This document shows, piece by piece, positions 1 through 64,000 of a stretch of DNA of 64,000 nt. Source of the stretch: Buttiauxella gaviniae (GTDB lineage: Bacteria > Pseudomonadota > Gammaproteobacteria > Enterobacterales > Enterobacteriaceae); contig NZ_JBFMVT010000002.1 in NCBI RefSeq assembly GCF_040786275.1, positions 1,612,001 through 1,676,000 of the forward strand, in the 5' to 3' direction. Each line of letters starts with the position of its first letter. The first letter of the stretch is position 1. A program made the translations under genes and the position numbers. The notes below the pieces were generated by a model, which saw nothing but the letters and a program-made list of their open reading frames with translations, was not told the origin of the DNA and did not search any database.

Positions 1-508
1 TGAAGCGTTCGCCCAGGCCATAAACCGTTTCGCCGACGCCCAAATCCAGGCGCTCGAACATATGCGTATTCCCGGTATTGGCATCCTGCACGTAGCCGTT
101 ATTTTTCACCGCACTGCCGGTGATGCGCACGCCATCGCGCAGGAAATCCAGCGCCCAGTCGTTGCCTTTGGTGACGCGCACCGCCAGGTTGCCGCTTTTC
201 AACTCGGCAAATTCAGCGGTGTTTTGCATCTCAACTTTTACGTCTTTGAGCACATTAAGCGGATAGTGTGGGCCGTTGTTTAACGCGCCCTGGAAATGTT
301 CGATGCGCACGCCGACCACGCCTTCCTGCGGCGAGAAGAAACGCAGCGTAAACAGCGGCGTATCAAGCTGGTTGCCACGTTCGCGGACGTCCTTCATCCC
401 CGCGTACACCACCATTTCGTTCCCGCGCGGCTCCACGTCGAACACTTGAATCGGGTGAATCAACGCAAGCCCCGGCTGAATAAGCCAGTTACCGTCACTA
501 ATTTTCAT
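1..508 (-). CDS. yicI: Alpha-xylosidase YicI, N-terminal part (cut by window edge)
   Basis: Glycoside hydrolase family 31 enzyme that releases xylose from alpha-xylosides in the cytoplasm. Only the first 169 codons lie in the window. The reverse strand reads [14 protein letters not shown] at the start and later [32 protein letters not shown], which matches E. coli YicI almost word for word. The ATG at 506-508 fixes the start. The catalytic domain lies beyond the left edge. In E. coli the transporter gene yicJ sits between selC and yicI; here the 282 bases between yicI and selC hold no such gene, so yicI seems to be without its usual partner on this side. Confidence 0.95.
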
Positions 509-790
509 AATGCAGTCCTTTGAATGCTGGAATGTAGATTTCTACGGTTTTAAAGCATCGGGGACAGGGCGTGAATTCTGTAATCTCGTTATCAGATTAC
601 GATTCTTGATAAGTGTGAGCGGAGTCGCTCTCTCAAAGGGATCAGAAATGCTAAACGCGTGGATTGTGAACGATTTAATTGATCAGGCTAATGGTTTCAG
701 TGAAATGATTGGCGAAAGGGAAAACCATTGTTTGGTACCGGCGAGAAACCAGGTATACTGCGCACCGCCTCCATGTAGCAATCGAGGCCA

Positions 791-885
791 GGAAGATCGT
801 CGTCTCCGGTGAGGCGGCTGGACTTCAACTCCAGTTGGTGCCGCCAGCGGTGCCGGGCAGGTTCGACTCCTGTGATCTTCCGCCA
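791..885 (+). tRNA. selC: Selenocysteine tRNA (UCA anticodon)
   Basis: A 95-base tRNA beginning GGAAGATCGTCG and ending in CCTGTGATCTTCC plus an encoded GCCA. The acceptor stem pairs GGAAGATC with GATCTTCC, an 8-bp stem typical of tRNA-Sec, and the anticodon loop reads ACTTCAACT, with TCA at the anticodon position. The long variable arm (GGTGCCGCCAGCGGTGCC) is also diagnostic. It decodes UGA in fdoG within the same window. The 3' end of selC is a known integration site for P4-type satellites and pathogenicity islands, and an AT-rich accessory segment begins directly after it. Confidence 0.97.
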
Positions 886-985
886 AACTCTTTTTAACAA
901 TACCCGAGTTTGCTCATATTAATTGTTCGTCATCTACATCACTATTACGCAACCCAAGATATGATCCGAAAATATTTTTTGTATT

Positions 986-991
986 TATAAT
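986..991 (+). promoter_or_regulatory. Likely -10 box for the ATPase/DUF4435 pair
   Basis: TATAAT lies 15 bases before the ATG at 1007, preceded by a very AT-rich stretch; AGGGAG at 996-1001 is the ribosome binding site. No clear -35 box is visible, so this is a plausible but unproven promoter. Confidence 0.45.
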
Positions 992-1006
992 GTATAGGGA
1001 GATTGT

Positions 1007-2368
1007 ATGAAAATATCAAAGATAGAGTTTATCAAATTATTCGGTGTTTTTGATCACTCAATAAACCTTAATGAAGAAGGAGGTATAACAATAATAATAG
1101 GAGAAAATGGATTAGGAAAAACAGTCATTCTAGAAGCAATTAACGCCCTTTTCAATCGACAGTATAATTTTTTTCATAAAATCACCTTTGAAAAACTCAT
1201 TATTACTTTCGATACAAAAGATACATGGAGCTTTCGGAAAGGAAAGCAGCAAACAAATGCTTCACAATTATTTATAACAAAGGGTGCAAATGGAAAGAAT
1301 GAAAGTAAAGAATATTTGATCAAGGATGGATTGCCACCAAATATATCAAAGCATGATTTATTTAAAAGACGAATGATGCAAAGAGAATATTTAAGAAGGA
1401 GAAACATTCAATTTGCTGAGAATATATATGATTCGCGCCTTATTGATGGTTCTATCATAAATGAAATGGATATGATTGAAAGAAGCATTTGGAATGAGCA
1501 TCTAATTAATGAGTATGACTCACATAATGATAAAAATGTTCAAAATCCAAAATGGTTTGAAGAAGCTTTAGATGCGATAAATATTAGGCTAATTGAAACC
1601 CAGAGAATAATAGGCCGAAAAGATTTAAATAGCGATGTCATTCTTAATCCGGTGGAATATTACTCGAAAGAGTTGAAAGAGATGATAGTCCAAGCGGTTA
1701 AAGAATCATCGAATGTTGCATCTTCTCTTGATAGTACTTATCCAAACAGGCTAATTTCAGAATTAAAAAGAGGTGCTGATGACTCTTTTGAAGAACTCAA
1801 TGACGCCTTAGCAAAATTAAATGATAGAAGGAAATTATTGTCCTCTGTTGGACTTATTATAGATTCAGAAGATAATGATTTGCTTCAGATTGAAAAAAAT
1901 CAAGAGGATCTTATAACCATATTAAAAATATATATTGATGATAGCCATAAAAAACTAGCTCCCTTCGAGGAAATTTCTAAAAAAATAAAATTATTTAAAG
2001 AAATCATCAACACACGTTTTAAACATAAAAAATTAGAAGTAACACAAGGTGAAGGCATTACATTTAAATCGACTGTAATAACAAACAGGGACAATAAATC
2101 AGTTAATATCCCATCAACCGGTTTATCATCAGGAGAACAAAATGAATTAATATTATTTTACAAGCTGATATTTAATTCGCAACCTAATGATATGATCCTC
2201 ATTGATGAACCTGAACTTTCATTACATATATCCTGGCAGAATAAATTCATAGAAGATATAAAAGATATTATATCAATTAATGACCTATCGGTTATTATTG
2301 CAACTCACTCACCAGACATCATCAGCCATAATTGGGAGTTAATGATTGAATTGCAAGGAGTAGAGTAA
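1007..2368 (+). CDS. AAA/ABC-type ATPase, AriA-like (PARIS-type defence)
   Basis: A 453-aa SMC/OLD-like ATPase. Walker A is GENGLGKT (residues 32-39), the ABC-type signature is LSSGEQ (373-378), Walker B is MILIDE (396-401) and the H-loop is ATHSPD (432-437). Between the ends lies a lysine- and glutamate-rich helical region that could form a coiled coil. The stop codon abuts the ATG of the next gene, a DUF4435 protein, so both are one transcription unit. An ATPase of this class next to a DUF4435 gene is the layout of PARIS (AriA plus AriB), which senses phage anti-restriction proteins. The gene is far more AT-rich than its surroundings, which suggests transfer. Assignment to PARIS is inference; other ATPase/TOPRIM pairs (OLD or Gabija relatives) are the main alternatives. 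Confidence 0.75.
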   Translation: MKISKIEFIKLFGVFDHSINLNEEGGITIIIGENGLGKTVILEAINALFNRQYNFFHKITFEKLIITFDTKDTWSFRKGKQQTNASQLFITKGANGKNESKEYLIKDGLPPNISKHDLFKRRMMQREYLRRRNIQFAENIYDSRLIDGSIINEMDMIERSIWNEHLINEYDSHNDKNVQNPKWFEEALDAINIRLIETQRIIGRKDLNSDVILNPVEYYSKELKEMIVQAVKESSNVASSLDSTYPNRLISELKRGADDSFEELNDALAKLNDRRKLLSSVGLIIDSEDNDLLQIEKNQEDLITILKIYIDDSHKKLAPFEEISKKIKLFKEIINTRFKHKKLEVTQGEGITFKSTVITNRDNKSVNIPSTGLSSGEQNELILFYKLIFNSQPNDMILIDEPELSLHISWQNKFIEDIKDIISINDLSVIIATHSPDIISHNWELMIELQGVE

Positions 2369-3262
2369 ATGTTTTGTGATCATATTACTCCAGACAGAAC
2401 TGCAAATGCAATTATTCAGGATAAAAGTTTTAATGGCTATTATTTATTTATAGAAGGCATTAAAGATTTAAAAACTTACAAAAAATTAATGAGTAAGGAT
2501 GTAAAACTGCAAGTCACATTTGGAAAACATAATATGAGGAAAATAAAAGACATACTACAAGAAAGAGAATATAAAAAATTTATTGGGATACGAGATGCTG
2601 ATTTTCTTCGTTTAGAGGGGAATGAAAAATTCGATAACAATTATAATGAATGCATATTTCCAACAGATGAGCATGATTCAGAAGGAATGATAATAAATAG
2701 TGATGCTTTATATGATTTCATTGATTCCGTTTCAAATGAGAAAAACATAGCATTATTTACTGAAAAATATGGGGAGATTAGAAATGTGATATATGAATTA
2801 TGCTATCCATTAGCATGCTTGAGACTAGCTAACAAAAAAAACAACTTAGGATTGGCATTTAAGCCAGTAAAACCTGAAGGCAATAAGTTCAAGATAAAGA
2901 AATTCATCTCAGAAGAAAATTTTTCATATTTAGGTCATGAAAAGATGATAAATACAATAGTTGAATACTCAACTAATCGTGGTGGAAAAATAACCTCCCG
3001 AGAACAGATACTATCTTGCCTAACAAATGAAATATCGTCTAACCATGATATTAAACAAATAATCAATGGCCATGATATAGCAGAGGTCTTATATTTGATT
3101 AGTAAAAAGGGACTCAAAAGCCTTAGTAAAACTATTAATGATTCCGGATGCGTGGAAGAGATGCTCCGTCTAGCATATAATTACGATTATTTCTCAACAA
3201 CATCTGTTTTTAAAAAAATAATTAGCTACCAAAATACTAATGGCATAGAGTTATTGCGCTAA
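2369..3262 (+). CDS. DUF4435 TOPRIM-like protein, AriB-like effector candidate
   Basis: A 297-aa protein with features of DUF4435. LFIEGIKD (residues 26-33) carries a likely catalytic Glu29, IRDADF (74-79) carries the DxD pair Asp76/Asp78, and TDEHDSEGMI (99-108) is a further acidic motif. This E...DxD layout resembles TOPRIM nucleases. In PARIS the DUF4435 protein AriB is held by the ATPase AriA and, once released, cleaves host tRNA. The ATG follows the stop of the ATPase gene with no gap, with GGAG upstream inside that gene, so the two are probably translationally coupled. Base composition is as AT-rich as in its partner. Nuclease activity is inferred, not shown. Confidence 0.7.
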   Translation: MFCDHITPDRTANAIIQDKSFNGYYLFIEGIKDLKTYKKLMSKDVKLQVTFGKHNMRKIKDILQEREYKKFIGIRDADFLRLEGNEKFDNNYNECIFPTDEHDSEGMIINSDALYDFIDSVSNEKNIALFTEKYGEIRNVIYELCYPLACLRLANKKNNLGLAFKPVKPEGNKFKIKKFISEENFSYLGHEKMINTIVEYSTNRGGKITSREQILSCLTNEISSNHDIKQIINGHDIAEVLYLISKKGLKSLSKTINDSGCVEEMLRLAYNYDYFSTTSVFKKIISYQNTNGIELLR

Positions 3263-3327
3263 ATTTCCATTTAGATTTAAAAATTCATTTGCATATTATT
3301 ATTTAATAAAATATATGGGTAATACAT

Positions 3328-3513
3328 CTAATTATTACCCTTCAACCTCTCCAGTTCCTTCCTTCCCAACGTCTTTAACCAATTCCCAAGACTCATACCC
3401 GCTTCTTTCGCTGCAACTTCAAATTGAGCTTTCAGCTCTGGTGAGATCCTGATCTGAAAAGCAGGATTTTTACCGGAAGCAGACTGCTTAGCATCATATT
3501 TGACCGTTGACAT
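3328..3513 (-). CDS. Ribbon-helix-helix (Arc/HicB-type) DNA-binding protein
   Basis: A 61-aa protein beginning MSTVKYDAK and containing FQIRISPELKAQFEVAAKEA, typical of a ribbon-helix-helix DNA-binding domain, followed by a basic tail (GRKELERLKG). I chose the ATG at 3513 over an upstream one at 3552 because AAGGG lies 7 bases before it. It is divergent from the 176-aa gene at 3647, and the 133 bases between them hold two inverted repeats (ACCCT/AGGGT and AGTA/TACT). It may therefore control its own gene and its neighbour. No toxin lies next to it on the same strand. Confidence 0.75.
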   Translation of the reverse strand: MSTVKYDAKQSASGKNPAFQIRISPELKAQFEVAAKEAGMSLGNWLKTLGRKELERLKGNN

Positions 3514-3646
3514 GTATGTACCCTTGAGTCTATTGTGGTTATTAAGGTACACACCCTATCACAGGGTCACCTGAAAAAAAACGCCCCCGAATAGTATTAC
3601 GAGTACTAGACGAGGGCTCACCACAAACGTTAAGGAAACTAACGCC

Positions 3647-4177
3647 ATGGCTAACACCAATAGTACCACAATCACCAATCCTGAAATCATCTGCCCGCCG
3701 CAAGTTAATGAAACGGCGATTGCTACGCTGCTCAAAACTCCGCTTGGCGCGACGATGGATTTATTTCAGGTACTCGAAAGCTGCCAGCAGCACGTCGATG
3801 CGCTTATAGAAAACGATAACAACACCGAGTGCATGGCGCTTTGCGGGCGGTTGCTTGCCGGGCTGGAAGTGCTGAAATACGCATTAAAAGCGCCATTGCC
3901 TGCGCATCTTATTGAGCGCCTGACGGTGGATGTGGCGGAGCCTGATAATTATCGCGGTGCGCTTTCTACCGATTCGGAAACCCTACGGGAATATTGCGTA
4001 GCGCTAACTATATTATTGCTGCAACGCCAGCAGTCATCTGAGCAGGAAGAACACATCACCGGATTATTATTCGAGTTGGTTAACGTTCTGGTCGAAGATT
4101 TGAAAACGCCGCGTTTTGTTCGTACAGAAGGTGGGCTGGCAATGATTAGTGGCGAGGCGGTGCCGGCAATTCACTAA
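3647..4177 (+). CDS. Hypothetical protein of accessory-element family (paralogue of 21436-21882)
   Basis: A 176-aa acidic, mostly helical protein of unknown function without signal peptide or membrane segment. The C-terminal half carries PLPAHLIERLTVD, then TGLLFELVNVL and TPRFVRT. The 148-aa protein at 21436 shares the same blocks (PIPEHLIESFTVD, TGLLFELTNYF, APRFVRT), so the two are paralogues. Its family signature and the setting near selC, a divergent ribbon-helix-helix gene and HicAB, point to a satellite-phage or genomic-island origin. The ATG is preceded by AAGGAAACTAACGCC. Base composition is close to the chromosome, unlike the AT-rich pair upstream. Confidence 0.8.
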   Translation: MANTNSTTITNPEIICPPQVNETAIATLLKTPLGATMDLFQVLESCQQHVDALIENDNNTECMALCGRLLAGLEVLKYALKAPLPAHLIERLTVDVAEPDNYRGALSTDSETLREYCVALTILLLQRQQSSEQEEHITGLLFELVNVLVEDLKTPRFVRTEGGLAMISGEAVPAIH

Positions 4178-4309
4178 CCTTTATTGTACGAGTGAAGGAT
4201 GGCTATAACCGCGCGGTAATTCGTGCCCCCTTCACTTCCTTAATACACACTTCTCGGTGGTATTATTTTTTGATACCATCGAATAACAAGGAAGTCATAC
4301 TACACTTGT

Positions 4310-4567
4310 ATGAAACGACAACATCAAAGGACGTTGGAGGCGATCTATCGTCGTCCCGTGGCAGGTTCTCTGGAATGGCGGGACTTTAAAGCGTTAATGA
4401 TTTCGCTGGGGGCAGAGGTAGATGTAAGTGCCGCTGGATCGCGAGAAGCATTCACATTACGGGAAGAGGTTCGTGTGTATCACCGACCACATCCGCATTC
4501 GACGATGGATAAAGGTGCCGTAAATGCGACCCGCATCTGGTTAGAAAGTATGGGAATCAAACCATGA
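4310..4567 (+). CDS. hicA: HicA-family toxin
   Basis: An 85-aa basic protein of the HicA mRNA-interferase family, which folds like a double-stranded RNA-binding domain. LEWRDFKALMISLGAEV (residues 21-37) is the first helix region, and VYHRPHPHSTMDKGAV (56-71) is the characteristic C-terminal motif. The usual GSH or GSR turn appears as AGSREAF (42-48). Its stop overlaps the start of the next gene by 4 bases (ATGA), the usual toxin-first layout of hicAB. It should cleave mRNA when the antitoxin is lost. Confidence 0.85.
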   Translation: MKRQHQRTLEAIYRRPVAGSLEWRDFKALMISLGAEVDVSAAGSREAFTLREEVRVYHRPHPHSTMDKGAVNATRIWLESMGIKP

Positions 4568-4908
4568 ATAACATTATTAAAATTGATGGCCACACCGCTA
4601 TTGTTAGCTTCGACCCAGACATTGAAATGTTTCGCGGCGAGTTCGTTGGCTTAAACGGCGGTGCAGATTTTTACGCCTATAGTGTGCAGGAATTGAAAAC
4701 AGAGGGAGCCGAATCTCTTAAATTCTTTCTTGATACATGTCGTGCAAAAAACATTGAGCCTTATAAATCATACAGCGGGAAGATTTCTGCTCGTCTAACG
4801 CCTGAAGACCATGCGGCTCTTGAACGTATCGCGCTGGCATGCGGCGAGAGTATTAATCAGTTACTCAATCAGGGCGCAAAATTAATCATTAAGCAACATG
4901 ATGCGTGA
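4564..4908 (+). CDS. hicB: HicB-family antitoxin
   Basis: A 114-aa antitoxin. The N-terminal part (IIKIDGHTAIVSFDPDIEMF, then GEFVGLNGGADFYA) is the partial RNase H-like HicB fold that blocks the toxin. The C-terminal part (SGKISARLTPEDHAALERI) is a ribbon-helix-helix DNA-binding domain that would autoregulate the operon. Its start overlaps the hicA stop by 4 bases. A strong terminator follows 33 bases downstream. Confidence 0.88.
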   Translation: MNNIIKIDGHTAIVSFDPDIEMFRGEFVGLNGGADFYAYSVQELKTEGAESLKFFLDTCRAKNIEPYKSYSGKISARLTPEDHAALERIALACGESINQLLNQGAKLIIKQHDA

Positions 4909-4940
4909 TTAGCGGTGCAGGAATTAATCAGGTTTTGTTA

Positions 4941-4972
4941 GGCGGATTAGCTTGCGACATCCGCCATTTTTT
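4941..4972 (+). terminator. Rho-independent terminator after hicAB
   Basis: GGCGGAT (4941-4947) pairs with ATCCGCC (4959-4965) and is followed by a T run (4967-4972). Confidence 0.85.
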
Positions 4973-5135
4973 AAAGCAACTCCTTCATCCACGCGTCACC
5001 TTCACGCTCTTCTTTGTCACTCCAGCATGTGAGATACTTTGCCGATATTGTTCCCGCCACAAAAACTTATCTGGCGTAAACAAACGAAAACAATGGGTTA
5101 CGTGATACGTAGCCTTTTTTAATGCCTTATATACC
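4973..5135. other. Intergenic stretch with possible gene remnant
   Basis: Between the hicAB terminator and the palindromic repeat no complete gene is visible. On the minus strand an open frame without a start codon ends in WMKELL at 4971 and contains SDKEEREGDAW; it could be the tail of a decayed gene, but it is only about 31 codons long and I do not recognise it. Confidence 0.3.
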
Positions 5136-5250
5136 CCGTCATACTTCAAGTTGCATGTGCATTGGCTTTCCTCGCTCACCCCAGTCACTTACTGGAGTAA
5201 GCTCTTGGGGATTCACTGCGTCGCCGCCTGCCTGCAACTCGAATTATTTT
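5136..5250. repeat. YPAL-like imperfect palindromic repeat, copy 1
   Basis: About 115 bases that begin ATACTTCAAGTTGCA and end TGCAACTCGAATTATTTT, so the ends are inverted copies of each other. A second, diverged copy lies at 32437-32558 (TTTCAAGTTG ... CAACTCGAACTATTTT, with a shared CACCCCAGTCAC core). It resembles the YPAL-type palindromic elements of enterobacteria. It sits directly before the ATG at 5285 and may form an RNA hairpin in that gene's leader. Confidence 0.65.
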
Positions 5251-5284
5251 GGCTATAAAGCAGGCAGCAATTGAAGAGGTTTTT

Positions 5285-5644
5285 ATGAATTGGGATGTGT
5301 TGAAGTGGTTGATTGGCATCTACTTTGGCTGTTTTTTTGGTCTTCTCAAAGTCGCCTACTCTGACCCCAAATTTTATCTTGATTACATAGATAAAAAACT
5401 CACCTGGTTCTGTTACACCTGCATGATAGCCTTCGGCGCCTTCTGGTACGGGCTTTATGCGTGCAGAAACTACACGATAGAAAACATCGACCTGATATCT
5501 GAACAGCTTAGCCATCTGGACAAAGAATATAGCTTTGTGACTTCCTATCTTCTTGTTTTGATTATTACGTCCTGTTTGTCATTTGCCGCCAGCCTTTTAT
5601 TTATTGATGTTGCGCGTAGAAAACAAGCTCATTTGAGCTCTTAA
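5285..5644 (+). CDS. Small hypothetical inner-membrane protein
   Basis: A 119-aa protein of unknown function. Hydrophobic segments lie at about residues 8-24 (LIGIYFGCFFGLLKVAY), 39-58 (FCYTCMIAFGAFWYGLYAC) and 85-107 (YLLVLIITSCLSFAASLLF), which suggests three membrane helices. I chose the ATG at 5285, preceded by GAAGAGG, over an upstream in-frame start at 5249 that lies inside the palindromic repeat. It stands alone between two terminators. Nothing points to a function. Confidence 0.75.
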   Translation: MNWDVLKWLIGIYFGCFFGLLKVAYSDPKFYLDYIDKKLTWFCYTCMIAFGAFWYGLYACRNYTIENIDLISEQLSHLDKEYSFVTSYLLVLIITSCLSFAASLLFIDVARRKQAHLSS

Positions 5645-5670
5645 AAGCGTTAAGACCTTGAACACGTTAA

Positions 5671-5706
5671 AAAACCGTATGGTAAAGCCATGCGGTTTTT
5701 TTGTTT
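5671..5706 (+). terminator. Rho-independent terminator after the membrane-protein gene
   Basis: AAAACCGTATGG and CCATGCGGTTTTTTT form a hairpin with one mismatch, followed by more T bases. Confidence 0.85.
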
Positions 5707-5815
5707 TACAGCCTGGCCGCGCCATAGCTCCAAAAACCCTTCTTAATACACCTTAACAATCTGTCTCACGCTCAGCGGTTAATATTCCCTTCTACTTTCA
5801 AAGGGAATATTCAGC

Positions 5816-6037
5816 ATGAAAAAATTATTAGCAGTTCTGCTATTAGGCGGCGTGGCTTTGTCTGTTACCGCTTGTTCAAGTGACTATGTGATGTCGACCA
5901 AAACGGGGGAAATGATTGTGACGCAAGGAAAACCGGAAGTGGATAAAGGCACGGGCATGACGCGCTACACCGACGAGCAAGGCAACGAGCGCCAGATTAA
6001 TAATGACCAAATCGTGCAGATGATTAAGAAAGATTGA
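5816..6037 (+). CDS. YgdI/YgdR-family small lipoprotein
   Basis: A 73-aa lipoprotein precursor. The signal peptide MKKLLAVLLLGGVALSVTAC ends in a lipobox with Cys20. The mature part (YVMSTKTGEMIVTQGKPEVD, then MTRYTDEQGNERQINNDQI) is the SH3-like YgdI/YgdR domain (DUF903), whose function is unknown. Asp at position +3 (CSSD) rather than +2 is compatible with outer-membrane targeting. It is a monocistronic gene with a strong hairpin downstream. It is a paralogue type rather than a certain ygdI or ygdR orthologue because the surroundings differ from E. coli. Confidence 0.88.
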   Translation: MKKLLAVLLLGGVALSVTACSSDYVMSTKTGEMIVTQGKPEVDKGTGMTRYTDEQGNERQINNDQIVQMIKKD

Positions 6038-6049
6038 TTTGCTGTGCAG

Positions 6050-6077
6050 ATACCAGCCAGCTCATGCTGGCTGGTAT
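6050..6077. terminator. Bidirectional hairpin between lipoprotein and esterase genes
   Basis: ATACCAGCCAGC (6050-6061) and GCTGGCTGGTAT (6066-6077) form a perfect 12-bp stem with a 4-base loop between two convergent genes. There is no long T run, so termination efficiency is uncertain. Confidence 0.65.
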
Positions 6078-6083
6078 CGCGTA

Positions 6084-6998
6084 TTAGCGTGGTTGACCGA
6101 CCCGCCACGCGACATCACGCATGGCATCGCGGGCTGCCTGGCTGATACCACCAAGCTGGAAAAAGCCGTGGATCACGCCGAGATAGCGCTGGCAGGTGGA
6201 CTCAACGCCCTGGTCCATCAGGCACTCATGCAAGACCTCGCCTTCATTGCGAAGGGGATCGTATTCAGCAGTGATGATATGTACCGGTGGCAGGCCTGCA
6301 AAATCTTCACGAAATAATGGACTGGCTTCTTCATCCATTGGGTCAAGATCGGGCATATAGGCTTCGTAGCCGGAAAGCAGCGTATCGCGGGTGATGATGT
6401 AGTCGTAGCCATTTTCCTGATAGCTGACAGATTCCGCCGTCGCGTCCAACATCGGGTAAATCAGCATGAGCCGCGCAGGCAGCCAGTTTCCCGCACTTTT
6501 CAGGCGCAGAGCCGTCACCAGGGCAATATGCCCACCCGCACTGTCACCCGCGAGCGTCATTCGTTCACGATCCACTTCCAGTTGATCAGCCGCTTGCCAG
6601 ATAGCGTCCGCGGCACGCTCAGCATCATCATGCGCTGCCGGATAAGTGTGCTCTGGGGCCACGCGATACTGAACGGCAATCACCCGGCAACTACCGTAAT
6701 AGCAAAGCTGGCGTAACGGGTTGTCATGGGTTTCAAACCCACCGCTAACAAAGCAACCGCCGTGGTAGTAGATCACGGCGGGTAGTGATCTGGTCGCATT
6801 TAGCGGGGAAAATATGCGTAACGTGCAGCCATCAAGACTGATTTCTTTCACGTCGACACGGGTTTCCGTTTCGCCCGCTAAAACAGTGCTGGCGATATAC
6901 CCTGCCCGGCGTTCGGCAAAAGTTTGTTGGCGTGAAGAAGGGCGGCCAGAGTCGATAAATTCATCAACCAGCCCGGCGATTGCGGGTTCGAGGGACAT
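6084..6998 (-). CDS. Alpha/beta-hydrolase, HSL-type esterase
   Basis: A 304-aa carboxylesterase of the hormone-sensitive-lipase group. YYHGGCF (residues 77-83) is the oxyanion-hole HGG motif. GDSAGG (151-156) holds the nucleophile Ser153, AEYDPLRNE the acid Asp247 and GVIHGFF the base His277, so the triad is complete. No signal peptide is visible, so it should act in the cytoplasm. It lies downstream of fdhE on the same strand, separated by 60 bases, and its physiological substrate is unknown. The family hydrolyses short acyl esters. Confidence 0.88.
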   Translation of the reverse strand: MSLEPAIAGLVDEFIDSGRPSSRQQTFAERRAGYIASTVLAGETETRVDVKEISLDGCTLRIFSPLNATRSLPAVIYYHGGCFVSGGFETHDNPLRQLCYYGSCRVIAVQYRVAPEHTYPAAHDDAERAADAIWQAADQLEVDRERMTLAGDSAGGHIALVTALRLKSAGNWLPARLMLIYPMLDATAESVSYQENGYDYIITRDTLLSGYEAYMPDLDPMDEEASPLFREDFAGLPPVHIITAEYDPLRNEGEVLHECLMDQGVESTCQRYLGVIHGFFQLGGISQAARDAMRDVAWRVGQPR

Positions 6999-7058
6999 AC
7001 TGTGATCCTGTGTGATGACCAGGACGGATAAGCTAAAGCTCTCCGCCCTGGGAACTTA

Positions 7059-7988
7059 TTACTCCCCTTCCCCCGGGAACAGGAACGGGTTGATGCTGCT
7101 GCGGGCAAAGCCTTCTTGCTCCATGCGAGCATCCAGCACCAGCGAGGCTAAATCGTCGGCCACGGCTTCCACTTTGGCATCTTTTTCCTGATAGAGAATC
7201 TTCAGGTAAGTGCCGCAGTCGCCACAGCTTTCCGCTTTAATCGCTGACTGCTCGCTGTCGAGCGACCAGTAGTTCAAATCGCGGGTTTGCTCGCAGTTGC
7301 TGCATTTCACTCGCACCACGTGCCATTCGGTTTCGCACAGGTTGCAGTGCAAATAACGCAGGCCGCTGGTGCCGCCAATCTGCACGACGCTCGAAACGGG
7401 CACGGAGCCGCAAACCGGGCAGAACTGGCGCTGTTCGCCGTATTCTGCTTTTGCACGCCCTGGGATCAGGCTCGCCATTTGCGCCCAGTAAAGTGACAAC
7501 GCCGCCCAGATGAATGGCGCTTTGTCGCTGGAAACCAGCGCAAAATCGGCGTTAAACAGCGCGGTCGCCATCTCTTCCAGCTCTTGCGTTGATGCCTTTT
7601 CCAGGTTTTCGATAACCGCCAGGGCCTGGCCGCTCATCTCTGGTTTCAGCTCAGCAATGAGCGAACTCAGCAGGCGCTGCCAGTGCGGGTCGCGCGGCAG
7701 AACGTGGATATCCAACGGCGGCTTACCGGTTTCCGAAGATTTCTGAATCAGCGCGGTTAAATCCATTTGCAGCGGGTGGTCATACAGCACCACTTCCTGC
7801 GCGTGGGCGATCAGGGCCGCAAAGCGCAGGTAATCGCCCAAAGGATTATTGGTCGCCAGCTCGCGCAGGCGTTCTGCGCGGCGGTTGTAGAGGTTTTTCA
7901 GCCTGGGGAACAATAACGGCGGGATCGTCTCCGCCGTACGTTTATCGCTCGTCGCAAGCTGGTCTTGCGGGATTATGCGAATACTCAT
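7059..7988 (-). CDS. fdhE: Formate dehydrogenase accessory protein FdhE
   Basis: A 309-aa cytoplasmic maturation factor for Tat-exported formate dehydrogenases. Four CxxC pairs are visible (C190/C193, C215/C218, C229/C232, C255/C258), forming the rubredoxin-like iron-binding part of FdhE. The start overlaps the end of fdoI by 4 bases, so it is translated as the last gene of fdoG-fdoH-fdoI-fdhE. Length and order match E. coli. Confidence 0.96.
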
Positions 7989-8620
7989 TCCTGTCTTTTT
8001 TCCTGTTTCTGGCGAACTTCACGATACCATTTCGGATGGTGTTTTTTCGCCCAGGTCGTGGTGACCCAGCCTTCCACCATCGCGGTAATCGTGCCTTTCA
8101 CCCATAGGGCTGCGTAGATGTGGATCATAATAACCACAATCAGCGCCACTGCGGCAAATGAATGCACCATCAGGGCTACGCGAATCACCGGGATTGAGAA
8201 AGCAGGGGCAAAGTAAGGACGCCAGATAATCACGCCGCTCACCAGCAATAACACCAGGAAGATAATTGCCGCCCAGAACACGCATTTCTGGCCGAAGTTA
8301 TAACGTCCCGTGTCACCTACTTCCTCGTTGACGATGATCTTACGGATATTCTTCGCCCAAAAGATATCATCCCGATTGATTAGGTTGTGGTGCCAGTAGC
8401 GGAAAAACATAATGATAAACGAGGCAAACATCACCACGCCGACGAACGGGTGGAGGATGCGCGCCAGCTGCGGCGTGCCCAAAATGTGCATCAGCCAGTT
8501 GAAGGAGGGGAAGAAGAACCCCAGCCCGCTCACCGCCGCCAGAATAAAGCAGAAGGCGGTAATCCAGTGGTTGATACGTTCAGGCGCGCTGTAGCGCTGA
8601 ATGGTCACTTGTTTTTTCAT
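7985..8620 (-). CDS. fdoI: Formate dehydrogenase-O cytochrome b556 subunit
   Basis: A 211-aa membrane protein, the gamma subunit that passes electrons from the iron-sulfur subunit to quinone. Four hydrophobic helices are visible (for example [19 protein letters not shown] and [19 protein letters not shown]), with histidines in the pattern of haem b ligands (RINHW near the start, [18 protein letters not shown] near the end). It overlaps fdoH and fdhE by 4 bases each. Confidence 0.96.
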
Positions 8621-9522
8621 GGTTTGCGCACCTCATCGTCTTCATGGTGCAAATTGTCGTCCTCTTCTTCGGCACGGTTCGGGCCAACTCCAACATAGTG
8701 GAATACGCTGGCGGCGAAGGTGGCAGCAAAGCCGATAGCGGCCAGCGGCTTCCAGACGCCTTTCCAGAATTTCACCGTTGGGCTGATGGACGGATTCTCC
8801 GGCAGGCCGTGGTACAGCGTCGGCTTGTCCGCATGATGCAGCACATACATGACGTGAGTGCCGCCAACACCGGCAGGATCGTACAATCCAGCATTGTCAT
8901 AACCGCGCGTTTTCAGCTCCGCCACGCGCTCGCCCGCCAGGGTTTTCATATCGTCTTTCGAGCCGAAATGAATCGCGCCGGTTGGGCAGGTTTTCACGCA
9001 GGCTGGCTCCTGGCCGACGGTCACGCGGTCTACGCACAATGTGCATTTGTAGACGCGGTTGTCCTCCGGGTTCAGGCGCGGTACGTCAAACGGGCAGCCC
9101 GCAATGCAGTAGCCGCAGCCGATGCACTGTTCAGACTGGAAATCGACAATGCCGTTGGCGTACTGAATAATCGCGCCCTCAGATGGGCACGCTTTCAGGC
9201 AGCCAGGGTCCGCGCAGTGCATACAGCCGTCTTTGCGGATAAGCCATTCCAGTTTGTCGTTCTGCTCCACTTCCGAGAAGCGCATCACCGTCCACGATTT
9301 CGCCGTCAAATCCGCTGGGTTGTCGTAAACGCCGACGTTACTACCGATTTCATCGCGCAGGTCGTTCCATTCCGAACACGCCACCTGGCAGGCTTTGCAG
9401 CCGATGCAGGTGGTGACGTCGATAAGTTTCGCGACCTCTTGCTGGTGATCCCGCGCCTGAGGCGCGGGCGTGAAGCCGTTGGTGGCGGAACGACGGATGA
9501 TGTCCTGAGATTGATAAGCCAT
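8617..9522 (-). CDS. fdoH: Formate dehydrogenase-O iron-sulfur subunit
   Basis: A 301-aa beta subunit with four ferredoxin-like cysteine clusters, such as [42 protein letters not shown] and [14 protein letters not shown], for four [4Fe-4S] centres. A single C-terminal membrane helix ([20 protein letters not shown]) anchors it on the periplasmic side. It starts 12 bases after the fdoG stop and overlaps fdoI by 4 bases. Confidence 0.96.
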
Positions 9523-9534
9523 AATTCGTCTCCG

Positions 9535-12500
9535 TTACACCTTTTCCACATTGACCAGGAACGCCTTAAATTCAGGCGTTTGCGTGTTGGCATCCCCGAC
9601 AAATGGCGTCAGGGTGTTAGCGATAAAGCCTTTCTTCGCCACGCCCTCATAACCCCAGTGAATCGGAATACCGATGGTATCCACTTTCTGGCCGTTCACA
9701 TCGAGCTGGCGAATACGTTTGGTCACCACCGCTTTGGCTTTGATAAAGCCGCGGTTGGAGGAGACTTTCACCGTGTCGCCGTGAGCAATACCGAGTGAAT
9801 TGGCAAGCTTCTCGCCAATCTCGATAAACTGCTCTGGCTGCGCGATGGCGTTCAGCACCGCGTGTTTAGTCCAGTAGTGGAAATGCTCGGTCAGACGATA
9901 AGTGGTGCCGACATACGGGAATTTGTCATGCTTGCCCATCGCTTCCAGGTCACCTTTGAACACGCGCGCCGCCGGGTTGGAAACCACGTTCGGGTGCAGC
10001 GGGTTGGTGCCAAGCGGCGTTTCAAACGGCTCGTAGTGTTCAGGGAACGGCCCTTCTGCCATTTTGTCGATGGCAAACAGGCGGCCCAAACCTTCCGGCT
10101 GCATGATAAACGGCCCAACATCAGTGCCCGGTGCGGCGGTGCTGTAGTCGGCAATATCCGCCCCGCCCCACTTCGCGCCGTCCCAGGAGATCAGGCGGCG
10201 TTTTTCATCCCACGGTTTACCCGCTGGATCGGCAGACGCACGGTTATACAGAATGCGGCGGTTGAGCGGCCACGCCCAGGCCCAACCTAGCGTGTTGCCC
10301 AAACCTGACGGATCGGCGTTATCGCGGCGAGCCATCTGGTTGCCGTCCGGCGTCCAGCTCCCGGCGAAGATCCAGCAGCCGCTTGAGGTGGTGCCGTCGT
10401 CGCGCAGTTGGGCAAACGAACTGAGCTGCTGACCTTTTTTCACCAGCACCGCACCGGTCGCCGGGTCGATAACGTCCTGCAACGCTTTGCCGTTGCTTTC
10501 CATCGCCACTTCTTCCGGTGCCGGGTTGTCTGGCGTCAGGTAATTCCAGGTCATGTTCAGCACTTGCTCAGGCAGCGCACCGCCTTCACGTTCGTACATG
10601 TGCCGCAGGCGGCTAAAGATACCCGCAAGGATTTCGCCGTCGTTCAGCGCTTCCCCTGGGGCGTCCGCGCCTTTCCAGTGCCACTGCAACCAGCGGCCAG
10701 AGTTCACGATCGAGCCGTTCTCTTCGGCGAAGCAGGTGGACGGCAGGCGGAACACTTCGGTCTGGATTGTCGACGGGTCAACGTCGTTCATTTCGCCGTG
10801 GTTTTGCCAGAAGTTCGAGGTTTCCGTATTCAGCGGGTCAATGGTCACGAGGAATTTCAGCTTCGACAGTGACGCGATAACCTTGTTTTTATTCGGGAAC
10901 GACGCGACGGGGTTAAAGCCCTGGCAGAGATAGCCGTTCACCTTGCCCTGGTTCATCATCTCGAAATATTGCAGGACGTCGTAGCCCTTGTCCCACTTCG
11001 GCAACCAGTCATAACCCCAGCTATTTTCCGCTGTGGCTTTGTCGCCGTAGAAGGCTTTCATCATCGAAACGAAGAATTTCGGGTAGTTACCCCAGTAGTT
11101 TACCTGGCCTTCCAGCAGCGGTTTTGGCGTGTTGGCGGCGAGATAAGTCTGGATGTCGGGCTGTTTTTCATTCGGCAGCGTCATATAGCCCGGCAGGCTC
11201 TGTGACAGCAGGCCGAGATCCGTCAGCCCTTGAATATTGGAGTGACCGCGCAGGGCGTTCACGCCGCCGCCCGCCATTCCCATATTGCCAAGCAGCAACT
11301 GAATCATCGCCATGGTGCGAATGTTCTGCGCGCCCACGGAGTGTTGCGTCCAGCCTAGCGCGTAGAGGAACGACGCGGTTTTGTCTTTTACGCTGGTCGC
11401 CGCGATATATTCGCAAACTTTCAGGAAATCGTCTTTCGGGGTGCCGCAAATATTGGAAACCACGTCCGGCGTATAGCGGGAGACGTGCTCTTTAAGCAGG
11501 TTCCACACGCAACGTGGATGAGTGAGCGTCAGGTCGCGTTTGGCGAAGCCTTTTTCGTCCAGCTCATAGTTCCAGGTGGTTTTATCATATTTACGGTTTG
11601 CCGCATCGTAGCCCGAGAACAGGCCGTCGTCGAAGCGGTAATCCTCACGCACAATCAGGTTGGCGTTGGTGTAAGCCTCAACGTATTCGCGGTTGTATTT
11701 ATTGTTGTTGATCAGGTACAGCAGCACGCCTGACAGGAAGGCAATGTCAGAGCCGGAGCGAATCGGGGTGTAGAAATCCGCCACCGAAGCGGTACGCGTA
11801 AAGCGCGGATCGATAACAATGAGCTTCGCGCCGTTGTGAATTTTGGCTTCCATCGCCCAGCGGAACCCGACGGGATGCGCTTCAGCGGCGTTGCCACCCA
11901 TCACAATAACGAGATCGGCGTTCTTGATATCAACCCAGTGGTTGGTCATCGCACCGCGACCAAATGTTGGAGCAAGACTTGCTACCGTTGGTCCGTGTCA
12001 GACACGCGCCTGGTTATCCACGGCAAGCATGCCGAGGGCGCGGGAAAATTTCTGGGTTAAATAGCCGGTTTCGTTGCTGGATGCCGATGCGCACAACATG
12101 CCGGTGGAGAGCCAACGGTTGACCGTCGTTCCCTGGTCATTTTGCGCAATAAAGTTGGCATCGCGGTCTTGTTTCATCAGTTTGGCGATACGGTCAAACG
12201 CCGTTTCCCAACTGATTTGCTCCCATTTATCCGAGCCTGGCGCGCGGTAAGACGGGAATTTGAGGCGGCTTTCGCTGTGGATGAAATCCACCAGGCCTGC
12301 GCCTTTCGGGCAAAGTGCCCCGCGGTTAACCGGATGGTCCGGGTCCCCTTCAATATGGAAGATAGATGCTTTGGCATTTTTCGCACCGTCACCGAGGCTG
12401 TACATCAACAGCCCACAACCAACGGAACAGTATGTGCAGGTGTTACGCGTTTCGCGGGTGCGCAGCAGTTTATATTGCCGTGTTTCCGCAAGTGCAACGC

Positions 12501-12585
12501 CTGGGGCAAAGCCCAGTGCCGCTGCCGTAGTCCCTGCCATACCGCCAGCACAGATCTTAAAGAACTGTCTTCTGCTGACCTGCAT
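9535..12585 (-). CDS. fdoG: Formate dehydrogenase-O catalytic subunit, selenoprotein
   Basis: A 1016-aa molybdopterin-guanine-dinucleotide enzyme that oxidises formate at the periplasmic face. The N-terminus carries a Tat signal (SRRQFFK) and a [4Fe-4S] motif (CTYCSVGCG). Codon 196, at 11998-12000, is TGA and reads through as selenocysteine: the context ARV-U-HGPTVASLAPTFG is that of E. coli FdoG, where residue 196 is also Sec. Joining the two open frames across this codon gives the exact family length. It heads the operon fdoG-fdoH-fdoI-fdhE and is divergent from fdhD. Automated callers would wrongly split it into 195- and 804-aa proteins. Confidence 0.97.
11952..12000 (-). promoter_or_regulatory. 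SECIS element of fdoG with Sec codon
   Basis: Directly after the TGA codon the reverse strand reads ACGGTAGCAAGTCTTGCTCC. GCAA and TTGC pair around a GTC apex, within a longer arm. This is the position and the apical GTCT feature expected of the bacterial SECIS hairpin bound by SelB. Confidence 0.85.
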
Positions 12586-12755
12586 GGATGCTCCTTTTCG
12601 ACATTGTCATATTACTTATAGGTTTAATTTTTTGCGGTCTAAGCCGCAAAGGTCCACAATCAAACGCAAACTGGAAATAGCCCCTCATCCAGAAGGGGTA
12701 GTAGGTCCAGAATACCACATTAGGATTAAGGCTGTTCCAATCAGGTTAAGACAAC

Positions 12756-13580
12756 GTGAACAATTCCGACCCAAATCAAAGCAAAAATGTGAACGCCATC
12801 ACTGGCGCACGAACAATCGATCTGTGGCAGCGCCACGATTTATGTCAGGCCAAAAGTGACTGGCTTGCTGAAGAAGTCCCGGTTGCGCTGGTCTACAACG
12901 GTATTTCCCATGTCGTGATGATGGCCTCGCCTAAAGATCTGGAGCTTTTTGCCGTCGGTTTTTCGCTCTCGGAAGGGATTATTGAATCTACAGCAGACAT
13001 TTACGGTATTGATGTGATTCCGGTCTGCAATGGCATGGAAGTGCAGATTGAGCTTTCCAGCCGCCGCTTTATGGGGCTGAAAGAGCGCCGACGCTCGCTT
13101 GCCGGGCGCACCGGCTGCGGGGTTTGCGGCGTCGAACAACTCAACGATATTGGCCGCCCAATCGCCCCATTGCCGTTCACACAAACGTTCGATTTAAACA
13201 ATCTGGATGCAGCCTTAAAACAGATGCGCGATTACCAGCCGATCGGGGAGCTGACGGGCTGTACTCATGCCGCACTTTGGCTTAATGAAACCGGCATGAT
13301 CCTGGAGGGTAAAGAAGATATAGGCCGCCATGTGGCGCTGGATAAGCTGCTCGGGGCGCGAGCCCGTGGGAACTGGCACACCGGAGCCGTGCTCGTTTCG
13401 AGCCGCGCCAGCTATGAAATGGTGCAGAAATCAGCCCAGTGCGGCGTGGAAATTCTGTTTGCCGTTTCGGCGGCAACCACGCTTGCAGTAGAGGTCGCCC
13501 AACGCTGCAATCTTACCTTAGTGGGGTTTAGCAAACCGGGGCGTGCCACGGTTTATACCCATCCGCAGCGCTTGTGTTAA
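12756..13580 (+). CDS. fdhD: Sulfurtransferase FdhD for formate dehydrogenase maturation
   Basis: A 274-aa protein that transfers sulfur from IscS to the molybdenum cofactor of formate dehydrogenase, a step required for activity. The CGVCG motif (Cys121, Cys124) carries the persulfide, and [20 protein letters not shown] and TGCTHAA are near-identical to E. coli FdhD. The start is GTG at 12756; no ATG is available in frame nearby. It is divergent from fdoG with 170 bases between. This pairing with the fdo operon is as in E. coli. Confidence 0.96.
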
Positions 13581-13587
13581 AAGGCTG

Positions 13588-13601
13588 TACATTCGGTTAC
13601 T
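13588..13601 (+). promoter_or_regulatory. RstA-box-like site upstream of asr
   Basis: TACATTCGGTTACT matches the RstA consensus TACATNTNGTTACA at all but two fixed positions and lies 99 bases before the asr start. RstA is the known acid-stress activator of asr in E. coli, so this is a credible operator, recalled by motif only. Confidence 0.6.
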
Positions 13602-13699
13602 CGCCGACACCAATCACTCACGGAACGTTTTTGTTTATTGGAATAGAGTTATTTCATCGGGCCGAGAGGCCACTCATAAACAAACACGAGACGAACAAA

Positions 13700-13993
13700 A
13701 TGAAAAAAGTATTAACTCTGATTGCTGTCGCTGTAATGGGTCTGTCCTCTGCTGCTTTCGCTGCTGAAACCACCGCAGCGCCTGCTCCGGTAAAACACAC
13801 CACTACCGTGCACCACAAAAAACATCACAAAGCAGCCCCTGTAGCGCAGAAAGCGCAGGCCGCTAAAAAGCATCACAAAAAAGCCACTAAATCAGCCACC
13901 CCGGCGGCACCTCAGAAAGCCCAGGCGGCTAAAAAGCACCACAAAAAAGCAGCTACCCCTGCTGTAGCACCCGCAGCTAAACCTGCTGCATAA
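13700..13993 (+). CDS. asr: Acid shock protein Asr
   Basis: A 97-aa periplasmic protein precursor, rich in Lys, His and Ala. The signal peptide ends in SSAAFA (about residue 21). The mature part carries basic repeats ([13 protein letters not shown] appears twice) typical of Asr, which buffers or protects periplasmic proteins at low pH. I chose the ATG at 13700 because the in-frame upstream extension from 13574 has no signal peptide. In E. coli asr lies elsewhere, so its place after fdhD is a difference in location. A strong terminator follows. Confidence 0.95.
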
Positions 13994-14000
13994 GTTTGCA

Positions 14001-14144
14001 ATGAAATCCCCCTCTATTAAAAACACCCGGCTTGCCGGGTGTTTTTTTATCAAACCTGATCTGCTGCTAAAGCGCTTCAGATTTGAACTGATTCTGGCCG
14101 CCGTCATTCTTTACGGCATCGTCGCCATCAGCTTCTTTCTTTAA
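14001..14144 (+). CDS. Small membrane protein candidate (YdgU-like) downstream of asr
   Basis: A 47-codon open frame starting at ATG 14001, seven bases after the asr stop. The first 16 codons run through the asr terminator hairpin. The last part (RFRFELILAAVILYGIVAIS) is a clear basic-flanked membrane helix. In E. coli asr is followed by ydgU, which also encodes a tiny one-helix protein, and the RFELIL-like core looks similar from memory. No other ATG, GTG or TTG start lies between the hairpin and the helix. It could be translated only on readthrough transcripts. The call rests on position and hydrophobicity. Confidence 0.5.
   Translation: MKSPSIKNTRLAGCFFIKPDLLLKRFRFELILAAVILYGIVAISFFL
14022..14048 (+). 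terminator. Rho-independent terminator of asr
   Basis: AACACCCGG (14022-14030), loop CTTG, CCGGGTGTT (14035-14043), followed by a T run to 14048. It lies inside the small open frame 14001-14144. Confidence 0.88.
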
Positions 14145-14156
14145 TTATTCGCATCA

Positions 14157-14735
14157 CTAATTTTCACGCAGCACCAAAATCGTCTCTTTACGGGTATAGA
14201 CCGTATGGTTATCCGGCACGTCTTTGTTCACAAATGACATGGCCCCGATAGTCACGTTGGAACCGATAGTAATATCACCAATAATGCACGTCCCCGCCCC
14301 AATATTGACGTTATCTCCAATCACCGTTTTCCCGCCGTCGCCTCGCGCTTTTTGCCCGATAGTAATGTTCTGACGCAAAACAACATTTTTACCGATCACA
14401 CAGTCCGGGCGAATCACAAGGCCTGGGAAATGCCGTATTTCCAGCCCTTCACCAATGGTTGCCAGGGGAGAAATATCCATCGCGTAATAATGGTTTAGCT
14501 TTATTAATTTCTTTTTCGCCAGGCGATGGATGAAACCCTTTCTGGCTTTAAATAAGTATCCCCAAATTCTGAACCAGAAATAAAAACGGCGATCCGGGCA
14601 CTTGATTGCTCGGTGCAACGTCTTCGTCCAGGTGAAGGGGTTATCATTTTTAACCACTTCTTTTTGCAGACATTTTTTAAGATGGAGATACATGATTTTA
14701 TCCGTGTGCGGTACATAAGGCGCACATATTATCAC
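14157..14735 (-). CDS. Hexapeptide-repeat acyltransferase (serine-acetyltransferase-like)
   Basis: A 192-aa protein (178 aa if the ATG at 14693 is the start). The C-terminal half carries left-handed beta-helix hexapeptides such as VIRPDCVIGKNVVLRQNITI and VIGDNVNIGAGTCIIGDITI, as in CysE- and WcaB-type acetyltransferases. The N-terminal half is basic and aromatic without clear membrane helices. HYYAMDISPLATIGEGLEI is the usual lead into the repeats. It should acetylate a sugar or amino-acid hydroxyl using acetyl-CoA. It stands alone, so the acceptor is unknown. The GTG at 14735 has GGAG just upstream, whereas the ATG does not. Confidence 0.82.
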   Translation of the reverse strand: MIICAPYVPHTDKIMYLHLKKCLQKEVVKNDNPFTWTKTLHRAIKCPDRRFYFWFRIWGYLFKARKGFIHRLAKKKLIKLNHYYAMDISPLATIGEGLEIRHFPGLVIRPDCVIGKNVVLRQNITIGQKARGDGGKTVIGDNVNIGAGTCIIGDITIGSNVTIGAMSFVNKDVPDNHTVYTRKETILVLREN

Positions 14736-15048
14736 AGTTCTCCAGCCTGCTTAGAGGTGGGGAATGCACGGATCCAGACCGGTGGTATGACGCGGGAGAA
14801 AAGCGCACGCTGTTGTTAACCAATCCTGGCGATACAGCCTATTGGCCTTTTTATTTCGCGCCTCTTAAATAATCTTTTCCCCTTTATTGCGTAAAAAAAT
14901 GCGCGAGCAATCACATTTCTGAAAGCTGATTTTCTCCCTTTAACGCATGAATCATCCTGGCAGATTTTAATTTTTTCCTGTTTCTATTAATCCATTGAAA
15001 TATAGAATATTTTCACCACTGCGATTCAAAATTTAAGCTGCAGTTAAT

Positions 15049-15064
15049 TGTGATTAACATCACA
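15049..15064 (+). promoter_or_regulatory. Perfect CRP-binding site upstream of the PTS operon
   Basis: TGTGATTAACATCACA has both consensus half-sites TGTGA and TCACA with a 6-base spacer. It lies 133 bases before the first gene of the operon, so cAMP-CRP activation is likely. The rest of the 461-base gap from 14736 shows only AT-rich sequence apart from the inverted repeat listed next. Confidence 0.8.
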
Positions 15065-15129
15065 AAAACAGCCCATTAAAACCCTTTGTCAACCATCACC
15101 CTCGCCGCGTGAATACCGTTTTTGTGACA

Positions 15130-15178
15130 TTCGTTGCAAATTAGAGGCTTGTTTAAAGGGAAAAATGTCTGCAACGAA
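15130..15178 (+). promoter_or_regulatory. Inverted repeat in the leader of the PTS operon
   Basis: TTCGTTGCA (15130-15138) and TGCAACGAA (15170-15178) are exact inverted copies 31 bases apart, and each is followed by an AATTAG-like stretch. It could be an operator pair or an RNA stem just before the ATG at 15197. Confidence 0.5.
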
Positions 15179-15196
15179 ATTAGCGAGGCAAGCGTC

Positions 15197-16177
15197 ATGA
15201 GAATCGGCATGGTAATTAGCGGCGGTGATGTCACGGGAATAAATAACTTCGTTTTTCAAATATCCCGTCTGGCCCAGGCAGAGATCGTTTTGTTTAACAG
15301 CGGTATTCCAGGTTTATTGCAGAATAAACATCAGGCTATTTCCGTACGCGATTTAGTGGATTTTTCCGTTGCCTCCATTCCGATTATCTCCTCCGGCAGA
15401 ACCAGCCGAAAATTAAAAGGTGCCGAATATGAAAGCATCGCAAAGCAGTTAAAGACCTTACATATTGATGTGCTTATTATGGCGGGGGGCGATGGCTCAT
15501 TGCAGTTCCTACATCACCTTAGCGAATATGGCGTGAATTGTTTTGGCGTCGGAATGACCATCGACAATGACGTTTACGGCAGTGATTACACCATCGGTTT
15601 TTCAACCGCCTGCGAACAGGTGATTAAAGAAGTCGCCAAATTACGCAATACAGGCCGCGCGTTACCAGGCCGCGTTTTTATGGTGGAACTGTTGGGCGGC
15701 TACTGCGGGGAATTAACACTGCAATCCGCCATCAAAAGTAATGCAGATTTCGCGCTGATTCCCGAATGCCAGCATGATTTAAATGAGCTGGCGCAAAAGA
15801 TTAGCGCCCGGCTTGAAACACAAAATAGCGTGGTGATTCTCTGCTCCGAAGGTTACACCAAAGAGTATTCCCCCGGTTTTCAGGGGGCCATTGACACCAT
15901 GATTAAACAGCTTGAACCAAAAATTGGCGTACGTATTCGTAAGTCGATAATGGGTTACAGTCTGCGTAACGGTGACCCCACCTGCGAGGAAATTTATCAA
16001 GGCACTATTATGGCAGGAGAAGTCGTACGTTGTATTCAGTCAGGTATGAGAAATAAAGCCATTATTATTAATTCGAGTAACAAACCGATCCCTATAGATT
16101 TAATCAGTATGCAAAAACGCCTCGTCGACACCGAAGGGCATCATTATAAATTAGCGAAGCAGCTCAATATTATTTGA
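15197..16177 (+). CDS. PfkA-family ATP-dependent phosphofructokinase paralogue
   Basis: A 326-aa sugar-phosphate kinase of the PfkA family. MVISGGDVTGIN (N-terminal ATP/catalytic loop), MAGGDGS (nucleotide loop, with Gly rather than the Asp of pyrophosphate enzymes) and TIDNDVYGSDYTIGFSTA (catalytic Asp) are all present. Aligned by eye with E. coli PfkA, the MGRYCG segment reads LGGYCG and the HIQRGG segment reads YSLRNG, so one substrate-site Arg and the His are replaced. This suggests a substrate other than fructose 6-phosphate. The ATG at 15197, with GAGG upstream, fits the family better than the open frame start at 15134. It heads an operon with ascorbate-type PTS genes and an aldolase. 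Confidence 0.85.
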   Translation: MRIGMVISGGDVTGINNFVFQISRLAQAEIVLFNSGIPGLLQNKHQAISVRDLVDFSVASIPIISSGRTSRKLKGAEYESIAKQLKTLHIDVLIMAGGDGSLQFLHHLSEYGVNCFGVGMTIDNDVYGSDYTIGFSTACEQVIKEVAKLRNTGRALPGRVFMVELLGGYCGELTLQSAIKSNADFALIPECQHDLNELAQKISARLETQNSVVILCSEGYTKEYSPGFQGAIDTMIKQLEPKIGVRIRKSIMGYSLRNGDPTCEEIYQGTIMAGEVVRCIQSGMRNKAIIINSSNKPIPIDLISMQKRLVDTEGHHYKLAKQLNII

Positions 16178-16188
16178 GGAGATTTTCA

Positions 16189-16491
16189 ATGCTTAAAATT
16201 CTTTGTGTATGTGGCTGCGGTTTAGGTTCCAGTTTTGCCATCGAAATGACAGCAAAAGCGGTGCTTAAAAAATTAGAAATTGACGCTGAAATTGACCATA
16301 CCACCGTTTCAGAAGCGGGGGCTTTTAAATCTGACATTATTTTAACCCAAAAAACCTTCGCCGATATTTTAACGGCGGATGCAAGCGAAGAAGAAATTAG
16401 ACGCGTCATCGTGCTGCATAAGCTCACTGATAAAGACGAAATCGAACAGAAGATTGTCGCCTTTTTAAAAGCTCGCAATGTGAAGGTATAA
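16189..16491 (+). CDS. PTS IIB component, ascorbate (UlaB) type
   Basis: A 100-aa cytoplasmic phosphocarrier. The N-terminus LKILCVCGCGLGSSFAIEM is the IIB phosphate-binding loop, with Cys8 as the probable phosphorylated residue (UlaB has VCGNGQGSS at this place). I chose ATG 16189, with GAGGAG upstream, over 16174. It starts 11 bases after the kinase gene and ends 3 bases before the IIC gene. Confidence 0.9.
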   Translation: MLKILCVCGCGLGSSFAIEMTAKAVLKKLEIDAEIDHTTVSEAGAFKSDIILTQKTFADILTADASEEEIRRVIVLHKLTDKDEIEQKIVAFLKARNVKV

Positions 16492-16494
16492 ACC

Positions 16495-17862
16495 ATGAAT
16501 AGCATCATTAACTTTATTGTTAAAGACCTGCTAGGACAGGCATCAATATTGATTGCCTTTATTGCCATGATCGGTCTTTTGCTGCAAAAAAAATCGAAAG
16601 GCAAAGTGGCGGAAGGCACGTTTAAAACGCTCCTCGGCTTTTTAATCATGATGGCGGGCATCAACATTATTGTGGATACCCTGACTTTCCTGAACGATAT
16701 TTTCACCCACGGCTTTGGCATGAAAGGCTACATCACCGATGTGGCGGCGATTGCGGGGCTGGCAAACCGCGAATTGGGTTCCGAAGTGGCGCTCACGCTG
16801 ATGGTGATATTTATCGTCAACATTATTATTGCCCGCATCACGCCGTTTAAGTACATCTTCCTGACCGGGCAAGCCCTACTGTGGATGGCGACCATTGGCG
16901 CGGTTATCGGCTACAAAGCCGGTCTGACCGGGCTGCCGCTCATTCTTACCGGTGGGATTTTCGGTGGAATTATGGCGGTGCTGATGCCCGCGCTTGCCCA
17001 ACCTGTCGTGCGCCGCATTACCGGGTCTGACGACGTAGCCCTGGGGCACTTCTGCACCATCGGTTATCTGGTGCAGGCGGCGGTGGCGAAGGTCGTTGGC
17101 AAAGGGTCGAAATCCACCGAAGACCTGGTTTTGCCGGATAACTTTAAATTCCTGCAAGACACTTATTTGTCGATGGCCGTCGTCATGATCCCGATGTATT
17201 TGATACCTGCCCTGGCGGCTGGCCCGGAATACATCGGCAAATACTCCAACGGCGTTAACTACCTGATGTTTGCTTTTATGCAGTCGATTCAGTTTGTTGC
17301 CGGAGTATTTGTACTCTACAGCGGCGTACGTTTGCTGCTTAACGAACTGGTGCCTGCATTCCGCGGCATCGCCATGCGCATTGTGCCTGACGCCAAACCC
17401 GCTCTGGATTGCCCGGTGCTGTTCCCTTACGCCCCCAACGCAGTGATTGTCGGCTTCCTTGCCACCACCGCGGGTTCCATCATCGGCATGATTGTCTTCC
17501 CAATGTTTGGCCTCGCCATGATTCTGCCTGGTTTATTAACGAACTTCTTTGCCGGTGGCACCGCAGGGATTTTTGGTAACGCGATGGGCGGTAGACGCGG
17601 CGCGGTTATCGGCGGCGTGGTTCACGGTCTGTTTATCACCTTCCTGCCCGCCATATTAGTTCCGATGCTGGAAAGCTACGGCTTTACCGGTGTGACCTTC
17701 AGCGATTCCGATGTCATCAGTAGCGGCCTGATTTTGGGGCATGTCTTCCAGAATAACTGGACGTTTGTCGGCTGTTTCATCCTGTTCGTGGCGCTTATCG
17801 CCTGGTTCGTGAATGGCAAATCAACCAAACCTCAAGAGGAAAAAGCACATGAGTCTGTATAA
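16495..17862 (+). CDS. PTS IIC permease, ascorbate (UlaA/SgaT) family
   Basis: A 455-aa membrane transporter with about 10-12 hydrophobic helices. The family is recognised from IVKDLLGQASILIAFIAMIG at the N-terminus and the glycine-rich NFFAGGTAGIFGNAMGGRRG loop near the C-terminus, both typical of UlaA-type IIC proteins. It imports a sugar while IIB phosphorylates it. The substrate is unknown: the neighbouring kinase and aldolase do not fit the ascorbate pathway. The end overlaps the aldolase start by 14 bases. Confidence 0.9.
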   Translation: MNSIINFIVKDLLGQASILIAFIAMIGLLLQKKSKGKVAEGTFKTLLGFLIMMAGINIIVDTLTFLNDIFTHGFGMKGYITDVAAIAGLANRELGSEVALTLMVIFIVNIIIARITPFKYIFLTGQALLWMATIGAVIGYKAGLTGLPLILTGGIFGGIMAVLMPALAQPVVRRITGSDDVALGHFCTIGYLVQAAVAKVVGKGSKSTEDLVLPDNFKFLQDTYLSMAVVMIPMYLIPALAAGPEYIGKYSNGVNYLMFAFMQSIQFVAGVFVLYSGVRLLLNELVPAFRGIAMRIVPDAKPALDCPVLFPYAPNAVIVGFLATTAGSIIGMIVFPMFGLAMILPGLLTNFFAGGTAGIFGNAMGGRRGAVIGGVVHGLFITFLPAILVPMLESYGFTGVTFSDSDVISSGLILGHVFQNNWTFVGCFILFVALIAWFVNGKSTKPQEEKAHESV

Positions 17863-18691
17863 CTTCCCTAATTTATTGCAGGTGGCAAAAGATCGTAATT
17901 TTAAAGCAGTGGGCTCCTTTAATTTGCACTGTCTTGAAATGCTGCCCGCTTATTTTAAAGCCGCCAAAGCCACCAACAGCCCATTAATGATTCAAATCTC
18001 GACCGGTACGGCAGAATATTTAGGTTATCGTTTATTGGTTGATTCCATTCGTTCATTATCTGAAAGCGAGCAAATACCAACATGTTTGCATCTGGATCAC
18101 TGCTCAGATATTGAATCGATTAAAACGGCAATCGACGCTGGATTTAGTTCGGTCATGTATGACGGCTCACATCTGGATATGGCAGAAAATATCGCTAATA
18201 CCCGCAAGGTCATTGATATCGCTCGCCCGCGTCACATTTCGGTGGAAGCGGAATTAGGCGCTATCGGTGGTTCAGAAGATGGCAAAGCGGTCGCCATGGA
18301 GGATATTTGCTTTACCACCACGGAAGATGCCAAACGCTTTGTGGATGAAACCGGCGTCGATATGCTGGCGGTATCCGTCGGGACGGTGCATGGCCTGTAC
18401 ACTGGCAAAGCGCAAATTCAGCACCAACGCCTGGCAGAGATCAGCGAAGTGACCAAAACCCCGCTGGTTCTGCACGGCGGCACAGGTGTGAGCGATGAAG
18501 ATATGCGCCGCGCCGTTGCCGGTGGTATCGATAAAGTGAACGTCGGCACCGAAATGAACGTGCAATGGGTCGGCCACTGCAAAGAGACATTTGAGAAAGG
18601 CAAAGTGAACGACAGCGTACGTAAATTTCTGATCCCGGCAAATGATGCCGTCGCTGCGGTATTAATCGAGAAGATCGCATTATTTAAATAA
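17849..18691 (+). CDS. Class II ketose-bisphosphate aldolase (GatY/KbaY type)
   Basis: A 280-aa zinc aldolase. HLDHCSD holds Asp83 (catalytic) and His84 (zinc); GTVHG His181 and VLHGGTG His209 are the further zinc ligands; SVEAELG is the family loop. It should cleave a ketose 1,6-bisphosphate (tagatose- or fructose-type) into glyceraldehyde 3-phosphate and dihydroxyacetone phosphate. In this operon the PfkA-like enzyme would make the bisphosphate. The ATG at 17849 has AAGAGGA upstream and lies inside the end of the IIC gene. Confidence 0.9.
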   Translation: MSLYNFPNLLQVAKDRNFKAVGSFNLHCLEMLPAYFKAAKATNSPLMIQISTGTAEYLGYRLLVDSIRSLSESEQIPTCLHLDHCSDIESIKTAIDAGFSSVMYDGSHLDMAENIANTRKVIDIARPRHISVEAELGAIGGSEDGKAVAMEDICFTTTEDAKRFVDETGVDMLAVSVGTVHGLYTGKAQIQHQRLAEISEVTKTPLVLHGGTGVSDEDMRRAVAGGIDKVNVGTEMNVQWVGHCKETFEKGKVNDSVRKFLIPANDAVAAVLIEKIALFK

Positions 18692-18759
18692 TTCAGGCGC
18701 TATCCTTTACTCTTCATTGTAACCCTGGTTGCGTGGCAATCATTGGGCGGGAGCTAGCT

Positions 18760-19029
18760 ATGTTTGGATCTTTAAAAAAACTTTTTCAAAAAGATAATTC
18801 AGATACGTCACAATATGATATTCAGGCTGCACAGCTTGAAGCTGAATTAACCGAACTGGAAAAGGCATTAACAGAACAACCCAATAATGGCGAAAGGCAG
18901 AAGGCATTAATGTTGCGCTATAACCAGGCGTTACAAGTTTTCGCGAAGAGTAAAACCCACCGTCAGCATATTGATGCTTTATTTGTGAAAATTGATGAGT
19001 TGCGAAATATTATTCGCAAGACGATTTAA
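18760..19029 (+). CDS. Small coiled-coil protein of unknown function in PTS operon
   Basis: An 89-aa, charged and almost fully helical protein that I do not recognise. YDIQAAQLEAELTELEKALT and LFVKIDELRNIIRKTI have heptad-like spacing of Leu and Ile, which suggests coiled-coil pairing. The start at 18760 is preceded by GGGAG. It lies 68 bases after the aldolase and 9 bases before the IIA gene on the same strand, so it is part of the operon. It has no signal peptide or membrane segment. A scaffold or regulatory partner of the PTS proteins is possible, but this is only a guess. Confidence 0.75.
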   Translation: MFGSLKKLFQKDNSDTSQYDIQAAQLEAELTELEKALTEQPNNGERQKALMLRYNQALQVFAKSKTHRQHIDALFVKIDELRNIIRKTI

Positions 19030-19038
19030 GGAGCCATT

Positions 19039-19476
19039 ATGGCTATTAAAGAGTTATTAATTGAAGCGCAGGCAATACAGGTCGGCGTGCGCGAAACGGA
19101 CTGGAAAAAGGTGATTCAACTTGCGGCTAAACCGCTGGTTGATAATGGCTATATCCTACCCTCCTATCACCAGGCGGTCATTAATAACACTCTGGAGCAT
19201 GGCGCGTATTACGTTTTTGAAGAGGGCGTCGCCATGCCCCACGCCCGCCCGGAATGCGGCGTTATCAAAAATTGTTTCAGCCTGGTTTTACTCGATGAGC
19301 CGATTGCCTTTGCCGACAGTGATAAGGCCGATATTGTCATTATGTTTGCCGCCCGCGACAGCAACGGGCATATCGAAGAGGGCATTCGCGCCATTGTGAA
19401 TTTACTCGGCGATGACGACGTGATGGCAAAATTGCGTCGGGCAAAAGCCAGGGAAGAGGTGATCGCAATCTTATGA
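19039..19476 (+). CDS. PTS IIA component, type 2 (mannitol/fructose/ascorbate class)
   Basis: A 145-aa phosphocarrier that receives phosphate from HPr and gives it to IIB. GVAMPHARPE (residues 63-72) holds the active-site His68. The remaining parts (SLVLLDEPIAFADSDKADIV) fit the PTS EIIA type-2 fold. AAGGAG lies before the start. It completes the IIA-IIB-IIC set of the operon although it is coded as a separate gene after the aldolase. Its stop overlaps the next start by 4 bases. Confidence 0.92.
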   Translation: MAIKELLIEAQAIQVGVRETDWKKVIQLAAKPLVDNGYILPSYHQAVINNTLEHGAYYVFEEGVAMPHARPECGVIKNCFSLVLLDEPIAFADSDKADIVIMFAARDSNGHIEEGIRAIVNLLGDDDVMAKLRRAKAREEVIAIL

Positions 19477-20030
19477 GCCAGATTTCGCGAACACCGGGCA
19501 AAACGGTGGTGCTGGTCAACGGCGTTCCAGCCTCAGGTAAAAGCACCGTCGCCCGTTTATTATCAGAACATTTTGCCCTCCCCGTTCTGACTATCGACGG
19601 CATCAAAGAGCCGTTTATGGCGCAGTTCGAAGAAATTGACCGACCGTTTAACCGCCGCCTCGGCTGCGCCGCCTACGAGGTAATCTGGTCGATTGTTGGC
19701 GACAGCCCCACGCAATGCGTGTTTCTTATCGACGCGTGGTTTGGCTTCCAGCCAAAAGACGTTCTGGAGCGTTATCTGGGCCAGGCCGGTGTCACCCGCG
19801 TTTTAGAAGTATGGAATCATATTCCAGGAAACCTTGCGGCAGAGCGTTACGCGCAACGGCTTGATGTGCGGCGTAACGGTCATCCGGGGGAAGAGTATCT
19901 GCCGGAATTAACGAGGCTTGCAGATAACGCACAACCTATGGCGCTTGGGCCGGTTTATACCGTCGAGCAGGGAAAAACCATAGACAGTGAGGCTCTGATT
20001 GCGTGGCTGGGGAAAGCGCTTGGAAACTAA
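19473..20030 (+). CDS. P-loop kinase, AAA-type (chloramphenicol-phosphotransferase-like)
   Basis: A 185-aa nucleotide-binding protein. Walker A is GVPASGKST (residues 17-25), followed by LPVLTIDGIKEPFM, a layout shared with small kinases of the gluconate-kinase and chloramphenicol-phosphotransferase type. LIDAWFGF may be the Walker B region. Its start overlaps the IIA stop (ATGA), so it belongs to the PTS operon as its last gene. It would phosphorylate a small hydroxylated compound, perhaps an intermediate of the same pathway. The substrate cannot be read from the sequence. Confidence 0.78.
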   Translation: MSQISRTPGKTVVLVNGVPASGKSTVARLLSEHFALPVLTIDGIKEPFMAQFEEIDRPFNRRLGCAAYEVIWSIVGDSPTQCVFLIDAWFGFQPKDVLERYLGQAGVTRVLEVWNHIPGNLAAERYAQRLDVRRNGHPGEEYLPELTRLADNAQPMALGPVYTVEQGKTIDSEALIAWLGKALGN

Positions 20031-20038
20031 CGAAAATG

Positions 20039-20064
20039 CCCTCTCTGGCTGAGAGGGTATTTTT
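20039..20064 (+). terminator. Rho-independent terminator of the PTS operon
   Basis: CCCTCTC (20039-20045) pairs with GAGAGGG (20051-20057), followed by TATTTTT. It closes the operon nine bases after the kinase stop. Confidence 0.87.
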
Positions 20065-20147
20065 AAAATCAATGAAATTGTTCACTCTGCCGATAACCTC
20101 TACAGGCGCCCAGGCAAAGCAGCGGCGGGTAATCACTTGAGGTCAAA

Positions 20148-21107
20148 ATGGACAATTTTCAAAAAGATATTGATGAAAGGGCAAACCTGGCGTTATCCAA
20201 TAAATTTGAACTGCTCCTGTTTCGTTTAGGCAAAGGCCAGCACGGCGACAAATCTGAGCTGTACGGCATCAACGTCTTTAAGCTGCGTGAAATTGTCCCC
20301 ATGCCGAAGATCAATCGCGCGGCGGGAATGATGTCCCCGCTGTTGGGAATGGCAAATATTCGTGACCAGTTTATCCCGGTTATCGACCTCGCTGCCGTTA
20401 CCGGTTGTGCGCCACAAACCGGCCTGAATCTATTGTTAATCACCGAATACGCCCGCAGCACGCAGGCTTTTGCAGTGGAGTCGGTGGAGAACATTATTCG
20501 CCTCGACTGGAGCCAGGTGCACGCGGCGGAGTCCGGCGTAAGCAGCCGCAATATCACCAGCATTGCTTCGCTCGATAGCGACGAATACAAGGGTGAATTA
20601 GCGCTGGTGCTCGACGTAGAACAAATCCTTTATGACATCATCCCCTCCGGGCGCAACGTGGACGTCGCCGCGCTTGAAGAGAAAACGTATCCCCTGAAAC
20701 CCGGTGCCGTGGCGATTGTGGCAGAAGACTCAAAGGTCGCCCGCCTGATGCTGGAGCAAGGCCTGAAAGGCATGGGCATCCCAGTGATGATGCACTCCAC
20801 CGGGCTGGAAGCATGGGAGAAAATCAAGGTTATCGCCGCCGAAGCCAAAGCCGCCGGGCAGCCGATTACCGACCGCATTGGCATGGTGTTAACCGACATC
20901 GAAATGCCGGAGATGGACGGATTTACCCTGACGCGAAATATTAAAACGGATATGACGCTAAAGCAGATTCCGGTGGTGATTCACTCGTCTTTATCGGGCA
21001 GTGCAAATGAAGACCACGTGCGCAAAGTGGGCGCTAACGGCTATGTCGCGAAGTTCGATGTGAAGGAGCTTTCCGAGGTGATTCATAAGGCGCTGGAAGG
21101 CGTCTGA
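20148..21107 (+). CDS. cheV: Chemotaxis coupling/receiver protein CheV
   Basis: A 319-aa protein with an N-terminal CheW-like domain (residues about 20-165; LYGINVFKLREIVPM, GMANIRDQFIPVIDL) and a C-terminal receiver domain. The receiver has acidic residues in VAEDSK (Asp194) and the phosphorylated Asp250 in LTDIEMPEMDG. CheV links chemoreceptors to CheA and tunes the signal through its own phosphorylation. It stands alone with no other chemotaxis genes nearby, as is usual for cheV in Salmonella and Enterobacter. It is absent from E. coli K-12. Confidence 0.93.
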   Translation: MDNFQKDIDERANLALSNKFELLLFRLGKGQHGDKSELYGINVFKLREIVPMPKINRAAGMMSPLLGMANIRDQFIPVIDLAAVTGCAPQTGLNLLLITEYARSTQAFAVESVENIIRLDWSQVHAAESGVSSRNITSIASLDSDEYKGELALVLDVEQILYDIIPSGRNVDVAALEEKTYPLKPGAVAIVAEDSKVARLMLEQGLKGMGIPVMMHSTGLEAWEKIKVIAAEAKAAGQPITDRIGMVLTDIEMPEMDGFTLTRNIKTDMTLKQIPVVIHSSLSGSANEDHVRKVGANGYVAKFDVKELSEVIHKALEGV

Positions 21108-21252
21108 TTTTGGTGTTTGCGAGCCATGCCGCAGGCTGTGCTTTTCAGAATTAAAACCTCTTGCTGGCAATAATCAATCGCAGTATTGTTGCGCCGCACC
21201 TGCAAAATCAGGTGCCGGGATTAGCCTCTTGCCAATATCTTACTGGTGACAC

Positions 21253-21435
21253 ATGACGCGCCAGCGTCTTTTTTGTGTCGCATGCTTTGCTGCACCCTCA
21301 ATGGTGGGCTGAGCGGGGGCATCGAAAGATGCGCCGGTGTCCAGTAAGGCCGGTAAGGCTAACCTCGTTCAGCTCACCACCCATGAGATTAGCCTCTCTG
21401 GTGGTGAGAAAATCTCACTTACTGGAGGCTGCCAA
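21253..21435 (+). pseudogene. Ash-like leader ORF with in-frame TGA, upstream of accessory protein
   Basis: A frame starting at ATG 21253 reads MTRQRLFCVACFAAPSMVG, meets TGA at 21310-21312 and then stays open as AGASKDAPVSSKAGKANLVQ and on into the 148-aa protein at 21436. The sequence resembles the ash/Icd-like ORF that precedes such genes in P4-type satellites (from memory). The TGA makes it either a decayed fusion, a short leader peptide, or, less likely, a readthrough site. Confidence 0.45.
21373..21408 (+). promoter_or_regulatory. Hairpin in leader of the accessory gene at 21436
   Basis: CTCACCACC (21373-21381) and GGTGGTGAG (21400-21408) form a perfect 9-bp stem 27 bases before the ATG at 21436. 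It could control translation or act as a target for an antisense RNA, as in P4 immunity, but nothing here proves it. Confidence 0.5.
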
Positions 21436-21882
21436 ATGGCTACTACCCCAACCCAAACTCATGCTCAAGAACCCTCTCCGCTTACGCTGACTTTCAGCGT
21501 CGACACCGATTTCACCGTGCTGGCGGATTATTGCGAACGCTTCGCCGACTCGCTGATTGAAAGCGCAAAACCGGGGGAAAAACGCGTACTTTGTTATCGC
21601 CTTGCGGAGTGCCTGGAACTGCTGTTCATAACGCTTAACGACCCTATTCCAGAGCATCTGATTGAAAGCTTCACCGTGGATGATATTCCGGCGGCACCGG
21701 CTTTCGAACCCGAACCCGAAGCGCTTTGCCATTACTGCCTGACGCTGGCAAATATCCTCAATAACCACCGTTTTTCCGCCACGGAAGAACAAGCGCTGAC
21801 CGGGCTGCTGTTTGAGCTCACCAACTATTTTGCCGATGAGCTACGCGCGCCGCGCTTTGTACGAACGGCAATAACGATGTAA
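21436..21882 (+). CDS. Hypothetical accessory protein, paralogue of 3647-4177
   Basis: A 148-aa acidic helical protein of unknown function. It shares PIPEHLIESFTVD, LCHYCLTLANIL, TGLLFELTNYF and APRFVRT with the 176-aa protein at 3647. I chose ATG 21436, preceded by GGAGG, over the GTG at 21337 that would add a 33-residue ash-like stretch. It stands between cheV and a GntR regulator with no integrase nearby, so it looks like the residue of a P4-type satellite. Homologues in such elements lie in the immunity/regulatory region, but no function is known to me. Confidence 0.78.
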   Translation: MATTPTQTHAQEPSPLTLTFSVDTDFTVLADYCERFADSLIESAKPGEKRVLCYRLAECLELLFITLNDPIPEHLIESFTVDDIPAAPAFEPEPEALCHYCLTLANILNNHRFSATEEQALTGLLFELTNYFADELRAPRFVRTAITM

Positions 21883-21902
21883 AGGGTTTAAAGCTTTTGT
21901 AG

Positions 21903-21931
21903 GTCGGGTAAGGCGCAGGCCGCCACCCGAC
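21903..21931. repeat. REP-type palindrome
   Basis: GTCGGGT (21903-21909) and ACCCGAC (21925-21931) frame a GC-rich hairpin of the same kind as the other REP units in this window. The rest of the 21883-22143 gap shows nothing I can identify. Confidence 0.65.
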
Positions 21932-22143
21932 ATATCCGCGCGGTTTATGACGAAGGAGAGCTTGAACAAAGTTCAACCTGTAAGGATTACTTACAAGTTC
22001 AAACCGAAGGCGCGAGGCAAATCCATCGCCAGTCAACAGAAAAAGGACCTCTAATTTGAACCAACTGCCCGTCTGGATAATATGGCGAACCGGATACTTT
22101 GTTCAGCGGTTCAGGTTGGGAATTAGGTGACAAACGGTGGGCA

Positions 22144-22872
22144 TCATTTCCCCACCCAGCTATTTTTGATTTTGAACATGTCCGCGCGGTTGTAGCTGCA
22201 GGAAAAGTTGAACGCTTTGCCATCTTCGAGTTTGGTGACACCGGAAACTTTTAGCATCGGTAACCCTGCGGAAATCGACAGCAAAGCCGCAAGCTCTTCA
22301 CTGAATAAATCACCTTCAATAACCGAGTTATAAAACTTAATTTTCTTGCCCGTGACTTCTTCGATGTACTGGTACAACGACCCCTGCTCAAGCACCGCAG
22401 CGGGAATGTTGGCGATTACATCGCTGTTAATCCACGAGTCCTCAACCAGCACCGGAATGTCATCGATAAGACGCACCCGGCGGATAAAATGAACGCGGTG
22501 CGTTGGCTGCATTTCCAGTTGCCCCGCTATCTTCTGCGGAGCCTTGATTAGATCGTGCGTAATTAACTGGCTGGTGATTTTTGCCTGCTGACCAAATTCA
22601 CGAGAAAACCCGAGGATGGAATCCCCGGTGCCGTTGTTGAGCATAAACACATTGTCTTCAATGACGTTCGCGACAAACATGCCTTTGCCATGAATGCGCT
22701 CAATAAGCCCCTCTTGTTCAAGAACATTCATCGCCTTTTGCAGCGTCACCCGCGTAACGCCATATTGCGCGGCAAGCTCTCTTTCCGAGGGGATTTTCTC
22801 GCCCACCTGGTAGCGATGGCTGAGGATATCTTCCCGAATACTGTTCTTAATTTCGATATATCGCGCAGCCAT
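22144..22872 (-). CDS. GntR/HutC-family transcriptional regulator
   Basis: A 242-aa repressor-type protein. The N-terminal winged helix (KIPSERELAAQYGVTRVTL) is classic GntR, and the C-terminal UTRA domain (about residues 95-235; HRVHFIRRVRLIDDIPVLVE) binds a sugar-phosphate effector. It lies 33 bases downstream of the PTS IIC gene on the same strand, so it probably controls the GH4/IIC cluster and its own synthesis. A 14-bp perfect palindrome before the first gene of the cluster is a candidate operator. Confidence 0.88.
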   Translation of the reverse strand: MAARYIEIKNSIREDILSHRYQVGEKIPSERELAAQYGVTRVTLQKAMNVLEQEGLIERIHGKGMFVANVIEDNVFMLNNGTGDSILGFSREFGQQAKITSQLITHDLIKAPQKIAGQLEMQPTHRVHFIRRVRLIDDIPVLVEDSWINSDVIANIPAAVLEQGSLYQYIEEVTGKKIKFYNSVIEGDLFSEELAALLSISAGLPMLKVSGVTKLEDGKAFNFSCSYNRADMFKIKNSWVGK

Positions 22873-22905
22873 TAGGTTCCCTTTCCAGACGTGTTCAGCA
22901 GTGGG

Positions 22906-24156
22906 TTAGTGTACCACTTCCGCCACCTCTCCTGCCTCCTGCGCCTCGGTTGCCAACTGTTTAACCTCCATTATTCTGAAGAAGGGATAGTAAATAAGCG
23001 TCGAGATAACAATCATGCAGCCTGACCAGATTGCCGCAGAAATATTCCCGCCGGTGGCGAAATACGCATTCAGAATAGGCGGCATTGTCCAGGGGATCTG
23101 GAATACCGGCCTACCTATAATACCGAAGTCCATTAATAAATATGAGCAGGTGCAAATCACCATGGGAGCAACGATCAGCGGGAACATCATTATTGGGTTG
23201 AGCACCATCGGAACACCAAAAATAACCGGCTCATTGATGCAAAAAATAGACGGGCCAAAAGAGACGCGGCCAATGGATTTATAGTAACGGCTTTTGGACA
23301 GCAGCATAGCCAGCACTAATCCCATAGTGGCTCCTGACCCGCCGGTACAAATAAAGAAGTTATAAAATCCTTCGGCAGTAATATGCGGAACGGGCTGCCC
23401 GTTAAGATACGCCTGAGTGTTTTCCGCGATGAATTTCAAAAAGATGGGGCTGGTGATCCCGGAAAGCACGTTGGTGCCATGAATGCCGCAGCTCCATAAC
23501 AACGAAATAAGCGCGACCAGAATTAACATACCCGGCAGGGTATCTAAACCGTGAACCAGCGGGCTGAGCAGCAGAGTAAAGAAGGCGTTGAGATCAAAAT
23601 CCAAAATCACGCGCACAAACCAGACTAACGTCAAACAAACTACCGCGGGCACCAGGCTGATAAAAGATTGCAGCACGGCGGGAGGAACGCCTTCCGGCAT
23701 ACGGATATAGATTTTATGGGTGATAAAAAACCGCACCGTATAAACCGTAAATATCGACAAGATAATGGCCGAGAACAGCCCGGCGGCACCAAAGTTATCG
23801 ACGTTAATTTTATACTGGCTATCAAGCTGCGCCAGAACGAAAACCGAAACCGTAATACAGCAACAGCTTAACCCATCGAGCTGATACTGCTTTGCCAGGT
23901 TATAGCTGATACCAATTGCGGCGACTAAACCGATAATCCCGAAAGTGGCCTGCACGGGCACACTGAGTTTATTAGCATAATCGCCCAGAAACTCACTCCA
24001 GCCAGGAATCGGTAAATTAGCCACAATCAGGAATAAGCTTCCGGCAATAATAAACGGCAACGTAAAGGCAATGCCGTTGCGAACCGCAACCAAAATAACG
24101 TTATTGCCGATCTTCATTAAGACGGGAATAAGTCTGTTTTCCAGAAAATTTTGCAT
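22906..24156 (-). CDS. PTS IIC permease, cellobiose/lactose family, without IIA or IIB
   Basis: A 416-aa membrane protein with about 10 hydrophobic helices. NNVILVAVRNGIAFTLPFII near the N-terminus and FGPSIFCINEPVIFGVPMVL with the Glu of the NEP motif are typical of ChbC/CelB-type IIC proteins. It should import a beta-glucoside as its 6-phosphate. No IIA or IIB gene of this type lies in the window, so it must borrow partners coded elsewhere, such as ChbA/ChbB. It sits 25 bases downstream of the GH4 gene. Confidence 0.9.
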   Translation of the reverse strand: MQNFLENRLIPVLMKIGNNVILVAVRNGIAFTLPFIIAGSLFLIVANLPIPGWSEFLGDYANKLSVPVQATFGIIGLVAAIGISYNLAKQYQLDGLSCCCITVSVFVLAQLDSQYKINVDNFGAAGLFSAIILSIFTVYTVRFFITHKIYIRMPEGVPPAVLQSFISLVPAVVCLTLVWFVRVILDFDLNAFFTLLLSPLVHGLDTLPGMLILVALISLLWSCGIHGTNVLSGITSPIFLKFIAENTQAYLNGQPVPHITAEGFYNFFICTGGSGATMGLVLAMLLSKSRYYKSIGRVSFGPSIFCINEPVIFGVPMVLNPIMMFPLIVAPMVICTCSYLLMDFGIIGRPVFQIPWTMPPILNAYFATGGNISAAIWSGCMIVISTLIYYPFFRIMEVKQLATEAQEAGEVAEVVH

Positions 24157-24181
24157 GGAATATCCCTTTTAAAAACTGCAT

Positions 24182-25504
24182 TTATTCATCCGTGGAAAGT
24201 GCGTATTGCGGTAAGAAATCACGATTGGCGGCTAAATAATCCCTGAGGATATTTTCTGCTACCGCAACTGAGGGCACCAACGGATGAGCAGCCAACGCCA
24301 ACAGCGCGGTTTGGGTATTGCCGGTCATGGCGGCTTCAATGGTTAGTTCTTCAAAGGCTTTCACGCTCTGAATCAGACCGCGAATACGCGCGGGTAAACG
24401 CCCATATGCCAGCGGACGCGCGCCCTGCTTATCAATCACCGCATTAGTCTCAATCACTGCATCATCGGGTAAATCTGGCGTGGCTCCGCGATTGGCAGTG
24501 TTAACCACATGGACTTCTTTTTTATTGTTGTAGAGCGCGCTGATAATGGAGCAGGCGGTATCGGAATAATAAGCGCCACCGCGGCTGGATAATTCCGGTG
24601 GTTTTTCACAAAGCTCAGGGTTGCGATAGATCTCAAAAAGGGATTTTTCAATCTGGAGCGAGCGTTCGCCGCGCGTGCCGCCATTGCGTAACGCTTCAAG
24701 TTCGTGCTGCACCATTTCCTGGTTCAGGTAGAAGTACTTTAAATAGGAGAGCGGGTAAAAATTCAGTGCGCGGATAAATTCGGCGGGCAGACCAATATCG
24801 GGGATGTTTTTTAGTTTGTTATCGCTGACGCCCAGCGCTAATTTCTCAATAAAATCAGCGGAAATATCCGTGCCGTGCAACGTTATTCGATCGGCGAAAA
24901 TCAAATGATTCAGCCCCATAATTCGGGCATCAATCGCCTCGCGGCCCACGCCGTAGGCTTTGGCAATATCCATCATCATGCTGTTGGCACCGCTACAGAT
25001 GCCGAGCGATTTAATCTTGCTGTGCTTTTCTATCGCTTGCGTAACAATCCCCGCCGGATTGGTGAAATTAATCAGCCAGGCATCCGGGCAAAGCGTCTCC
25101 ATCTCTTTGCAGATTTCCAGTAGTACAGGAATCGTGCGCTGCGCCTTCATGAATCCGCCGGGGCCGGTAGTTTCCTGGCCCAACACGCCATAATGCAGGG
25201 GGATTTTTTCATCCTGAATACGGGCGGCTAACTGCCCCACGCGGATTTGCGTGGTGACAAAATCGGCATCTTTAAGCGCCTGTTTGCGGTCGGTGGTGAG
25301 ATGCACCGTCATCGGGATGCCCGCTTTTTTTACCATGCGCTGGGCGAGTTGCCCGACGATCTCCAGCTTTTCACGGCCGGTTTCAATATCCACCAGCCAG
25401 TATTCGCTGACCGGGAGTTCGGCGTGCCTCTTAATAAATCCGTCGATCAGTTCTGGGGTGTAGCCAGACCCGCCGCCGAGCGTGACTATTTTTAAGGGCT
25501 TCAT
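24182..25504 (-). CDS. 6-phospho-beta-glucosidase, glycoside hydrolase family 4
   Basis: A 440-aa NAD- and metal-dependent enzyme that cleaves phosphorylated beta-glucosides after PTS uptake. The N-terminal GGGSGYTPELIDG is the NAD-binding loop; TTQIRVGQLAARIQDEKIPL and GQETTGPGGFMKA are family-4 hallmarks; INFTNPAGIVTQA and the Cys in GICSGANS form the metal site. It heads an operon with the IIC and GntR genes. It is CelF/LicH-like, but the exact sugar (cellobiose, arbutin or another) cannot be set from sequence. Confidence 0.92.
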   Translation of the reverse strand: MKPLKIVTLGGGSGYTPELIDGFIKRHAELPVSEYWLVDIETGREKLEIVGQLAQRMVKKAGIPMTVHLTTDRKQALKDADFVTTQIRVGQLAARIQDEKIPLHYGVLGQETTGPGGFMKAQRTIPVLLEICKEMETLCPDAWLINFTNPAGIVTQAIEKHSKIKSLGICSGANSMMMDIAKAYGVGREAIDARIMGLNHLIFADRITLHGTDISADFIEKLALGVSDNKLKNIPDIGLPAEFIRALNFYPLSYLKYFYLNQEMVQHELEALRNGGTRGERSLQIEKSLFEIYRNPELCEKPPELSSRGGAYYSDTACSIISALYNNKKEVHVVNTANRGATPDLPDDAVIETNAVIDKQGARPLAYGRLPARIRGLIQSVKAFEELTIEAAMTGNTQTALLALAAHPLVPSVAVAENILRDYLAANRDFLPQYALSTDE

Positions 25505-25529
25505 ACATTTTCCTTTTTTTTGCGATTAA

Positions 25530-25543
25530 CTGGCATATGCCAG
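25530..25543. promoter_or_regulatory. Palindrome before the GH4 operon, candidate GntR operator
   Basis: CTGGCATATGCCAG is a perfect 14-bp palindrome 26 bases before the GH4 start. Its position over the likely promoter suits a repressor site for the GntR protein at 22144-22872. The rest of the gap to 25753 holds no gene. Confidence 0.55.
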
Positions 25544-25753
25544 ATTGAAAAAGAAAATATCACAACCCCTTCAGGCAACAAGGGAGGTTTGTCACATAAA
25601 AAATGTGGATATTAAAAATAAGCGCGAGGAGGCGTTTAAGTTCGTTGTTTGCGAGCAATACCGAAGGTTGTGGCTTTGAGGTTTGTTGATGGGTGTTTAG
25701 CGCAGTATCGTTTTGTTTTTTATAGAATGAGATGCGGAAGCGGCAGGGATTAT

Positions 25754-26254
25754 ATGACTTGTAATGACTCAACCCAAGATAGTGACCCCACCCCAGCCCT
25801 CCCCTTACCAGGGGAGGGAGCAATTAACTCCTCCCCCTGGCAAGGGGGAGGCCGGGAGGGGGTCAGGCCAAAACGCTACACCCACAAAAATAGCCTTTTC
25901 AATTTATCCGCCCACACACTACAGCGTCGTGAACTCCGCAAAAATCTCATGCATCCCGAACGTATTCTTTGGACCCGACTCTGCTGCCAACAATTGGGTA
26001 CTAAATTCCGCCGTCAGCACGGAATCGGCCACTATATTGTCGATTTTTACTGTGCAGAGTTTTCGCTGGTTATAGAGCTGGATGGTGATAGCCACTACCG
26101 TCCCGAAGCGTGGGAATATGACAAACAGCGCGATGCTTTTATGCAGTCCCGGAATATCCGCGTTTTGCGCATTGCTAATAATGAGGTGATCAACAATCTG
26201 GATGGCGTTCTTAGCCATATTATCCGGTTGTTGTCACCCCATGACACTTGCTGA
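25754..26254 (+). CDS. DUF559 (Vsr-like) endonuclease-domain protein
   Basis: A protein of about 166 aa. The C-terminal 115 residues are a DUF559 domain: LRKNLMHPERILWTRL, then KFRRQHGIGHYIVDFYCAEF, LVIELDGDSH and NIRVLRIANNEVINNLDGVL. This fold is shared with the very-short-patch-repair endonuclease; Asp and Glu in VDF and IELDG are likely catalytic. The start is uncertain. From ATG 25754 the N-terminal 40 residues would be coded by a GC-rich palindromic repeat (25784-25868). ATG 25949 would remove part of the domain. It ends one base before the convergent rhaM. Confidence 0.7.
   Translation: MTCNDSTQDSDPTPALPLPGEGAINSSPWQGGGREGVRPKRYTHKNSLFNLSAHTLQRRELRKNLMHPERILWTRLCCQQLGTKFRRQHGIGHYIVDFYCAEFSLVIELDGDSHYRPEAWEYDKQRDAFMQSRNIRVLRIANNEVINNLDGVLSHIIRLLSPHDTC
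25784..25868. repeat. GC-rich double palindrome
   Basis: CCCTCCCC...GGGGAGGG is followed by CTCCCCCTGG...CAAGGGGGAG and ends GGGAGGGGGTCAGGCC. The core GACCCCACCCCA-CCCTCCCCTT recurs at 27767, and a related CCCTCTCCCTTGAGGGAGAGGG palindrome lies at 61190-61227. It seems to be a dispersed intergenic repeat of this genome. Confidence 0.7.
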
Positions 26255-26255
26255 T

Positions 26256-26570
26256 TTACGCTAAATAAAACACTTCTTTTAACTCGGCACTGACCGGGCT
26301 GTTATCGGCATTGCTTGGCATAATTTCGCTCATGTGCTTCCACCAGCGCTGGCACACTTCCGTTTGGGCAACGGCGTTCCAGCGGGCTTCGGACTCAATC
26401 TCTACCGTGGCAAAAAGTAGGTTGCGTTGAGCATCAAGATAAATAGCGTAGTGATGAGCACCGTGCTGTTTAAGTACCGCCTCCAGCTCTGGCCAAATTG
26501 GCGTATGGCGGCGCTGATATTCTTCATGAGCATCGGGATTTACCTGCATGACAAAGGCTTTGCGGATCAT
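26256..26570 (-). CDS. rhaM: L-rhamnose mutarotase
   Basis: A 104-aa dimeric enzyme that interconverts the anomers of L-rhamnose and so speeds entry into Rha[21 protein letters not shown], the His in [10 protein letters not shown] and CQRWWKHM are near-identical to E. coli RhaM. Its start overlaps the stop of the fucO-type gene by 4 bases, so it is the last gene of the extended rha operon. Confidence 0.96.
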
Positions 26571-27715
26571 AGCGCCTCCAGATAAAGCTCGCGCACTTCA
26601 TCCCGAGAGGCCACGCGCGGGTTACACGGCGCACAAGGGTCAGCAAGGGCTTTATCCAGCCAGCCTTCGATATCCGCCGTATTGATGCCGAGTTCGCTAA
26701 AGCCGGATGGGATCCCCACGCGAGCGGAAAGTTCACGAATAGCAAGAATAGCCTCAAAGCTGGCCTCTTCTTCGTCCATTTCCTGCGTATCAACCCCCAT
26801 CGCTGCGGCAACTTTCGCAAAACGTGAAACAGCTTTTGGGCGGTTAAAGGCTTCAATGATCGGCAGCAAAATCGCATTACACACGCCGTGCGGCAGGTTG
26901 TGCGTCGCGCCCGGTTGGTGTGCCAGAGCATGCACCAGGCCAAGTCCGGCGCTGTTGAACGCCATGCCCGCGAGGTATTGCCCGTAAGCCATCATTTCGC
27001 GCGCTTCAAGGTTATGCCCGTTATCGACGGCTTTCGGTAACCACTCACTAATCAGGCGAATAGACTCCAGTGCGTTGGCGTCGGTCAGCGGGTGCGCGGC
27101 AACAGAAACATAGGCTTCGATGGCGTGCGTCAGCGCGTCCATGCCGGTTGCCGCCGTCACACTGGCTGGAATATCCAGCATCACGCTCGCGTCATCGACG
27201 GCAATGTCCGGGATCAGATTGGTGTCGATAATCACCTCTTTCACATGGCGCACGGAATCGGTGATCACCGCGTTGCTCGTCATCTCCGCCGCGGTGCCTG
27301 CGGTAGTGTTGATCGCCACCAGCGGAACGCCCGGATGAGTGACTTTGCCCACGCCGGAATAAGCGGTTGATGGGCCTGGGTTTGCCGTCAGGATTTTCAC
27401 CGCTTTGGCGGTATCAATTGGGCTCCCACCGCCAAACGCAATCAGGTAATCACAGCCCGCCGCCTGGTATGCCGCGAAACCTTTTTGCACCAGCTCTTCC
27501 GTCGGGTTCGGGAACACTTCGTCGAACAGTTCGTAAGAAAGCTCGTGCTCATCAAGCGCGGTAAAGAGGCTATCAAGCAGACCCATTTTCACCAGATGCC
27601 CGTCGGTGATAATTAACGCTTTTCCCCAGGGTTTAGCGGCAATTAAATTCACCATATCGCCGATGGCACCCGCGCCGTGAAGGCTGATTTTTGGTAAGGC
27701 CAACATAAAGCTCAT
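26567..27715 (-). CDS. fucO: Iron-dependent lactaldehyde reductase (FucO type) in rha operon
   Basis: A 382-aa group III alcohol dehydrogenase that reduces L-lactaldehyde to 1,2-propanediol with NADH under anaerobic growth. [14 protein letters not shown] is the NAD-binding motif, and [20 protein letters not shown] carries metal-binding histidines. Lactaldehyde is the product of RhaD cleavage, so the gene is in its logical place; in E. coli fucO serves from the fuc locus. I chose ATG 27715, preceded by AAGGAG, over 27775. It overlaps rhaM by 4 bases. Confidence 0.92.
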
Positions 27716-27766
27716 TGCTATTCTCCTTAATATTAATGTTGCGAATTCTTTGTCTTGGGCTGCGGC

Positions 27767-27805
27767 GGACCCCACCCCAACCCTCCCCTTTCCAGGGGAG
27801 GGAGC
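27767..27805. repeat. GC-rich palindrome between rhaQ and fucO
   Basis: CCCTCCCC and GGGGAGGG pair around TTTCCA, preceded by GACCCCACCCCAA as in the repeat at 25784. It lies between two operon genes and may act as a processing or attenuation hairpin. Confidence 0.65.
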
Positions 27806-27806
27806 T

Positions 27807-28811
27807 TTAACGCCGTGTCCGTTGCATAATGCGGCGGGTAATAATCGGTAGAGAAATCACGGTAATTAGCATCGCGCCGACAATAATCGACATCACGATG
27901 CCCGGCACATTCAAGAGACTCAGGCCGAACGTGACGAGCCCCATCAGGAACGCGGCGATAATTACGCCCGCCATGCTGCCGGAGCCGCCCAGAATATTGA
28001 CGCCGCCCAGCACCGCCATAGTCACCACGCTCAGCTCCCAACCCATTGCGATGGTCGGTCGCGTACTGCCAAGCCGCGAGGTCAACAGCACCGACGCAAG
28101 CCCCGCCATCACGCCCACCAGCACAAACAGCAGCAGGTTATGGCGTTTCACGTTGATGCCGGAGTACCAGGCACCGGTCGGGTTATTGCCGATGGCGTAT
28201 GTCCGGCGGCCAAAGTTGGTTTTATGCAGCAGGAAAGCAAACAGCGCCCCGAGCACGATAAACAGCGCAAATTCAAACGACAGTGCGCCCCAGACGTAAC
28301 CCTGCCCGAACCACGCGAAACTCTCCGGGTAATGATTAAGCGCCTGATCGCCCAGCAGAATGTAAGTAATGCCCCGGTACAAGCTCATGGTGCCGATGGT
28401 GATCACAATCGAAGAGAGGTTAAAGCGAGTCACCAACAGGCCGTTGAACAAGCCGCAAAGCAGCCCGACGCCCAAGCCGATGCACACTAATCCCGGCGTA
28501 TCGACACCCGCCTGAGCACAAAAGCCCATCACCGTCGAACTCAGTGCAATAGTGGACGCCACGGACAGGTCGATTTCACGGGCGATAATCAGCATCGCCA
28601 TCGGCAGCACGATGATCGCTTTCTCGGTGAAGTTGAATGTGGCGTCCGACAAGTTCCAGATGTTCAGGAAATAGGGGGATGCCAGGGCGTTAACCACAAA
28701 TACCGCCAGCGTCACCGCCAGTAAGAACGACTCCCAGCAGAGTAAACGGCGGAATAACGGAACCGGTGCGACCGGCGGCGGCGTGGAGTCAGAAATCAGC
28801 GTTTTATTCAT
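27807..28811 (-). CDS. rhaQ: Rhamnose ABC transporter permease RhaQ
   Basis: A 334-aa RbsC-type inner-membrane permease with about 8-10 helices. INVKRHNLLLFVLVGVMAGL and GGVNILGGSGSMAGVIIAAF (the EAA-like loop region) are typical of this family. I chose ATG 28811 rather than 28847; it overlaps the end of the other permease by 8 bases. It forms the channel together with the product of 28804-29811. The call as rhamnose-specific comes from its place in the rha operon and its likeness to Rhizobium RhaQ. Confidence 0.88.
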   Translation of the reverse strand: MNKTLISDSTPPPVAPVPLFRRLLCWESFLLAVTLAVFVVNALASPYFLNIWNLSDATFNFTEKAIIVLPMAMLIIAREIDLSVASTIALSSTVMGFCAQAGVDTPGLVCIGLGVGLLCGLFNGLLVTRFNLSSIVITIGTMSLYRGITYILLGDQALNHYPESFAWFGQGYVWGALSFEFALFIVLGALFAFLLHKTNFGRRTYAIGNNPTGAWYSGINVKRHNLLLFVLVGVMAGLASVLLTSRLGSTRPTIAMGWELSVVTMAVLGGVNILGGSGSMAGVIIAAFLMGLVTFGLSLLNVPGIVMSIIVGAMLITVISLPIITRRIMQRTRR

Positions 28812-29811
28812 GGCCCACGACCTCCTTTTGTCGGGAGAGCGCAACATCGCGCAAAATCAGCCGCCCTTTGCGTTTATTGCCGCGTTCGTTCAGGAACACC
28901 GCCACCACAATGACCGCCCCGGAAATCGCCATTTGCCAGAACGGCGAAACGCCAATCACCGGCAGCGCATTGTTGATCACGCCAAGGAACAGCGCGCCAA
29001 ACAAGCAGCCAAGCACGCGACCGATGCCGCCCATCGTGCTGATGCCGCCGATCACACAGGCAGCGACAATTTGCAGCTCGAAACCATTGGCAACGTCGAC
29101 ATACGCCACAGCAAAACGAGAAATCCACAGATAACCGCAGAACCCCGCCAGCGCGCCGGAAAGACTGAAGCTGATGAACTGCATTTTTCCCGCGTTGATG
29201 CCAGTGTAATACGCCGCCGTCGCGTTGCCGCCCGCGGTGTACATCGCCCGTCCGGTGCGGCTGTAACGCAAGAAATAGCCGACCAGTAAAAGTGCCGCCA
29301 CCGCACACCAGCTTAATAGCGGCATGCCTAAAACCACCGCACGCGGCAGCCCGAGGAAATCGCTACTCATTTGATGGGCGTTAATCCAGCCGCCGTTTGA
29401 GAGCAGGAAAATAATGCCGCGATAAATGCTCATGGTGCCGAGCGTGACGACGATCGCCGGAATGCCGAGTTTCCAGACCAGCAAACCGTTAATCATGCCC
29501 ATCACCAGGCCGAGTACCGTTGCCAATACCAGCAGCGCCAGGACCGGAATTTGTGGGTAGTGGAAGTTAAGGAGCGCGACAATCATGCCGGTCAGCGCCA
29601 GGTTCGCCGCCATCGACAAATCAATGCCTTTGGTGAGCAGCACCATCATCTGGCCGAGGGCGAGAATGATCAGAATCGAGGTGTCGTTGAACATCTCCAC
29701 CAGATTGCCCGGCGCGAGAAACGACGGTACCCGGCTGCCAATGCCGAGCGCCATCAATACGATGACCCCGGCCAGAAGAAATTCACGGTGTTTGAGCAGG
29801 GTTTGCCACAT
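28804..29811 (-). CDS. rhaP: Rhamnose ABC transporter permease RhaP
   Basis: A 335-aa RbsC-type permease with about 8-10 hydrophobic helices. INAGKMQFISFSLSGALAGF and GGISTMGGIGRVLGCLFGAL match the conserved loops of the sibling permease. It starts with an ATG that shares its A with the TAA stop of the ATPase gene and overlaps rhaQ by 8 bases, so the transporter genes are translationally coupled. Which sibling is P and which is Q follows the Rhizobium order and is a naming choice. Confidence 0.88.
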   Translation of the reverse strand: MWQTLLKHREFLLAGVIVLMALGIGSRVPSFLAPGNLVEMFNDTSILIILALGQMMVLLTKGIDLSMAANLALTGMIVALLNFHYPQIPVLALLVLATVLGLVMGMINGLLVWKLGIPAIVVTLGTMSIYRGIIFLLSNGGWINAHQMSSDFLGLPRAVVLGMPLLSWCAVAALLLVGYFLRYSRTGRAMYTAGGNATAAYYTGINAGKMQFISFSLSGALAGFCGYLWISRFAVAYVDVANGFELQIVAACVIGGISTMGGIGRVLGCLFGALFLGVINNALPVIGVSPFWQMAISGAVIVVAVFLNERGNKRKGRLILRDVALSRQKEVVGHE

Positions 29812-31322
29812 TATGCTGCCTCCTCTCGCGAGCCGCTGGCGGCGCTGACAATCGTTTCTGCCGTCGCTTCACCGGCCTGGTATTCGGCAACCATCAATCC
29901 TTCGTGCATCACGATAATACGGTCAGCCATGCCCATCACTTCCGGCAATTCTGACGACACCATAATCACCGCCAGCCCCTGCCCGACCAGCTCAGACATA
30001 AACTGATGCACCGCCGCTTTCGAGCCGATATCAATGCCTTTGGTCGGCTCATCGAGAATGATCACCGTCGGCTGCGTTGCCAGCCATTTACCGATGACGA
30101 CTTTTTGTTGATTGCCGCCCGAAAGCGTTTCAACCGGCTGTTTCCAGCTAAAAGCCTTCACCTGCAAGCGTTTGGCATATTCGTCGGCAAGCGCCCATTC
30201 CCGCGCCTCGTTTAACACCCCGCGCGGGTTAAGACGGCTTAACTGCGGCAGGCTGATGTTCTGGTAAATCGGCAATTCGATAATCGCGCCCTGCTTCTGG
30301 CGCTCTTCCGGCACGCAGACAATCCCGGCTTTGATGGCATCGGCTGGCTGGCGGAACTGCATGATTTTGCCGTTTAAACGAATTTCACCGTGGCTTGGGT
30401 GAGAAACGCCGGAAAGCGCCTGCATAAGCTCGGTGCGCCCGGCCCCCACCAGGCCATAAAATCCGAGGATTTCTCCTTTACGCAGTTGGAAATTGATATG
30501 GGCGAACTCGGTCGGATGGCAGAGATCTTTTACCTCCAGCACCACGTCGCCTGGCTCGCAGTTCACTTTCGGGAAGGCGTGAGTGATTTCGCGCCCAACC
30601 ATCATGGTGACCATTCGCTCTTCGGTTATTTCATTGATTTGCCCGGAGCTGATGTACACCCCGTCGCGCAGAATGGTGTAGTGATCGGCAATGGCAAAAA
30701 TCTCGTCAAATTTGTGGGAGATAAACAGAATCGCTTTTCCCTCAGCTTTGAGCCGTTCAACGATCTGATAAAACTCAACGATTTCATGCTGAGAAAGTGC
30801 GGCGGTCGGTTCGTCGAGAATCACGACTTGCGCTTCAAACGACAGCGCTCGCGCAATCGCCACCATATGGCGCTGGGCAATACTGAGTGTTTTGAGCGTG
30901 GCGCGTGGATTAATTGGCACTTCAAGGCGGGTGAGGATTTCCTGCGCTTTTTGGTGCATCGCAGGCCAGTCGAGCTTTTTGAAGAGGCCGCGATACAAAT
31001 AGTGGCCGACAAAAATGTTTTCGGTCACCGTCAATTCATCGAACAGCACCGTTTCCTGGTGAATCGCCGTGATGCCGACTTTGTGCGCCGCTTCCGGATT
31101 GGGCAGCGTTATCGGTATCGCTTTATAGAGCAGCTCGCCCTCTTCCGGCTGATAAATCCCGGTCATCACTTTGACCAGCGTGGATTTTCCCGCGCCGTTT
31201 TCACCGATTAGCGCCGTGACTTTCCCCGGCCACAAATCGAGATGAACATTTTCAAGGGCGCGAACGCCGGGGAACACTTTGGTGATCCCCTTCAGGGAGA
31301 GCAATGGTGTTGAGTCTGTCAT
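29811..31322 (-). CDS. Rhamnose ABC transporter ATPase, two nucleotide-binding domains
   Basis: A 503-aa sugar-type ABC ATPase with two fused domains. The first has Walker A GENGAGKST (about residues 37-45), signature LSIAQRHM and Walker B VVILDEPT. The second has a degenerate Walker A (GLVGAGRTELM), as usual in this family, with signature LSGGNQQKV and Walker B VIILDEPT. It powers RhaP/RhaQ. In Rhizobium this gene is named rhaT, which clashes with the unrelated enterobacterial symporter rhaT also present here. ATG 31322 was chosen because GGGGAA precedes it. Confidence 0.92.
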   Translation of the reverse strand: MTDSTPLLSLKGITKVFPGVRALENVHLDLWPGKVTALIGENGAGKSTLVKVMTGIYQPEEGELLYKAIPITLPNPEAAHKVGITAIHQETVLFDELTVTENIFVGHYLYRGLFKKLDWPAMHQKAQEILTRLEVPINPRATLKTLSIAQRHMVAIARALSFEAQVVILDEPTAALSQHEIVEFYQIVERLKAEGKAILFISHKFDEIFAIADHYTILRDGVYISSGQINEITEERMVTMMVGREITHAFPKVNCEPGDVVLEVKDLCHPTEFAHINFQLRKGEILGFYGLVGAGRTELMQALSGVSHPSHGEIRLNGKIMQFRQPADAIKAGIVCVPEERQKQGAIIELPIYQNISLPQLSRLNPRGVLNEAREWALADEYAKRLQVKAFSWKQPVETLSGGNQQKVVIGKWLATQPTVIILDEPTKGIDIGSKAAVHQFMSELVGQGLAVIMVSSELPEVMGMADRIIVMHEGLMVAEYQAGEATAETIVSAASGSREEAA

Positions 31323-31343
31323 GATAAGTTCCCCATCCAAAAT

Positions 31344-31415
31344 GGTGGATGGCGCGAACGCTTATCCACCCTACGTTTGGCCTTTGTAGGGCGGGTAAGC
31401 AAAGCGTCACCCGCC
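31344..31415. repeat. REP-type palindromic repeat pair
   Basis: GGTGGATGGCGCG...GCTTATCCACC is followed by GGGCGGGTAAGC...GTCACCCGCC. The two inverted units lie between the binding-protein and ATPase genes of the ABC system and may stabilise the upstream mRNA, giving more binding protein. Confidence 0.8.
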
Positions 31416-31424
31416 AATACCCAG

Positions 31425-32417
31425 TCAGAATATTTTGGAGAATTTATCGATGTTACTGGCATCATAAACAAACGGCTCAGCCATCGCGCCGCTGCCGTCC
31501 GCATCCAGTTTTACTTTACCCAGTTTGCCCATGCTGGCTTCGGTTTTTGTGGCACTTCCTTTCACTAAATCGTCAGCCAGGTAAGTGGCGGCGTAGCCCA
31601 GATCAATCGGGTTCCAGATGGCGAAACTTTTCGAGGCACCGGATTTCACCGCGCCCGCCATTTCAGACGGCAGGCCCAGGCCAGTCACATAAACTTTGCC
31701 GATTTTGCCCTGATCTTTTACCGCCTGCGCCGCCGCAACAATCCCGACGGACGAAGGCGAAACGATCACTTTTAAATCGGGATAGGACTTCAGCAGGCCC
31801 ACGGTTTCGCGGTAGCTTTTATCAGAAAGATCATCGCCATAAGCGACGGTCACCAGATTGATGGACGGGTACTTAGGCAGCACCTTTTTCATCTCCTCAA
31901 TCCAGATGTTCTGGTTTGTGGAGGTTGGTGTCGCGCTAAGAATCGCCACATCACCTTTTTCTACGTTCATCGCTTTTAACGCATCTGCGGCGAGCTTGAC
32001 GTTGGTTTCGCCAATTAACGCGTTATTGGAAGGATTGAGATGGATCTGGCGGCCTTCTTTCGCCACGCCTGAATCCCAGGAAACAACTTTAATCCCGCGC
32101 TGCATGGCCTTTTTCAGCACCGGAACCAGCGCGTCAGGGTCATTGGCAGAAATAGCGATGGCATCAACACCTTGGGCGATCAAGCCGTTGAGAACTTCAA
32201 TTTGCGCTTCGGCGGTTGTGGTGGTGGGGCCGGTATAAATGACCTTCACATCCCCCAACTCTTTGGCGGCCTCTTGCGCCCCCACGTTTGCGGCTTCAAA
32301 GAACCCATTGCCGAGTGACTTTGCCACCAGGGCAATTTTCACTTCAGCAAAGGCAGAGCTGGACAGCGCCAGTGCGACAACGGTAAGCGTACAACCTAAT
32401 ATTGCTTTAGTTTTCAT
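31425..32417 (-). CDS. Periplasmic rhamnose-binding protein of ABC transporter
   Basis: A 330-aa substrate-binding protein of the ribose/AI-2-binding class (peripBP_4). The signal peptide MKTKAILG...SSSAFA is cut near residue 24. GFFEAANVGAQEAAKELG and LIAQGVDAIAISANDPDALV are typical of the first lobe. It captures sugar for the RhaP/RhaQ/ATPase complex coded just downstream. It lies between rhaD and the ATPase gene, separated from the latter by a REP pair and from rhaD by a YPAL-like repeat. In Rhizobium the gene is rhaS, a name used here for the regulator. Confidence 0.92.
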   Translation of the reverse strand: MKTKAILGCTLTVVALALSSSAFAEVKIALVAKSLGNGFFEAANVGAQEAAKELGDVKVIYTGPTTTTAEAQIEVLNGLIAQGVDAIAISANDPDALVPVLKKAMQRGIKVVSWDSGVAKEGRQIHLNPSNNALIGETNVKLAADALKAMNVEKGDVAILSATPTSTNQNIWIEEMKKVLPKYPSINLVTVAYGDDLSDKSYRETVGLLKSYPDLKVIVSPSSVGIVAAAQAVKDQGKIGKVYVTGLGLPSEMAGAVKSGASKSFAIWNPIDLGYAATYLADDLVKGSATKTEASMGKLGKVKLDADGSGAMAEPFVYDASNIDKFSKIF

Positions 32418-32436
32418 TGCTTGTACTCCGATGTAT

Positions 32437-32558
32437 CCCCGCCATATTTCAAGTTGTTGGTGCGTTGGCTGCTCGCCTTCACCCCAGTCACATAGCTATC
32501 TATGCTCCCGGGGACTCATGCGCTTGCCGCCTTCCCACAACTCGAACTATTTTGGGGA
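32437..32558. repeat. YPAL-like imperfect palindromic repeat, copy 2
   Basis: About 120 bases with inverted ends TTTCAAGTTG and CAACTCGAACTATTTT and a core CACCCCAGTCAC shared with the copy at 5136-5250. It lies in the 253-base gap between rhaD and the binding-protein gene. Confidence 0.62.
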
Positions 32559-32598
32559 GGATGTAGGGTTTGCAGGTTTTTTTTATTATGTCGAGCTT

Positions 32599-32628
32599 GT
32601 CGGATGACGCTTCGCTTATCCGACCTAC
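32599..32628. repeat. REP-type palindrome
   Basis: GTCGGATGACGC...GCTTATCCGAC hairpin, of the same family as the units at 33537 and 37548, directly after the YPAL-like copy. Confidence 0.75.
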
Positions 32629-32670
32629 TATTGCCCGGTGTTTGTATCAAAAGCGTCCACCGTTACAGAT

Positions 32671-33495
32671 TTACAGCTCCAATGCGCTTGCTAATGGGGT
32701 CACGCCAAAACGTTTACCGAGGGCGATAAGCTCGTCACGACTGATGGTTTGCTTCATGCCCCCCATCGAAATGACTTTTACCAGCACTTCGGCTGACTTC
32801 TCGGCGGTATCGATTAGACCAAATGCTTCATCAAGCGTTGGGCCGCTACCGAATACCCCGTGGAACGGCCACAGCACCAGCGAGTGTTTTGCCATCTCAC
32901 CCGCCGTTGCGTTGCCAATTTCGTCGGTACCCGGCACCATCCACGGCAGAATGCCCACGCCGTCCGGGAACACCACCAGGCATTCGGTGCTGCCTTCCCA
33001 CAGTTTGCGGGTGATAACGTCGGTGTCGTTTTCCAGCACGTAGGTCAAGGCGATCAGGTTGGTGGCGTGGCAGTGCATAATCACGCGATCTTTCCCGCCC
33101 GTCGTTTTGATGCGAACGCTATGTGACTGGAAGTGTGACGCAAGCTCAGAGGTCGGCACCGCTTCGTTCTCAAGCCCCCACAAAATGTGGTAGCCCGTAC
33201 CGCGGTTGTCCACTTTCACCACGCCAATATTTGCTGCCGGATCGAGTTGTACGTTGCGGAAGAATTTCCCGGAACCGGTGACGATAAACGGCGTGTTCGC
33301 CAGATCAGGCATCGGCTGGCTTAATGCGATGTAACGTGGAGAAGCATGGAAATCGGCCTGGAATGGCGCGATATCCGCTTCATCCAGACGCATTGTGATG
33401 TTGCCGCCGTTACGTTCATCCCAGCCTTTCAGCCAGGCATCGCTCGTTGCTTTGATCATGCCTTCTACAAACCAGGCGTTAAGGATGTTCTGCAT
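32671..33495 (-). CDS. rhaD: Rhamnulose-1-phosphate aldolase
   Basis: A 274-aa zinc-dependent class II aldolase that splits L-rhamnulose 1-phosphate into dihydroxyacetone phosphate and L-lactaldehyde. The [11 protein letters not shown] segment supplies two zinc-binding histidines, and [17 protein letters not shown] and [12 protein letters not shown] are family blocks. Length and sequence match E. coli RhaD. It follows rhaA after 128 bases that hold a REP pair. Confidence 0.97.
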
Positions 33496-33536
33496 AGTGT
33501 TGTGATTCCTTTATCTTTAATTGTCGGCAGGGGTGG

Positions 33537-33613
33537 GTCGGATGGCGCTTACGCTTATCCGACCTTCATCAGCTCAACCTTCGTAGGGTGGATAAGCGAT
33601 AGCGCCATCCACC
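33537..33613. repeat. REP-type palindromic repeat pair between rhaA and rhaD
   Basis: GGTCGGATGGCGC...GCTTATCCGACC and GGGTGGATAAGC...GCGCCATCCACC form two opposed hairpins (BIME-like). Confidence 0.8.
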
Positions 33614-33623
33614 GCCTGATTCA

Positions 33624-34883
33624 TTAACTGCGTTGGCTTAAAACGTCTTTTTCATAATGACGAACCGCATCCAGCCACTGGGCATCAACCGGCGTATCAT
33701 TGCGCTGGCAATACATCTCCCAGACCGCAGCCCACGGCAGCGATTTCTGTTCTTCCAGCAACGCCAGGCGCGCGGTGTAATCGCCCTCAAGCTCCATCTG
33801 ACGCAGCGTTTCAGTCGGCTCCAGCAACGCACGCAGCAGCGCTTTTTTCATGTTGCGCGTGCCGATAACCCACGCGGCAATGCGGTTGATAGATGCGTCG
33901 AAGAAATCCAGGCCGATGTGTACGCGGTCGAACAGGTCGTGGCGGATAATTTCGCTGGCGATGGCCTGGGTTTCGTCATCAAGCAGCACCACATGGTCGC
34001 TGTCCCAACGAACCGGACGGCTGACGTGCAGCAGCAGGCGCGGCACGTAGAGCATGGCGCTGGAGATTTTGTCTGAGATCACTTCGGTTGGATGGAAGTG
34101 GCCCGCATCCAGGCACAGCGCGGTCTGGCGGCTGGTGGCGTAACCAAAATAGAACTCGTTGGAACCCACGGTGTAGCTTTCCGCGCCGATGCCGAACAGC
34201 TTGCTTTCAACCGCGTCGATATGATGTTGCGGGTTGAGTTTTTCGCTCATCGCTTCGTCGAGAGCCGCCACCAAACGCTGGCGCGGTGCGAGGCGGTCAA
34301 CCGTGATGTCTTTCATGCCATCCGGGATCCAGATGTTCATCACCGAAGGTGTACCCAGTTGCTCGCCGAAATAAGCAGACACTTTGCGGCTGGCTTTAAC
34401 ATGGTCAATCCAGAACTGGCGGATTTCATCGTTGGCGTGAGAGAGCGTGAAACCATCGGCGCTTAGCGGGTGCGAGAAGCATGACGGGTTGAAATCGAGG
34501 CCCAGTTTGTTGGCTTTCGCCCATTCCACCCAGTTTTTGAAGTGTTCTGGTTTGATTTTATCCCGGGCGACCGGCTGGTCTGATTCCAGATAAATAGCGT
34601 GTAGATTCAGGCGTTTTGGGCCAGGGATCAGGCTTAATGCGCGTTCCAGATCCGAGCGTAATTCATGTGCATTACGCGCTTTTCCCGGATAATTCCCCGT
34701 CGCCTGAATCCCGCCGCTCAGCGTGCCTTCCGGATTTTCGAACCCGGCAACATCATCGCCCTGCCAGCAGTGCATAGAAACCGGCAAACGATCGAGCTGT
34801 TGCAGTGCGGCTTCAACATCAACACCGACAGCAGCAAAGCGCTGTTTTGCCAGTTCCCAGGCTTTTTCAAGAGATGTGGTCAT
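33624..34883 (-). CDS. rhaA: L-rhamnose isomerase
   Basis: A 419-aa Mn-dependent isomerase converting L-rhamnose to L-rhamnulose. [30 protein letters not shown] and [18 protein letters not shown] (metal-binding Asp and His) match E. coli RhaA. The start [16 protein letters not shown] at 34883 overlaps the rhaB stop by 4 bases and is preferred over the in-frame ATG at 34889. Confidence 0.97.
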
Positions 34884-36352
34884 GCGCAAAACTCCTTACG
34901 TTTTTGAAAATTTAGCGGGAACTGCGCGAGGTAACGGGCAATTTCGCTCTCTGTTTTGGGGGTAAAAGTGTTCAGTTCGTAGCTGGCGGCGACAATTTTG
35001 CGGAAGTCATCGACGTCGGTGATTTCGTCCAGCGCCATTAACTGGCAGCCGATATTGCCAAGCGTTGAGGCTTCAACGGGCCCGGCAAGCACCGGAATGC
35101 CGCAGGCATCGGCGCAAAGTTGGTTGAGCAGTGCGTTCTGGCTACCGCCGCCCACAATGTGCAGGTAGCTAAACGGGCGGCCACGAACGGTGGCGAGTTC
35201 TTGCAGCGTTTTGGCATAGAGCAGCGCCAGGCTATCGAAAATACAGCGCGCCAGTTCGTTATCCGTGAACGGCACCGGCTGGTTGCTTTCGCGGCATGCC
35301 GCCTGAATTTCGCGGCACATGCTTTCAGGGTTAATAAAACGATCGTCGTTCGGATTAATAACAAAGCGGCAGACGGCGGTCTTTTCGGTGCGATCGATAA
35401 GATCGACGAGATCCGTAATGCCCAGCTCTTTGGTGACGCGCTGCAAAAGCCACAGGCCCATAATATTTTTCAGTACCCGATAGCGCCCTTCTGCCCCGCC
35501 TTCATTGGTGATGTTGGCAGCCAGTGCCGCGCTATTGGCGTACGGTTTTTTGCTCTCAAAGCCCATCAGCGACCAGGTGCCCGAGGAGAGATAAGCGGCA
35601 TCTTTATCTTTAAGCGGCGCACCGATAACGGCGCTGGCGGTGTCGTGAGTCGCCACGCTAACCACCGGAATTTTGTTCCCTTCGCGGCAAATCCACTGGC
35701 CGATAACACTGCCCGGGTGCGTTGGCGTACCGAACCATTTACGCGGCACGCCCGCCCAGTCGAGCAGCGTTTCATCCCAGCTATCGCTGTTGATATTCAC
35801 CAGTTGCGTAGTGGTGGCGTTGGTATATTCCCAGTTCAGAACGCCGGTCAGGCGGTAGCAAAAATAGTCCGGGATAAGCAGTGCATGTTCGACTTTATAG
35901 AGCTGCTCTGGCTGCTGTTCTGCCAGGGCGCGAAGTTGATACAGCGTGTTGAAAGGCAAAAACTGAATGCCGGTACGGCGGTAAATATCTTCACGCCCTA
36001 ACTGTGTAAAAGCGATGTCCATAACGCCATCGGTGCGGCTATCACGATAGGAGACAGGCTGCCCGACGCGATTGCCGTCGCGGTCAATCAGCACGTAATC
36101 AACGCCCCAGGTGTCGATGCCAATACTGTCGATTTTCAGACCTTCATCGCAGGCTTTTTGCAGCCCGGTGCGGATCTCATGCTCCAGCGCATCCACATCC
36201 CACACGGTCGTGCCATCAATCTGTTTTAAGCAGTTAGTGAAACGATGAATTTCACGCAGGCAAATGCTGCGAGTGTCGCGTTCAAAACGCGCCAGCATGA
36301 CGCGGCCGCTTGAGGCGCCGAGATCTACCGCAACACTGTGGCGTAGAGTCAT
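34880..36352 (-). CDS. rhaB: Rhamnulokinase
   Basis: A 490-aa FGGY-family kinase that phosphorylates L-rhamnulose at O1. The N-terminal phosphate loop [30 protein letters not shown] and [17 protein letters not shown] are typical. I chose ATG 36352, which aligns with E. coli RhaB (489 aa); the extra 40 codons from 36472 run into the promoter region. It is the first gene of a long operon: rhaB-rhaA-rhaD, four ABC genes, fucO and rhaM. Confidence 0.97.
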
Positions 36353-36653
36353 TTTGGGGGTCCTTGCTAAATGAATTGACCCCACTCTAAAAAGTAACGC
36401 AATCTGCCACCTTCTCGACACTGACAGCGCCCGACAGCCGCTGGCAAAGAAGCAAAGGTGAACGTGAGTCATGTCACAGATTCATGTTTATCACCCGAAA
36501 ATGCCGCCTGTGACGATTCCCACACTTCCTGATAATTCCCGCCGTTTCTTAAAAAACGAACCGTTTTTAACCGGTTTTATGTCGAAAATTTAAGGTGCAG
36601 ATGAGAATCGTTACCTACTATCAGCCAACAATTAAAAAGTTCCGGGGGTAATG
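36353..36653. promoter_or_regulatory. rhaB/rhaS divergent promoter region with CRP-like sites
   Basis: The 301 bases between rhaB and rhaS hold two CRP-like sites: CGTGAGTCATGTCACA (36463-36478) and TGTGACGATTCCCACA (36509-36524), each with one deviation from the half-site consensus. By homology RhaS binds next to the rhaB promoter and RhaR next to the rhaS promoter. I could not place their boxes with certainty. Confidence 0.7.
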
Positions 36654-37490
36654 ATGACGGTATTACATGGTTTTGATTTTTTCCCATCAGGCAATGCGTC
36701 GGTGACTATTGAGCCGCGTTTGCCTCAGGCCGCCTTCCCGGAACATCACCATGATTTTTATGAAATTGTCATTGTTGAACACGGCACCGGTACGCATGTT
36801 TTTAACGGCCAGCCTTATACGTTAAGCGGCGGTTCCGTCTGCTTTGTGCGTGACCACGACCGCCATTTGTACGAACACACTGAAAACCTCTGTCTGACTA
36901 ATATTCTTTACCGCGCCCCGGATGCATTCTGTTTTTTATCCGGCCTTGATAAGTTGCTGCCCCAGGAGCAGGACGGCAATTACCCGTCGCACTGGCGTGT
37001 GAATCAGCCGGTGCTGCAACAGGTGCGCGGGCTGATTGAACAGTTTGAGCAGATTGGCGAGGCGGCGGATACCCACGCCGTGGCGAACCGCGAAATTCTG
37101 TTTATGCAACTGCTGGTGCTGCTGCGCAAAGGGAGCATGATGGAAGGGGCGACAAACTCAGAAGGCCGTTTAAATCAGTTGATGGCCTGGCTTGAAGAGC
37201 ATTTCGCCGAAGAAATTTGCTGGGAACAGTTGGCCTCGCAGTTCACGCTCTCTCTGCGCACCCTGCACCGCCAGCTAAAACAGCAAACCGGCATGACGCC
37301 GCAGCGTTATCTCAACCGTTTACGCCTGATGAAGGCCCGCCATCTGCTGCGCCACGGCGAAGAGAGCGTGACGGATATCGCCTTCCAGTGCGGTTTTGGC
37401 GACAGTAACCACTTTTCGACGCTTTTTAAGCGTGAATTTTCCTGGTCCCCGCGTGAAATTCGTCAGGGTCGCGACGCGCAACTTCAGTAA
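36654..37490 (+). CDS. rhaS: AraC-type activator RhaS of rhaBAD and rhaT
   Basis: A 278-aa regulator. The N-terminal cupin ([17 protein letters not shown]) binds L-rhamnose, and the C-terminal AraC domain carries two helix-turn-helix units ([40 protein letters not shown]). Start [14 protein letters not shown] at 36654 matches E. coli RhaS; another ATG lies directly before it at 36651. It is divergent from rhaB. Confidence 0.96.
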
Positions 37491-37547
37491 TCGCGAAGGC
37501 AGTCACCGTTTTTTTAGCCCAAAAAGCCAATACTTGCCCGTTAGTTT

Positions 37548-37618
37548 GTCGGATGGCGCTGCGCTTATCCGACCTACGATGCGGGTTTTGTAGGGGATAA
37601 GCGCAGCGCCATCCACCG
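37548..37618. repeat. REP-type repeat pair between rhaS and rhaR
   Basis: GTCGGATGGCGC...GCTTATCCGAC followed by GGGGATAAGCGC...GCGCCATCC: two opposed palindromes in the 156-base gap. In E. coli rhaS and rhaR almost touch. Confidence 0.8.
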
Positions 37619-37646
37619 TTTAAATTTCGCTTTTTGAGGCATCACG

Positions 37647-38495
37647 GTGGCGGGTCATTTAATTCTGAAAAAAGCCGATTTCTTCGCCTCTGCCACGCAA
37701 CCCGTGGCGGTGGCTGACCGCTATCCGCAAAACGTGTTTGCCGAACATACCCACGATTTCTGCGAGCTGGTGCTGGTGTGGCGTGGCAACGGACTCCATG
37801 TTCTGAATGACCGTCCGTACCGCATCACCTGCGGGGATCTGTTTTACATTCGCGCTGAAGATCGCCATAGCTACGAATCGGTTAACGGTCTGGTGCTGCA
37901 TAATATTATCTACTGCCCGGAGCGGCTAAAACTCAACGTTGACTGGAACGATCTCCTGCACAGCGCAAGAGCGGCGGGAACCGACCCGCGCTGGCGGCTC
38001 AGCAGCCACGGCATGGCGCAGGCGCGTCAACTTATTGGGCAACTGGAACACGAAAGCGTAAAACAGGATGCGCTGTCGTTGTGCCTGACCGAAAGCCTGT
38101 TTCTGCAACTGTGTATTCTGTTGCGCCGCCACCGTTATCAGTCCCAGGATGCCGCCGGGCCAGGCAGCAGCGAAACGCTTGATTTACTGATGGCGGCGCT
38201 GGGGAAAAGCCTGGATGTTCCGTTTGAACTGTCGCAGTTTTGCCAGCAGCATCAGGTAACTGAGCGCCAGTTGCGGCAGTTTTTCCGCCAGCAAACAGGA
38301 ATGACCATCAGCCAGTATTTACGCCAGTTAAGGATTTGCCAGGCACAGGATCTGCTGCGCCACAGCGAGCTGCTGATTGGGGACATCGCCACACGATGCG
38401 GCTTTGAAGACAGTAACTACTTTTCGGTGGTGTTTACCAAAGAGACGGGAATGACGCCACGGATGTGGCGCCAACGGTATACGGTGGAAGCGTAG
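37647..38495 (+). CDS. rhaR: AraC-type activator RhaR of rhaSR
   Basis: A 282-aa rhamnose-responsive activator. [20 protein letters not shown] and [17 protein letters not shown] form the cupin; [20 protein letters not shown] and [19 protein letters not shown] are the two DNA-binding units. The start is GTG at 37647, which reads [15 protein letters not shown] and aligns with E. coli RhaR. It ends at 38495, directly adjoining the convergent rhaT stop. Confidence 0.95.
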
Positions 38496-39530
38496 TTATG
38501 CCGCCATACCTAAACCGACAATATTTGCCGCGATAATAATCACGACACAACCCACGCTCAGTACACCGACCGGACGAGTGCCCGCTGCTTTCCACTCTTT
38601 CATAATCAAGCCGACTAACCCGCCACACAGTACGTAGAAACTCATGTGCAGCATCCAGCTCATGTAGTCATACTGCGCCGGAATTTTGGCGTGCCCCCAG
38701 GCATAGAAGAAGAATTGCAGATACCACATCAAACCTGCGAGGGCGGAAAAAAGCACGTTGGTGATGATCAGCGGTTTTGCCAGCGAGAAGTCTGCTTTTA
38801 CCGACAGATTCTGCAATTTTGCCAAACGAATGAAACAGTAACCGAGGTTGATCACCGCGCCGCCGCCCATAATGATGACGTAACTCGGCAAGGCGACATA
38901 CAGCGGGTCAACGCCCAACGCGGCTGCGGCTTCATGCATCGGTTTTGCGGCGTCCATCGCAAAAGACATACCCGCCGAGAAGATGCCGCACATCACCGCC
39001 AGCGTCAGTCCTTTTTTCAGGTTGAACTCTTCGGCTTTAATGCCCATCTGGCGCTCTTTGAGCTGCCCCGCGCGCGTCACAATGGCTACTCCAATCAGCG
39101 CCACTAAAACCCCCAGCAGCGTCATTCGCCCGCCAGGCGTGCCGATAAGCACATCAAATTTTCCGGCAATAATAGGCGTCATTAACGTACCGACAATCAG
39201 CGTGATGCCAATGGCAATGCCGATCCCCATCGACATACCCAAATAGCGCATCGTCAGGCCGTAGTTAATATTACCGATGCCCCACATTGCGCCGAAAAGG
39301 AAGACCGGCAGCAGAGTCGAAGCGTTAAACGAACCGTAGTACGCCCAAAAATCAGGAAGCAGAATATAACTCACCAGCCATGGCAAAATTATCCACGAGA
39401 CGAAACCGCCAATCGCCCACATAGTTTCCCATGACCAGCGTTGCACTTTCTTAAAGGGGGCATAGAAACAGGCGGCGCTGGCAGCGCCCACCAGATGCCA
39501 TATGATCCCCATTGTTATTGCGTTACCCAT
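38496..39530 (-). CDS. rhaT: L-rhamnose:H+ symporter
   Basis: A 344-aa DMT-superfamily transporter with ten hydrophobic helices. [20 protein letters not shown] and [20 protein letters not shown] are near-identical to E. coli RhaT. I chose ATG 39530, not 39536. It provides a second rhamnose uptake route besides the ABC system of the same locus. RhaS would be expected to activate it. Confidence 0.97.
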
Positions 39531-39719
39531 TATCATCTATCCCCATGTTTTAACTGAAAATGTAGGGGGCAAAGCGGAATACCCCAATGCCCATGAGTCT
39601 AAAGAGTGAGCGATGGGGTAACCTTCCATGTGCTGCCGCGACCAGGATAAAACTGGCAAAATTCAGGGAGTGGGATTGACGAGGGTCACAGTTCTTTATC
39701 TGTAGATAGTTGAAGTGTT

Positions 39720-39751
39720 GTCGGGTGGCGCTGGCGCTTACCCGACCTACG
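39720..39751. repeat. REP-type palindrome downstream of the isomerase-like gene
   Basis: GTCGGGTGGCGCTGG...GCTTACCCGAC hairpin between the rhaT promoter side and the isomerase stop. Confidence 0.75.
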
Positions 39752-39768
39752 ATAGTATTTTTGTTTAA

Positions 39769-41190
39769 TTAACAGATTTTTACGGCCTGCACCCCGAGCA
39801 GCCAGGCGAGTTTCTCCAGCACCGCGCCCTGATGCCCAAGGCCAATTGCGCAATGGTGAGCGGGCCCGCCGAGACACCATTGGGTGGTGAAATCACGGGC
39901 CGACAGCGGGAATCGATAGCGGCTGTTGGTATTGCCAATATCCAGCACTTCGCCGGGGACGGCTTCCCCTTCGGCATACTGCAAACGCACGCCGTTTTGC
40001 GCATCTTCCACAATTGAGAGGAAAGTGACCGGCCCTGGTTTGACCGTCATCTGAATGGAAACGCCTTTGCCGGGTTTGCCGTGATAAACCGGCAGCGGCA
40101 CCAGCTTAACGTCACCTTCTGCCATCAGCAGATGTGCTGGCCCATCGTGGCCCCAGAGCACCACATCATCGCCAAACTCAATTCCGTACGGCTCGGAGAA
40201 CGACCCACCTGCGCCAAGCAACTGCTGGATTTTCATCGCCAGCACGTTTTTAATCTCATACTCCCCGGCGACGGGAATGCCGCGGCTTGTCAGCAGCGTG
40301 TTGCCGAGAATAATCGACGTGATGATGTTTTCGTAGGCATTGCCGTTACGCCCTTCGTAGTAATACGCCAGCGCGCCGAGGCGGTTGTTTTCGATGAGTT
40401 TGTCCATCGCACAAGCCGTTTGCACCGCGCGATCTAATTCAGCTTTTTCACAGGAGGGATCGATTTGCAGCGATGATTCCACTTCCTGCCATTTTTGGGC
40501 GCGAGCAGGCTGGGAAACCTTCTCGCGGTATTCTGCCAGCTCACACATTTCCAGCGGTTTAAAACGCACGCCGAGTTTAGCGCTTAGGTTGGTCATATTG
40601 CTGTAAACGTCCACCATCCCGTCGTAATAATGCCCCAGAACGCCGACCTGGCACTCTGCCAGCCCTTTGCGCACCTCAAGCGCTTGCAGCCACTGCTCCG
40701 TCTCCTGCCAGACGTAGTCATCGCCTTTTAACGCGCCAACGATAAGTTGATAGCGAATGCCCGCCCGATTAAATACGTTTGCCAGTTCCGGGGCGCTGCA
40801 CGCCTGGCAATGGGCGAGCCATTCGCCGGTGCGTTCACCGCGATCAGTCATATCACGGATTTTGCCGTACGGCAGGCCGGGCTCCGGCTGAAGCGCAAGG
40901 ATAATCACCGGTTTATTTATTTTTTGCACCAGCGGCAGAACGGTGGAACTCAGGGCGTAAGTGCTGATGTAGAGCACAATGGCATCAACCGGCTGTTGTT
41001 GAAGCTGAAGGGAAAAAGTATCGGCTTTGGCGACGCTATCGATCAGCCCCCCATTAATCACTGACGCGCCAGATTGTGCGAGGCGTTGATCGATTTGCTG
41101 TAAGTAACCGGTGAGGCGCTGTTCCAGGCCAGAAAATTGTGGCCAGTAGGTATCAAGCCCGATACCAAAAAGGGCGACATTCAGGGACAT
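39769..41190 (-). CDS. L-fucose/L-arabinose isomerase-like protein, unknown sugar
   Basis: A 473-aa protein of the fucose-isomerase-related family (COG2407 type). [20 protein letters not shown] is the N-terminal Rossmann-like part; [36 protein letters not shown] and [14 protein letters not shown] contain acidic residues and histidines where the family binds its metal. I chose ATG 41190, with GGAG upstream. It stands alone between rhaT and sodA. Its neighbours suggest a role with deoxy-sugars, but neither substrate nor activity can be read from the sequence. The organism has a normal rhaA, so it is not simply a replacement. Confidence 0.82.
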
Positions 41191-41364
41191 GATGATGCTC
41201 CAGGCTGATGAATGAGCGCCGACTATCACCCTAATTGCCCGGCACTTCCTTTGCGTTAATGCCAGGTTCTGGTGCGTATGGCAAAAAACGATTTATCCAC
41301 CTGACAATGCTCACATTTTCGCCATCATCACAAAAAGTTATAACCTTATTAAAAGTACGGCATT

Positions 41365-41383
41365 GATAATCATTTTCAATATC
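41365..41383 (+). promoter_or_regulatory. Fur box upstream of sodA
   Basis: GATAATCATTTTCAATATC matches the 19-bp Fur consensus GATAATGATAATCATTATC at 14 positions. It lies about 80 bases before the sodA start, where iron control of sodA by Fur is known in E. coli. Confidence 0.75.
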
Positions 41384-41464
41384 ATTTAATTAACTATAAT
41401 GAACCAACTGATTACGCGGCGTTAACAGCTTGTTCGCCGTTCGATAATAATGGAGATGATGAAT

Positions 41465-42085
41465 ATGAGTTATACACTGCCATCCCTGCCTTACGCTTAC
41501 GACGCCCTGGAACCGCATTTCGACAAACAAACGATGGAAATCCATCACAGCAAACACCACCAGGCGTACGTGAATAACGCGAATGCAGCGCTGGAATCCC
41601 TGCCAGAGTTCGCAAGCCTGCCGGTTGAAGAGCTGATCGCCAAACTCGATCAACTGCCTGCCGACAAAAAAACCGTTCTGCGTAACAACGCGGGCGGCCA
41701 CGCTAACCACAGCTTCTTCTGGAAAGGCCTGAAAACAGGTACCACCCTGCAAGGTGACCTGAAAGCCGCCATCGAGCGTGACTTCGGTAGCGTTGACAAC
41801 TTCAAAGCAGAATTTGAGAAAGCAGCCGCCACTCGCTTCGGCTCCGGCTGGGCATGGCTGGTTCTGAAAGGCGACAAACTGGCTGTGGTTTCTACCGCAA
41901 ACCAGGACAGCCCTCTGATGGGTGAAGCTGTCGCTGGCGTATCCGGTTTCCCAATCGTGGGTCTGGATGTGTGGGAACACGCTTACTACCTGAAATTCCA
42001 GAACCGTCGTCCTGACTACATCAAAGCATTCTGGGATGTGGTGAACTGGGATGAAGCGGCTGCACGTTTTGCTGCAAAAAAATAA
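41465..42085 (+). CDS. sodA: Manganese superoxide dismutase
   Basis: A 206-aa cytoplasmic enzyme that dismutates superoxide. [18 protein letters not shown] (first metal His), [13 protein letters not shown] (second) and [19 protein letters not shown] (Asp and third His) give the metal site; GSGWAWLV and the Gln-free GGHANHS segment fit the Mn form. Of several in-frame ATGs I chose 41465, which reads [20 protein letters not shown] as in E. coli. A strong terminator follows. Confidence 0.98.
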
Positions 42086-42106
42086 GTTGCAAAGCAACTG
42101 ACGAGA

Positions 42107-42133
42107 AGCGAGCCTGATGGCTCGCTTTTTTTA
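42107..42133 (+). terminator. Rho-independent terminator of sodA
   Basis: AGCGAGCC (42107-42114), loop TGAT, GGCTCGCT (42119-42126) and a T run. Confidence 0.92.
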
Positions 42134-42162
42134 TAGCTGTCGTCGGGCACAGGGAGGAACAG

Positions 42163-42837
42163 ATGCACTATCCGCTAAACGTTTATATCGGCAAAATTCG
42201 CGAGTACGAAGGCAGCAGGCCGAGCGCTATCGCTAAGTATCAGGTGGATGGCGAACTGCGGCTGACCGAACTGGGCCTGGAGGGCGATCAGCAGGCTGAA
42301 AAAATCATTCATGGCGGGCCGGATCGTGCGCTGTGCCACTATCCGCGTGAACATTATATTCACTGGGCGCGTGAGTTCCCTGAGCAGGCTGAACTCTTTA
42401 CCGCCCCGGCCTATGGCGAAAATTTATCGACCGAAGGGCTGACGGAAAAAAACGTCTATATTGGCGATATTTTCCGTTGGGGCGAGGCGCTGATTCAGGT
42501 CACGCAGCCGCGTTCACCCTGCTTCAAGCTGAATTACCATTTTGGCATTAGCGAAATCTCGTCTTTGATGCAGCAGGCGGGTTATTGCGGGTGGCTTTAT
42601 CGGGTGGTAATGGCGGGAAAAGTGTCGACGGAATCACCGCTGGAGCTGGTTTCTCGGGTGAGCGATGTGACGGTTGCAGAAGCGATTGCCACGGCGTGGC
42701 ATATGCCGTTTGATGACGAACAGTATCATCGTTTACTTTCGGCGGCAGGGCTGTCCGTAAGCTGGACGCGCACAATGCAGAAGCGCCGTCTGGTAGGGAA
42801 AATCGAAGATAATTCCCGGCGTCTGTTTGGGAAATAA
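42163..42837 (+). CDS. yiiM: MOSC-domain protein YiiM
   Basis: A 224-aa molybdenum-cofactor protein that helps detoxify N-hydroxylated bases such as 6-N-hydroxylaminopurine. The MOSC core GLEGDQQAEKIIHGGPDRAL and QPRSPCFKLNYHFG (conserved Cys that binds the cofactor) are clear. The C-terminal 3-alpha domain (YHRLLSAAGLSVSWTRTMQK) matches E. coli YiiM. AGGAACAG precedes the ATG. Confidence 0.95.
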   Translation: MHYPLNVYIGKIREYEGSRPSAIAKYQVDGELRLTELGLEGDQQAEKIIHGGPDRALCHYPREHYIHWAREFPEQAELFTAPAYGENLSTEGLTEKNVYIGDIFRWGEALIQVTQPRSPCFKLNYHFGISEISSLMQQAGYCGWLYRVVMAGKVSTESPLELVSRVSDVTVAEAIATAWHMPFDDEQYHRLLSAAGLSVSWTRTMQKRRLVGKIEDNSRRLFGK

Positions 42838-42851
42838 ACCGTAGAAACGAA

Positions 42852-42874
42852 AAAACCCGCCGAGGCGGGTTTTT
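42852..42874. terminator. Bidirectional terminator between yiiM and cspA
   Basis: AAAACCCGCC, loop GAG, GCGGGTTTT with flanking A and T runs; it serves both convergent genes. Confidence 0.9.
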
Positions 42875-42901
42875 AAATTCTTAGCTTTGCTAACGCTAAC
42901 C

Positions 42902-43114
42902 TTACAGGCTAGTTACGTTACCAGCAGCTGGGCCTTTAGCACCACTTTCGATGGTGAAAGAGACTTTCTGGCCTTCGTCCAAAGATTTGTAGCCATCGTT
43001 CTGGATAGCAGAGAAGTGTACGAACACGTCTTTTGAGCCATCGTCAGGAGTGATGAAGCCGAAGCCTTTGTCAGAGTTGAACCATTTTACCAGACCAGTC
43101 ATTTTGTTAGACAT
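42902..43114 (-). CDS. cspA: Cold shock protein CspA
   Basis: A 70-aa single OB-fold RNA chaperone. [17 protein letters not shown] (RNP1) and [10 protein letters not shown] (RNP2) are intact, and the protein differs from E. coli CspA at only a few N-terminal positions. The upstream region also matches the long cspA leader, which separates it from the other csp paralogues. In E. coli it is downstream of yiaG; here it lies next to yiaF and convergent to yiiM. Confidence 0.96.
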
Positions 43115-43273
43115 AGATATTACCTTTTAAATTAAATTTGCCTTCCGGCGCTATTGGAATGTTTTACAGATTTTTTAAAGCGATAAAGGAAGGTAGATCA
43201 CGTCGAAGGGTATCTATGATAACTCTTTGAGGACTGCGTTACTAAACTGCTTAAAGGTTCTGTGCTTCAAACC
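43115..43273 (-). promoter_or_regulatory. cspA cold-shock 5' leader (thermosensor)
   Basis: The reverse strand carries blocks of the E. coli cspA leader in order: CGGTTTGAAGCACAGA (cold-box region), CAAAGAGTTATCATAGATAC, TTCCTTTATCGCTT, AATCTGTAAAAC, CCGGAAGGCA and AAAGGTAATATCTATG. This roughly 159-base leader refolds with temperature and controls translation and stability. Confidence 0.85.
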
Positions 43274-43390
43274 GATGGATGCATTAACACATATTCAAGA
43301 CATGAATGGCAAGGTTTATTTTAGCCATCCACAGGGCTGGAGCTCAAGCCAGCTCTGGGAGTCCCCGCCTTTCGACGGGGAACATCATCA

Positions 43391-44104
43391 TTACTGCATG
43401 GAGCTTTGTGCAGCAGAATAAGCCTGCATAAACGCCTGATGCTGTGACGCCAGCGGCCCAATCAGCGAGTTATACTGGCTGGCCTGCTGTGAAGTTGGGA
43501 ACTGAATACCACCGGCTGCAAAACCAACCTGAGTCCCCTGCTGCTGGATGAAATCACCCACTTGCACCAGTTGAGCGGTGAAAGTTTGTGCCGCAGGAAT
43601 CAGCGGAGCCATGGCGCTGGCCGGAGCCGTGACCACTTTCTCATAAACTTTGTCGTAAACCGCTTTCAGATCGTCCGGCTGTTTCAGCGTAGAGCGCGCG
43701 CTGTCTGCCTGCATTTTGGCATTCTGCACCTGTTGGCCTAACACGTTCAGCGAACCGTTCGCCTGGCGCAGAGGTTCGCGCTGCGTCATGTAATCTTGCG
43801 GAACACGAATGCTGTTTACGCTATCGGCGACAGGCTTCATGCCCTCGTCCATTGCCTGGTTCACCTGTTGGGAGAAGCCATACAAAATCGCGTAATCAGA
43901 CACCAGCGGGCCAAACTGCTTTTTCTGGTCGGTTGTCAGCGTCGGCAGGCGTTCACCGCTGCGCATCGCCGTATTTTGCAAGAAATCGATGAACGCCTTA
44001 CGCTGATCGCCTTCTTTATCAAAGCAACCACTCAGGCTCACCACCATTAAAATTGCCGCAAGCGGCGCAAACCAGCGTGACCAGGACTTACCTGTCGCCA
44101 TCTT
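43391..44104 (-). CDS. yiaF: YiaF, DUF3053 lipoprotein
   Basis: A 237-aa lipoprotein precursor. The signal peptide ends in the lipobox VVSLSGC (Cys26), and the mature part is long, helical and Gln-rich (FGPLVSDYAILYGFSQQVNQ, GIQFPTSQQASQYNSLIGPL), matching E. coli YiaF. The ATG at 44104 starts MATGKSWSRWFAPL. Function is unknown. In E. coli it lies beside ghrB and yiaG; here yiaG is near but ghrB is 13 kb away. Confidence 0.93.
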   Translation of the reverse strand, partial: KMATGKSWSRWFAPLAAILMVVSLSGCFDKEGDQRKAFIDFLQNTAMRSGERLPTLTTDQKKQFGPLVSDYAILYGFSQQVNQAMDEGMKPVADSVNSIRVPQDYMTQREPLRQANGSLNVLGQQVQNAKMQADSARSTLKQPDDLKAVYDKVYEKVVTAPASAMAPLIPAAQTFTAQLVQVGDFIQQQGTQVGFAAGGIQFPTSQQASQYNSLIGPLASQHQAFMQAYSAAQSSMQ

Positions 44105-44437
44105 TTCTACTCCTTTCACCATTCAGTGCTAAAGCGCAAATACATACCCAATAATGCTGCTAAGGATAGTCCAACCTGCCTTCGCAAGATACCCTTTGTC
44201 CATAATCTATTAAGGCAAATTTGAAAAGCGAATAGTCACAATTTACACCGGCTTATCGAGATAATTCCCGTTAATCGTCACAAGCATGTCTTGTAAGAAT
44301 GGCGCCATCAAAAATCAATGTTACTCAATTGTTAACCCCCTCACAAATCTGGTGACGGCCAGTCGCCGAAAAATCAATTTCAACTTATTAATATTGAACA
44401 ACTTATTTCATTCAGTCACTTAACCCGCGCTTAATCA

Positions 44438-44540
44438 GTACGATAATCGCACACAAACCCCTGTTCGATGATTGCCCAATAGCCTGCTGAGTGGTTTGAT
44501 TTAACGAACGATTAACGAATTTGTGTTCGATAATCGAACA
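44438..44540 (+). promoter_or_regulatory. Three IclR-type (PcaR/PobR-like) operator boxes
   Basis: GTACGATAATCGCAC (44438-44452), GTTCGATGATTGCCC (44463-44477) and the perfect 17-bp palindrome TGTTCGATAATCGAACA (44524-44540) are related boxes before the MFS gene. They closely resemble the GTTCGATAATCGCAC boxes of the IclR-family regulators PcaU and PcaR. A further GAACGATTAACGAA lies between the second and third. No IclR gene lies in the window. The rest of the 44105-44616 gap is AT-rich with nothing else I recognise. Confidence 0.7.
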
Positions 44541-44616
44541 TTTCAGGTTAACTCCAACAAACGCTGGCCCGCCCTACACTCTGGTCGTCGTTTGCTACTT
44601 TTGCAGGACTTGCCTT

Positions 44617-45999
44617 ATGACAAAGACAACAACGACTGATATTCAGGCATTTATCAACAACAATCGCTTTTCGAAATACCAGTGGATGATCCTCGTCCTG
44701 TGCTTCATCACCGTGGCGCTGGATGGCTTTGATACCGCAATTATTGGTTTTATCGCCTCCGATCTGGTTCAGGAATGGGGCGTGCAGAAATCTGACCTGG
44801 GGCCGGTAATGAGTGCCGCGCTGGTGGGTTTAGCGGTGGGCGCACTGACCGCAGGCCCAATGGCAGACCGCATCGGGCGTAAAAAAGTACTGGTGCTATC
44901 GATTCTGGTGTTCGGTGGTTTTAGCCTGCTGACAGCGTTTGCCACAAGCCTAACCTCCCTCGCCCTGCTACGTTTTCTGACCGGGCTTGGCCTCGGGGCG
45001 GCAATGCCAAATGCGGCAACGCTGATGTCCGAATACGCACCTGAACGTAAACGCGCTTTGCTGGTGAACCTGATGTTTGTCGGCTTTCCAATTGGCTCGT
45101 CGATGGGCGGTTTTGTTTCCGCGTGGATGATCCCACATTATGGCTGGCAAAGCGTGCTGGTACTGGGCGGAGTAATGCCGCTTATCTTGTCGGTCGTGTT
45201 GATGATTTGGCTACCGGAATCGGCACGTTATCTGGTGGTGAAGAACAAACCGCAGAAAGATATCGCCACCATTTTGCGTCGTATCGCGCCGCTCCCATCG
45301 GGTGAAAACCTGCGCTTTGTGCTTAACGAAGTGGGCGGTCATATGAAAGATAAAACCGCGCTTGGGGTGATTTTCTCACCGCGTTACTTGGTGGGCACCT
45401 TAATGCTGTGCCTGACCTACTTCATGGGCCTGCTGATTTTCTATCTCCTGACCAGTTGGCTGCCGCTGCTGATTCGTGAAACGGGCGCAACGCTTAGCCA
45501 GGCATCGATCATCACCGCTTTGTTCCCACTGGGCGGGGGTATTGGCGTGCTGATTATCGGCGCGCTGATGGATAAGCTGAACCCGAATAAAGTGGTTGCG
45601 GTTGGCTATTTGCTGACGGGCCTGTTCGTCTGCCTGGTCGGTTTTTCCACCTCAAGCCTAGTGCTAATGGGCATTATGGTATTTATCGCAGGCACCATCA
45701 TGAACGGCGCACAATCTTCGATGCCCGCGCTGGCTGCGGGGTTCTACCCGACACAGGGGCGTGCAACGGGCGTGGCGTGGATGTTAGGACTTGGGCGCTT
45801 CGGCGGGATTCTCGGGGCGTTTAGCGGTGCATTCCTGATGCAGGCCGAACTCTCCTTCAAAACTATTTTTATGCTGCTGGCGATTCCGGCTGTGCTTTCA
45901 GCTACCGCGTTAATGGTGAAATCCTGGGCGAGCCATCGCGTTCCGGGCGAAACCCGGACAGAAAATCACGAGCTGGATAAAGCTACGCAAAAAGCATGA
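44617..45999 (+). CDS. MFS aromatic acid:H+ symporter (AAHS family)
   Basis: A 460-aa transporter with 12 hydrophobic helices. DGFDTAIIGFIASDLVQEWG in helix 1 and GPMADRIGRKKVLVLS in the loop between helices 2 and 3 are marks of the AAHS family (PcaK, BenK, MhpT). LPESARYLVV ends the first half. It should import a benzoate-type acid such as protocatechuate or 4-hydroxybenzoate with protons. The operator boxes upstream, of the type used for such pathways, support this. It is a lone gene, with the catabolic genes expected elsewhere. Confidence 0.87.
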   Translation: MTKTTTTDIQAFINNNRFSKYQWMILVLCFITVALDGFDTAIIGFIASDLVQEWGVQKSDLGPVMSAALVGLAVGALTAGPMADRIGRKKVLVLSILVFGGFSLLTAFATSLTSLALLRFLTGLGLGAAMPNAATLMSEYAPERKRALLVNLMFVGFPIGSSMGGFVSAWMIPHYGWQSVLVLGGVMPLILSVVLMIWLPESARYLVVKNKPQKDIATILRRIAPLPSGENLRFVLNEVGGHMKDKTALGVIFSPRYLVGTLMLCLTYFMGLLIFYLLTSWLPLLIRETGATLSQASIITALFPLGGGIGVLIIGALMDKLNPNKVVAVGYLLTGLFVCLVGFSTSSLVLMGIMVFIAGTIMNGAQSSMPALAAGFYPTQGRATGVAWMLGLGRFGGILGAFSGAFLMQAELSFKTIFMLLAIPAVLSATALMVKSWASHRVPGETRTENHELDKATQKA

Positions 46000-46257
46000 T
46001 GGCGAAATTTGACACTTCGGCGGGCTCGTCCCGCCGTTTTGCATAAATAATCTATCCATTTACAAATTTATACTTACCCCCACTCTGCGCAGGTTTATCA
46101 ATTCCTTATGCCGCTTAGCTTTTTTGCTGAAACGCATAAGCCACTTTCTGCTAAAAATTAGTTAGCCTGAAAACCATCGGTACGCTTTTTTTCCAACTAC
46201 TCTTAATGAGCTTCTTACGTGTTCACTGTCCATTGTGTGATTTATGAGGAGTACTCG

Positions 46258-46548
46258 ATGGAATATAAAGATCCAATGTATGAACTACTGAGCAACCTCG
46301 AGCAGATTGTTTTTAAAGATAAACCGCAAACGATGGCTCTTAGTGATAAACCCAATGCCTTTTCTGAATTTGAACAACTCAGAAAAAGCACCGGGCTGAA
46401 GATTGATGATTTTGCCCGAGCGATGGGCGTAAGTGTTTCGATGGTGCAGGAGTGGGAATCAAAACGACTCAGACCCTCCAATACCGAGCTGAAGTTGATG
46501 CGCTTAATGCAGGCGAATCCAACAATCAGCAAGCAATTGATGGAATGA
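46258..46548 (+). CDS. yiaG: Helix-turn-helix protein YiaG
   Basis: A 96-aa putative DNA-binding protein with an Xre-type helix-turn-helix (LKIDDFARAMGVSVSMVQEW). ATG 46258 is preceded by GAGGAG. It resembles the antitoxin-like HigA/MqsA-C group, but no toxin is next to it. The function is not known. It is an orthologue of E. coli yiaG by sequence and by its place near yiaF, cspA and glyS. Confidence 0.92.
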   Translation: MEYKDPMYELLSNLEQIVFKDKPQTMALSDKPNAFSEFEQLRKSTGLKIDDFARAMGVSVSMVQEWESKRLRPSNTELKLMRLMQANPTISKQLME

Positions 46549-46583
46549 TTTTGTACTTTGTACCCTTATTATTGCCTTAACCA

Positions 46584-46606
46584 AAACCCCGCCAAATGCG
46601 GGGTTT
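46584..46606 (+). terminator. Terminator hairpin after yiaG
   Basis: AAACCCCGC, loop CAAAT, GCGGGGTTT, followed by GTCGTTTTT. Confidence 0.8.
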
Positions 46607-46630
46607 GTCGTTTTTGACGCTTTAAAACAA

Positions 46631-46654
46631 AAAAACCGCCGAAGCGGTTTTTTT
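46631..46654. terminator. Terminator of glyS (bidirectional)
   Basis: AAAAACCGC and GCGGTTTTTTT form a short hairpin with A and T runs on either side, placed 26 bases after the glyS stop on the minus strand. Confidence 0.85.
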
Positions 46655-46680
46655 ACATTACGTCATGCTTAACGTCGTGC

Positions 46681-48750
46681 TTATTGCAGCAGAGAAATAT
46701 CTGCTACCTGTAAGAACAGTTCACGCAGTTTGGAAAGCAGCGTCAGGCGGTTAATACGCAGCTCTTTATCTTCTGCGTTAACCATCACTTTGTCGAAGAA
46801 CGCATCCACCGGCTCGCGCAGGTTAGCTAATTCTTCCAGCGCTTCCTGGTAACGGCCTTCAGCGAAGAACGGTTCCAGTTTGTCACGCAGCACAACCAGG
46901 TGAGTGGCCAGGCGGATCTCTTCGGCTTCTTTCAGAACGGAGGCGTGAACGTGGTCGTTCAGTTGTTCGTCTGACTTCGCCAGAATGTTGGAGACGCGTT
47001 TGTTAGCCGCAGCCAGCGCCGCCGCCGCTTCCAGAGAACGGAAGTGGGACACCGCTTTCATACGCGCATCGAAATCTGCCGGTTTGGTTGGACGACGTGC
47101 CAGCACGGCCTGGATAGTATCCACGCTGTGGCCCTCTTCCTGATACCAGGCGCGGAAGCGGCCCAGCATAAAGTCGATGACTTCGTCCACAACCTTCTCG
47201 TTGGTCAGCTTGCTGCCGTAGAGGCGCACGGCTTCTTCGGTCAGGGTTTGCAGATCCAGCGGCAGGTTTTTCTCAACGATAATGCGCAGCACGCCAAGAG
47301 CGGCACGACGCAACGCAAACGGGTCTTTATCGCCTTTTGGATGCTGGCCGATGCCGAAGATACCCGCGAGGGTGTCCATCTTATCGGCAATCGCAACCGC
47401 GCAAGCCACCAGGTTAGACGGCAGTTCATCGCCCGCGAAACGTGGCTGATACTGCTCGTTGAGCGCAACCGCAACGTCTTCGGCTTCGCCGTCGTGACGC
47501 GCATAGTGCATGCCCATCACGCCCTGGGTGTCGGTAAACTCGAACACCATGTTGGTCATCAGGTCGCATTTGGACAGCAGACCCGCACGCGTTGCATGAT
47601 TCACATCCGCGCCGATTTGGCCCGCAATCCAGCCTGAAAGGGCTTCGATGCGGTTAGTTTTGTCGCGCAGCGTACCGAGCTGTTGTTGGAACAGCACGGT
47701 TTCCAGACGCGGCAGGTTATCTTCGAGGCGCTTTTTACGGTCGGTATTGAAGAAGAACTCGGCATCCGCCAGGCGTGGACGCACAACTTTCTCGTTACCA
47801 GAGATAATCTGCACCGGATCTTTCGACTCGATGTTGGCAACAAAGATAAAGTTCGGCAGCAATTTGCCGTCGTTGGCGTAAACCGGGAAGTACTTCTGGT
47901 CACCTTTCATGGTGTGAACCAGCGCTTCCGCAGGCACCGCGAGGAATTTCTCTTCGAATTTCGCGGTCAGAACCACCGGCCATTCCACCAGAGAGGTCAC
48001 TTCTTCTAGCAGGCTTTCGCTCAGATCGGCTTTACCACCAATGTTGCGAGCCGCTTCTTCAGCGCCTTCTTTGATCACGGCTTTACGCTGCTCGTAGTCA
48101 GCAATGACTTTGCCGCGCTCCAGCAGAATTTCAGGGTACTGATCGGCATTGTCGATAGTGAATTCCGGCTCGCCCATAAAGCGATGGCCGCGAATCACAC
48201 GATCGGACTGAATACCCAGAATGGTGGCTGGAATCACTTCGTCGCCCAGCAGCAGGGTGACAGTGTGAACCGGACGCACGAACTGAGTGTTGTTATCACC
48301 CCAACGCATCAATTTAGGAATCGGCAGTTTGGTCAGCGCGGTAGCAATCATTGCAGGCAGCAGCACTTGCGCGCTTTCGCCTTTAACGTGCGCGCGGTAC
48401 ATCAGCCACTCGCCTTTATCGGTTGCCAGACGTTCAGCCTGATCAACGGTGATGCCACATCCACGAGCCCAGCCTTCAGCGGCTTTGCTCGGTTTGCCTT
48501 CGGCATCAAAAGCGGCAGAGATAGCCGGGCCGCGCTTTTCAACTTCGCGATCAGGCTGCGCTTCGGCCAGATTAGCGATTTTCAGCGCCAGACGGCGTGG
48601 AGCCGCAAACCATTTTACTTCGCCGTGAGCGAGGTTCGCCGCATCCAGTTCCGCAGTGACGTTTGCAGCAAAGGATTCCGCCAGGCTGCGCAGGGCTTTT
48701 GGTGGCAGCTCTTCAGTGCCGATCTCCACCAGAAAAGTTTTTTCAGACAT
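46681..48750 (-). CDS. glyS: Glycyl-tRNA synthetase beta subunit
   Basis: A 689-aa subunit of the alpha2-beta2 glycyl-tRNA synthetase, needed for tRNA-Gly recognition. [20 protein letters not shown] at the N-terminus and the C-terminal anticodon-binding helices ([19 protein letters not shown]) match E. coli GlyS, including the 689-aa length. It starts 9 bases after glyQ. Confidence 0.98.
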
Positions 48751-48759
48751 GGCAGCCTC

Positions 48760-49671
48760 TTATTTGTTCTTATTGCACATCGGGAAGCCAAGCGCTTCAC
48801 GAGAAGCGTAATAGGCTTCGGCCACGGCTTTGGTCAGAGTACGAATACGCAAAATGTAGCGCTGACGTTCAGTCACTGAGATGGCCTTGCGGGCATCCAG
48901 CAGGTTAAAGCTATGCGCGGCTTTCAGAATGCGTTCGTAAGCAGGCAGCGGCAGTGGGTTTTCCAGCGCCAGCAGGTGCTGCGCTTCTTTCTCATACTGC
49001 TCGAAGCAGGAGAAGAGGAAATCCACATCGGCGTGTTCGAAGTTGTAGGTTGATTGTTCAACTTCGTTCTGATGGAACACGTCGCCATAGGTGGTTTTAC
49101 CCAGCGGGCCGTCGCTCCACACCAGATCGTAAACGCTGTCTACGCCCTGGATATACATCGCCAGGCGCTCTAAACCGTAAGTGATTTCACCGGTAACAGG
49201 TTTACATTCCAGGCCGCCAACTTGCTGGAAGTAAGTGAACTGCGTCACTTCCATACCGTTGAGCCACACTTCCCAGCCCAGACCCCAGGCACCCAGCGTC
49301 GGGTTTTCCCAGTTGTCTTCTACGAAGCGAATGTCGTGAATCGTTGGGTCCATGCCCAGCTCTTTAAGCGACCCAAGGTACAGCTCCTGAATGTTGTCAG
49401 GAGAAGGCTTGATCACCACCTGGAACTGATAGTAGTGCTGTAAGCGGTTCGGGTTTTCACCGTAACGGCCATCGGTAGGACGGCGAGAGGGCTGCACATA
49501 AGCAGTCGCCATCGGCTCTGGCCCTAAAGCCCGCAGGCAGGTCATTGGGTGAGAGGTGCCGGCGCCGACTTCCATGTCCAAAGGTTGAACAATGGTGCAG
49601 CCCTGGCGAGCCCAGTAGTCCTGTAAAGTCAGGATCAGGCCTTGAAAGGTCTTGGTATCAAACTTTTGCAT
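48760..49671 (-). CDS. glyQ: Glycyl-tRNA synthetase alpha subunit
   Basis: A 303-aa class II synthetase subunit that forms glycyl-adenylate. [40 protein letters not shown] (motif 2 region) and [20 protein letters not shown] are family hallmarks. It is cotranscribed with glyS. Confidence 0.98.
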
Positions 49672-49780
49672 GTTGATTTCGCACGCGTTCGAGAGGGTTA
49701 AAAAGGGAAGCCGTCAGTATACCTGTTGAGTGCAAGATAAGCAGCCTACATTCAAGGGCTGTTTGCTCTCTATTGCAGGT

Positions 49781-50098
49781 TTATACCGTCGAAAGGTGCA
49801 AGAAATGACCATTTTCGTCAAACGAGCAGGTAAATCCTTCCCGGCGCGTCGTACTGCCCAAAATCTCATAGCTCCCCTGATACTGCTTAAAATCCACCAC
49901 GCTGATGCGTTGAGCGCGTGTGTTATAGCGGTGCGCCGCTTCCTGTTTGCAGGTTTCGATCATTGCCTCGCCTTTGACCGCGCTAGGCTGCGCGCCCTGA
50001 GCATATTGTGTCTGCGTCTCCTGAGCGCTACAGGCGCTTAATAGCAGTGCTGCAAAAATCAGAACCCAGCGGCAATTTTTTATTTTTGGCATCATCAT
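49781..50098 (-). CDS. ysaB: Lipoprotein YsaB
   Basis: A 105-aa lipoprotein precursor: the signal peptide ends in LLLSAC (Cys23). The mature part ETCKQEAAHRYNTRAQRISV and FTCSFDENGHFLHLS matches E. coli YsaB in pattern and place. Its function is unknown. It is preceded by a 139-base gap to divergent wecH. Confidence 0.85.
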   Translation of the reverse strand: MMMPKIKNCRWVLIFAALLLSACSAQETQTQYAQGAQPSAVKGEAMIETCKQEAAHRYNTRAQRISVVDFKQYQGSYEILGSTTRREGFTCSFDENGHFLHLSTV

Positions 50099-50237
50099 TC
50101 GTTATGTGTACGTTAAAATCGATATTGTTAATCAATAATTAACAGGTCTTTGGCATTCTGCAAACCCGCTCAGCGCCAGGCAAGCGAGAAAATGCACTCT
50201 CAGATAATTACCTGTTTAAGACGCTACAGAGGAACGA

Positions 50238-51233
50238 ATGCAGCAAAAAATTAACTGGATTGATAACTTGCGCGGGATTGCGTGCCTGATGGTGGTGATG
50301 ATCCACACCACAACCTGGTACATCACCAACGCAAATATTGTCACACCATTTAGTTGGGATTTATCGAATGTGCTGAACTCCGCTTCTCGTGTCAGCGTCC
50401 CGCTTTTTTTCATGATTTCAGGGTATCTGTTTTTTGGTGAACGCAGCGCGCAGCAACGCCACTTTTTGCGCATCGTCACCTGCCTGCTGTTTTATAGCGT
50501 CGTGGCTCTCATTTACATCAAATTGCTGACGCCGATTAACGCCGGGCTTTCGCTGCGCTACATCCTGCAAAAACCGGTGTTTTATCACCTGTGGTTCTTC
50601 TTTGCTATCATGGTTATCTACCTGCTTTCGCCGCTGATTCAGGTCAAAAAAGTCAACGCGATGGTGATTCTCGGATTGATGGTTTTGCTTGGCGTGGTAG
50701 CCAACCCCAATACCGTTCCGCAAACGCTGGGCGGCGTGAAATGGCTGCCAATTAATTTATATATACGCGGCGACACGTTTTATTACGTTCTGTACGGCTT
50801 GCTGGGCCGCGCCATTGGCATGCTGGAGACGGACAAACGCTGGATTAGCGGGTTAGCGGCGGGTTTATTCGCCCTGTGTATTTTTTCAATTTCAACCGGT
50901 ACGCGCCACCAACTCGAAGTAAACGGTAATTTCGCAGACACTTTCTATGTTTATTGCGGGCCGCTGGTATTTATCGCCGCGATCAGTTTGCTGGTCGTCG
51001 TGAAAAACTGCCTCAATAACCGCCCGTTACCGGGGCTGACGTTAATTTCTCAGCATTCGCTGGGGATTTACGGTTTTCATGCGTTAATTATTCACTTCTT
51101 ACGCACCCATGGTTATCAAATCACAGACTCGCCGATGCTGGATATTGTATGGATTTTTGGCGCAACACTGGCCGGAAGCCTGCTGCTTTCCATCATATTG
51201 CAGCGCATTGATACCCGAAAAATGGTGAGCTAA
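50238..51233 (+). CDS. wecH: O-acetyltransferase WecH (YiaH)
   Basis: A 331-aa inner-membrane acyltransferase (acyltransferase family 3) with about ten helices, which in E. coli O-acetylates enterobacterial common antigen. [20 protein letters not shown] carries the catalytic His, and [20 protein letters not shown] the conserved Arg block. Its TAA overlaps the stop of the convergent GlxA-like gene by a few bases. Confidence 0.94.
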
Positions 51234-52147
51234 GCGTTACGGGCGCGGGCGCGATGCAATTGGCGAGGGGAAGAAAACCCTGCCGCCATCGCCGCCTGCT
51301 CCATTCTCTGCCCCTGCAATAAGCGCTGTTCGGCGACCGCCAGCCGCAGTTGTTCCAGATAATCGCGCACTGAAATCCCCAAATGCTGCTGAAAAAGGCG
51401 CGATAAATGGCGCGAACTCACATGGACTTTGTCTGCAATCTCTTGCACATCCCAGGGCGATTCAGGGGCTGCGGAGAGCAAATCTTGGGCACGATGCACC
51501 GCCGGATGAATGTGGTTGCGATAGCGCAGCCAGGGCGATAACTGCGGGTCATCTCCAGAGCGGCGAAACCACACCACCATCTCGCGCGCCACGTCCAGCG
51601 CAGCTTTTGGCCCACAATAGCGGTTAATCAGATGCAGGGATAAATCAATGCCAGACGTAATGCCCGCGCTGGTCCAGATCCCCCGGTCCTCCACAAAAAT
51701 ACGGTTATCTTTCACCTGCGCGGTGGGTGCCGCGGCGCGTAATCTTGCCAGTACATCGTGATGCGTGGTGCATTGCACACCGCCCATCAACCCGGCTTTT
51801 GCCGCCAGTAATGAGCCCGAGCAGATGCACATTAAATTGAGCTGCTGGCTGTGGATTTGCGGTTGCAGGCGCGTCAGCCAGCGGCGCACCTGCTCTGCCT
51901 GTGGCGTATCGAAGTAACGGTTCGAATCACAAACGCCCGGCAGCACCAGCAAACTGCCTTGCGCGAAACTTTCTGGCAGCGGTTCGATACCCGAAAAGTT
52001 AAGCCCAATCGACGTGGTGACGTGTGGGTCCGGGCCGATGAAATGCAGGTGAAAAGCGTCTCCCGCCAGCGCCAGCGTTTCCGCAGGGCCGGTGAGATCC
52101 AGCGCTAACACTCCGGGCAAAACCACGAACCAGACCCCAACACTCAC
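51230..52147 (-). CDS. GlxA-like AraC-family regulator with DJ-1/PfpI domain
   Basis: A 305-aa protein. The N-terminal half is a DJ-1/PfpI-type domain ([39 protein letters not shown] with the Cys elbow), and the C-terminal half is an AraC DNA-binding domain ([20 protein letters not shown]). I chose the GTG at 52147, which overlaps the TGA of the hydrolase gene (GTGA), over 52165. The coupling suggests that it controls or senses something related to that hydrolase. Confidence 0.85.
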
Positions 52148-52686
52148 GATAAAGACTCCAGGCACTCGGCAACGGTTTGAATTTCCGCAAAACGCCCCGC
52201 CAGCACCGTTTCGGTGCGGTGACGCAGCGTTGCGGCATCCAGCGTAACCCCTTTCCAGCTCATCGGGAAGGTGAGCGTTGCCTCGCTGACAAATGAAACG
52301 CGGTAACCCAAATCAGACGCCACGCGCGCGGTGGTTTCGCAGCATTGCTCGGTACGAATCCCGCAGATGATCAGATGGTTAATGTCACGGGTACGTAACC
52401 ACAGGTCGAGGCCGGTATCGGTAAACGCATTGTGGACATGTTTCTGGAACGTGGCATCCGCCTGGTGGCGCAAGAAAGGCATCGCTTTTACATACCCGGA
52501 AGCCAGGGAAAACGCGCCCTCTTCGTCCACATGGAAGATGTCGACAACCGGAATGGTTAAATCCTGACAGCCGGAAATAAGCTGCGTGATTGCCTGCTGA
52601 AAGGCCGGAACATCATCTTCTTGCCAGTAGTCGCGATGGAAAAAAGATTGCTGCGTATCGATATTAATCAGAGCGGAACGGGACAT
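52144..52686 (-). CDS. Isochorismatase-family cysteine hydrolase
   Basis: A 180-aa amidohydrolase. ALINIDTQQSFF holds Asp10, ATFQKHVHNAF the Lys, and CGIRTEQCCETTARVASDLG the nucleophilic Cys, so the catalytic set is complete. ATG 52686 has GAGGAG upstream; longer in-frame starts run into the divergent promoter. Such enzymes hydrolyse nicotinamide, N-carbamoyl compounds or similar amides. It is coupled to the GlxA-like regulator and divergent from ptxS. Confidence 0.86.
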   Translation of the reverse strand: MSRSALINIDTQQSFFHRDYWQEDDVPAFQQAITQLISGCQDLTIPVVDIFHVDEEGAFSLASGYVKAMPFLRHQADATFQKHVHNAFTDTGLDLWLRTRDINHLIICGIRTEQCCETTARVASDLGYRVSFVSEATLTFPMSWKGVTLDAATLRHRTETVLAGRFAEIQTVAECLESLS

Positions 52687-52864
52687 TTTCGGACTCCTCA
52701 TCAGTGGGTATGAGTCCATTGTGGCAAGGGTTTGCACTGTTGCTAATACCAAAAACGGACAGGATAAGGGTGAATTGGGACGCGTTGTGTTCGCATGGAT
52801 TGCGTCATCCACCCGTTTAAATAAATTATGTTACTCTCCACAAAGTTACCTCTCGGAGACAATC

Positions 52865-53884
52865 ATGATCAGCAAGGCAGCCCGCCCCACGATAAGCGAC
52901 GTCGCGAAAGCGGCTAAGACCGGAAAAACCAGTGTTTCCCGCTATCTTAACGGCGAGCAAAACGTGCTGTCTGACGATCTGCGTTTGCGCATCGAAACCG
53001 CCATTGCGGCACTCGATTATCGCCCAAGCCAGATGGCGCGTGGCCTTAAACGCGGGCGCACCCGCCTGATTGGCCTTATCATCGCTGACATCACCAACCC
53101 CTATTCCGTTGACGTACTCAGCGGTATCGAAGCGGCATGCCGCGAAAAAGGCTTTACACCGCTGGTTTGTAACACCAATAACGAAGTGGATCAGGAGCTG
53201 CATTATCTGGATTTGCTGCACAGTTATCAGGTGGAAGGCATTGTGGTCAACGCCGTGGGAATGCGTGAAGAAGGGCTGAATCGCCTGCAACAATCTGCCC
53301 TGCCCATGGTGCTGATTGACCGCAAAATTCCTGATTTCGCCTGCGATGTGGTGGGGCTCGATAACACCCAGGCCGCAACTACCGCCACCGAACACCTTGT
53401 TGAACAAGGCTTTGAAGCGATTCTGTTTCTTAGCGAACCGCTGGGCACGGTGAACACTCGCCGCGAACGCCTGGACGCCTTTTACACCACGCTCAAACGC
53501 TACCCTGGCATCGTTGCTGAAAACGCGGAAGTCCCGTTACATGAAGCGGATTTACTGGATAACACGTTGCGCCAGTTCCACTCCGGCCACCGCGGCATGC
53601 GTAAAGCGGTGATCTCCGCCAACGGGGCGCTCACGCTTCAGGTTGCGCGATCTCTGCGACGCATTGGTCTGCACTGGGGCAGTGATATTGGCCTGTTAGG
53701 GTTCGATGAACTGGAGTGGGCTGAGCTTGCCGGCGTCGGCATCACCACCCTCAAACAGCCGACCTGGCAGATCGGTTACGCCGCTCTTCAACAAGTGGTT
53801 AAGCGCATCGAAGGGGGCGCTGACACCGTGCGTGAGCAGGTCTTTTCCGGTGAGTTAATCGTCCGCGGCTCAACCGTCCGATAA
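52865..53884 (+). CDS. ptxS: LacI-family regulator of 2-ketogluconate genes (PtxS-like)
   Basis: A 339-aa repressor. The N-terminal helix-turn-helix is ISDVAKAAKTGKTSVSRYLN, followed by a periplasmic-binding-like effector domain (LIIADITNPYSVDVLSGIEA). I chose ATG 52865, preceded by CGGAG. It lies just before kguE, and the perfect palindrome TGGAACCGGTTCCA at 53933 resembles the PtxS operator of Pseudomonas. It probably represses kguEKTD until 2-ketogluconate is present. Confidence 0.85.
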   Translation: MISKAARPTISDVAKAAKTGKTSVSRYLNGEQNVLSDDLRLRIETAIAALDYRPSQMARGLKRGRTRLIGLIIADITNPYSVDVLSGIEAACREKGFTPLVCNTNNEVDQELHYLDLLHSYQVEGIVVNAVGMREEGLNRLQQSALPMVLIDRKIPDFACDVVGLDNTQAATTATEHLVEQGFEAILFLSEPLGTVNTRRERLDAFYTTLKRYPGIVAENAEVPLHEADLLDNTLRQFHSGHRGMRKAVISANGALTLQVARSLRRIGLHWGSDIGLLGFDELEWAELAGVGITTLKQPTWQIGYAALQQVVKRIEGGADTVREQVFSGELIVRGSTVR

Positions 53885-53932
53885 TCTTTGTTCGTGATAG
53901 CGATCATAAATCAGGCATAGCTGGCTTTTCTT

Positions 53933-53946
53933 TGGAACCGGTTCCA
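53933..53946. promoter_or_regulatory. PtxS/LacI-type operator
   Basis: TGGAACCGGTTCCA is a perfect 14-bp palindrome between ptxS and kguE, with the central CCGG typical of LacI-family sites. Confidence 0.8.
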
Positions 53947-54000
53947 TCTAGCGTAATAGATACGTCAGGAAGTTGTGAACATTGATTGCCGGAGAAGTCC

Positions 54001-54750
54001 ATGCCGAGAACCATTATTATCGTCACCGCCGCCTACGGTCATGACCGCATCGCCGCCCTCGGCGGCCAACAGGCACTGCTGCCGATCATCGCGAATGCCG
54101 GGGCTGATGGCGTGGAAATCCGCCGCGAATTGTTGAGCCACACGCAGCTTGATGCCCTGCCTGAACTTGCGCAGGAGATCACTCGCCATGGCCTCCAGGC
54201 CTGCTATTCCGCACCGGAGCCGCTGTTTGTCGAGGAGGGGAAACTTAACCCGTTAATCCCTTCTCTACTGCTTGAGGCCCACCAGCTTAATGCCCGTTGG
54301 CTGAAGCTCTCCCTTGGTCACTTCCGTGGAAGCCAGCAGTTTTCTCTGCTGCAACAGTGGCTTGAACAAAGCACCGTCGCACTGGTTGTGGAAAACGACC
54401 AAACCGCCTGCGGCAAACTCGCCCCTATGCAGCGCTTTCAGGCCGCCTGTAATGTGCTCAACCTCCCTGTGACGCTCACTTTTGATATGGCGAACTGGCT
54501 GTGGGTTGATGAATCCCCCGAAGCAGCAGCTCGCATGCTGGCACCCATGGTCAGCTACATTCACGTCAAAGCCGCCGTAGCTCACCATTATCACTACCGT
54601 GCAATTGCCCTGGATGACGCCGAACCACACTGGCTGGAACTGCTTAAAAGCCTGCCAGCCGATGTACCGCGCGGTATTGAATTTCCGCTGGAAGGCCGCG
54701 ATCTGACGGCGGTCACCCGCCATTACGTCAACTTATTACGCGAGGAGTAA
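54001..54750 (+). CDS. kguE: 2-ketogluconate utilisation protein KguE (TIM-barrel epimerase-like)
   Basis: A 249-aa sugar-phosphate isomerase/epimerase-like protein with a xylose-isomerase-type TIM barrel. ANAGADGVEIRRELL, LVVENDQ and LTFDMANWLW hold the acidic metal-site residues, and HVKAAVAHH a further His. ATG 54001 has GGAG upstream. In Pseudomonas and Serratia it is the first gene of kguEKTD; its exact reaction is not settled. Confidence 0.85.
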   Translation: MPRTIIIVTAAYGHDRIAALGGQQALLPIIANAGADGVEIRRELLSHTQLDALPELAQEITRHGLQACYSAPEPLFVEEGKLNPLIPSLLLEAHQLNARWLKLSLGHFRGSQQFSLLQQWLEQSTVALVVENDQTACGKLAPMQRFQAACNVLNLPVTLTFDMANWLWVDESPEAAARMLAPMVSYIHVKAAVAHHYHYRAIALDDAEPHWLELLKSLPADVPRGIEFPLEGRDLTAVTRHYVNLLREE

Positions 54751-54753
54751 GCG

Positions 54754-55692
54754 ATGCCGACGCAACTTGATGTCATTACGATTGGCGAGGCGATGGCGAT
54801 GTTTGTCGCCAGCGAAACCGGCGATTTAGCCGCCGCAGAGCAGTTTGTTAAACGTGTGGCGGGCGCTGAATTAAACGTGGCGACAGGCCTTGCACGCCTT
54901 GGCCTGAATGTCGGCTGGGTTAGCCGCGTCGGCAATGATTCGTTTGGCCGCTACGTGCTGCAACAGCTTGCAAAAGAGCAGATCGACAGCCGCGGCGTGA
55001 TCGCTGACGATCGTTACGCAACCGGTTTTCAGCTCAAATCTAAAGCGGAAAATGGAACCGATACCACTGTGGAATATTTCCGCAAAGGATCGGCAGCAAG
55101 CCATCTTTCGGTCGCTGATTTTAATGAGGCGTATTTCTGCTCCGCCCGCCATTTGCATTTAAGCGGTGTCGCAGCAGCGCTTTCTGACAGCTCGTTAGAA
55201 CTGCTCAATCACGCCGCCTGCGTGATGAAAAGGAAAGGTAAGACGATCTCTTTTGATCCGAATTTGCGTCCGGTGCTGTGGAAAAGCGAGGCCGAAATGG
55301 TGAAACAGTTGAATAACCTCGCTTTCCAGGCCGATTGGGTGCTGCCAGGTTTAAGTGAGGGCGCAATTCTGACCGGCCATAAGACGCCGGAAGCGATTGC
55401 CGATTTCTATCTCGATCACGGCGTGAAAACGGTAGTGCTGAAAACCGGAGCCGACGGCGCATGGTTTAAAACGGCCGACGGTGAGAAAGGCGCGGTCAGC
55501 GCGGTGAAAGTCGACAATGTCGTCGACACCGTCGGCGCAGGTGACGGTTTTGCCGTGGGTGTTATCAGCGCCCTGCTCGAGGGAAAAACCTTACAACAGG
55601 CCGTTAGCCGCGGAAATAAAATCGGCTCGCTGGCGATTCAGGTCATCGGCGATAGCGAAGGGTTGCCTACCCGAGCTGCGCTGGGCGAATAA
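54754..55692 (+). CDS. kguK: 2-ketogluconokinase KguK (PfkB family)
   Basis: A 312-aa ribokinase-family enzyme. The N-terminal GEAMAMFVA and AGAELNVATGLARLG bind sugar, and VDTVGAGDGFAVGV is the C-terminal PfkB signature with the catalytic Asp. It should phosphorylate 2-ketogluconate to the 6-phosphate, the substrate of KguD. It starts 3 bases after kguE. Confidence 0.88.
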   Translation: MPTQLDVITIGEAMAMFVASETGDLAAAEQFVKRVAGAELNVATGLARLGLNVGWVSRVGNDSFGRYVLQQLAKEQIDSRGVIADDRYATGFQLKSKAENGTDTTVEYFRKGSAASHLSVADFNEAYFCSARHLHLSGVAAALSDSSLELLNHAACVMKRKGKTISFDPNLRPVLWKSEAEMVKQLNNLAFQADWVLPGLSEGAILTGHKTPEAIADFYLDHGVKTVVLKTGADGAWFKTADGEKGAVSAVKVDNVVDTVGAGDGFAVGVISALLEGKTLQQAVSRGNKIGSLAIQVIGDSEGLPTRAALGE

Positions 55693-55761
55693 ACGAAAAT
55701 CGCATCGGCTGTGCCCTACACTCGGCATGATGCGACTCTCCTCAACATAGAGGCAAGCCTT

Positions 55762-57045
55762 ATGAAAACGAATACAATCGCGCCAAAACGTTGGTGGTAC
55801 ATCATGCCAATCGTGTTTATCACGTACAGCCTGGCGTACCTCGATCGGGCCAACTTTAGTTTCGCTTCCGCCGCCGGGATTAACGAAGATCTTGGCATCA
55901 CCAAAGGCATTTCGTCGCTGCTGGGCGCCCTGTTTTTCCTCGGTTATTTCTTCTTCCAGATCCCCGGGGCAATGTATGCCGAGCGCCGCAGCGTGCGCAA
56001 ACTTATCTTCGTCTGCCTGATTTTATGGGGCGCCTGTGCATCTTTGACCGGCATGGTCAGCAATATTCCGGCGCTGGCGGCGATTCGCTTTATTCTCGGC
56101 GTGGTGGAAGCCGCCGTGATGCCCGCGATGCTGATTTACATCAGCAACTGGTTTACTAAATCTGAGCGTTCGCGAGCGAATACTTTCTTGATTCTCGGTA
56201 ATCCGGTAACGGTGCTGTGGATGTCCGTGGTTTCGGGCTATCTGATTCAAGCCTTCGGCTGGCGTGAAATGTTTATCTTTGAAGGTATCCCGGCCGTTAT
56301 CTGGGCGTTCGCCTGGTGGGTGCTGGTAAAAGATAAACCGACGCAGGTTGGCTGGTTGTCCGATGCGGAAAAGGCGGCGTTGCAGGCACAACTCGAGAAA
56401 GAACAGGAAGGGATTAAAGCGGTGCGAAATTACGGCGAAGCCTTCCGCTCGCGTAATGTGGTGCTGCTGTGTATGCAATATTTTTGCTGGAGCATCGGTG
56501 TGTACGGCTTTGTGCTGTGGCTGCCGTCAATCATTCGCAACGCCGGTGAGGCAGGAATGGGAATGGTGGAAGTGGGCTGGTTGTCATCGGTTCCTTATCT
56601 CGCCGCCACCATCGCAATGATTGTGGTGTCATGGGCATCGGACAAAATGCAGAACCGTAAACTGTTCGTCTGGCCGTTGTTACTGATTGGCGCGCTGGCG
56701 TTCCTCGGTTCCTGGCTGGTCGGTGCCGACCATTTCTGGGTTTCCTATACCCTGCTGGTGATTGCCGGTGCGGCAATGTATGCCCCGTATGGCCCCTTCT
56801 TCGCGATTATCCCCGAAATGTTGCCGCGCAACGTGGCCGGTGGCGCGATGGCACTGATCAATAGCATGGGCGCACTCGGTTCGTTTGTCGGATCCTGGTT
56901 TGTTGGCTACCTTAACGGTGCAACCGGTAGCCCTGCTGCATCCTACATTTTTATGGGGGTGGCATTGCTCGCCTCCGTGTGGCTAACTCTGATAGTGAAA
57001 CCGGCGATAAACCAACACGTTCCGGTGGGAGCCCGCCACGCTTAA
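55762..57045 (+). CDS. kguT: 2-ketogluconate transporter KguT (MFS, ACS family)
   Basis: A 427-aa transporter with 12 hydrophobic helices, of the anion:cation symporter group. [20 protein letters not shown] in helix 1 and [20 protein letters not shown] after helix 2 are typical. ATG 55762 is preceded by AGAGGCAAGCCT. The kgu context names the substrate. Confidence 0.87.
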
Positions 57046-57106
57046 TCTCAAGCCAGGCGGTCGTTATGCCGCCTGGTCTGTACTTAATTGTTTAACGGAG
57101 AACGCC

Positions 57107-58081
57107 ATGAAGCCGTCCGTCATCCTGTATAAAACGTTACCCGACGACCTCCTTGTCCGTCTTAAAAATCACTTTACTGTCACCCAGTTGAAAGATTTAA
57201 GCCCTGAAACCGTCAGGCAAAATGCTCAGGCGTTTGCCGAAGCAGAAGGCATTCTTGGGTCAAGTGAGAAAGTCGATAAAGCGTTTCTGGAACATACGCC
57301 GAAACTGCGGGCGGCATCGACCGTCTCCGTTGGCTATGACAATTTTGATGTCGATGCCCTGAGCGAGCGCCATATCGCTCTGATGCATACCCCAACCGTA
57401 CTGACGGAAACCGTTGCGGACACCATTATGACGCTGGTGCTGGCGACGGCTCGTCGCGCGGTTGAAGTGGCAGAGCGTGTGAAAGTTGGCGAGTGGAAAG
57501 GCAGTATCGGCCCGGACTGGTTTGGTATCGATGTGCACCATAAAACGCTGGGGATTCTCGGTATGGGCCGCATTGGCCTGGCGCTGGCGCAACGGGCGCA
57601 TTTCGGCTTCAGCATGACGATTCTGTATAACGCTCGCCGTCATCATCAGGAAGCAGAAGAGCGTTTTAACGCCCGCTATTGCGACCTGGATACCCTGCTG
57701 GCCGAATCCGATTTCGTCTGTATTTCTCTGCCATTGACCGACGAAACGTATCATCTGATTGGCGCGGAGCAGCTTGCAAAAATGAAGTCTTCCGCCATTC
57801 TGATCAACGCCGGACGTGGTCCGGTAGTCGACGAAAAAGCGTTAATTCAGGCGCTGGTAGACGGCAAAATTCACGCTGCAGGCCTGGACGTATTCGAACA
57901 AGAACCTTTGCCGGTGGATTCCCCGCTGCTCAGCCTGCCGAATGTGGTCGCACTGCCGCATATCGGTTCCGCAACGCATGAAACGCGCTACAACATGGCC
58001 GCCTGCGCGGTGGATAATTTGATTGCTGCTCTGAGCGGGAATGTGAAAGAGAATTGCGTGAATCCGCAGGTATTGAAGTAA
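57107..58081 (+). CDS. ghrB: 2-ketogluconate/glyoxylate/hydroxypyruvate reductase GhrB (KguD)
   Basis: A 324-aa D-2-hydroxyacid dehydrogenase. [20 protein letters not shown] is the NAD(P)-binding loop, [14 protein letters not shown] and [10 protein letters not shown] hold the Arg and Glu region, and [11 protein letters not shown] the catalytic His. It is nearly the E. coli GhrB sequence. As the last gene of kguEKTD it would reduce 2-keto-6-phosphogluconate to 6-phosphogluconate, the role of KguD. Confidence 0.93.
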
Positions 58082-58096
58082 TTTATTGCGAGTTTG

Positions 58097-58151
58097 CGGC
58101 GGATGGCGCTTCGCTTATCAGCCCTACGAAGATCGTTGTAGGGCTGATATC
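58097..58151. repeat. REP-type repeat downstream of ghrB
   Basis: GCGGATGGCGCTTCGCTTATCA with GCCCTACGAAG, followed by TTGTAGGGCTGATATCC, form interleaved palindromic units. Confidence 0.65.
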
Positions 58152-58158
58152 CAACAAT

Positions 58159-58467
58159 TTATACCGTTACACGGCTCCGTAAGACTCTCGGCAATCTACT
58201 CTGATGGATGATACCAATGACGGTGATGCCATCAGTTGCAAGCTGATAGTAAATCGTGTGGCTGATGTAAGGAAAACTCCATACGCCAGGAAATAAATCA
58301 GCGGTTTCATCGGTTCCCATGCCCGGCATAGTGGCCAGATGTTGGAGGATAACTCGCATACCTGCCAGATAATCCCGAGCGACAATGGCACCAAACTGCT
58401 TCTGAGAAAATCCCTTTATTTCGCGCAAATCCTCGTGCGCATCTTCCGTCAGTTTGTAGCAAGCCAT
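58159..58467 (-). CDS. ParE/RelE-family toxin
   Basis: A 102-aa protein of the ParE toxin family. YKLTEDAHEDLREIKGFSQK (N-terminal helix), YLAGMRVILQHLATMPGMGT and the final strand ITVIGIIHQSRLPR are typical. It should poison gyrase or ribosome function when not bound by its antitoxin. Its start overlaps the antitoxin stop by one base. Confidence 0.87.
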   Translation of the reverse strand: MACYKLTEDAHEDLREIKGFSQKQFGAIVARDYLAGMRVILQHLATMPGMGTDETADLFPGVWSFPYISHTIYYQLATDGITVIGIIHQSRLPRVLRSRVTV

Positions 58468-58721
58468 TAAAGATCCTTCATTAGCTCATCAAAAACATCT
58501 TCACCATTTTGCAATTGGCCTGCTTTAGCCTGAGCGATGGAGTGAGCCAGCTTATCTCGCAAACTCTGCAATTTTAATTCTTCGAGTTCGTTGTAGTCAT
58601 CAATGGACATCACTACAACGGAGGGTTTGCCGTTTTTGGTGATGCTCACTGGCTCACGCTGGGCTTTAGCAATCATTTCCCCGAACTGGGTTTTGGCCTG
58701 GTTTGCCGTGAAACTTAACAT
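58467..58721 (-). CDS. Phd/YefM-family antitoxin
   Basis: An 84-aa antitoxin. MLSFTANQAKTQFGEMIAKA and PVSITKNGKPSVVVMSIDDY form the Phd/YefM DNA-binding fold, and the C-terminal helix wraps the toxin. ATG 58721, with GAGGAAACGATC upstream, is preferred over 58784. It is the first gene of the pair and should autoregulate it. Confidence 0.88.
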   Translation of the reverse strand: MLSFTANQAKTQFGEMIAKAQREPVSITKNGKPSVVVMSIDDYNELEELKLQSLRDKLAHSIAQAKAGQLQNGEDVFDELMKDL

Positions 58722-58888
58722 GATCGTTTCCTCACATCGTTCAAATAGGTATAAATCGTTCGATTTGTACTTATTTTGAACCATGCAACCTGAGTGGGCA
58801 AGCTAAGACTATCGCTAATCAACAGGACAAGAAAATGGAGATGAAAAGTTCTCGAGAAGCTTCGCAAAAGAGGAATTTTAAGCAAAAT

Positions 58889-58919
58889 AAAAGGATGAAC
58901 CTGAACAGTTCATCCTTTT
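58889..58919. terminator. Terminator hairpin of yibL
   Basis: AAAAGGATGAAC (58889-58900) and GTTCATCCTTTT (58908-58919) form a perfect 12-bp stem downstream of yibL on the minus strand. Confidence 0.82.
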
Positions 58920-58944
58920 AATCAATGATTGAAAATGGCGAAGA

Positions 58945-59307
58945 TTAAAAATCAGTCTTAGAAAAACCGGTCATTTCTTCAAGATCCATTTCACGGCCTA
59001 ACGCCGTCATGGGATGCACAATAACCAGGCCGCGCACCGCTTTTTTCAGCTTGCCCATGTCAGCCTGTTCTTTCTTGGTGATTGGGCGTTTGTACGGCAG
59101 CGCCATCAGCTTCTGCGCTTCTTTGCTCAGCTTCTGGTTACGCACCGCTTGCAGACGCACGATCTCAATTTCCAGCTTCGCTTTCTCTTTTTCCAGCTCA
59201 GCGTACTTTTCTGCTTCGTTGATCAAATGCAGCTCGGGCATTTCGTGGCGGATGGCGTCGAGGCGATCGCTAAGACGTTTGATTTCTGCTTTTTCGATTT
59301 CTTTCAT
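58945..59307 (-). CDS. yibL: Ribosome-associated protein YibL
   Basis: A 120-aa, highly charged helical protein. [20 protein letters not shown] and [20 protein letters not shown] suggest a coiled coil, and [20 protein letters not shown] matches E. coli YibL, which is found on ribosomes. It lies downstream of mtlR as in E. coli. Confidence 0.94.
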
Positions 59308-59391
59308 TTTTGATTAACCGTGAATAACTTTTTATTGCTGGCAAGGATACACCATTCGGCGTAAGAGGGCGAAAAGGGACTTTACCCGGAA

Positions 59392-59919
59392 TTACTTCTG
59401 GAAGGCTTTTTTTAAGCTGATCCGAGAGATCAGCTCGGTTAAAGAGAGAACCATCGTGGAACGGACAATTTGCTGGTAACGCTGTTTTTGCATGGCAAAC
59501 AGTTCAGGATCGCTACCGTCTACAAACTTTGGCGTCGGGGGCATCGCTGAAACACAATGCAGTTCACCAAACGGGCCGAGCATCTCATCGTCGGTAAAAT
59601 TATATTCATTACCGTCGTAATTTAGCTCTTCGCGCATCGCCATAAGCAACTCGCAATCTTCGTACTCCGCGCGGTTAAGCACGCCAAGTCCGTAGATAAG
59701 TTTGAGACGCACGGAAAGATCCCCTAACGGGCCATCGCCATCCAGCAACGGTTCAACCGCATATTTCACCGCGTAGTCGTCTTTACGGAAGACCTGAAGC
59801 ACCAGGATATTCACCGCCTCAGTGAGAAGTTCAACAGCGGCGATCAGCAGGCTTCGTACGGTTTTACCGGCATTAAGACGCTCAAGCACACGGTTTTCAA
59901 AGGCCTGGGTTTCTTCCAT
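59392..59919 (-). CDS. mtlR: Mannitol operon repressor MtlR
   Basis: A 175-aa regulator. AFENRVLERLNAGKTVRSLL and YAVEPLLDGDGPLGDLSVRL match E. coli MtlR, which lacks a classic helix-turn-helix. The E. coli protein has about 20 more N-terminal residues; here the in-frame upstream part is not coding-like, so ATG 59919 is taken. It is the last gene of mtlA-mtlD-mtlR. Confidence 0.95.
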   Translation of the reverse strand: MEETQAFENRVLERLNAGKTVRSLLIAAVELLTEAVNILVLQVFRKDDYAVKYAVEPLLDGDGPLGDLSVRLKLIYGLGVLNRAEYEDCELLMAMREELNYDGNEYNFTDDEMLGPFGELHCVSAMPPTPKFVDGSDPELFAMQKQRYQQIVRSTMVLSLTELISRISLKKAFQK

Positions 59920-59979
59920 CTTTGCCTACATCACTAAAAGTATTGTTGGGTGCAGCGTCTACTGCACCCGCTTCTATCA

Positions 59980-61125
59980 CTATTTGCCGTTATAGGCGTT
60001 CACCGCTTCTGCCACGACATCGCTGTTTGCATCAAGGCCAGAAATTTCCGCAAGTGTTGCCTGCGGGCCTTTTTCTGCCAACATTTTTTCCAGCTCTTGC
60101 GCCTGCGGATCTTGCTCGCTGCGGTAGTGCATCGCGGCGGCAATACCTTCGATAAGGTTCAGGTGCGGCAAACCGTATTCAATGGTGCCCAGCAGCGGTT
60201 TAATCAGACGGTCACCCGCACTTAATTTACGCAGCGGCTGGCGGCCTACGCGTTCCACATCATCTTTGAGATACGGGTTTTCGAAACGACCAAGGATTTT
60301 CTGGATGTAGGCTGCGTGCTTATCTGCATCAAAGCCATAACGCTTGATCAGCACCGCGCCGCTTTCGTCCATCGCCCCTTTCACCACGGCGCGGATTCGT
60401 TCATCCAGAATCGCATCGCGAATGGTCTGATGACCGGCCAGTTGACCAAGGTATGCGGTTATAGCATGCCCGGTATTCAGGGTGAAGAGTTTGCGCTCAA
60501 CAAATGCCATCAGGTTATCAGTCAGTTCCATGCCCGCAATGTTCGGCAGCTCGCCTTTAAATTGGGTTTTATCGACAATCCATTCGCTGAAGGTTTCAAC
60601 GGTCACTTCTAGCGGGTCGTTGGTTGCAGATTCGGACGGCGGAACAATACGGTCAACGGCGGAATCAACAAAACCAACGTGCTGCTCAACCCAGGCTTGA
60701 TCATCTTCGGAGAGCGCCTTCATAACGTGGCCTTTGAGCTGGCTGGTGCCACGCACCATATTCTCACAGGCGATGATATTGAGCGGCTTTTCATTACCGT
60801 TTGTGCGACGCAACACTAAACCTTTCGCCACCGCAGGTGCGATACGCTCCAGCACCACTGGCCCGACGGCTGTCGTCACCAGATCAACGTCGGCAATCAA
60901 CGTCACCACATCGTCACCGATGCTGCTGACGGCATTCACATTTGAAACCGTATCGATTTGCTTTTGCTCGCCAACCACGTGAACCTGGTAGCTATGGCGC
61001 TCATTTAACGCATCCAGCACGGTTTGGTTAACGTCGGCGAAGGTCAGTTGAATACCCGCGTCGGCCAGCAGTTTGCCGATAAAGCCACGTCCGATATTCC
61101 CTGCGCCAAAATGTAATGCTTTCAT
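59980..61125 (-). CDS. mtlD: Mannitol-1-phosphate 5-dehydrogenase
   Basis: A 381-aa NAD-dependent enzyme that oxidises mannitol 1-phosphate to fructose 6-phosphate. [20 protein letters not shown] is the NAD loop, and [20 protein letters not shown] carries the catalytic Lys and His. ATG 61125 matches the E. coli start. It follows mtlA across a repeat-rich gap. Confidence 0.97.
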
Positions 61126-61189
61126 GTTGTTCACCTTCTTAAATTTGAATCACCCGAGAGGGCTGGGGTGAGGAGGTTTGTGGTGTTGA

Positions 61190-61295
61190 CCTCCCTCACC
61201 CTAGCCCTCTCCCTTGAGGGAGAGGGGGAAAACAGGTGGATGGCGCTTCGCTTATCCACCCTACGTAGGGCGGGTAAGCGGGAGCGCCACCCGCC
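61190..61295. repeat. Palindromic repeats between mtlA and mtlD
   Basis: CTAGCCCTCTCCCTTGAGGG with AGAGGG forms one palindrome; GGTGGATGGCGCTTCGC...TTATCCACC and GGGCGGGTAAGC...GCCACCCGCC form a REP pair (61235-61295). They may uncouple mtlA and mtlD expression levels. Confidence 0.78.
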
Positions 61296-61306
61296 GGTCC
61301 GTAGAC

Positions 61307-63226
61307 TTACTTCTTACCCGCCAGCAGGTCGAGAACTTCCTGAACGCTGGTCGTATTCGCCAGTCTGTCAATCACGGATTCATCATCCAGCGCGTTGGTC
61401 AGGCTGGTGATAACCTGGATGTGTTCGTTATTGCGAGCGGCAATACCGATAACCAGGCGGGCAATATCATCTGTTTCTTCACCGAAGTGAACACCGTGTG
61501 GGTACTGGCAGAACACAACGCCGGTTTTCAGCACGCGGTCTTTCGCTTCAACGGTACCGTGTGGAACCGCGATACCTTCACCCAGGTAAGTTGGGGTCAG
61601 CTTTTCACGTTCAAACATCGCGTCAACATACTCAGGCTGGACGTAGCCCCCGTTCACCAGTTGCTCACCGGCAAAGCGAATCGCTTCTTCTTTGGTGGCA
61701 GCCGTCAGGCCGAGGAACACGTTACCTGCACCCAGACGGAACAGCCCTTCTTCGCTTGGCACGAAGCTGTCTTCCAGGCTGGTCATCACCTTCACTTCTT
61801 TCTCGCTCAGGTTATGAGAAGCCACCAGACGCTCGGTCAGATTGGCGTACAAGCTGCTGTCGAGGAAGTTAGTCAGGGAGATATGCTGTGCCTGCGGAAC
61901 CTGGCGCATAGCGCGCTCGGTCAGGTCACGGTGTGTAATAACCAGGTCAACGTCATCCGGTAAGCTGTTGATTGCGCAGTTAGTGACGGAGATATTTTTC
62001 AGGCCCGCGTCGCTCACTTTCTTACGCAGAACACCTGCACCCATCGCACTTGAGCCCATACCAGCATCGCAAGCAACAATGATTTTACGTACGTGGCTCA
62101 GGTCGTTAGACAGGCCCGCACCCACCGCCAGCGGCGCAGTCGCCCCTTTGGATTCCGCTTTCATCTCAGCCATACGGCGAGCCGCTGCTTCGATGTCATC
62201 TTCTTCTTTAACTTTGCTGGTTTTCAGCAGAATCGCAGAGACGACGAAGGATACCGCTGTCGCCGCAACGATTGCCGCAATGTTCGCGAAGTAAGCACCT
62301 TTTGGCGTCATCGCCAGAACCGCCAGGATAGAACCCGGAGATGCCGGGGAAACCAGGCCGCCGTTCAGCACAGTCAGAGTGAACACGCCAGTCATACCGC
62401 CAAGGATAACGGCCAGAATCAGACGTGGGTTCATCAGCACATACGGGAAGTAAATTTCGTGGATACCACCCAGGAAGTGGATGATTGCCGCGCCGCCCGC
62501 AGACTGTTTAGCGTTACCGCGACCGAAGAACATATATGCCATCAGCACGCCCATACCCGGACCTGGGTTGGCTTCAATCAGGAAGAAGATTGATTTGCCC
62601 AGTTCGTGGGACTGCTGAATACCCAGCGGCGAGAAGATACCGTGGTTGATGGCGTTGTTCAGGAAGAGGATTTTCGCCGGTTCGACGAAGATAGAAGCCA
62701 GCGGCAGCATGTCATGGACAACCATGAAGTTAACGCCTGCTGCCAATACTTTGGAGAGCACTTCAACTGCCGGGCCGATACCCATAAACGCCAGAATCGC
62801 CAGGATCATACCGATGATGCCAGCGGAGAAGTTGTTCACCAGCATTTCAAAGCCGGATTTGATCTTGCCATCAACCCATGCGTCAAAATGTTTAATCGCC
62901 CAGCCGCCCAGCGGGCCTGCAATCATCGCGCCAAGGAACATTGGCATATCCGCACCGACGATAACACCCATCGTCGTGATGGCACCTACTACACCACCAC
63001 GATCGCCACCGATTAAGCGACCACCGGTATAACCGATGAGCAATGGCAGCAGGTAGGTGATCATCGGGCCTACCAGTTTCGCCAACGTCTCGTTTGGCAA
63101 CCATCCGGTTGGAATAAATAAAGCTGTGATAATACCCCAGGCGATAAATGCGCCAATGTTTGGCATTACCATGTTGCTCAGGAAGCGACCAAAGCTTTGC
63201 ACTCTGATCTTGATATCGGATGACAT
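61307..63226 (-). CDS. mtlA: Mannitol-specific PTS IICBA
   Basis: A 639-aa fused transporter: membrane IIC (about residues 1-345; RVQSFGRFLSNMVMPNIGAF, GGIHEIYFPYVL with the GIHE motif), IIB (IVACDAGMGSSAMGA with the phosphorylated Cys near residue 386) and IIA (GEGIAVPHGTVEAKD with His near 556). It imports mannitol as mannitol 1-phosphate. ATG 63226 matches E. coli. Upstream lie several CRP sites. Confidence 0.98.
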   Translation of the reverse strand: MSSDIKIRVQSFGRFLSNMVMPNIGAFIAWGIITALFIPTGWLPNETLAKLVGPMITYLLPLLIGYTGGRLIGGDRGGVVGAITTMGVIVGADMPMFLGAMIAGPLGGWAIKHFDAWVDGKIKSGFEMLVNNFSAGIIGMILAILAFMGIGPAVEVLSKVLAAGVNFMVVHDMLPLASIFVEPAKILFLNNAINHGIFSPLGIQQSHELGKSIFFLIEANPGPGMGVLMAYMFFGRGNAKQSAGGAAIIHFLGGIHEIYFPYVLMNPRLILAVILGGMTGVFTLTVLNGGLVSPASPGSILAVLAMTPKGAYFANIAAIVAATAVSFVVSAILLKTSKVKEEDDIEAAARRMAEMKAESKGATAPLAVGAGLSNDLSHVRKIIVACDAGMGSSAMGAGVLRKKVSDAGLKNISVTNCAINSLPDDVDLVITHRDLTERAMRQVPQAQHISLTNFLDSSLYANLTERLVASHNLSEKEVKVMTSLEDSFVPSEEGLFRLGAGNVFLGLTAATKEEAIRFAGEQLVNGGYVQPEYVDAMFEREKLTPTYLGEGIAVPHGTVEAKDRVLKTGVVFCQYPHGVHFGEETDDIARLVIGIAARNNEHIQVITSLTNALDDESVIDRLANTTSVQEVLDLLAGKK

Positions 63227-63368
63227 ACGCACACCCCTTGTTGTGTTTACGCGCTTAAAAATTAGCCCGAGGTTTATTGTTTACGTGGCGGCAGGTTGCA
63301 CTGCCAGATGCTCTAAGTGAGGCGAATCTGGCACGTGATCGTGAAGCTGTCCAGTGGACGGAATTTTA

Positions 63369-63545
63369 TGTGACACACATCACCTATTGCAGGGTAGCAC
63401 TCACCACGATCAGGAGATCTTGATCACATAATTGCGGTGTAAAAAAAACACAGCGGTCATTTTTTACGCCTAAATGAAGCCTTTATGTGACTGGCGTCAC
63501 AATTTCAAATCAGAGATTTGTTGCTCGATTGTGATTTTAATCACA
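63369..63545 (-). promoter_or_regulatory. Cluster of CRP sites upstream of mtlA
   Basis: TGTGACACACATCACC (63369-63384), TGTGACTGGCGTCACA (63486-63501) and TGTGATTTTAATCACA (63530-63545) have the TGTGA-N6-TCACA form; the last two are perfect. More half-sites follow (ACGTGATTTTTTCCGAG, GTGTGATCC). E. coli mtlA also has several CRP sites. The remaining sequence of the 63227-63717 gap is promoter DNA of the two divergent genes. Confidence 0.88.
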
Positions 63546-63717
63546 AAAAATTTTACGTGATTTTTTCCGAGTGTGATCCAGGGCATTTCCCACCCCGAAC
63601 TTGATTTTGGATTTGTCAGAAAATTACAGCGCAGCGGCACACCTTTCACCGCTCATTTTTGATACGTTCGGCCTTTTAAACCATACTCATATTTTGTCGA
63701 TTAAAATGGACGATGTA

Positions 63718-64000
63718 ATGAAACTTATCGGTAATTACACCAGCCCGTATGTGCGCAAAATTTCCGTAATACTGCTGGAAAAAGGCATCACATTTGAGTT
63801 CGTAAACGACAACCCGTGGATCCCGGAAAGCACCACGCCGCACTTCAACCCACTGGGCAAAGTCCCGGCGCTCGTGACCGATGATGGCCAATACTGGTTC
63901 GATTCACCGATCATTGCGGAATACCTCGAATTATTGGATATCGCTCCGGCGCTGATTCCACGCGACCCGCTGGGCTCTCTGCAAATGCGCCAGATGGAAG
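63718..64000 (+). CDS. yibF: Glutathione S-transferase-like protein YibF, N-terminal part
   Basis: The first 94 codons of a thioredoxin-fold GST cut by the window edge. [31 protein letters not shown] and [11 protein letters not shown] (glutathione-binding Ser region) match E. coli YibF. It is divergent from mtlA. The reaction of YibF is not known. Confidence 0.95.

Follow-up and report, generated by a model that had tools for sequence, protein, structure and literature searches.

In a window of 64,000 nucleotides from Buttiauxella gaviniae, which is the whole stretch of DNA analysed here, two genes lie directly downstream of selC. The question raised by this locus is which system they encode and how it came to stand there. 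An earlier note made from the sequence had described an AT-rich pair starting 121 bases past tRNA-Sec with abutting stop and start codons, and both the coordinates and the GC content agree with that description. The unit is composed as follows.

791 to 885, plus strand: selC, tRNA-Sec, detected with ARAGORN; left border of the cargo slot
996 to 1001, plus strand: AGGGAG, likely ribosome-binding site of gene A (from sequence reading)
1007 to 2368, plus strand: gene A, AriA-like ABC/OLD-type ATPase of 453 amino acids; proposed sensor and holder of B
2355 to 2360, plus strand: AAGGAG, likely ribosome-binding site of gene B, within gene A (from sequence reading)
2369 to 3262, plus strand: gene B, AriB-like TOPRIM protein of 297 amino acids; proposed nuclease effector

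The spacing between selC and gene A is 121 bases, and the TAA of gene A (2366–2368) directly abuts the ATG of gene B at position 2369. Measured in 500-base steps, the GC content of the unit is about 0.29–0.32 against 0.51 for the window, and third-position GC is 0.25 in both genes alike. With a GC content near 0.30 the unit thus looks foreign to its surroundings. A promoter scan of positions 800–3700 gave no signal, with 16 promoter-like sites for 15.4 expected and one terminator-like site for 1.9 expected.

Gene A was said beforehand to carry the full ABC-type ATPase motifs, and Walker A, signature, Walker B and His 434 were all recovered in the alignment, where Walker B with its glutamate reads LIDEPE (residues 398–403).

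1100 to 1123, plus strand: Walker A, GENGLGKT, residues 32–39 (alignment)
2123 to 2215, plus strand: LSSGE signature (residues 373–377) to Walker B DEPE (residues 400–403) (alignment)

The best fold match of the predicted structure was AriA, well ahead of the next family, with about 20% identity on the structure alignment; the model is of low confidence at residues 132–175. K39 is a mutant site of AriA. K38 of A aligns to residue 39 of the AriA chain and E401 to residue 393, the position of the E393Q mutant named in the PDB title of 8v49, so that both catalytic residues of AriA (K39, E393) have counterparts in A.

The second gene was analysed in two conservation alignments of 6 and 29 rows, the window itself being one row in each. 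The E...DxD pattern that had been taken as TOPRIM-like is borne out, since E29, D76 and D78 are invariant in 6/6 and 29/29 rows.

2453 to 2455, plus strand: Glu29, TOPRIM glutamate, invariant in 29 of 29 rows
2594 to 2602, plus strand: Asp76-Ala-Asp78, TOPRIM DxD, invariant in 29 of 29 rows
2681 to 2683, plus strand: Glu105 of the TD.HD.E motif, present in at least 90% of the 29 rows
3065 to 3076, plus strand: NGHD motif, residues 233–236, GHD being invariant in the 29 rows

Glu29 aligns to Glu25 of Pseudoalteromonas AriB (L058), and by our reading of this register it would correspond to Glu26 of the published AriB, which is the TOPRIM glutamate in PMC12409363. Through the same register, the catalytic glutamate and the metal-binding acidic residues of AriB have counterparts in B. 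Glu also stands at the position of Glu105 in the two rows closest to canonical AriB, L058 and L059, where the counterpart of GHD is RGH or HGH. The region of AriB around K60 and K64, which hold the anticodon arm according to PMC12409363, aligns to B with gaps and gives no one-to-one residue match.

The earlier note had made its reading depend on a TOPRIM fold of the second protein, and structure prediction of B gave an AriB/TOPRIM fold: the best match was AriB, over the length of the protein and well ahead of the next family, with about 10% identity on the structure alignment. Its assignment of B to DUF4435 does not hold as worded. No direct match of B to Pfam DUF4435 (PF14491) was obtained even at E 10, nor any in the genome of the window (G000) at E 1; the link to this family goes via the relatives and the predicted fold. 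At E 0.001, DUF4435 matches 15 of the 29 rows of the B alignment, the window not being among the 15. A search with AriB profiles, proposed at that time as a check, failed to support the assignment, as the PADLOC AriB models gave no match to B. AriB was not reached either in PDB sequence and profile searches with B, with the A1 profile or with the B proteins of L003 and L053. Profile-profile comparison of B with two canonical-like AriB rows gave a weak match (probability 52.5, E 1.4e-4).

The rule for PARIS in PMC9122126 asks for an ATPase that reaches 32 bits with AAA_15 or 27 bits with AAA_21, next to a gene whose product matches DUF4435 (PF14491) at 27 bits. Gene A scores 72.6 and 67.9 bits for AAA_15 and AAA_21, above both thresholds; B lacks the DUF4435 score, and structure and catalytic residues both agree with AriA and AriB. 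For this reason the pair was named divergent AriAB-type (PARIS-like) and not strict PARIS. It is an AriA/AriB-type pair of a divergent lineage and probably works like PARIS. The earlier proposal of PARIS or a close relative, perhaps a divergent subtype, is in line with the best folds, AriA and AriB, and with a distant position in the trees.

PARIS of E. coli B185 (Rousset 2022, PMC9122126; structures 8ux9, 8v45 and 8v46) has the same ATPase-TOPRIM gene order and shares with the window pair the fold matches, the TOPRIM glutamate and acidic residues, the Walker residues and the carriage by mobile elements. In contrast, B of the window displays NGHD where Pseudoalteromonas AriB has RGH, and it escapes the DUF4435 profile. 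The ariAB genes of Salmonella BREX (STM4493/STM4494; PMC9009780 and PMC11341690), likened here by description, are also an enterobacterial ATPase and DUF4435 pair among defence genes; they lie inside BREX, whereas PglZ has no match in the genome of the window. A PARIS pair in Salmonella BREX is reported to be inactive against the phages tested (PMC11341690).

Relatives of B (E 0.001) were detected in 5 of 392 genomes of the family. A search with A at E 1e-25, a cut-off set strict to exclude ordinary ABC proteins, hit these same five, and the two genes are adjacent in 5/5. In G334 (L004/L011) the TOPRIM gene is intact and the ATPase is split into ORFs of 150 and 249 amino acids. When genome contigs were scanned with the B alignment, 26 loci were retrieved, their sources being Pseudomonadota, Bacteroidota, Spirochaetota, Cyanobacteriota, a Lokiarchaeota bin and others; viral contigs yielded 3 more. 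An ATPase frame lies directly upstream in all 29, from 95 bases of overlap to a gap of 10 bases as measured from the first possible start codons. This recurrence of A and B as neighbours indicates a pairing beyond chance. The distances of A and B are correlated (46 pairs after exclusion of three near-identical rows, r 0.935), a value reached by none of 5000 permutations (maximum 0.367).

Trees were calculated with 51 B rows and 49 A rows. Rows which were second copies of a locus or had no separate pair were removed (L001, L002, L007-L012, L046, L049, L052, L054, L056, L057), and the A tree omits L004 and L022 with their short ATPase frames. In both trees the window is firmly joined to Rahnella rivi (bootstrap 100; 100/99 and 100/100), its sole firm join, and the two lie far from the canonical-like L058/L059; with midpoint rooting and long branches, the deeper order is uncertain.

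Other searches had a narrower outcome. Scanning genome contigs with the single B protein gave 77 pattern matches, none of them a relative, whereas the alignment-based scan succeeded. No match was obtained by megablast in 20,395 records of E. coli genomes, and the single-sequence search with B returned none in phages and one Vibrio record in plasmids. An order-level search with A1 at E 1e-8 hit 1/295 genomes, namely that of the window, its draw and threshold differing from those of the 5/392 search. A separate DUF4435 and ATPase lineage was seen at L055 in a genome of the same genus (G668), which gives the genus at least two AriAB-type lineages.

Other systems built on a related ATPase were considered. 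In Septu PtuA/PtuB and with retron PtuA, the partner is an HNH nuclease. The term 'HNH nuclease' appears in the PDB title of 9n69. Septu and retron PtuAB were rejected, as they need the HNH partner and the partner in the window has an AriB/TOPRIM fold. OLD nucleases and GajA of Gabija join an ATPase to TOPRIM chemistry. This they have in common with the window pair (PMC12839542), but they hold both parts in one protein, whereas the window has two separate ORFs, and they were also rejected as an identity. A pair of ATPase and TOPRIM proteins directed against DNA, which would nick or degrade it like the effectors of OLD, Gabija or retron Eco8, would have the same architecture; this reading is considered improbable.

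PARIS is characterized by activation through Ocr-type anti-restriction proteins and by cleavage of the anticodon arm of tRNA-Lys, tRNA-Thr and tRNA-Asn. In the resting complex, a hexamer of AriA binds as many as three AriB (PMC11455837). Once AriB has been freed by a charged anti-restriction protein, its dimer nicks the anticodon stem of tRNA and translation comes to a halt (PMC11455837; PMC12409363). By analogy, the unit of the window is read as a divergent AriA-AriB anti-phage system in which A would hold B, a phage product would free B, and B would cut host tRNA; a probability of roughly 0.77 is given to this reading. The ABC-type ATPase A would assemble and keep B inactive, in a complex such as its homologues form. 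The trigger would be a product of the infecting phage, by analogy an anti-restriction protein; it would change A, upon which B, if it behaves as its homologue, would be released and dimerise. The two-metal TOPRIM site of B would then cut host tRNA in the anticodon arm, the RNA target being that expected by homology, and translation and phage growth would stop in an abortive manner, again as in the homologous system. The analysis itself contributes the conserved pairing, the co-evolution, the predicted folds, the catalytic residues and the mobile carriage of relatives. Two distinct strong N6_Mtase matches were found in the genome, and one further match, located where the contig ends repeat each other, is probably one of these two. 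With these methylases in the host, a restriction system for the alarm to guard is probably present, which fits an anti-restriction alarm.

The nearest relative, the pair of Rahnella rivi (L013, same locus as L002), shows 48% identity for B and 50–54% for A. Its neighbours are a portal gene on one side (phrog_68, E 7.1e-170) and a replication gene of gpA type on the other (phrog_91, E 2.6e-270); a terminase gene lies further out, and the setting is that of a P2-like prophage. The gap between gpA and portal is a P2 defence hotspot according to Rousset and colleagues (PMC9122126). In contrast, the pair of the window stands beside selC with no phage genes adjoining. Another relative is found on a Salmonella plasmid beside AlpA and DUF927 genes, a setting that we read as P4-like, and further ones on the small mobilizable plasmid pHW66, a Vibrio plasmid and a Rouxiella plasmid. 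Two more pairs were observed with a second gene annotated as hypothetical: one in the Yersinia phage vB_YenM_31.17 (Peduoviridae; L042, 4632-6781), between CI repressor and integrase, and an AriAB-like one on the E. coli IncF plasmid pDS26_129 (L062, 3078-5286), annotated as hypothetical protein only.

Carriage on plasmids and prophages would also be expected of a toxin-antitoxin pair stabilising such elements, with A restraining B and no role in phage defence, and PARIS has been called a TA system in a commentary on its structures (PMC11455837). However, deletion of either gene of E. coli B185 PARIS is non-toxic and defence is lost, according to PMC9122126, and some sister genomes carry other cargo of a defence type in the slot. 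This explanation is regarded as quite unlikely, and that of an anti-phage system is retained.

The slot was compared in 12 genomes of the genus, all with the selC region, the window being set against 11 others (L077-L087). The DNA match stops at position 885, the last base of selC, in ten of them and at 902 in L077. It resumes in eight, 552 to 3199 bases further on: in five of them where the RHH gene ends (window 3320–3349), and in the other three shortly ahead of the 176-aa gene (window 3620). The slot (window 886–3330) therefore differs in content among 8/11 sister genomes, and its right border is a conserved RHH/176-aa block.

3328 to 3552, minus strand: ribbon-helix-helix (RHH)/HicB-type gene, first of the conserved right flank; HicB at 24 bits against a cut-off of 21
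3647 to 4177, plus strand: 176-aa gene of no named family, conserved right flank; member of a multicopy family

The cargo was annotated with Pfam on 8 proteins and PADLOC on 6. The slot of L079 is occupied by SIR2 and HerA, which are known as a defence pair (PADLOC E 3.5e-126 and 2.4e-248). Mrr_cat together with an M78 peptidase protein was found in L077, with a look-alike in L080 judged by eye, a DUF6680 protein without PADLOC match in L081, a RelA/SpoT-type protein in L082, a protein without Pfam match in L083, and a ParA-like protein with a 219-aa protein without match in L087; L085 has no frame of 80 amino acids. Judged from these annotations, the cargo is one known defence system, several candidates and others of no assigned kind. 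In the stretch taken for L078, L084 and L086 the right flank was not found; by eye, selC is followed there by metabolic, transport or large surface-type genes and not by defence genes, which limits the claim of a defence slot.

P4-like elements, such as phiR73, use selC. The earlier note had considered the unit as stranded at a satellite integration site, and the analysis gave no support for this: the 3' end of selC is present in a single copy in the 64-kb window with no att repeat, and none of the ten PF00589 integrase matches of the genome lies within the window. Neither of the two features expected of P4-like satellite cargo, an integrase and att repeats beside the tRNA, was found in the window. 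The nearest relative lies in a P2-like prophage, and the slot varies in 8/11 sister genomes; a satellite origin of the unit is possible. From the lack of a second selC end and of an integrase in the window, we infer exchange by recombination of the flanks. The unit probably arrived as phage-borne cargo and now resides past selC in a slot of variable content. A literature search on selC and defence turned up no paper titled for this slot. The missing integrase and att repeat would also suit a non-functional remnant of an earlier phage or satellite, but both frames are open, starts, stops and likely ribosome-binding sites are in place, and the catalytic residues are kept, which makes such a relic very unlikely beside a functional AriAB-type system.

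A wider proposal is made tentatively, at somewhat less than even odds. The window and Rahnella pairs may form an AriAB lineage missed by current PARIS detection, having a trigger and a tRNA target of its own; and the region from selC to the RHH/176-aa block may serve as a defence-exchange slot of the genus, where whole systems (AriAB-like, SIR2-HerA, Mrr-type nuclease, RelA/SpoT-like) swap without a resident integrase. If this is true, published PARIS counts are too low, as three of the five family genomes with a related pair are without DUF4435 match at E 1. A lineage so distant would offer a natural test of the phage products sensed and the tRNAs cut by AriAB systems, and the selC slot, short and well bounded, would be a place to seek more defence genes in the genus.

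The 176-aa protein of the right flank has no Pfam match above cut-off and no NCBIfam or PHROG match. Its family shows eight matches in its own genome (seven if the repeated contig ends are counted as one) and occurs in 70/295 family genomes (E 1e-10). The ends of the main contig (G000 C2) repeat each other, with the same 176-aa gene and restriction genes (L122, L123), and the assembly is thus probably an untrimmed circle. A sample of 48 sites was examined, 5 from the own genome and 43 others, L123 being excluded as a repeat of L122. The antisense RHH partner is present at 9/48 sites, and upstream sequence is richer in AT than downstream sequence at 30/48, which is not significant (Wilcoxon P 0.087). 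The nearest frames of at least 140 amino acids gave PADLOC matches on both sides, to 128 families upstream and 100 downstream, these being PADLOC families and not numbers of members with a match. The family was not established as a general marker of defence cargo. Some copies (L122, L125, L126) have type I restriction genes or a single cargo gene as neighbours. Downstream of the slot of the window, a HicA-HicB toxin-antitoxin pair is encoded in overlapping frames (4310–4567 and 4564–4908).
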